From: a virus
Direction: 5' to 3' (one strand)
Length of the DNA stretch: 25,599 nucleotides
Virus record (IMG/VR): IMGVR_UViG_3300045733_000212
Coordinates: 1-25,599 of that record
The notes under the pieces are model-generated. The model saw only the letters and a list, made by a program, of their open reading frames with translations. It was not told the origin of the DNA and did no database searches. Numbering within the stretch: the stretch's first letter is position 1; each line of letters starts with the position of its first letter. Below are positions 1-25,599 of this stretch, one piece after another. The position numbers and the translations under genes are program-made.

Positions 1-1
1 T

Positions 2-436
2 TTCGAAGATGCGATGGGGGAAGCGCACATCGCATTCATGTCCGCTTGCGAGGACTTCGATCCGGACCAAGGCACTCAGTTTTTGTCATGGTGCTACCAG
101 AAGGTTCATTCCCGGTTGTCACATTGGGTCCGGGGGCGAGCCAGACGGCCTTTGCAATTCGTGGATCCAGTGGACTTTGCTTTCATGAGACATCCCATTG
201 CCCCCCGGCAACACTCTGATTGCCTTGAAATCTGGGAGGAATTGTCAGGGGATGCGCGGGAAATCATCAATCTCCTCCTGGAAACACCCCAAGAGTTATT
301 GGAGGAAGTCCCGACACCCAAGCGGCTTCTGGGGCGAGTCAAACGCTACTTGATTGCCAAAGGCAGGAAGGCTAACGCGATTCATCTTGCACATTTGGAA
401 ATCCAAGGCAAATTCCGGGAAGTATGGTCAACGTGA
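2..436 (+). CDS. Sigma-70-like protein, 5' end outside the window
   Basis: The frame is open to the left edge (codons for FEDA precede the first ATG at 14), so the true start probably lies upstream. The first 40 residues resemble sigma-70 region 2: an acidic/amphipathic helix, then FDPDQGTQF (compare the family's FDP-x-x-G-x-x-F), then a helix ending in a basic RGRARR patch. The C-terminal half (SGDAREIINLLLETPQEL, then TPKRLLGRVKRYL) could be a region-4-like helical domain. The expected role is redirecting host RNA polymerase to phage promoters. It overlaps the next gene by 13 bases. This is a pattern-based call; a helical DNA-binding protein unrelated to sigma is the alternative. Confidence 0.5.
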   Translation, partial: FEDAMGEAHIAFMSACEDFDPDQGTQFLSWCYQKVHSRLSHWVRGRARRPLQFVDPVDFAFMRHPIAPRQHSDCLEIWEELSGDAREIINLLLETPQELLEEVPTPKRLLGRVKRYLIAKGRKANAIHLAHLEIQGKFREVWST

Positions 437-657
437 AAGCAAAAATTGAATTCATCGGGTTTGCTCCGGGGCTTGCGCCTTTCGGGGGCGAACAGATTTT
501 TGCTGTCGGAAACGTCGCCTTCTCCCGTGTCGGCGTGCGTTCCCTTGGCATCACGATCCCCCCGGAAGTTGAAAATCAGGTGCAAGTGGCACTCCATGAT
601 TGGAACAACAGGGGGCTTTGTGATGATCACGTTTACCCTCTTTTCCGCGCCGCATAA
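424..657 (+). CDS. Hypothetical 77-aa protein
   Basis: This short ORF starts at an ATG with a good GGGAAG ribosome-binding site 2-7 bases upstream, and its start overlaps the end of the sigma-like gene. The protein is rich in beta-type segments (KAKIEFIGF, FAVGNVAFSRVGV) with no transmembrane stretch or recognisable motif. A 60-bp gap separates it from the SNF2 gene. An ORF in another frame (446-709) covers the same DNA but has a much less protein-like composition. No function is assigned. Confidence 0.5.
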   Translation: MVNVKAKIEFIGFAPGLAPFGGEQIFAVGNVAFSRVGVRSLGITIPPEVENQVQVALHDWNNRGLCDDHVYPLFRAA

Positions 658-716
658 TCGGCCCTTCTCACTGTCCCGAATCCAAGCCGCCCACAAGCGG
701 AAGAAATGAATCCATT

Positions 717-2075
717 TTGACAGAACTAAAACCATTCCAGAAAGAAGGAGTTAGATCCATTTACTACTTCGGGGGACGGACTTTGCTTGCGGATCAGATG
801 GGCTGTGGAAAGACAATCCAAGCTCTTGAATGGATTCGTTTATTGCCAAAGCGACGGCCTGTCATAATCATCACACCAGCAAGCCTAAAATGGACTTGGC
901 AGTCAGAGGCAGCTATGCACTTTGGCATGAGGGCAGAAGTCCTGGAGGGGCACCGTAAGGCCCGGCAAATGACCCTCCCGGGGCCAATCGTCATCCTTAA
1001 TTACGACATCCTGAAATCATGGTTGCCGGCCCTGATTGCGTCTAAGCCTGAAATCCTGATCCTAGATGAAATCAGTTTTTGCAAATCCAGAAACGCACAA
1101 CGAACCAAAGCCGCCATCCAGCTTTCCCAATTGCCTTCCTCTGTAGTGGGCCTCAGTGGCACCCCATTGACAAACCGGCCCATTGAATTGTGGAGTATCC
1201 TGCAAATCATTCGGCCAGACATCTTCCCGGATCACAACGCATTCGCTTGGCGATACTGCCAGCCGAAATGGGATGCACGGTGGGGCTGGCAATTCAACGG
1301 GGCGGCTAACTTACAGGAACTCCATGGTATCTTGCGGGATGAGTGCATGATTCGACGGCTGAAGAAAGACGTGCTCAAAGAGCTTCCCGACAAGACCCGC
1401 CAAGTTGTGTCATTCAAACTAGATAAATCCAGTTTGAACGAATACAACAAGGCCAAAACCAACTTTATTGGATGGCTGCGAGGGATCAGTCCTGGAAAAG
1501 CCTTCCGTGCTGCCAAGTGCCAAGCACTCGTTAAGGTGGGATATTTACTACGGCTCACCGCCAAATTGAAACTGGGATTGACGGTCCAATGGCTTACGGA
1601 ATTCCTCGAATCTCATCCCGGGGAGAAACTGGTTTGCCTGACGATGAACACCTTTGTCATTGACCATCTCGCGGCAAGGTTTCCGCGTCATGTCATCATT
1701 GATGGAAGGGTGACAGGGATTAAACGGGTGGAGGCAGTTCGCAAGTTCCAATCCCATTCCAAGGTGGATTTCCTTTTCGGAAACATCAAAGCGGCCGGAC
1801 TGGGATTGACCCTGACTGCCGCCCGTCAAGGCGTGTTCCTGGATTTCCCGTGGAACCCGGGGGACTTGATTCAGGGGGAAGATCGGGTTCACCGCATAGG
1901 CCAAACCAAGGATGTGATCATCCATTACCTTGCCACGATCGGAACCATTGAGGAAAAACTGATTCGCATTTTACGCGAGAAAGCGGCTACCTTAGACGCT
2001 GTGTTGAACGGCCAAATGAACTCCACCGATCTGGACGTGTTCGATGAACTGCTCCGGGAGGCATCCCATGAGTAA
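717..2075 (+). CDS. SNF2-family DNA helicase/translocase
   Basis: A 452-aa superfamily 2 ATPase. Motif I is DQMGCGKT (residues 26-33), motif Ia IIITPASLKWTW, motif II DEIS (117-120, in the DExx position), motif III GLSGTPLTN, motif V in GLGLTLTAA and motif VI RVHRIGQ (390-396). The LSGTP and RVHRIGQ signatures are diagnostic of SNF2 rather than of ordinary DEAD/DEAH helicases. The likely role is ATP-driven translocation on dsDNA, for example fork remodelling, annealing or clearing proteins during replication. The start is taken as TTG at 717, with GGAAGAA 11 bases upstream; no in-frame ATG lies near. There is no fused nuclease or accessory domain, so it is close to a minimal SNF2 core. It overlaps the next gene by 8 bases. 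Confidence 0.9.
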   Translation: MTELKPFQKEGVRSIYYFGGRTLLADQMGCGKTIQALEWIRLLPKRRPVIIITPASLKWTWQSEAAMHFGMRAEVLEGHRKARQMTLPGPIVILNYDILKSWLPALIASKPEILILDEISFCKSRNAQRTKAAIQLSQLPSSVVGLSGTPLTNRPIELWSILQIIRPDIFPDHNAFAWRYCQPKWDARWGWQFNGAANLQELHGILRDECMIRRLKKDVLKELPDKTRQVVSFKLDKSSLNEYNKAKTNFIGWLRGISPGKAFRAAKCQALVKVGYLLRLTAKLKLGLTVQWLTEFLESHPGEKLVCLTMNTFVIDHLAARFPRHVIIDGRVTGIKRVEAVRKFQSHSKVDFLFGNIKAAGLGLTLTAARQGVFLDFPWNPGDLIQGEDRVHRIGQTKDVIIHYLATIGTIEEKLIRILREKAATLDAVLNGQMNSTDLDVFDELLREASHE

Positions 2076-2298
2076 ATTGTCATCCGTTACGGGAATTCCC
2101 GTAACGGAATTGTGGGCACAACTCAAATCCTATTGGTATCTCCTGACAATCTGGCGGCTGGGCGTGTGGAGAGGCGAGCGCGTTATCACAACCCGAGATA
2201 GTCATGGAAAACTCAGCTTGGTCGCAGTCGGAACCGGGAGCATCAAAGAGGAAACCTTGAAACTTAGACGGATCTTTTTATCACAACAAGGGAACTGA
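2068..2298 (+). CDS. Hypothetical 76-aa protein
   Basis: The start is ATG 2068 inside the end of the SNF2 gene, with GGGAG 7 bases upstream; an in-frame ATG at 2044 is possible but has no better support. The protein has an aromatic central stretch (SYWYLLTIWRLGVWRGE) and a beta-like C-terminal part, with no known motif. Codons 6-14 are made of a perfect 26-bp DNA palindrome, so the N-terminal sequence SVTGIPVTE is partly dictated by that element. It lies 2 bp upstream of the ribbon-helix-helix gene and is probably co-transcribed with it. Confidence 0.6.
   Translation: MSKLSSVTGIPVTELWAQLKSYWYLLTIWRLGVWRGERVITTRDSHGKLSLVAVGTGSIKEETLKLRRIFLSQQGN
2083..2108. repeat. Perfect 26-bp palindrome
   Basis: TCCGTTACGGGAA is followed directly by its exact reverse complement TTCCCGTAACGGA, centred between 2095 and 2096 and beginning 15 bases after the ATG at 2068. 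As RNA it would fold into an 11-bp stem with an AAUU loop. No T-run follows, so it is not a standard terminator. Possible roles are an operator for a symmetric dimer, a translational hairpin, an RNase III-type processing site or a recombination site. Confidence 0.9.
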
Positions 2299-2300
2299 TT

Positions 2301-2501
2301 ATGGGTTACAAATCAACCATCTCCACCACGCCAGCGGATAAATCCAAGTCCGCCCATCGGGGGGCCTTGTTCATGCAAGGAATCCCGCAATCCACCAAGA
2401 ACGAATTCAAGGCGGCATGCGCCCGCAAGGAGAAATCCATGCGGGATGTGATTATCACGCTCATGCGCCAGTTTGTAAAAGAATCTAGTCAGAAAAACTA
2501 A
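2301..2501 (+). CDS. Ribbon-helix-helix DNA-binding protein
   Basis: A 66-aa protein with a basic N-terminal tail, a short strand (residues about 22-28, ALFMQGI) and two helices (STKNEFKAACARKEK and MRDVIITLMRQFVKE). This layout matches the Arc/CopG/ParG ribbon-helix-helix fold, in which a dimer inserts the beta-ribbon into the major groove. The size is typical. Such proteins usually repress their own or neighbouring promoters at short inverted repeats. A cluster of four related half-sites starts at its 3' end and runs to the next gene, so it is a natural candidate ligand. The fold is inferred from sequence pattern only. Confidence 0.65.
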   Translation: MGYKSTISTTPADKSKSAHRGALFMQGIPQSTKNEFKAACARKEKSMRDVIITLMRQFVKESSQKN

Positions 2502-2551
2502 CCAGTATTTCTGACAAAAACTGTAAGAAAAAGAGGTATGTTTTTCTTACA
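2488..2551. promoter_or_regulatory. Cluster of four GTMAGAAA half-sites, candidate operator or paired hairpins
   Basis: The half-site GTCAGAAA occurs on + at 2488-2495 and on - at 2508-2515; GTAAGAAA occurs on + at 2524-2531 and on - at 2543-2550. The second pair extends to perfect 11-base arms (2522-2532 and 2541-2551) around the loop GAGGTATG, which contains a Shine-Dalgarno-like GAGG and an ATG. The first pair overlaps the last codons of the ribbon-helix-helix gene. The arrangement suits either a multi-site operator or an mRNA structure controlling the lysozyme gene downstream. No T-run follows, so a classical terminator is unlikely. Confidence 0.55.
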
Positions 2552-2561
2552 AGACCAATCT

Positions 2562-2960
2562 ATGAAGTGGCTCGCCGCCATCCAATTTCTGTTCCCGTTC
2601 ATCGGCAATGCGGAACTGCCCCCGCATGTCCTGAATGCAATTCACCAAGTAGAATCATCTGGAAAGTTTAGGGGTGTGCGAGACGGCGACGGAGGAAGGG
2701 CAATCGGGCCTTTCCAAATCCACAAGAGCTATTGGCGCGACGCGATTCGATTTCAACCCTCCCTTGGTGGACGCTATGGGGATTGTCAGGACTACCATTA
2801 CGCCAAGCGCGTCGTCACTGCTTACCTGCAAGGATGGGCGGCAAAACACATTCGATTGAGGAACTGGGAAGCGGTTATTCGCACGCATAACGGCGGGCCA
2901 GATGGATCTATTAATAAATTGACTTTGCCTTACTGGGAAAGGGCTAGGAAATTCCTATGA
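2562..2960 (+). CDS. Secreted lysozyme-like muramidase (i-type lysozyme / SLT-like)
   Basis: From ATG 2562 the protein begins with a plausible signal peptide (MKWLAAIQFLFPFIGNA, cleavage near residue 17), which is why this start is preferred over ATG 2538, which sits in a hairpin loop only one base after GAGG. The mature part has an HQVESSG segment with candidate catalytic Glu31, then AIGPFQIHKSYW, and a C-terminal THNGGPDG...YWERA block. This order is characteristic of invertebrate-type lysozymes and related SLT folds, but the usual disulphide cysteines are almost all missing. The expected role is peptidoglycan cleavage in the periplasm or wall. Its place among replication genes is unusual. 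The last 4 bases overlap the primase gene. Confidence 0.65.
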   Translation: MKWLAAIQFLFPFIGNAELPPHVLNAIHQVESSGKFRGVRDGDGGRAIGPFQIHKSYWRDAIRFQPSLGGRYGDCQDYHYAKRVVTAYLQGWAAKHIRLRNWEAVIRTHNGGPDGSINKLTLPYWERARKFL

Positions 2961-3826
2961 CCGCACAGGAAATCTTTCAAGCCTTGGGTGTGGAGCATCT
3001 GGAATCCGGCCATAGGCACTGTCGCCCAAACTGGATTCAGTTACAAAATTGCCCTTTCTGCGGTTCGGTCAACTACCATCTCGGTTACAGCATCGGGGGA
3101 GGATTCTTCGTTTGTTGGAAATGTGGCGGACATCGCACTGTGGACACCTGGAGGCTTCTAGGCGCGTCCAAGAAGCAACTGGGGGAAATCCTCCACGACA
3201 TGGAGAAAGATGCCGCTCCGGCCAAGCGGGAGCGAACACGGGCCACTGTAGCGGAACCCAAGGGAGTCAAGCCCATGTTGGATTGCCACAAGTATTACCT
3301 GCGGGAACGCGGATTTGACCCAAAACAAATTGAATCTATCTGGGGAGTTAAGGGGATTGGGCTGGCTTCCCGCCTGTCATGGCGTCTCTACATCCCGATC
3401 ACTTACAAAACGGATCTTGTTAGTTGGACAACCCGCGCCATCGGAAAGAAGGTGGAGCAACGTTACGTGTCCGCGTCCGCCGAAGAGGAGTGCATCAATC
3501 ACAAGGAACTGATCTACGGGCGCGACTTCTGCCGCAACTCCATCGTGGTTGTGGAGGGGCCGGCTGACGCTTGGAAAATCGGTCCTGGAGCCGGGGCGCT
3601 GTTCGGAACTGCCTTCTCCACCGCGCAGGTGCGAGAGATTGCGAGCATTCCCAACCGTTACGTGTGCTTTGACGCCGGCCCGCATGCACAAGCCAAGGCA
3701 GAGAATCTTTGCAACCAGCTGTCTTGCTTCCCCGGAGTAACGGAACGGATTGACCTGGACTCAAAAGATCCCGGGGAAGCCTCACAACACGAAATCAATT
3801 TAGTTAGACAAATTGCCAAACTGTAG
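2957..3826 (+). CDS. DnaG-like DNA primase
   Basis: A 289-aa protein with an N-terminal zinc ribbon CPFC-x17-CWKC, as in DnaG/T7 gp4 primases, followed by a charged linker and a TOPRIM domain. The first TOPRIM motif is clear (SIVVVEGPADAWKIG, with the conserved Glu). The second should be DxD but reads CFDAGPHAQAKAEN, so the second acidic residue is not in its usual place. The likely role is primer synthesis for the phage fork with the DnaB-like helicase at 7160. It starts at an ATGA overlap with the lysozyme gene. It is shorter than bacterial DnaG (about 580 aa) and has no helicase-interaction domain that I can recognise. Confidence 0.85.
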   Translation: MTAQEIFQALGVEHLESGHRHCRPNWIQLQNCPFCGSVNYHLGYSIGGGFFVCWKCGGHRTVDTWRLLGASKKQLGEILHDMEKDAAPAKRERTRATVAEPKGVKPMLDCHKYYLRERGFDPKQIESIWGVKGIGLASRLSWRLYIPITYKTDLVSWTTRAIGKKVEQRYVSASAEEECINHKELIYGRDFCRNSIVVVEGPADAWKIGPGAGALFGTAFSTAQVREIASIPNRYVCFDAGPHAQAKAENLCNQLSCFPGVTERIDLDSKDPGEASQHEINLVRQIAKL

Positions 3827-3839
3827 GGGATAACAAGAT

Positions 3840-3971
3840 ATGAACCTCGCACACAAACAAGCCCAACGTATTCGCAACAAAGTGAGAAAAGCCCGCCACA
3901 GGAAGGAAGCCATGGAACGAGCACAGCGCCTGAGTCAAGTATCACAAGAAGCGAAAGCGATTTCCCCATGA
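3840..3971 (+). CDS. Small basic protein (43 aa)
   Basis: The ORF encodes MNLAHKQAQRIRNKVRKAR followed by a Lys/Arg/Glu/Ala-rich helix, and ends TGA at an ATGA overlap with the next gene. The sequence GGGGATAACA lies 4 bases upstream of the ATG and the same 10-mer precedes the UvsY-like gene. The strongly basic amphipathic helix could bind nucleic acid, but no family is recognised. The coupled stop/start junction is the main support for its being real. Confidence 0.5.
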   Translation: MNLAHKQAQRIRNKVRKARHRKEAMERAQRLSQVSQEAKAISP

Positions 3972-4276
3972 ACACGTTTCCCTGCCACTACAGTTTCGCC
4001 GTGTTCTGGTCCATCGTTTGCTTCCTATCCGGTGGACTGGTTACGCTCTTCGTTTTTAGCATGTGCAAATCATCCGGGGATGCTGACCGGTGTGCGGAAT
4101 GTGTCCAACGAGGACACGAACGCCGCCAGGAAGCAGAACTTGAAACCCAAGCCATGCGTGCGGCATCCGCAGTTATTTCCTCCCAGTCCTCACCCAGCCG
4201 GATTGCTCTATGCCCTGAGGAGGTTCTTGAGAAAGAGCAAGCGGCTGGGAATTCTGAATTCAATTTGAAACCATGA
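3968..4276 (+). CDS. Single-pass membrane protein (102 aa)
   Basis: A short N-terminus is followed by one clear hydrophobic segment (residues about 8-32, FAVFWSIVCFLSGGLVTLFVF), a CAEC pair, then a hydrophilic, Glu/Ala-rich, probably helical C-terminal region. It is joined to both neighbours by ATGA overlaps. One transmembrane helix plus a soluble coil would fit an i-spanin- or holin-like lysis protein, and a secreted lysozyme lies 1 kb upstream, but no family signature confirms this. An unrelated inner-membrane protein of early infection is equally possible. Confidence 0.55.
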   Translation: MNTFPCHYSFAVFWSIVCFLSGGLVTLFVFSMCKSSGDADRCAECVQRGHERRQEAELETQAMRAASAVISSQSSPSRIALCPEEVLEKEQAAGNSEFNLKP

Positions 4277-4620
4277 AAGTCTACATTTTTTCTGACGAAT
4301 GGTATCCCGTTCGTTGTCTTGGGGATGATGGCACGCGATGTGACGTGCCAAGGAAGACACTGACCCGATGGCGTCGGGCATTCACCGCGTTTGAAAATGT
4401 CCAAAGTGAAATGACGACGCTTGAGAACAAAACTGTTGCCAAATACATCCATAATGTCCTGCCACTCCACATCTCAAAAAGGACTACCCCTGCCCGGGCA
4501 AGTCAGCGAATCAACACGCCGGCTCAACCCGCATCTCTACGGATCGGGAGCGACACAAACCGCCGCATTGGCGGAAACACCCAAAGGGGCAAAGGGTATT
4601 CCACCTGTCATCATGGTTGA
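4273..4620 (+). CDS. Hypothetical protein, possibly frame-disrupted
   Basis: The first 60 residues (MKVYIFSDEWYPVRCLGDDG, then a basic helix KTLTRWRRAFTAFENVQ) look like a normal small phage protein and begin at an ATGA overlap. After about residue 62 the sequence becomes rich in Arg/Thr/Pro/Gly and reads like an off-frame tail, while from 4454 a more natural protein sequence runs in the +1 frame. Either the stop of a roughly 60-aa protein was lost and it now reads into the next gene, or a frameshift joins the two. The 115-aa length is therefore doubtful. Confidence 0.5.
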   Translation: MKVYIFSDEWYPVRCLGDDGTRCDVPRKTLTRWRRAFTAFENVQSEMTTLENKTVAKYIHNVLPLHISKRTTPARASQRINTPAQPASLRIGSDTNRRIGGNTQRGKGYSTCHHG

Positions 4621-4729
4621 TTATCGCGCCCCGGATCTTGCGAGATGCCAGGAACTCCTTGCCCGATTACACCAGCCCGCGCTAGTAAACACACCCAAAG
4701 TCGGACTGTTCCGAAGGCTCTTTTTCTAA
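4454..4729 (+). CDS. Hypothetical 91-aa protein
   Basis: In the +1 frame relative to the preceding ORF, this frame encodes a Ser/Gly/Pro-rich N-terminal part, then a more structured segment DYRAPDLARCQELLARLHQP and a C-terminal basic/aromatic tip LFRRLFF. ATG 4454 is chosen; an in-frame ATG exists at 4421. No ribosome-binding site is evident, so translation may depend on the overlapping upstream ORF. No family is recognised. Confidence 0.4.
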   Translation: MSCHSTSQKGLPLPGQVSESTRRLNPHLYGSGATQTAALAETPKGAKGIPPVIMVDYRAPDLARCQELLARLHQPALVNTPKVGLFRRLFF

Positions 4730-4737
4730 ACGAATCT

Positions 4738-5166
4738 ATGACGCCACGACAACAAACCGCTTTGGATTACGCACGGAAAAACAACCCCAGGGCTGCCCAA
4801 CTTCTTGAACGGGTTTACTCCGGGGAAAACATCTCCCGATCAGAGGCCATCAAAGCCAAGTGCTATGACTGTGCCAATTACGTTCGGGAGGAGATTGACC
4901 AGTGCCGGGTGGAGACATGTCCGCTCTGGCATCTCCGACCTCGATTTGGTGACAACAAAGCACTCCAGGCTGGGAAGCAGACAGGCAGGAAAAGAGCGCC
5001 CATGTCAGAGGAGCGCAAAGCCAAGGTGCTTGCCGGACTTGCCAACGCACGAAAAACAAGAGCATTGGCGAAAGCCACTGCTAGATCCCTTATTGAGAAA
5101 GAGAAAACTCAGGTGAGTGCTCCCGGGGGTATCAAAGTGCCACCCAAGGAGCGCGAGTGGATTTGA
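4738..5166 (+). CDS. Small cysteine-motif phage protein (142 aa)
   Basis: The start is ATG 4738, just after the previous stop; the frame is open further upstream but that part reads off-frame. Residues about 41-66 hold KCYDCANYVREEIDQC...CPLWHLRPR, i.e. two Cys-x2-to-4-Cys pairs that should bind zinc, a pattern I recognise from many phage proteins of unknown function. The C-terminal half is a basic Ala/Lys/Arg-rich helical region with similarity to DNA-binding linkers. A nucleic-acid-associated role is plausible but not shown. Confidence 0.65.
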   Translation: MTPRQQTALDYARKNNPRAAQLLERVYSGENISRSEAIKAKCYDCANYVREEIDQCRVETCPLWHLRPRFGDNKALQAGKQTGRKRAPMSEERKAKVLAGLANARKTRALAKATARSLIEKEKTQVSAPGGIKVPPKEREWI

Positions 5167-5205
5167 TAGCTAATTTAGACTGTATTCCACCAAGGAATTG
5201 ATTCT

Positions 5206-5553
5206 GTGAGTGAGATCACCTACCGATTTGGAAGGAAACCCTACTTTTTGAAGGAGGAAAACTACGTTATCGTTTGCGCTTGGTGCTACCCGGGACAGAC
5301 AATCAAGAAGCTCTACCCGGAGATTGCGGGGCGGGATATTTCCCATACGATCTGCCCCTACCACACGAAGCAACTGGAGAAGGAGCTTCCTCCTGAAAAG
5401 TCAAACGGCCCGGCTGGACTATTAACAACCGGGCCGCTTGATCCTGAAACCACCATCATCCCTAAGCAAGTGGGAGTTGAGCACCAATTGAAGCCAGAGT
5501 CAAATCCTACTTGCAATGGAGTTGGTGCGGTGGTAGAGGAAACACGTCGCTGA
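5206..5553 (+). CDS. Hypothetical protein with Cys-Trp-Cys motif (115 aa)
   Basis: The start is GTG 5206, with AAGGAA 9-14 bases upstream. The N-terminal 60 residues contain YVIVCAWCYPG and, later, ICPYHTKQL, a C-x2-C ... C-x2-H set that could form a zinc site. The C-terminal half is Pro/Thr/Gly-rich and probably disordered. An all-GC hairpin (5401-5441) falls in that tail. No function is assigned. Confidence 0.5.
   Translation: MSEITYRFGRKPYFLKEENYVIVCAWCYPGQTIKKLYPEIAGRDISHTICPYHTKQLEKELPPEKSNGPAGLLTTGPLDPETTIIPKQVGVEHQLKPESNPTCNGVGAVVEETRR
5401..5441 (+). repeat. GC-rich inverted repeat within the 3' half of the 5206 gene
   Basis: CGGCCCGG (5406-5413) pairs perfectly with CCGGGCCG (5429-5436) across a 15-nt loop, and TCAA/TTGA outside adds four pairs after one mismatch. 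It contains GGCCGC (5432-5437), which is also complementary to the GCGGCC copies at 5559 and 5661. Confidence 0.6.
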
Positions 5554-5608
5554 TCGAAGCGGCCGGGAAGGGAAACCCGTTAAATTGTGCATGTTCGCTT
5601 GATACTTT

Positions 5609-5667
5609 AGGCCGCTGTCTTGGCGAGATCCCCGCACAAGGGTTCCCCCTCGCTAGGATGGCGGCCT
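5609..5667 (+). promoter_or_regulatory. 19-bp hairpin with U-rich tail, attenuator/terminator-like
   Basis: AGGCCGCTGTCTTGGCGAG (5609-5627) pairs along its whole length with 5649-5667 (15 Watson-Crick and 4 G-U pairs), with a 21-nt loop. The tract CTCTTTTCC follows. The stem is longer than usual for an intrinsic terminator, and the T-run is short, so a regulatory RNA or processing site is also possible. The presence of wobble pairs suggests selection for RNA rather than DNA structure. Confidence 0.55.
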
Positions 5668-5695
5668 CTCTTTTCCTATGATAACACCAGTTTGG

Positions 5696-5743
5696 TTTGC
5701 GGAACTTCTTTACATAGCATTGCATTATCGTTTGTTCTGCAAA
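5696..5743. repeat. Inverted repeat TTTGCGGAAC/GTTCTGCAAA
   Basis: Ten-base arms at 5696-5705 and 5734-5743 match with a single G-T wobble, spaced by 28 nt, immediately upstream of the wHTH gene. It could be an operator pair or an RNA stem. Confidence 0.4.
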
Positions 5744-5797
5744 TATGTAACAACCACACCACTTCTGACGACCATGAGTTTCATTGCTCACACAACA

Positions 5798-6001
5798 ATG
5801 AAAACCGAGATCAAGTATGATTGGTGGGAAAAGGGGGCACCGTTGGAAGAAATAATAGCAATTACGGGACTCACGGCAAACCAAGTAAAAACCAGTGTTA
5901 GATGCCTAAAACGATTTGGCGTTGTGAATGAATTCAGAAATGGAAAGCAACGACGATTCAAACCAAGTGAAACGTTTTACACCGAAACATCTTCCCACTA
6001 G
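5798..6001 (+). CDS. Small winged-helix/HTH-like protein (67 aa)
   Basis: From ATG 5798 the protein has a helix (YDWWEKGAPLEEIIAITG), a probable recognition helix (TANQVKTSVRCLKRFG) and a basic wing (NEFRNGKQRRFK), the order expected of a one-domain winged helix. The ATGs at 5774 and 5678 would add poor-quality sequence. No strong ribosome-binding site is visible. It sits directly downstream of the hairpin region and upstream of the replication initiator, so it may regulate this transcript. Base composition is visibly richer in A/T than neighbours such as the primase. Confidence 0.55.
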   Translation: MKTEIKYDWWEKGAPLEEIIAITGLTANQVKTSVRCLKRFGVVNEFRNGKQRRFKPSETFYTETSSH

Positions 6002-6007
6002 ACCCCC

Positions 6008-6970
6008 ATGATCACGGATCAAACAGACGCGGGACAACCAGAACCCACGCCACAGGAACAAAACCAAAATTGGGTTTTTCCAAGATGCCTGACACGTCTC
6101 TACGAAAACCGCACCATCGAAGCAGACGAAATGATGCTTCTTGGAAAAATTGATGCCTTCCACAATTTGGACAAAGGAGGATGCTTTGCCACAAACTTCT
6201 TTTTCAGTAAATGGTGGGGGAAGTCAGAATCAGTAGTATCAAGAGCAATCACAAAACTTAGAAGACTGGGTCTTTTGGAAACCAAAACGATTGTCATCCC
6301 GTATGGCACCAGAAGAATAATGCGAGTGACCTACGCTGTGAAAGAATTGGGGGGTGTAGCCATGGGTGACCAGGGGGGTGTAGTCAAAAACAGCAACAGG
6401 GGTGTAGTCAAAAACAGCGAGCAAGTACAGAATACTACGTATTCTGTTAAGAAGAGTACCCCTTGCACCACCGCTCGCAAGGCTCGCGTCGCGCAAGAAG
6501 AGCTTGGGAACTTTGGTGTTTCTAACAATACCGCCAACTCCGAAGGAGATACGCCACTCAGTTTAGTAAATAGATTCATTGCATTTCGATTCTCCAGAGG
6601 ATGGCATAAGGGGTGCCGCCGTCCAAATATCCCTGTGTGGACTCGCACCATCACAGACCTGATTACGTTAGAGGGACTCCAAAAGGTGGTGAACGTGATG
6701 AACTGGTATTTTCAGAATTGGAACAAGAAAGGAGTAACGACTCCCCACGATCTTACTACGTTCTGCCAACGCTTCACGTCCTTGGATAAAGCCATGCGTT
6801 GGGATCTGGACATTCCAGATGACGAACCGGAAGAAAAAGAAATACGCCGCTACACCAACAAATATGGCCAACGTGTGCTGTTCGAGGGAACAGACGCGGA
6901 ATGGGAAGCCTACTGGGAAAAGCGTAATGCCGAAAGAGAGAAAGCTGCGGAAGAGGCCCCTGGATACTGA
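6008..6970 (+). CDS. Replication initiator-like protein with N-terminal winged helix
   Basis: A 320-aa protein. Residues about 20-105 form a winged-helix-like domain (GGCFATNFFFSKWWGKSES, then VVSRAITKLRRLGLLETK and a beta wing), as in phage O-type initiators and DnaD-related helicase loaders. Residues about 115-139 form a degenerate 8-residue tandem repeat (GGVVKNSN, RGVVKNSE), followed by a Ser/Thr-rich hinge and a C-terminal helical domain ending in an acidic/Arg-rich tail. It stands just ahead of a DnaB-like helicase, as lambda O stands ahead of P. The repeats coincide with an iteron-like DNA block, as in the lambda origin. Its initiator role is inferred from architecture and context. Confidence 0.6.
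   Translation: MITDQTDAGQPEPTPQEQNQNWVFPRCLTRLYENRTIEADEMMLLGKIDAFHNLDKGGCFATNFFFSKWWGKSESVVSRAITKLRRLGLLETKTIVIPYGTRRIMRVTYAVKELGGVAMGDQGGVVKNSNRGVVKNSEQVQNTTYSVKKSTPCTTARKARVAQEELGNFGVSNNTANSEGDTPLSLVNRFIAFRFSRGWHKGCRRPNIPVWTRTITDLITLEGLQKVVNVMNWYFQNWNKKGVTTPHDLTTFCQRFTSLDKAMRWDLDIPDDEPEEKEIRRYTNKYGQRVLFEGTDAEWEAYWEKRNAEREKAAEEAPGY
6351..6422 (+). repeat. Three 24-bp iteron-like direct repeats, candidate origin
   Basis: GGGGTGTAG begins at 6351, 6375 and 6399, an exact 24-bp period. The second and third units share 20 identical bases (GGGGTGTAGTCAAAAACAGC); the first matches only in its 5' half. They lie in the middle of the initiator-like gene, and a 21-bp palindrome follows 4 bases later. 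The layout resembles iterons inside lambda O. Confidence 0.6.
6427..6447. repeat. 21-bp near-palindrome beside the iteron block
   Basis: ACAGAATAC-TAC-GTATTCTGT has perfect 9-base arms. It is AT-rich and lies 4 bp from the last 24-bp repeat, where an origin might place an unwinding or protein-binding element. Confidence 0.55.
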
Positions 6971-6971
6971 C

Positions 6972-7163
6972 ATGACTCGATTCCTTGAAACCTGTCCCTG
7001 TGGAAGATCCTCACTCCTGGACGTGCCTTGCGTTGGTTGGCGATGTCCCGTGTGCATAGAGGAACTGGAGCGAGTAAAAGCATTGAACAAAATGAATCTA
7101 GGTTGGCAATGTGACTCCACCACATTCTTCATTCCATTCAAAAAGAAGGCTCGTAACAAGTGA
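6972..7163 (+). CDS. Small zinc-ribbon-like protein (63 aa)
   Basis: The start is ATG 6972, one base after the initiator stop; the frame is open upstream only as a shadow of the initiator gene. Cysteines are arranged as CPCG (8-10), C20 and CPVC (25-28), a likely zinc-binding fold, followed by a helix (IEELERVKALNKM) and a basic tail. It ends with a GTGA overlap to the helicase. It could be a small fork or transcription accessory; no family is recognised. Confidence 0.6.
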   Translation: MTRFLETCPCGRSSLLDVPCVGWRCPVCIEELERVKALNKMNLGWQCDSTTFFIPFKKKARNK

Positions 7164-8560
7164 AGGTTCAGAAATACCAAGCGGACGATGAGCGGAGCAT
7201 CCTCACCGGGATGATCGTCAACACCCGCGTCCTGTCCCGCGTCCACGCTCACTTGAAGAAGGAGAAGAGGCCGTTTCGCTCCCGTTGGTCCAATCTCGTT
7301 GGTCAGTGGTGCCTCACTCATTTCGACAAATACAACATCGCCCCTCAAAAAGACATTGTAGTTCTGTTCAGAGAGTTTGCGGAATCATCCCAGGATGACG
7401 ACACTTCCCAACTCGTTGAAAAGTATCTGTCCTCCCTCAATGACGAATATGCCCGTCAAGACCTGAACGAGGATCACTTGATTGACGTAGCTGCCCGCTA
7501 TTTCAATCAAGTGAAGATGGAGAAACTAAATCAATCCATTGAATCAGATTTGCTCAAGAAAGACGTGGACGCCGCCAAAGAGAAGTTCGCCACTTTCTCG
7601 CCCGTCAACCTCGCCACCTCTGACATGGTGGACGTGCTCACGGACGCGGAGGCTTGGCGGGATGCCATCAACCCGAATGAAAATGATGTGTTGATTCGAT
7701 ACCCAGGGGAGTTGGGAACATTCTTTTCGGATCATCTTTGCCGGGATGGATTCATTTCGTTTGTTGGTCCTGAAAAATCCGGGAAGAGCTGGTGGTTGAT
7801 GGACATGGCTTGGCGGGCGGCGATTGATTGCAAGCGCCGAACCGTCCTTTACTCAGTGGGGGATATGAGTCAGCGGCAGATGATGAAGCGCATTGCTGCC
7901 CGTGCTCTTCGCCGTCCGTTGAAATCCGGGGAAGTCGAAATTCCTAAATCTATCAAGAAATTACCCAAGAGTGAGCCGGTTGTCACCATGGGCTACAAAA
8001 ACTATCCGGAGCGCGTTACGATGTCGGAGGTAAAGAAAGCAGTGGCGGACATCCGCATGAAAACCGCGCATTCCCAATCTCTTTTGAAACTGCGTTGCAC
8101 GTCCAACTCCACCACGCGAGTCATGGACATTCGGGCAGACCTGGATAACTTGATTAAAGATGGATTTATTTGTGATGTTTGCTTAATTGACTACAGTGAT
8201 ATTCTGGCTCCGGAAGCATCCATGGGGGAGAATGATTATCGTCACCAGATCAATGAGACGTGGAAAGCACTCCGCCGCCTGTCCCAAGATTACCACATTC
8301 TGGTAGTGACAGCGACGCAAGCAAACACGGCGGCTTACAACAAGAAGCTGCTTCGGAAAGAGAACTTCAGTGAGGACAAAAGGAAGAACGCCCATGTCAC
8401 CGGGATGGTGGGGATCAACCAGACGGAAGAGGAGAAACAAAAAGGGATCTATCGTTTGAACTGGATTCTCTTGCGCGAGGGGATCTACTACGAATCCGAG
8501 TGCATTACCGTGGCCGGCTCGCTGGCGATAGCCAATCCAGCCATGTTTTCAGTTTGGTAA
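7160..8560 (+). CDS. DnaB-like replicative helicase
   Basis: The 466-aa protein starts at GTG 7160, overlapping the previous stop. An N-terminal helical region (about 1-170) resembles the DnaB N-domain. A RecA-type ATPase core follows, with Walker A GPEKSGKS (203-210), Walker B in VCLIDYSDIL, and VVTATQAN in the position of the DnaB sensor Gln motif. Conserved HxxR-like DnaB details are weak, so it is a divergent phage member of the DnaB/RecA-like superfamily. It should form a hexamer unwinding DNA 5'-3' and recruit the primase (2957). Its position after the initiator-like gene supports a replicative helicase over a general RecA-like ATPase. Confidence 0.8.
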   Translation: MKVQKYQADDERSILTGMIVNTRVLSRVHAHLKKEKRPFRSRWSNLVGQWCLTHFDKYNIAPQKDIVVLFREFAESSQDDDTSQLVEKYLSSLNDEYARQDLNEDHLIDVAARYFNQVKMEKLNQSIESDLLKKDVDAAKEKFATFSPVNLATSDMVDVLTDAEAWRDAINPNENDVLIRYPGELGTFFSDHLCRDGFISFVGPEKSGKSWWLMDMAWRAAIDCKRRTVLYSVGDMSQRQMMKRIAARALRRPLKSGEVEIPKSIKKLPKSEPVVTMGYKNYPERVTMSEVKKAVADIRMKTAHSQSLLKLRCTSNSTTRVMDIRADLDNLIKDGFICDVCLIDYSDILAPEASMGENDYRHQINETWKALRRLSQDYHILVVTATQANTAAYNKKLLRKENFSEDKRKNAHVTGMVGINQTEEEKQKGIYRLNWILLREGIYYESECITVAGSLAIANPAMFSVW

Positions 8561-8572
8561 ACTAATTCATTT

Positions 8573-9460
8573 ATGTTAATTCATCATCTTGGTTGTTCAG
8601 GTGGTAAAGACTCTACTGCTCTTTTGCTTTGGGCCATCCACGAATCAGGACTGCCAAGAGAGTCCCTACGGGTGACATTTTGCGATACGCATAATGAGGA
8701 CAAGTTGACCTACGAACATTTGGACATGCTTCGCAAGAAGGTGGCGGAACCCGCTGGAATTGTAGGAGGGATTGAAGTGCTGGAACCGAAACATGGATTT
8801 TATGAAATGGTTTTGAAGCACCATTGTTTCCCAAACAGGAGAATGCAATTTTGTACGCATGAGTTGAAGCTATACCCAACCCAAAAATGGGTTCAAGCTC
8901 GGCAAAATGAAGGACATACTGTTGTTGTTCTGAATGGAAAAAGGACGGCGGAAAGCAACGCTAGAAAACTAAGCATGGCCGGAAAGCCAGAGAGAGAGAT
9001 GTCCATGTTTTGGGGTTGTGAGGAGTGGGCTCCGCTAATGTTTTGGTCTATCCAGGATGTGCTGGCAATCCATCAACGCTACAAGGTTCCCTTGAATCCA
9101 CTTTATGCTTTGGGTGCTCATCGTGTCGGATGTTTCCCCTGTGTGAATTGTGGAAAGTCCGACTTGCGAATGGTGGCACAAGTCAGACCAGAAAAGATCA
9201 AAGAGATTGCAAAATGGGAACGTGATTTTTTCAAGGATACTGGTATTATTTCCACCTTTTTCATGTGTGAGAAGGCATCAAAACATTTTAGAACGATTAA
9301 GTTTGTAAACTCAAAAGGCAAAGAAGTCTCCACCGCACCCATTGAAAAGGTGGTGGAATGGGCGTTCACCAAACGAGGAGGCAAAAAGGAAGTTGCCACT
9401 TTTGGAATTGAAACCTCAGAACCCAAGGCATGCTGGATGAATTACGGAGCTTGCGAGTAA
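8573..9460 (+). CDS. PAPS-reductase-family PP-loop protein
   Basis: A 295-aa protein with the adenylating PP-loop CSGGKDST near the N-terminus (residues 8-15), an RRMQFCTHELK block, KRTAESNAR (matching the family's G-x-R-x-x-E-S-x-x-R) and a GCFPCVNCG cysteine cluster. These are hallmarks of the CysH/DndC-like family found in many phages. The chemistry is ATP activation followed by reduction or sulphur transfer; the phage substrate is unknown. True PAPS reduction, or sulphur insertion into DNA or RNA, cannot be told apart here, and DndB/D/E partners are not in the window. The gene is visibly more A/T-rich than its neighbours and is preceded by an A/T-rich spacer, suggesting separate acquisition. 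Confidence 0.8.
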   Translation: MLIHHLGCSGGKDSTALLLWAIHESGLPRESLRVTFCDTHNEDKLTYEHLDMLRKKVAEPAGIVGGIEVLEPKHGFYEMVLKHHCFPNRRMQFCTHELKLYPTQKWVQARQNEGHTVVVLNGKRTAESNARKLSMAGKPEREMSMFWGCEEWAPLMFWSIQDVLAIHQRYKVPLNPLYALGAHRVGCFPCVNCGKSDLRMVAQVRPEKIKEIAKWERDFFKDTGIISTFFMCEKASKHFRTIKFVNSKGKEVSTAPIEKVVEWAFTKRGGKKEVATFGIETSEPKACWMNYGACE

Positions 9461-9497
9461 TTGGGTGAACGATTTTTGTTTAGAATCTCGCGGACGC

Positions 9498-9507
9498 GGG
9501 GATAACA
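9498..9507 (+). promoter_or_regulatory. GGGGATAACA element in the leader of the 9543 gene
   Basis: One of four copies of this 10-mer in the window (others at 3826, 18779 and 24021). The GGGG can pair with CTCGC just upstream (stem of about 6 bp with two wobbles, loop GGAC). It lies 35 bases before the ATG, farther than in the other leaders, in an 82-bp gap after the PP-loop gene. Confidence 0.3.
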
Positions 9508-9542
9508 ATAGCAACGACAGAAAGAATCACAGAAACCACACT

Positions 9543-10352
9543 ATGCAAATCGACAAACAGCAAGCAGTGGCCTTCATGGCCGCACTTGGCTTCTCCAAGG
9601 CCAAGGATTGGACCGACGACGTTCTTGCGGAACGTCTCGGTGCGACACCGGAACGAGTCAAACCCGAAGAAGTTCCCGCCCCCTTTGTGGAACTTTATAA
9701 CTCCATCTCGGATTCCCCCAAGACGGAACCGATCGAGTTGACCGGGGAGGGTGTGGCCAAGAAGTCCAAGGCTGCAAAGCCCGCTGGCAAATTCGTTGAG
9801 AATACCGAACCGGAGGCTTCGACCCCCTCCCAGGACACCCAACCGGAGCTTCCCATGGATAAACAAACCAAATCTGTGAAGGAAACGACAAGGAAGGCCA
9901 CTCCAGCGCCAGCCAAGACCACGCCCAAGGGGTCCACCAAGTTTGCTGCGGCAATTGTGAGCAAGAAACTGGCAGCGGCCGTGAGTAAGGAGACAACCAA
10001 AATTGCCAGTCTATCCGGTAAGACGGCTAAAGATAAGCAACCTGCTAAGGTTACTAAGGATGCCGCGCCCAAGATGGCCAAACCTGCTGCCAAGCCGATC
10101 AAGGCGAAGTCCGCCAAACCCGCACGTGAGAAGACGCCTCTGGATTCCTACGGTTGCAGGGAAGGAACGATTTCCAGCGACGTGAATTTGGTGATGACAA
10201 ACGACTGGCAGGATGACGTTGCCATCGCCAAGGCAGCGAAATGCACTTTGCGCGAAGCCCGGGGCCGGCTCTACCTCGCCGTGGTCAACAAAGTTTTCGA
10301 GGCGAAACGGATCATCCAATATCGCCTGATGCCCAAGAAGGCTGGCAAGTAA
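9543..10352 (+). CDS. Lys/Ala/Pro-rich protein with N-terminal helical domain
   Basis: ATG 9543 is chosen because the upstream in-frame sequence from 9465 is Asn/Arg-rich leader. The 269-aa protein has an N-terminal domain of about 60 residues (AVAFMAALGFSKAKDWTDDV), then a long low-complexity Lys/Ala/Pro/Thr linker like histone H1 tails, and a compact C-terminal domain (TISSDVNLVMTNDWQDDVAIA... REARGRLYLAVVNK) that may be a helix-turn-helix. It is strongly basic overall, so DNA binding or compaction is likely. No named family is recognised. Confidence 0.65.
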   Translation: MQIDKQQAVAFMAALGFSKAKDWTDDVLAERLGATPERVKPEEVPAPFVELYNSISDSPKTEPIELTGEGVAKKSKAAKPAGKFVENTEPEASTPSQDTQPELPMDKQTKSVKETTRKATPAPAKTTPKGSTKFAAAIVSKKLAAAVSKETTKIASLSGKTAKDKQPAKVTKDAAPKMAKPAAKPIKAKSAKPAREKTPLDSYGCREGTISSDVNLVMTNDWQDDVAIAKAAKCTLREARGRLYLAVVNKVFEAKRIIQYRLMPKKAGK

Positions 10353-10361
10353 TCAATTTGG

Positions 10362-10460
10362 GGACTGTTAACTATCGGGACCTGTCACTGGCCGGTATCG
10401 AGAGCAACTGCTAATAACACTGTCTTTCGCATGTTCAAGTGACAAGCATGGTAACAGTCC
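10362..10460 (+). ncRNA. Candidate structured RNA with closing 9-bp stem
   Basis: A 9-bp closing helix and an internal 7-bp helix enclose 99 nt, and a T-rich tract follows at once (10461-10471). This could be a small RNA ending in a terminator-like tail. It was tested as a tRNA and does not fold as a cloverleaf. Arms of this length and spacing can arise by chance, so confidence is low. Confidence 0.3.
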
Positions 10461-10497
10461 TCATTCTTTTTGGGTCACTCAATGTAAGCCTAATGGG

Positions 10498-10710
10498 ATG
10501 GCGGAAGTGCCTGCTAATGCTGGCCAGGATAAACCCTTAAAGCAGTCCTTCCCTTTGAGTGACCTTTCCAATTTTGGATGGTTCCCAGTGTTTGACCGAG
10601 ACTTCACCGGGAATGATGTGCTGCAACGATCACACGGGAGAACCGGAAAACTTACGTATGTTGGTAGTGGCCAATGGTCACAGCTTGCAGCGTCCTTGGT
10701 TCTAAACTAA
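10498..10710 (+). CDS. Doubtful 70-aa ORF
   Basis: This frame could encode a 70-aa protein with an aromatic stretch (NFGWFPVFDRDF) and ends 4 bases before the clamp ATG. It has no ribosome-binding site, no motif, and overlaps the right arm of an inverted repeat. It may be a real small gene, a degenerate remnant, or chance. Confidence 0.25.
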   Translation: MAEVPANAGQDKPLKQSFPLSDLSNFGWFPVFDRDFTGNDVLQRSHGRTGKLTYVGSGQWSQLAASLVLN

Positions 10711-10714
10711 TCCA

Positions 10715-11743
10715 ATGAAAATCAATCGTGAACGTCTCTTGTCCGACCTTGAACTTGTCAAAGCCGGCCTGTCTCCACGGGAAATCCTAGAACAATCCAG
10801 TTGTTTTTGCTTCCAAGACGGACTGGTGATGACATTCAACGATGAGGTGTCGTGCCGCAAGGAAACGGAGTTGAACATCGTTGGCGCGGTTCAGGCCGCG
10901 TCTCTCCTCGCGATTTTGGACAAGGTGGAGGAACCGGATTTGGACGTGAGGGAGAACGAGGACGGGGAGTTGGAATTCAAGGGGGACGGCAAAACATTTG
11001 CGATTATCAAGGATGCCCAAATCTTCCTCCCGGTGGATCGGGTGGAGATGCCAGAGAAGTGGCATCCGCTTCCCAAGGAGTTGATCGAGGCGATTGGGTT
11101 GGTCAAGCACTGTGTCAGTACCGACGAATCCCGGTTCCTCCTGACATGCGTTCACATTGGACCGGAATTTGTAGAGAGTTGCGATAACCAACAGGTAATG
11201 CGTGTCACGATCAAGACTGGACTCAAGAAGGACGTGCTAGTTCGTGGGACATCCATCGCGCACATCACATCGCTCGCCATGGATGAAATCGCCATGACTC
11301 AGAACTGGCTGCACTTCCGCAATCAAAATGGATTGATTTTCTCTTGTCGCCGCTACACGGAGGACTATCCTTCCATGGATTCGGTTCTGAATTTCAAGGG
11401 GACTGCCATTACGATTCCCAAGGGACTCGCCGCGACATGCACCCGGGCGGCAATCTTCGCCAGCTCAGACGGGGCGGCAGATCCAGCCGTGCGTGTGTCG
11501 TTGATGAAAGGGAAGGTCCGCATCTTGGGGGAGGGGCTGACCGGATGGTACAAGGAAATCAAGAGCATTGCCTACGACGGCGAGCCCCTGGATTTCTTCA
11601 TTGCGCCGGATCTCTTGAAACACATCGCGGAGAAATACAGTGACGCGGAAGTGTCAGAGGAGCGGTTGAAAGTCCAAGGTGGTTCCTGGAAATATGTGAC
11701 CGCACTCAAGAAGAAGGTGGAGGCGGAGGAGAAAACGGAATGA
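10715..11743 (+). CDS. DNA polymerase III beta-like sliding clamp
   Basis: A 342-aa protein with the three-repeat, beta-rich layout of bacterial DnaN: an N-terminal MKINRERLLSDLELVKAGL helix, alternating strands, and IPKGLAATCTRAAIFASSDG in the position of the third-domain helix. Sequence identity to DnaN is low, but pattern and length (about 340-370) agree. It would form a ring that tethers the family A polymerase to DNA, loaded by the ATPase at 17124. There is no Shine-Dalgarno ahead of ATG 10715, and the structured gap upstream may be its leader. It overlaps the next gene by ATGA. Confidence 0.7.
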   Translation: MKINRERLLSDLELVKAGLSPREILEQSSCFCFQDGLVMTFNDEVSCRKETELNIVGAVQAASLLAILDKVEEPDLDVRENEDGELEFKGDGKTFAIIKDAQIFLPVDRVEMPEKWHPLPKELIEAIGLVKHCVSTDESRFLLTCVHIGPEFVESCDNQQVMRVTIKTGLKKDVLVRGTSIAHITSLAMDEIAMTQNWLHFRNQNGLIFSCRRYTEDYPSMDSVLNFKGTAITIPKGLAATCTRAAIFASSDGAADPAVRVSLMKGKVRILGEGLTGWYKEIKSIAYDGEPLDFFIAPDLLKHIAEKYSDAEVSEERLKVQGGSWKYVTALKKKVEAEEKTE

Positions 11744-11931
11744 GCAAAGTCTATTGGTTTGGTGGTTCTCCACTCAAACGTGCCCATTGTGTCACCAATC
11801 GCAATCACGTTGCTTTGTGTGGGGCATGGCCATGGGCGGGTTGGGATCTTGTGGAGTCCGACAAGCCTCAGTGTGCCCGCTGTCGGGAAGAGTTGGAAAA
11901 ACTTGAAAAGAAATTCACTGAGACGAAGTGA
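11740..11931 (+). CDS. Small Cys/Trp-rich protein (63 aa)
   Basis: It begins at an ATGA overlap with the clamp and ends at a GTGA overlap with the glycosylase/exonuclease. It has C17, C27 and a CARC pair (45-48), with HCVTNRNHVALCGAWPW between them, consistent with one zinc site, then a Lys/Glu helix. Similar Cys-framed mini-proteins are common in phage replication regions; the function is unknown. Confidence 0.6.
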   Translation: MSKVYWFGGSPLKRAHCVTNRNHVALCGAWPWAGWDLVESDKPQCARCREELEKLEKKFTETK

Positions 11932-13109
11932 GTGAGTTCTTTCCATCGTCCCGCATTCAATCCGGTAAAGCATCCCGTATGGTTGCAGCTTGTGGTGCAT
12001 GCGGGCTGTTCAAGGGATGTGAGCATCCCAAGATGAAACCGCATGGCGATGGTGGAAAACAGGTGCTCATCGTAGGCGACTTCCCGGGACTCGTTGAGAA
12101 TGAACTTGGACGACCGTTTGTAGATGAATCCGGTTCGTTTCTGAAACAAACTTTGCGTAGCTTTGGCATTACCTTGGAACGGGACGCCCTTGCCACGAAT
12201 GCTTTGATTTGTTCCACCAGAGGACTGAAAGCGCCGGAGCCTAACCAGATTGACTACTGCCATCCCAACTTAGTCAAAACGATTCAGGAGTTTCAGCCAC
12301 GTGTGATTATCACATTGGGACGCTCCGCGCTTACGAGTGTTCTCACTGGTGTCTGGGATGACATAAAGACACTGGAGCGTTGGGTTGGGTGGAGAATCCC
12401 GATCAAGGATTACTGGGTATGCCCTACCTACCATCCCAGCTACCTTTTACGGATGAAGAACCAATTGATGGACCGGCAGTTTTCCGATCACTTGGAAGCG
12501 GCGTTCGCCATTGACGATGAACCGCCCCAGCTTCCTGACTTCACCAAAAAGATTGAAGTGCTGTATGACGAGGAGCAAATAGCTGAATCCATTTTCGAGA
12601 TGGACAATGACGGGGATTGGATTGCCGTGGATTACGAGAGTAACTGTCTCAAACCTGAGTATCCCAAGGCGGAAATCGTGTCGTGTGCTATCTCTAACGG
12701 GAAGCGAACAATCTCTTTCCCTTGGGTTGGTGGAGTGATTGGGAAAGTAGGTCAATTCCTCGCGTCTGGTAACACTCGCAAGATCGCTCAGAACCTACGC
12801 TTTGAAGAGAGGTGGACGCTGAAAACGTTTGGGTATGGTGTGAACGGTTGGGAATGGGATTGCATGCTTGCCACGCATTGCTTAGACAACCGACCGGGGA
12901 TTTGTTCACTCAAGTTTCAAGCGTTGGTGCAAATGGGAGTCCCCGCCTACAACACGGAGATTGCTCCATTGCTGGAAAGCTACAAAGGCCCCTACAACCG
13001 GATTCGGGAAATTGAGATGGGGAGTCTGCTCTTTTATGGCGGCATGGATTCGTTGCTGGAATGGAAGCTGGCAATGAAACAGAGGAAGGAGATGGGGTAT
13101 GAGTGCTGA
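11928..13109 (+). CDS. Family 4 uracil-DNA glycosylase fused to DnaQ-like 3'-5' exonuclease
   Basis: A 393-aa fusion starting at GTG 11928 (ATG 11979 is possible but would start just before the first cysteine). The N-terminal domain has four cysteines placed as in the Fe-S family 4 UDGs: CGAC (22-25), one in NALICSTRG and one in YWVCPTYHP. It also has GDFPGLVENELGRPFVD (residue 50 on; the family usually has GEAPG) and HPSYLLR. The C-terminal domain is a pol I-type proofreading exonuclease: AVDYESN (DxE), AQNLRFEE, WDCMLATHCLDN and YGGMD (YxxxD). The gene lies one small ORF upstream of a polymerase that lacks its own exonuclease. It would remove uracil and misincorporated bases at the fork. 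SPO1-type polymerases also carry a UDG-like domain, but there it is joined to the polymerase. Confidence 0.85.
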   Translation: MSEFFPSSRIQSGKASRMVAACGACGLFKGCEHPKMKPHGDGGKQVLIVGDFPGLVENELGRPFVDESGSFLKQTLRSFGITLERDALATNALICSTRGLKAPEPNQIDYCHPNLVKTIQEFQPRVIITLGRSALTSVLTGVWDDIKTLERWVGWRIPIKDYWVCPTYHPSYLLRMKNQLMDRQFSDHLEAAFAIDDEPPQLPDFTKKIEVLYDEEQIAESIFEMDNDGDWIAVDYESNCLKPEYPKAEIVSCAISNGKRTISFPWVGGVIGKVGQFLASGNTRKIAQNLRFEERWTLKTFGYGVNGWEWDCMLATHCLDNRPGICSLKFQALVQMGVPAYNTEIAPLLESYKGPYNRIREIEMGSLLFYGGMDSLLEWKLAMKQRKEMGYEC

Positions 13110-13347
13110 TCCATGGAGGGAAAGACCGGACAAAATACAGCAGAAAGAATTGCGTGATTCTATCTATCTCCTCATTCAAAAAGACAGAGAAGATAAAATC
13201 GCGTCTGATTGCGCGTTGGCCGTGAACAGAAGGATACTCGCCGCCAAAATGATTCCTACCATTAATGTGAACATGCACTTTTCCGTTTTGATAGGAACAG
13301 CACTTGAAGAGATCAAACGACTCCAGAGCTTAGTGGAGCACGGTTGA
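13099..13347 (+). CDS. Hypothetical 82-aa protein between exonuclease and polymerase
   Basis: It overlaps the exonuclease end by 11 bases and the polymerase start region. The protein is mostly helical, charged N-terminally (PWRERPDKIQQKELRDS) with a hydrophobic middle (INVNMHFSVLIGTALEEI). Its position between the two halves of a pol I-like enzyme suggests a bridging or accessory subunit, but nothing in the sequence proves it. Confidence 0.55.
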   Translation: MSADPWRERPDKIQQKELRDSIYLLIQKDREDKIASDCALAVNRRILAAKMIPTINVNMHFSVLIGTALEEIKRLQSLVEHG

Positions 13348-13349
13348 TT

Positions 13350-15959
13350 ATGACTGAATCCGTCCATGCTATCCGCCAAGAGGGGTATCAGCTTCTCCAT
13401 GAGGGAGCTATTGAGTTGGCCCGGGTGGAGTCCAACGGCATCAGGATTGACGTAGAGCGGTTACGACGAGTCCAAACCAAACTTGCTGAACGAATTCGGG
13501 ATCTCAAAAATGATTTGCTGGCAGAGGACATTTGGAAGCGGTGGCGAAGGCGATTTGGTGACAAAGCAAGTCTAGGTTCCCGGGATCAACTGTCCACGCT
13601 CCTCCATGTTGAGATGGGCTACGAGGTAGTTGAAACAACGGATAGCGGCGCACCATCCACGGATGAGGAGGCACTTTCCAGGATTGACCTTCCATTCGTT
13701 CCTAAACTGATTCGTTTCTTGAAGTATGAGAAGGCGTTAGGAACATACCTGAAGGGGATTGAGCGGGAACTTGTAGGGGATCGCATCCATCCATTCTTCA
13801 ATCTCCACACTGTTATTAGTTTTCGTTCTTCAAGTTCGGACCCGAATTTCCAAAACCAGCCAACACGGGACAAAGAGATTGCCAAGATAATCCGTCGCAA
13901 TTTCATTCCTTCAGATGGATCCGTTTTAGTGGAGAATGATTTTAAGGGGATCGAAGTGGCGTTGAGTGCGTCGTACCACCACGATCCCAATTTCATTTCC
14001 TACATCACGACTCCCGGGAAGGACATGCACCGGGATATGGCGGCACAGATTTACTGTCTGGATCCAAAAGATGTGTCAAAGGAGGCTCGCTATGGCGCAA
14101 AGAACAAATTCGTCTTCCCTCAATTCTATGGGGACTACTATATTGCATGTGCTAAGAACCTTTGGGATTGGATTGAGAAAGGCAAGCTCACTACCCCAAG
14201 CGGGATCTCTCTTTTTGATCATCTAAAGAGTGAAGGAATCACTTGGCTTGGGGATTGTGACCCAGAGGTAGATCCCGCCCCTGATTCTTTCGAGGCCCAC
14301 CTTCAGGACATTGAGGATGACTTTTGGAACAACCGTTTCAAAGTGTATGGGCAATGGCGGAAAGACTGGCATCAAGCGTACTTGAAAAAGGGCTACTTTG
14401 ATTTGCTGACTGGATTTCGCATCCATGGTTCATTCAATCGGAAGCAATGTGGGAACCTGCCCATCCAAGGGTGCTTGGTGGGCTCCTCAAGAGTTCTCAC
14501 AAAGAAAGGATTGATTCCAATACAAGAGTTGGAAGGCCAATTGGTAGAAGTTTGGACAGGGTTTCGGTGGGCAAAAGCGGTTGGGCTAAATCGGGGTAAA
14601 GCTCAACGAGCAAAAGTGATTTTGAGTTCAGGTCTTGTGATTCAATGCGACACACGGCACAAGTTCAAAAATGAAGTAGGGAAATGGATTGATTTTCAAG
14701 ATTTGAAGATTGGGAACAAGGTCGCACTTCCAAAGATGGAAACCGCTTTATCCGCATCGGAGAAAATGAATTGGTGGTTTGTGTTTGGGTTTATCATCGG
14801 GGACGGCTGCATTACCAATCCAAGAAAGTACCTCCAGATAGTTGTTGGGAAAACAAAGAAAGCAGATCTTGAAAAGATCCATCAATTCTTACTGGATGAA
14901 GGATTCAATGACGGTGGCTATCGGGGAGTTCATCTGAAAGTTAAGAAGGTGAAGGGACGAAACGATCAGTATCATTTATGGATTCAGTCAAAACATCTTG
15001 CAGCATTCTTGGAAAAAGCAGGATTTCGGTTTGGAATGAATGCACACACAAAACGAATCCCTTCTTCTGTTTGGACAGCTTCCGATCAGAATCGCCGAGA
15101 TTTCCTTGAAGGGGTTTGGCGCTCAGACGGTTCAAGAGGAAAAAATACAAACCATAGACTCAATCTTTGCAACAAACCCTTGCTGCAAGAGCTTCAAGTT
15201 TTAGCGGCCTCCGTTGGATTTGACAGCTTCATGGTTGAGGCTGATACAAAAAAGGCATGGCGTGTCACTTTTCACGCGGAGAAATTCAACGGAAAACCGC
15301 CAAGACGGTATCCCATTGAAGCCGTAAAGAATCAAATGGCTGAGGTATCCTTGGAGAATTACGAAGACGGCAGGAATGCTTGGATAACTGATAAACGCTG
15401 TTTCACAAAAGGCGAGATAACTCAGTATGTAGGGGAGAGGATGTTGGAAAGAAATGCTCCCAAGAATGCGGAGGTTTATCGCTACGATTCCATAGTGGAG
15501 ATTTCGATTCTTTCTAAGAAGGAAACAACCTACACCATGTCGGTGAATGACGCCCTTCATCAATTTGTTGCGGATGGTGTGATTCATAAAAACTCCGCGT
15601 TCCATTGCCTCCTATGGTCACTGATCCAAGTGAACCGCCAGCTTTGCAAATACAAAATGCGGAGTCTCATCGTAGGACAGATTCACGATAGCTTGGTTGG
15701 GGATGTCCGGGTTGAGGAGCTTCGCGACTACCTGGAGATCGTGGAGCAAGTCACCACAGTTGATTTACGAAAGCATTACGATTGGTTGGTCGTGCCTCCT
15801 GAAATCGAATACGAGATTGCGACTGACAACTGGTTTGAGAAGCAAGAATTCAAGTTCAAAGATGGATTGTTTTTACATCCTGAACATCCTGAGAAAACGA
15901 CAGATAACCCGCACAAATTTCTCGCCACTTTGGCACAACTGAAAGCTGAAAAAGTATGA
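13350..15959 (+). CDS. Family A DNA polymerase, intein-containing
   Basis: The 869-aa precursor loses a 374-aa intein to give a polymerase of about 495 aa, i.e. only the thumb/palm/fingers part. Motif A is NDFKGIEVALSA (Asp197), motif B RYGAKNKFVFPQFYG (Arg247, Lys at the expected spacing), and motif C QIHDSLVGD, where the usual HDE reads HDS. The conserved PIQG-S-A stretch is interrupted by the intein. Proofreading and 5'-3' nuclease functions are encoded separately (11928 and 22605). ATG 13350 is used; TTG 13344, with GGAG 5 bases upstream, is an equally possible start. It overlaps queC by ATGA. Confidence 0.9.
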   Translation: MTESVHAIRQEGYQLLHEGAIELARVESNGIRIDVERLRRVQTKLAERIRDLKNDLLAEDIWKRWRRRFGDKASLGSRDQLSTLLHVEMGYEVVETTDSGAPSTDEEALSRIDLPFVPKLIRFLKYEKALGTYLKGIERELVGDRIHPFFNLHTVISFRSSSSDPNFQNQPTRDKEIAKIIRRNFIPSDGSVLVENDFKGIEVALSASYHHDPNFISYITTPGKDMHRDMAAQIYCLDPKDVSKEARYGAKNKFVFPQFYGDYYIACAKNLWDWIEKGKLTTPSGISLFDHLKSEGITWLGDCDPEVDPAPDSFEAHLQDIEDDFWNNRFKVYGQWRKDWHQAYLKKGYFDLLTGFRIHGSFNRKQCGNLPIQGCLVGSSRVLTKKGLIPIQELEGQLVEVWTGFRWAKAVGLNRGKAQRAKVILSSGLVIQCDTRHKFKNEVGKWIDFQDLKIGNKVALPKMETALSASEKMNWWFVFGFIIGDGCITNPRKYLQIVVGKTKKADLEKIHQFLLDEGFNDGGYRGVHLKVKKVKGRNDQYHLWIQSKHLAAFLEKAGFRFGMNAHTKRIPSSVWTASDQNRRDFLEGVWRSDGSRGKNTNHRLNLCNKPLLQELQVLAASVGFDSFMVEADTKKAWRVTFHAEKFNGKPPRRYPIEAVKNQMAEVSLENYEDGRNAWITDKRCFTKGEITQYVGERMLERNAPKNAEVYRYDSIVEISILSKKETTYTMSVNDALHQFVADGVIHKNSAFHCLLWSLIQVNRQLCKYKMRSLIVGQIHDSLVGDVRVEELRDYLEIVEQVTTVDLRKHYDWLVVPPEIEYEIATDNWFEKQEFKFKDGLFLHPEHPEKTTDNPHKFLATLAQLKAEKV
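14472..15593 (+). mobile_element. Intein with LAGLIDADG homing endonuclease in the polymerase
   Basis: The insert begins with Cys (CLVGSSRVLTKKG, block A) right after PIQG, contains a block B His (CDTRHKF), two LAGLIDADG-type helices (FVFGFIIGDG and FLEGVWRSDG) and ends VIHKN before Ser of SAFHCLLW. That is 374 codons exactly in frame. Cys1, the terminal Asn and Ser+1 are present, so splicing should work. The penultimate residue is Lys rather than His (HKN), a deviation. Insertion at an active-site motif of PolA is typical of inteins. The DNA looks more A/T-rich than the flanking polymerase. Confidence 0.92.
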
Positions 15960-16525
15960 TCCCAAAAACAATTGTCCATCTCCTTAGCGGTGGACTTGAT
16001 TCCGTCACGCTCCTCTATGAACTGCATGGGAAGGGGGAGCGTGTGCATTGCGTACTGTTCGATTACGGGCAAAAGCACGTTCAGGAATTGACATTCGCAA
16101 AACTCCATTGCCACAGACTGCATGTGCTGTTCACCACCATGGAGATTCCCAAACTTGGTGGCCTCACCAATGAAAATTGGATTGTGCCGAATCGCAATGC
16201 CATCATGCTTTCTCTTGCGGTGAACTTAGCAGTGAGAATCAAGGCGGATACCGTCACCATCGGATGCAACAAAGATGATGAGGCGGCATTCCCTGACTGC
16301 CGTATGGCATTCCTGCAACTGTTCAACACGATGCTGACAACAGTTGAAATTCCAGTGGAGGTTTGTGCCCCTTATCTGGACTGGCCGAAATGGAAGATAG
16401 CTGGACTGGCGCGGGATCTTGGTGTGCCGTCCAATGAAATTTGGACATGCTATCTTGGGGGATCTGAGCCTTGCGGGAAATGTCCGGCATGTCTGAAACT
16501 CAATGAAGCATTGGCACACAAATGA
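15956..16525 (+). CDS. queC: 7-cyano-7-deazaguanine (preQ0) synthase QueC
   Basis: The 189-aa protein has the PP-loop LSGGLDSVT (Ser11 to Ser16 core), LFDYGQKHVQEL, VPNRNAIMLSLAV, a PDCR element and a C-terminal zinc site TCYLGGSEPCGKCPAC (Cys165, 173, 176, 179). These are specific to QueC, which uses ATP and ammonia to convert 7-carboxy-7-deazaguanine to preQ0. It is somewhat short for the family (usually 220-230 aa) but no motif is missing. It is coupled by ATGA overlaps to the polymerase before it and to a DpdA-like gene after it, so its product is most likely meant for DNA rather than tRNA. QueD, QueE and FolE are not in the window; the host or another phage region must supply the precursor. 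Confidence 0.92.
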   Translation: MIPKTIVHLLSGGLDSVTLLYELHGKGERVHCVLFDYGQKHVQELTFAKLHCHRLHVLFTTMEIPKLGGLTNENWIVPNRNAIMLSLAVNLAVRIKADTVTIGCNKDDEAAFPDCRMAFLQLFNTMLTTVEIPVEVCAPYLDWPKWKIAGLARDLGVPSNEIWTCYLGGSEPCGKCPACLKLNEALAHK

Positions 16526-17127
16526 TCGTGATGCTTGATACTCCTCAAGATTTACGGATCTGTTCAAAAGAACTGGGTCAAAGAGTTGAGCAACTATTCA
16601 CTCCTTTGACACGATACACTCCACAACAACCGCAAAGCCATTTCGCCATAGACAATGGAGCTTTCTCTAAATTTGAGGTGAAGGGGTTTATGTCACTTCT
16701 GAAAAGGGAAAAGCCACGTCGCCGCCTCTGTCGTTTCGTGGCTGTTCCTGATGTAGTAGGAAGCGCCATCCGAACTTTAGAGATTTTTAGACTTTGGATG
16801 GAAAGACTAGAAGGGTGGCCCCTCGCACTTGTCGCGCAAGATGGACAAGAATATCTTCCAATTCCTTGGGAAGATTTATCCGCTATTTTCATAGGCGGAT
16901 CTACTGAATGGAAAATGAGCAAACACGTTATTCAGATCATCAAAGCAGCAAAGGCTCTTGATATTTGGATCCATGTTGGGAGAGTAAATACACCTGGACG
17001 CTTTGAATACTTTGAAGATGCTGGTGCGGACTCTATTGATGGAACTGGACTTTCGAGATATTCATGGATGCGAAACGCCATCTATCGCAACGCAACTGAA
17101 CCTAGACTAATCCCAAAACTAAAATGA
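16522..17127 (+). CDS. dpdA: DpdA-like DNA 7-deazaguanine transglycosylase
   Basis: A 201-aa protein resembling the short phage DpdA/TGT-like family. Conserved blocks in order are FAIDNGAFS (Asp44), AVPDVVG (Asp77), LVAQDGQE (Asp107), IFIGGSTEWK (residues 122-131), HVGRVNTPGR (151-160) and GADSIDGTG. Acidic residues at the ends of barrel strands and the GG loop fit a tRNA-guanine-transglycosylase TIM barrel. The expected reaction is exchange of guanine in phage DNA for preQ0 made by QueC next door, masking the DNA from restriction. It is much shorter than bacterial DpdA. The assignment rests on motif memory plus QueC context. Confidence 0.8.
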   Translation: MIVMLDTPQDLRICSKELGQRVEQLFTPLTRYTPQQPQSHFAIDNGAFSKFEVKGFMSLLKREKPRRRLCRFVAVPDVVGSAIRTLEIFRLWMERLEGWPLALVAQDGQEYLPIPWEDLSAIFIGGSTEWKMSKHVIQIIKAAKALDIWIHVGRVNTPGRFEYFEDAGADSIDGTGLSRYSWMRNAIYRNATEPRLIPKLK

Positions 17128-18044
17128 CTGGACTCTATCAAAAATATCGCCCCGGTACACTGTTGACTGTCATCGGGCAGCATCGCGCCGTCTCCACTCT
17201 TGAAAAGTTGATTGAGGGAAAGCGAATTCCTCATGCGCTTCTATTTACGGGGGCCAGTGGCGTTGGCAAAACTACACTAGCTAGAATCATTAAGGATGAG
17301 TTGAACTGTGGTGATCGTGACTTCGTGGAGATCAACTGTGCGGACTTCAAAGGGATTGATACCATTCGAGACATTCGCCGGCAAATGACACTATCCCCAC
17401 TTTTTGGATCTAGTCGTGTTTGGCTAATCGACGAGGCCGGCAAACTTTCTGGGGATGCGATGGCAGCCATCTTGAAGATGCTGGAGGACACACCGCCTCA
17501 TGTCTACTTCATGCTTTGCACAACGGACCCGCATAAGCTCCTCAAAACGATTCACACCCGTTGCACCGAGATCAAGTTGGAACTTCTGTCCGAATCCGAT
17601 TTGACCAAGTTGGTATCGGATGTCGCATTCAAAGAAAGAATGGATCTAGGCGAAAACACGATTCAGTCCATTGTGGAATCAGCGGAAGGGTCAGCACGTA
17701 AAGCACTCGTCATCCTTGAACAGGTTGGATTCCTTCCTGAATCGGAGCAAGAAGAGGCCATCTTGGCGGCATCAGTGGCGAAAGACCAAGCTATCCTTCT
17801 AGCGCGGGAATTGATCAAGCCCAATGCAAGCTGGCCCGCCGTCGCTGCCATCCTGAAAGACTTGAAGGATGAACCGGAAGGAATTCGATACCTCATTCTT
17901 GGCTACTGCCGAACGGTGCTCTTGGGTGGTAGCAAACTCGCACCCCGCGCTTTCATGATTATCGACACGTTCAGCATGAATTTCTATGACTCAAAGCAGG
18001 CAGGACTGGCAGCAGCGTGCTGGGAAGTGGTAAACAGGAAATGA
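17124..18044 (+). CDS. Clamp loader ATPase (DnaX/RFC-like)
   Basis: A 306-aa AAA+ protein beginning LYQKYRPGTL (compare the RPxxF of DnaX/RFC), with Walker A GASGVGKT (43-50), Walker B LIDEAG (Asp103-Glu104), a sensor-1 region (MLCTTDP) and an SRC-like HTRC arginine-finger motif. The zinc module of bacterial DnaX is absent, so it is closer in layout to T4 gp44 or archaeal RFC small subunit. It should load the clamp at 10715. A separate delta or gp62-like subunit is not recognised here. It is joined by ATGA overlaps to dpdA and to the methyltransferase. Confidence 0.88.
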   Translation: MTGLYQKYRPGTLLTVIGQHRAVSTLEKLIEGKRIPHALLFTGASGVGKTTLARIIKDELNCGDRDFVEINCADFKGIDTIRDIRRQMTLSPLFGSSRVWLIDEAGKLSGDAMAAILKMLEDTPPHVYFMLCTTDPHKLLKTIHTRCTEIKLELLSESDLTKLVSDVAFKERMDLGENTIQSIVESAEGSARKALVILEQVGFLPESEQEEAILAASVAKDQAILLARELIKPNASWPAVAAILKDLKDEPEGIRYLILGYCRTVLLGGSKLAPRAFMIIDTFSMNFYDSKQAGLAAACWEVVNRK

Positions 18045-18760
18045 ATCCAACTTGGCAAAGTAAAGATGGATCTGTTCAGTTGTATCTAGGCGACTGTCTG
18101 AAAGTGTTGCCAACTTTGGGGAAGGTGGACTGTATCTGTACTGATCCTCCCTACGGAATGGATTTAGACACTGACAACTCACGATTTAGCGGCGGAAACG
18201 TAGCTAGTATTTCCAAACGTGGAAATGGAATTGGCACTGGTGGAGGTAGAGGGATTATAGGCGATGACGAACCATTTGACCCAACACCATGGATTGATTT
18301 CCCTGTTGTGGTTTTATTTGGAAGCAATCACTTTGCACAACGACTACCTGTTGGGACCACACTTGTTTGGTTGAAACGTCATGACATGGCCTTTGGCAGT
18401 TTCTTGTCCGATGCTGAGATAGCATGGATGAAGGGTGGGCATGGCGTTTATGCGAAGCGTGATTTGACCATGAATGGAGAAGCAAATACTCGTTCCCATC
18501 CAACACAAAAACCCGCAGGGATCATGGAATGGTGTTTGGAAATGGCTAAAGTTCAAACTGGTGAATTCGTTCTAGATCCATTTATGGGATCAGGAACTAC
18601 TGGAGTAGCCTGCATCCGAACCGGCCGAAAGTTTATTGGTATAGAAATAGATCCAACTTATTTTGAGATTGCCAAGAAACGAATCCAGAATGAATTGAAC
18701 AAGCCCACTCTTTTACCTCCAAACCAAGTTACCCGAACCAAGTCCACCACATTTTTCTAA
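18041..18760 (+). CDS. Beta-class DNA (N6-adenine or N4-cytosine) methyltransferase
   Basis: The start is ATG 18041 at an ATGA overlap. The 239-aa protein carries the catalytic motif TDPPYG (35-39) before the SAM-binding motif DPFMGSGTTG (179-188), the order of beta-class amino-methyltransferases; IGIEIDPTYFEIAKKRI follows as usual. The stretch between is short and Gly-rich (GIGTGGGRGI), leaving a small target-recognition region. No restriction endonuclease is adjacent, so it is an orphan enzyme, likely for protection or regulation. The target base and site cannot be read from sequence. Confidence 0.9.
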   Translation: MNPTWQSKDGSVQLYLGDCLKVLPTLGKVDCICTDPPYGMDLDTDNSRFSGGNVASISKRGNGIGTGGGRGIIGDDEPFDPTPWIDFPVVVLFGSNHFAQRLPVGTTLVWLKRHDMAFGSFLSDAEIAWMKGGHGVYAKRDLTMNGEANTRSHPTQKPAGIMEWCLEMAKVQTGEFVLDPFMGSGTTGVACIRTGRKFIGIEIDPTYFEIAKKRIQNELNKPTLLPPNQVTRTKSTTFF

Positions 18761-18769
18761 GTCAAACAG

Positions 18770-18788
18770 CCCCTTCGCGGGGATAACA
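18770..18788 (+). promoter_or_regulatory. Small hairpin plus GGGGATAACA ahead of the UvsY-like gene
   Basis: CCCC-TTCGC-GGGG folds into a 4-bp GC hairpin whose 3' arm is the start of GGGGATAACA; ATG follows 5 bases later. The GGGG could otherwise serve as a Shine-Dalgarno-like site, so the hairpin may control access to it. Confidence 0.4.
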
Positions 18789-18793
18789 AGAAT

Positions 18794-19279
18794 ATGACAT
18801 TCAAAGAAACTGCGGAACCAATAGTTCAAATCGACGAACACAACCTGGATCGCGAGTGCATTCGCCTCCCCGGCGACTACCTCAAATATGCGTGGCAGGC
18901 GGCGGAAGCGAAACGTGACGTTGACGAAGCCAAAGCGGCCCTTGAAGTGATTGACGCTGACTTGGCCAAACAGATCCGGGACACCCCAGCCAGATTTGGT
19001 TTGGAGAAGGTCACGGAATCAGCCATTTCTGGAACCATCCTCCTTGCTCCTGCTCACAAACAGGCGCTCCAAATCCTCCAAGACGCTCGCCACGATTACG
19101 AAATGACCAACGCCGTCGTGTGGGCACTGGACCACAAGAAACGCTCGTTGACTCTCCTCGTTGATCTCCATGGCATGGGATACTTCTCGGACGTGAAGAT
19201 GTCCGCGCAAGGCAAGGAAGCAGTTCAGAAAATGACGCAAGCCGCCGTGCGTCGTTCCCCCCGCAGGGAGGATGAATAA
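18794..19279 (+). CDS. UvsY-like recombination mediator
   Basis: A 161-aa, strongly helical protein: a YLKYAWQAAEAKRDVDEAKAALEVI coiled coil, DTPARFGLEKVTESAI, a second helix pair and a DLHGMGYFSDVK segment. I recognise this order from small phage proteins annotated as T4 UvsY-like mediators, which load the recombinase on ssDNA coated with SSB. The neighbourhood agrees: a gp32-like SSB (19435) and a RecA/UvsX-like recombinase (20697) follow. A hairpin/GGGGATAACA leader precedes it. The call is mainly by pattern and synteny. Confidence 0.6.
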   Translation: MTFKETAEPIVQIDEHNLDRECIRLPGDYLKYAWQAAEAKRDVDEAKAALEVIDADLAKQIRDTPARFGLEKVTESAISGTILLAPAHKQALQILQDARHDYEMTNAVVWALDHKKRSLTLLVDLHGMGYFSDVKMSAQGKEAVQKMTQAAVRRSPRREDE

Positions 19280-19438
19280 ATGTCCGTTCTGGAATTCTTC
19301 GGATGGTGTTGCCTCATCTTTGTGGGGCTTCCCATCCTCGCTTACCTCGTTGTAAAGTTCGGGGCGGCGGGATTCCTTCGGGCATTCGACCGGCGAAATA
19401 GATCCAATCAAAAACAACCAACGAAAGACCAAGAATGA
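19280..19438 (+). CDS. Single-pass membrane mini-protein (52 aa)
   Basis: ATG 19280 directly follows the preceding TAA, and the TGA overlaps the SSB ATG. The protein has one hydrophobic segment (residues about 4-26, LEFFGWCCLIFVGLPILAYLVV) and a basic tail FLRAFDRRNRSNQKQ. Lysis, superinfection-exclusion or membrane anchoring roles are possible. Tight coupling on both sides supports it as real. Confidence 0.55.
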   Translation: MSVLEFFGWCCLIFVGLPILAYLVVKFGAAGFLRAFDRRNRSNQKQPTKDQE

Positions 19439-20691
19439 AAGGCAGAGAACAACAGCGGGAACACCGCTACACGTCCGCCCGTGATCGTGCGGAAAAACAA
19501 TCGTCCGGATTCACAGGATCCTACCTGAAACTCCCGGACGGGGTTCAACTCTTCAAGCCCAAGCAGGGGATCATCCTCATTGACATCCTTCCGTTTGAAG
19601 CCGGCGAGGGCAATCCGTGGGCGGAAGCCGGGTGTCTCCACTGGGAACGCACCTATCACGCTCACCGGGGAATCGGAGCGAATTCGGAAATGTTCCTGTG
19701 TCCTCGTTCGTCCGCGAAGCAACCGTGCCCGGTATGCGAATACCGTCACAAGTTGCAATCGGCCGGCAACGAGGATGACGAACAGATGGTCAAGGATCTG
19801 GCCCCGAAACAACGCCAGATTTTCAACATCATCAACCTCAAGGATCCGGACAAGGGTGTTCAGCTTTGGGACATGAGTTACCACTGCTTCGGCAAGGTGT
19901 TGGACGCCCGATTGCGAAACTCGGATGACTCGGATGGTTGGGATCAGTTCTTCTTCCTGGAGGGCGGATTCAGTCTCAAGGTTGGTTTCGCGGAGAAGTC
20001 GTTTGGAGGGTTCACATTCTTGGAAGCGGAGTCCATCGACTTCAAGCCCCGGTCCAAGGACTACGACGATTCCATTCTGGATGAAGTCCACTGCTTGGAT
20101 GATCTCCTGATCGTCCCGGAATACGACGCGCTCAAGAAGGCATTCCTGGAGGTGGAGAAGACTCCGGCGGATGAACCTCCCAAGCGGACAAGTCGTGGTG
20201 CAAGTCGTGCTGAACCGACTCCCACGGAAGAACGCGGCTCCCGCCGCACTCGCGACCCGGAAGCTCATCCTGATCCTGATCCAGCAGGCACGGAACGCAC
20301 TGAGCGTCGTTCTCGCCAGGAAGAACCGCCTGCTGATATGGATGACTTCGATAAACGGGGTCGTCGTGGAAAGCCCGCCGAAGATCCGGAACCGGAACCG
20401 GAGCGCCCCGCCCGTGGCTCACGTCGCGCTGATCCTGATCCTGATCCCGAACCGGAGCCCAAGCGGACAGGTCGCCAAAATCGTGCTGATCCGGAGCCTG
20501 AACCCGAACCGGAACCGTCTCGCGGCTCCCGCCGCACTCGCGACCCGGAACCGGAAGAAGATCCTCCTCGCCGAAGTCGTCGCGCTGAACCGGAAGAAGA
20601 TACCCCGCATGTCCGCCAGCATCCCAAAGAGGACGCTCCCGCTGGGAAGCAGGGCAAGCCCGGGAAGTCAGCGAAGGACGATTGGGACTGA
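19435..20691 (+). CDS. gp32-like single-stranded DNA-binding protein with long repetitive tail
   Basis: Residues about 1-235 resemble the T4 gp32-type SSB core: a basic N-terminus for cooperativity, an OB-like domain and a zinc site C89-x8-C98-x2-C101-x3-H105 (PCPVCEYRH). The last roughly 180 residues are low complexity, with repeated RGSRR/RTRD blocks alternating with Asp/Glu-Pro runs, ending in an acidic, Trp-containing tip (KDDWD) like the partner-binding tips of SSBs. The tail alternates positive and negative charge, unlike the plain acidic tail of gp32. It would coat ssDNA for the polymerase and recombinase encoded nearby. A 30-bp direct repeat lies in the tail. Confidence 0.8.
   Translation: MKGREQQREHRYTSARDRAEKQSSGFTGSYLKLPDGVQLFKPKQGIILIDILPFEAGEGNPWAEAGCLHWERTYHAHRGIGANSEMFLCPRSSAKQPCPVCEYRHKLQSAGNEDDEQMVKDLAPKQRQIFNIINLKDPDKGVQLWDMSYHCFGKVLDARLRNSDDSDGWDQFFFLEGGFSLKVGFAEKSFGGFTFLEAESIDFKPRSKDYDDSILDEVHCLDDLLIVPEYDALKKAFLEVEKTPADEPPKRTSRGASRAEPTPTEERGSRRTRDPEAHPDPDPAGTERTERRSRQEEPPADMDDFDKRGRRGKPAEDPEPEPERPARGSRRADPDPDPEPEPKRTGRQNRADPEPEPEPEPSRGSRRTRDPEPEEDPPRRSRRAEPEEDTPHVRQHPKEDAPAGKQGKPGKSAKDDWD
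20233..20262 (+). repeat. 30-bp direct repeat, copy 1 (SSB tail)
   Basis: CGCGGCTCCCGCCGCACTCG plus 10 further bases recurs exactly at 20521-20550, encoding RGSRRTRDPE both times. The identity of codons as well as residues suggests recent duplication. Confidence 0.85.
20521..20550 (+). repeat. 30-bp direct repeat, copy 2 (SSB tail)
   Basis: Exact copy of 20233-20262, 288 bp downstream and in the same frame. Confidence 0.85.
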
Positions 20692-20696
20692 TCCTT

Positions 20697-21797
20697 GTGA
20701 CTGAATCCATCAAATCGAATCTGCTTCGGAAACGGGAGAAGCCGGTTCTCAGCGAAGAGGGTGCTCTCTCCACAGGGAGCACCCTCCTTAATCTCGCATG
20801 TAGTGACAATCCCAACTTTGGATTTGTCAAAGGTCGCTACTACTACCTTGTTGGAGATAGTGCATCCGGGAAAACCTGGACCAGTCTAACTTGTTTCGCG
20901 GAGGCGTGTAAGTCCAAGGGGTTTCAAGATTATAGATTGATTTTCGATGACGTGGAAGGTGGAGCCATGATGGACATAGAGCACTACTTTGGCAAAGACG
21001 TTGCCAAGCGCATTGAGCCTCCGGCTATCCGCAACGGCAAACCCATTTATAGCACAACAGTTGAATCGTTCTATTACCACATCTCTGACATCCTCAAAGA
21101 AGGGGATCCATTTATCTATGTTCTGGACTCTCAAGATTCGCTAACCTCTGACGCTTCCGCCAAGAAATTCACCGAGCAACAAAAAGCGGAAGAAAAGAAA
21201 GACGACAAAGTAGGCTCCTATGGAGATGCTAAGGCCAAGTATCATTCTGAGCACATTCGCCTGATCCTCGCGGAATTGAGACACACTGGGAGCATCCTGA
21301 TTATCATTGGCCAGACCCGGGACAACCTTGGATTTGGATTTGAAACCAAGACACGCTCCGGTGGCCGTGCCTTGCGCTTCTACGCTACGTTGGAAATCTG
21401 GACATCCGTTGCTGGCAAGGTGGAGCGGATGGTGCGAGGAAAGGAGCGGACAGTTGGTGTAAATTGCTTGGCAGAAGTGAAGAAGAACCGGGTGGACGGA
21501 AAGGTAGGGAAGGACCGTGCCGCGAAAATCCCTATCCTTTATGATGTAGGAATCGACGACGTTGGTTCTTGTGTAGACTACCTCATCACTGAACAGCACT
21601 GGGCCAAGATTAAGGAAGAGGGATCCAACCGAAAGATTTACGATGCACACGACATCTTCTTCAAGGGTTCCCGGGAAAAGATAGTTCAATTCATTGAGAA
21701 CGAGGACTTGGAAGAGAAAGTTCGCGGTATCGTCGCCAAAGTGTGGGCGGAGGTGGAAGAGGAAAGTCGCCCTGTTCGCAAACGGAGGTATGAGTGA
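20697..21797 (+). CDS. RecA/UvsX-like recombinase
   Basis: Taken from GTG 20697, 5 bases after the SSB stop; TTG 20682, with AAGGA upstream, would add five residues. The 366-aa protein has Walker A GDSASGKT (53-60), a FIYVLDSQDSL Walker B segment, an ILIIIGQTRDN strand (compare the RecA/UvsX INQ/GQ motif) and SGGRALRFYATLEIW, a block shared by RecA-type recombinases. It should form filaments on ssDNA and drive strand exchange, aided by the UvsY-like and SSB proteins upstream. A DnaB- or KaiC-like ATPase is less likely given GGRALRFYA. A strong hairpin (20757-20786) lies in codons 21-30. Confidence 0.82.
   Translation: MTESIKSNLLRKREKPVLSEEGALSTGSTLLNLACSDNPNFGFVKGRYYYLVGDSASGKTWTSLTCFAEACKSKGFQDYRLIFDDVEGGAMMDIEHYFGKDVAKRIEPPAIRNGKPIYSTTVESFYYHISDILKEGDPFIYVLDSQDSLTSDASAKKFTEQQKAEEKKDDKVGSYGDAKAKYHSEHIRLILAELRHTGSILIIIGQTRDNLGFGFETKTRSGGRALRFYATLEIWTSVAGKVERMVRGKERTVGVNCLAEVKKNRVDGKVGKDRAAKIPILYDVGIDDVGSCVDYLITEQHWAKIKEEGSNRKIYDAHDIFFKGSREKIVQFIENEDLEEKVRGIVAKVWAEVEEESRPVRKRRYE
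20757..20786 (+). promoter_or_regulatory. 12-bp hairpin in the 5' coding part of the recombinase gene
   Basis: GAGGGTGCTCTC (20757-20768) pairs with GGGAGCACCCTC (20775-20786), one G-U pair, loop TCCACA. It sits 60 bases after the start with no T-run. An RNase III-type cut site, translational pause or protein-binding hairpin would fit. Confidence 0.45.
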
Positions 21798-22063
21798 CAC
21801 CCGTTCAATTTCCAGAATCAAACAGGATGATAGGCCCGCCTGCTCAAATTCGAGAGGATCTTTGCAGTTCTATTCCTGCGTGCATTGGTCATTTCAATGG
21901 CGGGCCTTGGGATGGTGCGGACTCCATCGTAGTCGCCTGGAAACCCACAATTGAGGAACTTGCGCAACTCAACAGAGGAGGACCAATCTACGTCCATTTC
22001 ATTGGGGGAGTCCCACCGCATTGCTTGTCCACTCACTTTCCACTTATCATTGAAAAGCTATGA
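21794..22063 (+). CDS. Hypothetical protein with GGPWDG motif (89 aa)
   Basis: It starts at GTG 21794, overlapping the recombinase stop; an alternative frame from ATG 21790 gives a less protein-like sequence. The core CIGHFNGGPWDGADSIVV followed by PIYVHFIGG recalls short phage proteins built around a GGP-x-DG turn between beta strands. The function is unknown. It ends at an ATGA overlap. Confidence 0.6.
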   Translation: MTPVQFPESNRMIGPPAQIREDLCSSIPACIGHFNGGPWDGADSIVVAWKPTIEELAQLNRGGPIYVHFIGGVPPHCLSTHFPLIIEKL

Positions 22064-22608
22064 ATCCTTGGACCCGACATGAATTTGGCAAGTTAATGGA
22101 TCTCTATTTTCGGGATGCCTCGTTGTTTGACGTGTGTGGTGAGCTAGAACGGGATGCAGGCGAAGTAAAAGATAAAGTAAAGGAATTCATTCAATCAGAC
22201 AAACTCATTGATTTACTTTTCCAGTCAACACTTCGTCCATCCCGAAAGGGGAAGCCACTCAGCCAGAACGAACGCAAGTTGATTCAAGCTCACAAAGATC
22301 GTGGAATTACGCCCAAGGCAACTGCATCCCTCTTACTTCGTGACGTAGAGGAAATCGCTCCAGACATCAAAGGAAAGAAACAGGTTCGGGACGTAAAGCA
22401 AATCGTTCCATCTTGTGAGTTATTCCTTGCTTACCGCTACGCTTACTACGCCTACGACAAACCACTCATCACTGACGATACCTACGACACTCTGAAAGCG
22501 GAGGAAACGGAATTTGGCACGTTAGGCAAACTGGCGGATCCGAAGGATTGTCCTCGATATGTCAAAACGCTGGCTCTTTACTTGATGGAACGATCGGAAT
22601 CAAAATGA
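22060..22608 (+). CDS. DNA-binding-like protein with LigA domain Ia-type C-terminal segment
   Basis: The 182-aa protein begins with two SANT/HTH-like helical units (WTRHEFGKLMDLYFRD... and LSQNERKLIQAHKDRG). Near residues 124-150 it has YRYAYYAYDKPLITDDTYDT, matching the Y-x-x-YY-x-x-D-x-P-x-I-x-D-x-x-YD pattern of NAD+-dependent ligase domain Ia, which binds the NMN half of NAD+. The adenylation (KxDG), OB, zinc-finger and BRCT parts are absent. It may be a ligase-derived NAD+-binding or partner module, or a remnant. It lies just before the 5'-3' exonuclease by an ATGA overlap, where a ligase would be useful. Confidence 0.5.
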   Translation: MNPWTRHEFGKLMDLYFRDASLFDVCGELERDAGEVKDKVKEFIQSDKLIDLLFQSTLRPSRKGKPLSQNERKLIQAHKDRGITPKATASLLLRDVEEIAPDIKGKKQVRDVKQIVPSCELFLAYRYAYYAYDKPLITDDTYDTLKAEETEFGTLGKLADPKDCPRYVKTLALYLMERSESK

Positions 22609-23492
22609 ATCCACTTCTTGTTTTAGATACAAGCTACCTTTGTCATCGTGCCTTTCATACCACGGCAAAAGGACTTTCTTGGCGTGGAAACAAAACTGGG
22701 GTGATTTTCTCTTTTCTTAAATCCATTACATCCATCAAAGACGAATTCCAAACGGACCGAATCGCTTTCTGCTTTGAGCACCCCCATTCTTACCGTCGCG
22801 CAATCTATCCCAGTTACAAGCGCCGACGTATGACGCGAAAGCGCACGGAAGAGGAAGCCAGAGCGTGCTGTGAACTGAATGAACAGATTTCGGATCTTCG
22901 ATTGCGTTACCTTCCCCGGATTGGATTCAACAACATCTTCTCTTTCTACGGAATGGAGAGTGACGACATCATGGCGTCCATCGCAGAAACTAGAGAAGAA
23001 GAGGTAATTCTCGTCACCGGAGACCATGATCTTTTCCAGTGCTTGCGACAAAATGTTTCCATCTACAATCCCCAGCATCAAAAGCTCCTGACGATTGGCT
23101 GGTTCAAAAATGTCTATGGAATCACTCCCAAGCAATGGGCAGTCGTCAAAGCAATCGCCGGATGCACCAGCGATGAAGTGAAAGGGATTCAAGGCATTGG
23201 GGAAAAGACGGCGCTGAAATATATGCGTGGGGAACTGAGCGAACAGCACAAAGCGTATTACAAAATTGCTTCATCTTTTGGGAAAATCATCGTGCTGAGG
23301 AATCGCCCGTTGGTGGAGCTTCCTTTTAAGGGATGTCCAGTCCCGAAGATCCAGGAAGATCACATTTCCAAACGGGATTGGTTGGAAGTCTGTTCAGAAT
23401 TGGGCATGGGCTCCATCGCATCCCGTCCACCTGTCGCCACACGAACTCAGCAACGACTAAATCTATCCTATGTCAAGAGCAGCAAAAGGTAG
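22605..23492 (+). CDS. 5'-3' flap exonuclease (PolA N-domain/FEN type)
   Basis: The start is ATG 22605 at an ATGA overlap. The 295-aa protein has metal-binding motifs LVLDTSYL (N-terminal Asp), ESDDIMA (118-124), VTGDHDLFQ and an H3TH region GCTSDEVKGIQGIGEKTALKY for gripping DNA, all in the usual order. It would remove RNA primers and 5' flaps. In bacteria this is the N-terminal domain of pol I; here it stands alone, 6.6 kb downstream of the polymerase gene. The last 23 bases overlap the next gene. Confidence 0.9.
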   Translation: MNPLLVLDTSYLCHRAFHTTAKGLSWRGNKTGVIFSFLKSITSIKDEFQTDRIAFCFEHPHSYRRAIYPSYKRRRMTRKRTEEEARACCELNEQISDLRLRYLPRIGFNNIFSFYGMESDDIMASIAETREEEVILVTGDHDLFQCLRQNVSIYNPQHQKLLTIGWFKNVYGITPKQWAVVKAIAGCTSDEVKGIQGIGEKTALKYMRGELSEQHKAYYKIASSFGKIIVLRNRPLVELPFKGCPVPKIQEDHISKRDWLEVCSELGMGSIASRPPVATRTQQRLNLSYVKSSKR

Positions 23493-24051
23493 CCAATTTG
23501 AGAGATTCATTTGTGTCCTCCTATCCGAGTGGTGGAGCAGTGGACTTGGGGGAGAGAAAAGATCAGATGTGTTCTGGAGATCATCCCAGTCTGGCGGACG
23601 TGCTACTCAACGCGCAAAATCAGGCAAAGCCACAGCGGGTTCTTACGGCGACATAGCGTGTATCGACCCCATTGGAGAACCCCTGCTCAAGATGTTCTCC
23701 ATTGAACTGAAACGCGGATCATCCATCGGCACACCTTGGGACCTGTTTGACACCAAACCAACTAAAGCAATTCGTTTATTTGAGGCGGCGATTGCCCAAG
23801 CCATCCGTTCCCATGAACAGGCGAAAAGTGAGGGATGGCTTCTGATCTGTCGCCGGGATCATCGTCGCGCCGTCGTTTACACGGATATTTCCTGTTTGGA
23901 TTCATTTCCTGGATTCTCCTCTCTTCCTCTTGTTCGCATGCAATGCCACTTCAACGGAGTTGGCGAGTTGCGATTGGTTGCCTTTTACTTGGAAGATTTC
24001 CTTCACCACATCTCTCCCAAGGGGATAACAGAGGTAATGAAATTGCTGTGA
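23470..24051 (+). CDS. PD-(D/E)XK nuclease, possible Holliday junction resolvase
   Basis: A 193-aa protein with an N-terminal KGSQFERFICVLLSEWW helix, GSYGDI (Asp61) and SIELKRG (Glu79, Lys81), the D...ExK triad of the restriction-endonuclease-like fold; Glu11 could complete it. The conserved KG-x-x-FER start recalls Hjc-type resolvases and phage recombination nucleases. Its place between a flap nuclease and an SbcC-like ATPase supports processing of recombination or replication intermediates over restriction. The last 4 bases overlap the next gene by GTGA. Confidence 0.7.
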   Translation: MSRAAKGSQFERFICVLLSEWWSSGLGGEKRSDVFWRSSQSGGRATQRAKSGKATAGSYGDIACIDPIGEPLLKMFSIELKRGSSIGTPWDLFDTKPTKAIRLFEAAIAQAIRSHEQAKSEGWLLICRRDHRRAVVYTDISCLDSFPGFSSLPLVRMQCHFNGVGELRLVAFYLEDFLHHISPKGITEVMKLL

Positions 24052-25193
24052 GACTGCTCTCCATTGAACTTGAAGATTTCCAGGCGCATCAAAACCGCCT
24101 GATTGAATTCTCCCCAACCATTACGACAATCCGGGGCCGCACGGACGCCGGCAAGAGCGCCATCCTCCGCGCTCTTCGTTGGGTGTGTCAGAACAACATG
24201 GCCGGGGATGACTTTGTTCGTGAGGGAACCAAACGCGCTACCGTTTCGTTGCGTGTCGCCCATGACAAGAAGGTGTCCGAGATTGTCCGCAGCAAGAACC
24301 TTGGTGGCGCTTCCAACACCTACTCGCTGGACGGGGAGGATTACAAAGCGTTTGGTCAAGGCATCCCTTCCGACATCGCGGCCTTGCTCTCTCTAAATGA
24401 CATCAATTTCCAGAGCCAACACGATTCCCCGTTCTGGTTTGCTGAAACTGCCGGCGAAGTGTCCCGTCGCCTAAATGCGGTAATCGACCTGTCCGTAATC
24501 GACACCACACTCTTCAACGTGGCCGCTGAGGTTCGTCTTTGTCAGGACCGGAAAGCACTTTGCGAAGAGCGTTTGACGGAAGCACAAAAGCAACTGGAGG
24601 AAATGTCCCCCCAGAAAGAACGAGTTGAAGAATTCCAATTTGTAAAGGAATCCAATGATGATTTTGAAAAAGCCCGGTGGGATAAAGATCGTCTGGCGGA
24701 AGTCGTGGAGAGCATTGGTGCCAATAAGGCAGAACGTCTTGCCCGAAAAGCTGGAGAAGTGGACGACCTTTTCCTTTTGGCTAAGGAAGCGATTCGACTG
24801 GTTCGTGAGGAGGGTGCTTTGGTTACTTTGGTGGATTCGATTTCCGCGCAAATGAGGAAAGCGCAACAGCCGCCGCCCTTTGCCCCAGTAGTAACTGCGT
24901 GGAATGCAAGTTATGATCAGTGGAAAGCTGTCGATGATTTAGAAGGATTGCTTTACCGGATTGAACAGTGCCATGTGGACTACCCGCCTGCATTTGAAGA
25001 AGTGTCTCGCGTGCGGGATACAAAGGTGAAAGCTGAAGAGGACTTCACGGATCTGGATGAATTGATTCAACTCATCAATGGTGCGAATATCCGAGTCATT
25101 GCAAAGTCAGGCATGGTCAAAACTCTAGAAAGACGATTCCACGACCAGATCAAAAACACGATTTGCCCCCTATGCCAACAAGCCATCCAATAG
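24048..25193 (+). CDS. SbcC/Rad50-like ATPase, N-terminal half ending in a zinc-hook motif
   Basis: The start is GTG 24048, overlapping the previous stop; the frame is open farther upstream but that part is a shadow. The 381-aa protein begins RLLSIELEDFQAHQNRLIEF and has Walker A GRTDAGKSA (31-39) and a Q-loop-like NFQSQHDSPF, then about 200 residues of coiled coil, and ends with CPLCQQAIQ, a CxxC as at the Rad50 zinc hook. The second coil, ABC signature and Walker B half are missing, so on its own it cannot complete the usual ATPase site. It may work as a split gene, with another subunit, or may be specialised. It overlaps the SbcD-like gene by 22 bases. Confidence 0.8.
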   Translation: MRLLSIELEDFQAHQNRLIEFSPTITTIRGRTDAGKSAILRALRWVCQNNMAGDDFVREGTKRATVSLRVAHDKKVSEIVRSKNLGGASNTYSLDGEDYKAFGQGIPSDIAALLSLNDINFQSQHDSPFWFAETAGEVSRRLNAVIDLSVIDTTLFNVAAEVRLCQDRKALCEERLTEAQKQLEEMSPQKERVEEFQFVKESNDDFEKARWDKDRLAEVVESIGANKAERLARKAGEVDDLFLLAKEAIRLVREEGALVTLVDSISAQMRKAQQPPPFAPVVTAWNASYDQWKAVDDLEGLLYRIEQCHVDYPPAFEEVSRVRDTKVKAEEDFTDLDELIQLINGANIRVIAKSGMVKTLERRFHDQIKNTICPLCQQAIQ

Positions 25194-25599
25194 CCGTCGC
25201 TTGTGCGGACCTTCACTTGTCTTTGCTCCAGCCTGTCTGTAGGGCAGATGCAAATTGGCTCTCTGTCCAGGCCCACTACCTTGACCAGTTGAAAGATATT
25301 GCTGGAGATTTACCTATCCTAGTGGCCGGCGACATCTTCGATAGGTGGAATGCCCCTCCGGAACTGATCAATTTTGCTCTGAAGAATTTGCCAGACAATA
25401 TGCTGTGCATCCCCGGCCAACATGACTTAGTTTCTCACCGAATTGATTTAATGAATCGCTGTGGCTATGGGGTTCTAAAACAGGCTGGAAAAATTGTGGA
25501 TCTTTCCGCATGCACATTCTGGAATGACACTGATTTCCAAGTTCAAGGATTTGGTTGGGACGTTTCAATCGCTCCCCCAATCCCGTCTGATTCAATCCG
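25172..25599 (+). CDS. SbcD/Mre11-like metallophosphoesterase nuclease, 3' end outside the window
   Basis: ATG 25172 lies within the end of the SbcC-like gene and the frame stays open to the window edge (142 codons). Metal-binding motifs of the calcineurin-like phosphoesterase fold are present: ADLHL (DxH), AGDIFDRW (GDxxD) and PGQHD (for GNHD, with Asn replaced by Gln). The pairing with an SbcC/Rad50-like gene identifies it as the nuclease partner, as gp47 is to gp46 in T4. It would resect double-strand ends for recombination-dependent replication. Confidence 0.85.
   Translation, partial: MPTSHPIAVACADLHLSLLQPVCRADANWLSVQAHYLDQLKDIAGDLPILVAGDIFDRWNAPPELINFALKNLPDNMLCIPGQHDLVSHRIDLMNRCGYGVLKQAGKIVDLSACTFWNDTDFQVQGFGWDVSIAPPIPSDSI

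Follow-up and report, generated by a model that had tools for sequence, protein, structure and literature searches.

A compact QueC and transglycosylase gene pair in a phage replication operon as a probable minimal 7-deazaguanine DNA-modification module

How few genes does a phage need to replace guanines in its DNA with a 7-deazaguanine? The question is raised by two small overlapping genes in a viral record of 25,599 nucleotides, which we analyzed at its full length (hereafter, the window). The window is linear and lacks end repeats; it is probably a genome fragment, perhaps about one-third of a 67- to 72-kb genome, a size borrowed from its relatives G037 and G040. The two genes, on the plus strand like their neighbors, lie between the gene of an intein-bearing family A DNA polymerase (polA, positions 13344 to 15959; PF00476 and PF14528) and that of a DNA polymerase clamp loader (17124 to 18044; phrog_5846, 4.3e−60), all in one operon. 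The open reading frames and the ATGA overlaps that had been described between the pair and the polymerase and clamp-loader genes can be read directly in the letters, at 15956 (polA/QueC), 16522 (QueC/201-aa protein), and 17124 (201-aa protein/clamp loader). We propose that the pair is likely to constitute a minimal 7-deazaguanine DNA-modification module that is fed by a precursor from the host. The proposal builds on gene identities, motif conservation, gene pairing, synteny, and the lack of precursor genes in the sequence at hand, each established computationally. Phage 7-deazaguanine systems are already known, and the locus is best read as a new, two-gene minimal form of them with a compact transglycosylase subfamily.

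The first gene of the pair (15956 to 16525) encodes a compact protein of 189 aa, a predicted 7-cyano-7-deazaguanine synthase, and its original naming as QueC is upheld by both a PF06508 match (1.7e−44) and the presence of canonical motifs. Among PDB sequences, it matches the QueC structure 3bl5 (phmmer, 6.6e−18), and the canonical QueC matches (6.6e−18 and 1.1e−17) are better than the match to the Cap9 structure 9nto (6.6e−12). The P-loop SGGxDS is present as LLSGGLDS at 15980 to 16003. Under the published definition of the canonical QueC motifs (cluster 1 signature, PMC13329287), YxQxHxxE and VPxRN are found as YGQKHVQE and VPNRN. The zinc site CYLGGSEPCGKCPAC, of the form C(x)7CGKCPAC, retains the four cysteines and the following essential tyrosine; its spacing is one residue shorter than C(x)8CxxCxxC, as in the QueC of phage Rinkes. 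Where the motif reads YPDC, the protein has FPDC, as do all compact relatives aligned, and the Y131F variant of Escherichia coli QueC retains partial activity (PMC13329287); the phenylalanine in the window's QueC is F112. Given this replacement, the product could be either preQ0 or the amide ADG. The protein falls under the equivalog cut-off of NCBIfam TIGR00364 (144.1 versus 150.3 bits), probably because a segment of about 20 residues is missing, and we therefore refer to it as a compact QueC-family protein with canonical motifs rather than as a certified equivalog. Judged by sequence, its catalytic signature is the canonical one, and it resembles QueC structures more than Cap9.

The second gene (16522 to 17127) encodes a protein of 201 aa. 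Pfam, NCBIfam, and PADLOC give no match to it, and its sole match is phrog_15826, a family of "unknown function" (2.3e−36). The protein had been described as DpdA-like. Searches of PDB sequences with the protein and with a 17-sequence profile (phmmer and hmmsearch) did not retrieve tRNA-guanine transglycosylase (TGT), so the relationship is invisible from sequence alone. A single-sequence comparison with E. coli TGT also gave no match; because DpdA1 fails against the same TGT sequence, that negative is uninformative and profiles are needed. The 17-sequence profile scored no better against the TGT profile than shuffles did (20.4 versus 20.3), whereas a profile of 38 family sequences exceeded all 60 shuffles against TGT (hhalign score of 40; shuffle maximum, 28) and scored 51 against DpdA1 (shuffle maximum, 19). 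The TGT alignment spans 147 columns and places D44/D89, Q106, GG125-126, and D173/D264 in register. In this profile alignment, D44 of a DNGAF motif (16651 to 16665, plus strand) is aligned with the general acid/base D89 of E. coli TGT, and D173 of an SIDGT motif (17032 to 17046, plus strand) with the nucleophile D264; D44 and D173-G174 are invariant in both family alignments (A1 and A2). We also considered DpdA2 as the identity of the compact family and ruled it out, the family profile scoring 14 (hhalign) against the DpdA2 proteins of nt-1, K567, pf16, and Marzo, under the shuffle maximum of 27. There are no tblastn cross-hits between the 201-aa protein and DpdA1, their homology being detected by profile only. 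As to DpdA3 and DpdA4, the tblastn matches of the protein include neither a Campylobacter phage nor an archaeal virus. The compact family includes Sonali gp81 and GreaseLightnin gp55, "DpdA-like tRNA-guanine transglycosylase" proteins of actinobacteriophages (32 to 37% identical to the 201-aa protein). These comparisons support membership in the TGT/DpdA superfamily, outside DpdA2 and at a distance from DpdA1, and hence a separate compact subfamily; the DpdA-like label holds at the level of the superfamily.

The AlphaFold2 model of this protein (pLDDT of 90) is a TIM barrel that superposes on TGT with a Z score of 12.7 over 187 residues, but this match is tied with that of pyruvate kinase and thus stands at the level of the TIM barrel only. 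The DpdA1 of phage Sonali is among the first named viral matches. Because ThiG and pyruvate kinases rank above TGT in both the Foldseek and the VIA rankings, we do not count the fold alone as functional evidence. The barrel lacks the zinc domain, and no zinc-binding Cys/His cluster is found in the sequence or in the family alignments, which argues that the protein is not a canonical tRNA TGT.

The pairing of the two genes is widespread. All 51 QueC relatives with at least 50% identity have a gene of the 201-aa family no more than 200 nt downstream; they form 11 clusters at 90% and occur in otherwise unrelated phages, so that the pairing exceeds chance. In two groups (L038 and L048), the partner is a small DpdA with only 26 to 30% identity. 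The QueC partner is therefore exchangeable, as would be expected if a small molecule were the only link between the two proteins. The correlation between the pairwise identities of QueC and of small DpdA is near zero (0.015) because of these two groups, which makes co-evolution unusable as support. Beyond QueC, a QueD gene lies directly downstream of the compact-family gene in six contigs, and a gene of the preQ0 transporter YhhQ lies directly upstream in L029, GreaseLightnin, and ReqiPine5. The compact family is thus tied to preQ0 supply in three ways.

This partner swapping also bears on the relation to type IV CBASS, in which a short QueC-like protein and a TGT-like protein occur together, as in the window. 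Could the pair be a phage counterpart of Cap9/Cap10, attaching a deazaguanine to a protein N terminus or interfering with that host defense? Cap9 is just as short (about 185 aa), and its gene accompanies that of the TGT-family Cap10 (PMC11996544 and PMC13329287); the window's QueC does match Cap9. However, the QueC retains the YxQxHxxE, VPxRN, and PDC substrate motifs and matches canonical QueC more strongly, no CD-NTase (PF18144) is present in the window or in 15 other records with the compact family, and that family is also found next to QueD or YhhQ where QueC is missing. Such exchange of partners speaks against a dedicated protein complex, and we consider a Cap9/Cap10 role very improbable.

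The position of the pair among replication genes is not peculiar to the phage of the window. Relatives of the window and Seurat-like phages also have DpdA genes beside their clamp and polymerase genes, and other copies of the cassette adjoin primase, DnaB, or terminase genes. The location is relevant to the substrate of the enzyme. If the small transglycosylase acted on RNA, QueC would raise preQ0 and the 201-aa protein would modify host or phage tRNA in favor of the translation of phage genes. The ancestral substrate of the TGT superfamily is indeed tRNA, and phages with preQ0 genes and without DpdA have been proposed to boost tRNA queuosine (Hutinet 2019, PMC6884629). Against this, several phages show linkage of the compact family to replication genes, syntenic relatives of the window's operon carry DpdA1, which is a DNA enzyme, and the 201-aa protein is without the zinc Cys cluster of TGT; an RNA substrate is accordingly improbable.

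We found no FolE, QueD, radical-SAM, or PF01702 TGT genes by family searches of the 25.6-kb record, although PF01702 misses even the DpdA1 of phage phiG7 and its silence says nothing. FolE, QueD, and QueE are found neither in the window nor in six cassette contigs of 30 to 55 kb, and a two-gene cassette without precursor genes, as originally described, recurs in many phages. L110 and L112 form a group with the window (100% support). Upstream of their clamp gene, these two nearest replisome relatives carry a full QueD-QueE-FolE-DpdA1 set, which a tblastn map places between helicase and clamp in L110, L112, and L114. In the window, the corresponding interval before the clamp gene (10350 to 10714, no strand assigned) lacks the set, and the compact cassette lies between polA and the clamp loader instead. 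We suggest that in the window's lineage the compact module probably replaced the complete set of the relatives, rather than having been gained independently. Because the record is a linear fragment, the remaining preQ0 genes may lie elsewhere in the genome, in which case the cassette would belong to a complete system of the usual kind whose genes are dispersed. Scattering does occur: in L110 and L112, about 14 and 12 kb separate QueC from QueD-QueE-FolE. Yet the syntenic sites of QueDE-FolE-DpdA1 and of QueC both fall inside the window and are empty, and the six other contigs lack the same three genes, so that we regard scattered genes as unlikely. Dependence on a host precursor, as had been predicted, is the simplest reading.

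For the module that we favor, we infer the enzyme activity, DNA as the substrate, and the final base as follows. The queuosine pathway of the host would supply 7-carboxy-7-deazaguanine (CDG), which the compact QueC would convert with ATP and ammonia to preQ0, possibly stopping in part at ADG. The 201-aa transglycosylase would then swap selected guanines in phage DNA for the QueC-made base through an aspartate-linked covalent intermediate, with D173 as the nucleophile and D44 as the acid/base, as in TGT and DpdA. The location of the cassette between the polymerase and clamp-loader genes would lead to co-expression with replication, so that progeny DNA could be modified before it meets the restriction enzymes of the next host, and the modification probably hides phage DNA from these enzymes. 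The original statement that the base is produced as replication proceeds goes beyond these results; on current understanding, DpdA replaces bases after they have been incorporated into DNA. A more specific and rather doubtful version holds that the pair is a distinct, horizontally exchanged module whose FPDC-type QueC releases ADG instead of preQ0, that the 201-aa enzyme inserts ADG directly, and that two phage genes would suffice for guanine hypermodification in any queuosine-making host.

Several known systems resemble the module in part. Like the window, the preQ0/DpdA1 systems of phages such as Rosebush and CAjan have QueC and a TGT-superfamily enzyme near replication genes and a predicted preQ0-type product, but they carry FolE, QueD, QueE, and a full DpdA1 (Hutinet et al. 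2019, PMC6884629), 290 to 347 aa long in most copies that we examined; the window has only QueC and a 201-aa enzyme too divergent for a direct DpdA1 sequence search. In DpdA-only phages (Salmonella phage 7-11 and Pantoea phage MED16), the host supplies the 7-deazaguanine precursor, as we propose here, and their DNA is modified (dADG in MED16, also reported for 7-11; PMC8306585). These phages have a normal DpdA and no preQ0 gene, whereas the window encodes the last synthesis step and a compact enzyme. The DpdA2 of Vibrio phage nt-1 (YP_008125322) is a TGT-superfamily DNA enzyme adjoining QueC, an arrangement like that of the window, but it is 464 aa long, and profile comparison does not relate it to the compact family. 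The actinobacteriophage members of the 201-aa protein's own family (phrog_15826), such as Sonali gp81 and GreaseLightnin gp55, occur on their own, together with YhhQ, or alongside a distinct full DpdA1 system, while the window's gene overlaps QueC in one operon. Sonali, phiG7, and R29Z each encode a compact member (split in phiG7) in addition to a normal DpdA1, so the compact enzyme may have a further role.

If the proposal is correct, hypermodification of guanine in phage DNA needs only two small genes plus a precursor from the tRNA-modification pathway of the host, and phages can, within one replication operon, trade a full biosynthetic set for a compact module. A DNA base-exchange enzyme of 200 residues would be unusually small; it would also be a practical tool and help to delimit the minimal catalytic core of the TGT superfamily. 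The proposal would also give PHROG 15826 a likely function.

The operon continues with an N6/N4 DNA methyltransferase gene (18041 to 18760, plus strand; PF01555, 8.9e−24), which is coupled to the clamp-loader gene by a further ATGA overlap at 18041 and possibly provides a second DNA modification. In L008 and L009, a homologue of this methyltransferase (57%) is found 1.2 kb downstream of the cassette.

A compact QueC gene and a compact transglycosylase gene form a genuine and conserved pair, a two-gene variant of phage 7-deazaguanine DNA modification with predicted activity. In the window, which is the entire virus record (one linear 25.6-kb contig), both open reading frames (ORFs) of the original prediction, QueC (15956-16525, plus strand) and a 201-aa transglycosylase (16522-17127, plus strand), were confirmed from the sequence, and ATGA overlaps were read at the three junctions of the cassette (15956, 16522, and 17124). 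A further ATGA overlap at 18041 joins the clamp loader gene (17124-18044) to a DNA methyltransferase gene (18041-18760). From these overlaps, we infer that the cassette is probably co-expressed with the replication genes; the methyltransferase encoded in this operon may place an additional mark on the DNA. Just 5′ of the cassette, the family A DNA polymerase gene is interrupted by an intein of 374 aa (14472-15593) that carries LAGLIDADG homing-endonuclease motifs.

The QueC assignment held, with a Pfam match to PF06508 (1.7e−44) and the canonical signature motifs, which have been established by experiment (PMC13329287). The 189-aa protein lacks an ~20-residue stretch of typical QueC and narrowly misses the TIGR00364 equivalog cut-off (144 versus 150 bits). 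It retains SGGLDS, YGQKHVQE, VPNRN, and the four zinc cysteines with the Tyr after them. The sole departure, FPDC versus YPDC, is common to all aligned compact relatives, and the matching E. coli QueC substitution, Y131F, leaves partial activity (PMC13329287). Among PDB sequences, B. subtilis QueC (6.6e−18) and QueC 2pg3 (1.1e−17) match better than Cap9 (6.6e−12). Against a Cap9/Cap10-like role of the pair in protein modification, a CD-NTase was found in none of 16 records.

The 201-aa ORF has no match in Pfam, NCBIfam, or PADLOC, and its only profile match is phrog_15826, annotated "unknown function." Its relatives occur in 24 phage records (tblastn), several annotated as "DpdA-like tRNA-guanine transglycosylase," in 27 further IMG/VR loci, and in 45 bacterial loci, mostly from Caballeronia/Paraburkholderia. 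Family alignments show invariant D44, G46, P76-D77, Q106-D107-G108, G125-G126, K131, H151, G153-R154, N156, and D173-G174; a zinc-binding cysteine cluster is absent from the 201-aa protein. A 38-sequence family profile aligns with the bacterial tRNA-guanine transglycosylase (TGT) profile over 147 columns (score 40.3; maximum of 60 column shuffles, 27.7), and with phage DpdA1 at 51.0 (shuffle maximum, 19); with a smaller, 17-sequence profile, the TGT score was not separable from shuffles. Q106 and the G125-G126 pair coincide with TGT base-recognition motifs, while D44 and D173 align with E. coli TGT D89, the general acid/base, and D264, the nucleophile, and are predicted by analogy to play these roles. 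A tRNA role of the pair is an alternative to DNA modification. The DpdA-like identity originally proposed thus stood as a TGT/DpdA relationship and not as DpdA2 membership, which is ruled out because the DpdA2 score (14.1) falls below the shuffle maximum (27). The expected structural match was obtained in part: the AlphaFold2 model (pLDDT 90) is a TIM barrel with TGTs among its best matches (Z 12.7, 187 residues), but level with pyruvate kinases. In the viral-model comparison, Sonali DpdA1 comes up among the first matches with a name. Judged by profile comparison, the protein belongs to a compact transglycosylase subfamily set apart from DpdA2.

A compact transglycosylase gene lies within 200 nt downstream in all 51 IMG/VR QueC relatives that are 50% or more identical, which form 11 clusters at the 90% level; 14 of the 51 were retrieved with the small protein as query and the remainder through QueC alone. 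Within 3 kb of the 34 QueC genes of lower identity, no such gene occurs. In two groups of loci (L038 and L048), the partner is only 26 to 30% identical to the window's despite 57 to 76% QueC identity, and therefore it has been replaced or has diverged with the arrangement unchanged. QueD directly follows the compact gene in six loci (L017, L019-L022, and L026), and a YhhQ-type preQ0 transporter gene lies immediately 5′ of it in locus L029, GreaseLightnin, and ReqiPine5. The same arrangement at loci L029, L034, and L036 suggests import-and-insert systems without any synthesis gene. This threefold linkage to preQ0 supply (QueC, QueD, and YhhQ) is the strongest functional evidence. Because the pair's neighbors differ among contigs (DnaB, primase, terminase, or methyltransferase), it seems to be exchanged among phages and often sits close to genes for replication.

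We propose that 7-carboxy-7-deazaguanine (CDG) would be made by host FolE-QueD-QueE and converted by phage QueC to preQ0 (or to the amide ADG), which the compact transglycosylase would exchange for guanine in phage DNA. By analogy with known phage systems (PMC6884629), restriction protection would be the likely outcome. As originally noted, precursor genes are not visible: family searches for FolE, QueD, and QueE were negative in the 25.6-kb window and in six cassette contigs (55.5, 45, 38, 38, 35, and 31 kb), and the same searches detected these genes in replisome relatives L110, L112, and L114. The alternative is that the phage encodes the whole pathway, with the precursor genes in another part of its genome. 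Host provision would have precedent in phages 7-11 and MED16, which carry DpdA as the sole such gene and have dADG in their DNA, while Orion, whose host lacks the pathway, has unmodified DNA (PMC8306585). In the complete genome of Synechococcus phage Ssp-JY42, the compact gene is present, and genes for QueC, QueD, FolE, radical-SAM, and YhhQ proteins are all missing. Since a normal DpdA1 and a compact member coexist in Sonali, phiG7, and R29Z, the compact enzyme may differ from DpdA1 in target sequence or base. In phiG7 (L004:9932-10524) and SHIN8, Seurat-like E. coli phages, the polymerase-adjacent compact gene is broken into two reading frames that overlap, by decay or programmed frameshift.

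Relatives of the window's replisome were gathered by clamp-loader searches. QueD, QueE, FolE, and DpdA1 lie between the helicase and clamp genes in the close relatives L110 and L112 and the more distant L114, with QueC after the 5′-3′ exonuclease in the former two and within the gene set in L114. The window has none of these genes at the corresponding places and carries QueC and the compact transglycosylase between polA and the clamp loader, an interval free of both in L110, L112, L113, L114, and L117. The window groups with L110 and L112 in a concatenated tree (split support, 100%). The most economical reading of this synteny is that the compact module replaced the full set; its independent gain is the alternative.

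In the window, the helicase-clamp interval, which holds the QueD-QueE-FolE-DpdA1 set in the relatives, contains a PAPS-reductase-like ATP pyrophosphatase gene (8573-9460). In ReqiPine5, Erythrobacter phage R6L, and Paraburkholderia, PAPS-reductase-like genes likewise adjoin compact DpdA genes. Compact DpdA-like genes with no QueC nearby are common in the genomes of Caballeronia and Paraburkholderia (L151-L195), some adjoining a PAPS-reductase-like gene. Adjoining the polymerase ORF, a 393-aa ORF (11928-13109) fuses uracil-DNA glycosylase and 3′-5′ exonuclease domains and has near-full-length homologues in the replisome relatives. A gp32-like single-strand-binding protein (19435-20691) has a long Asp/Pro/Glu/Arg repeat tail.
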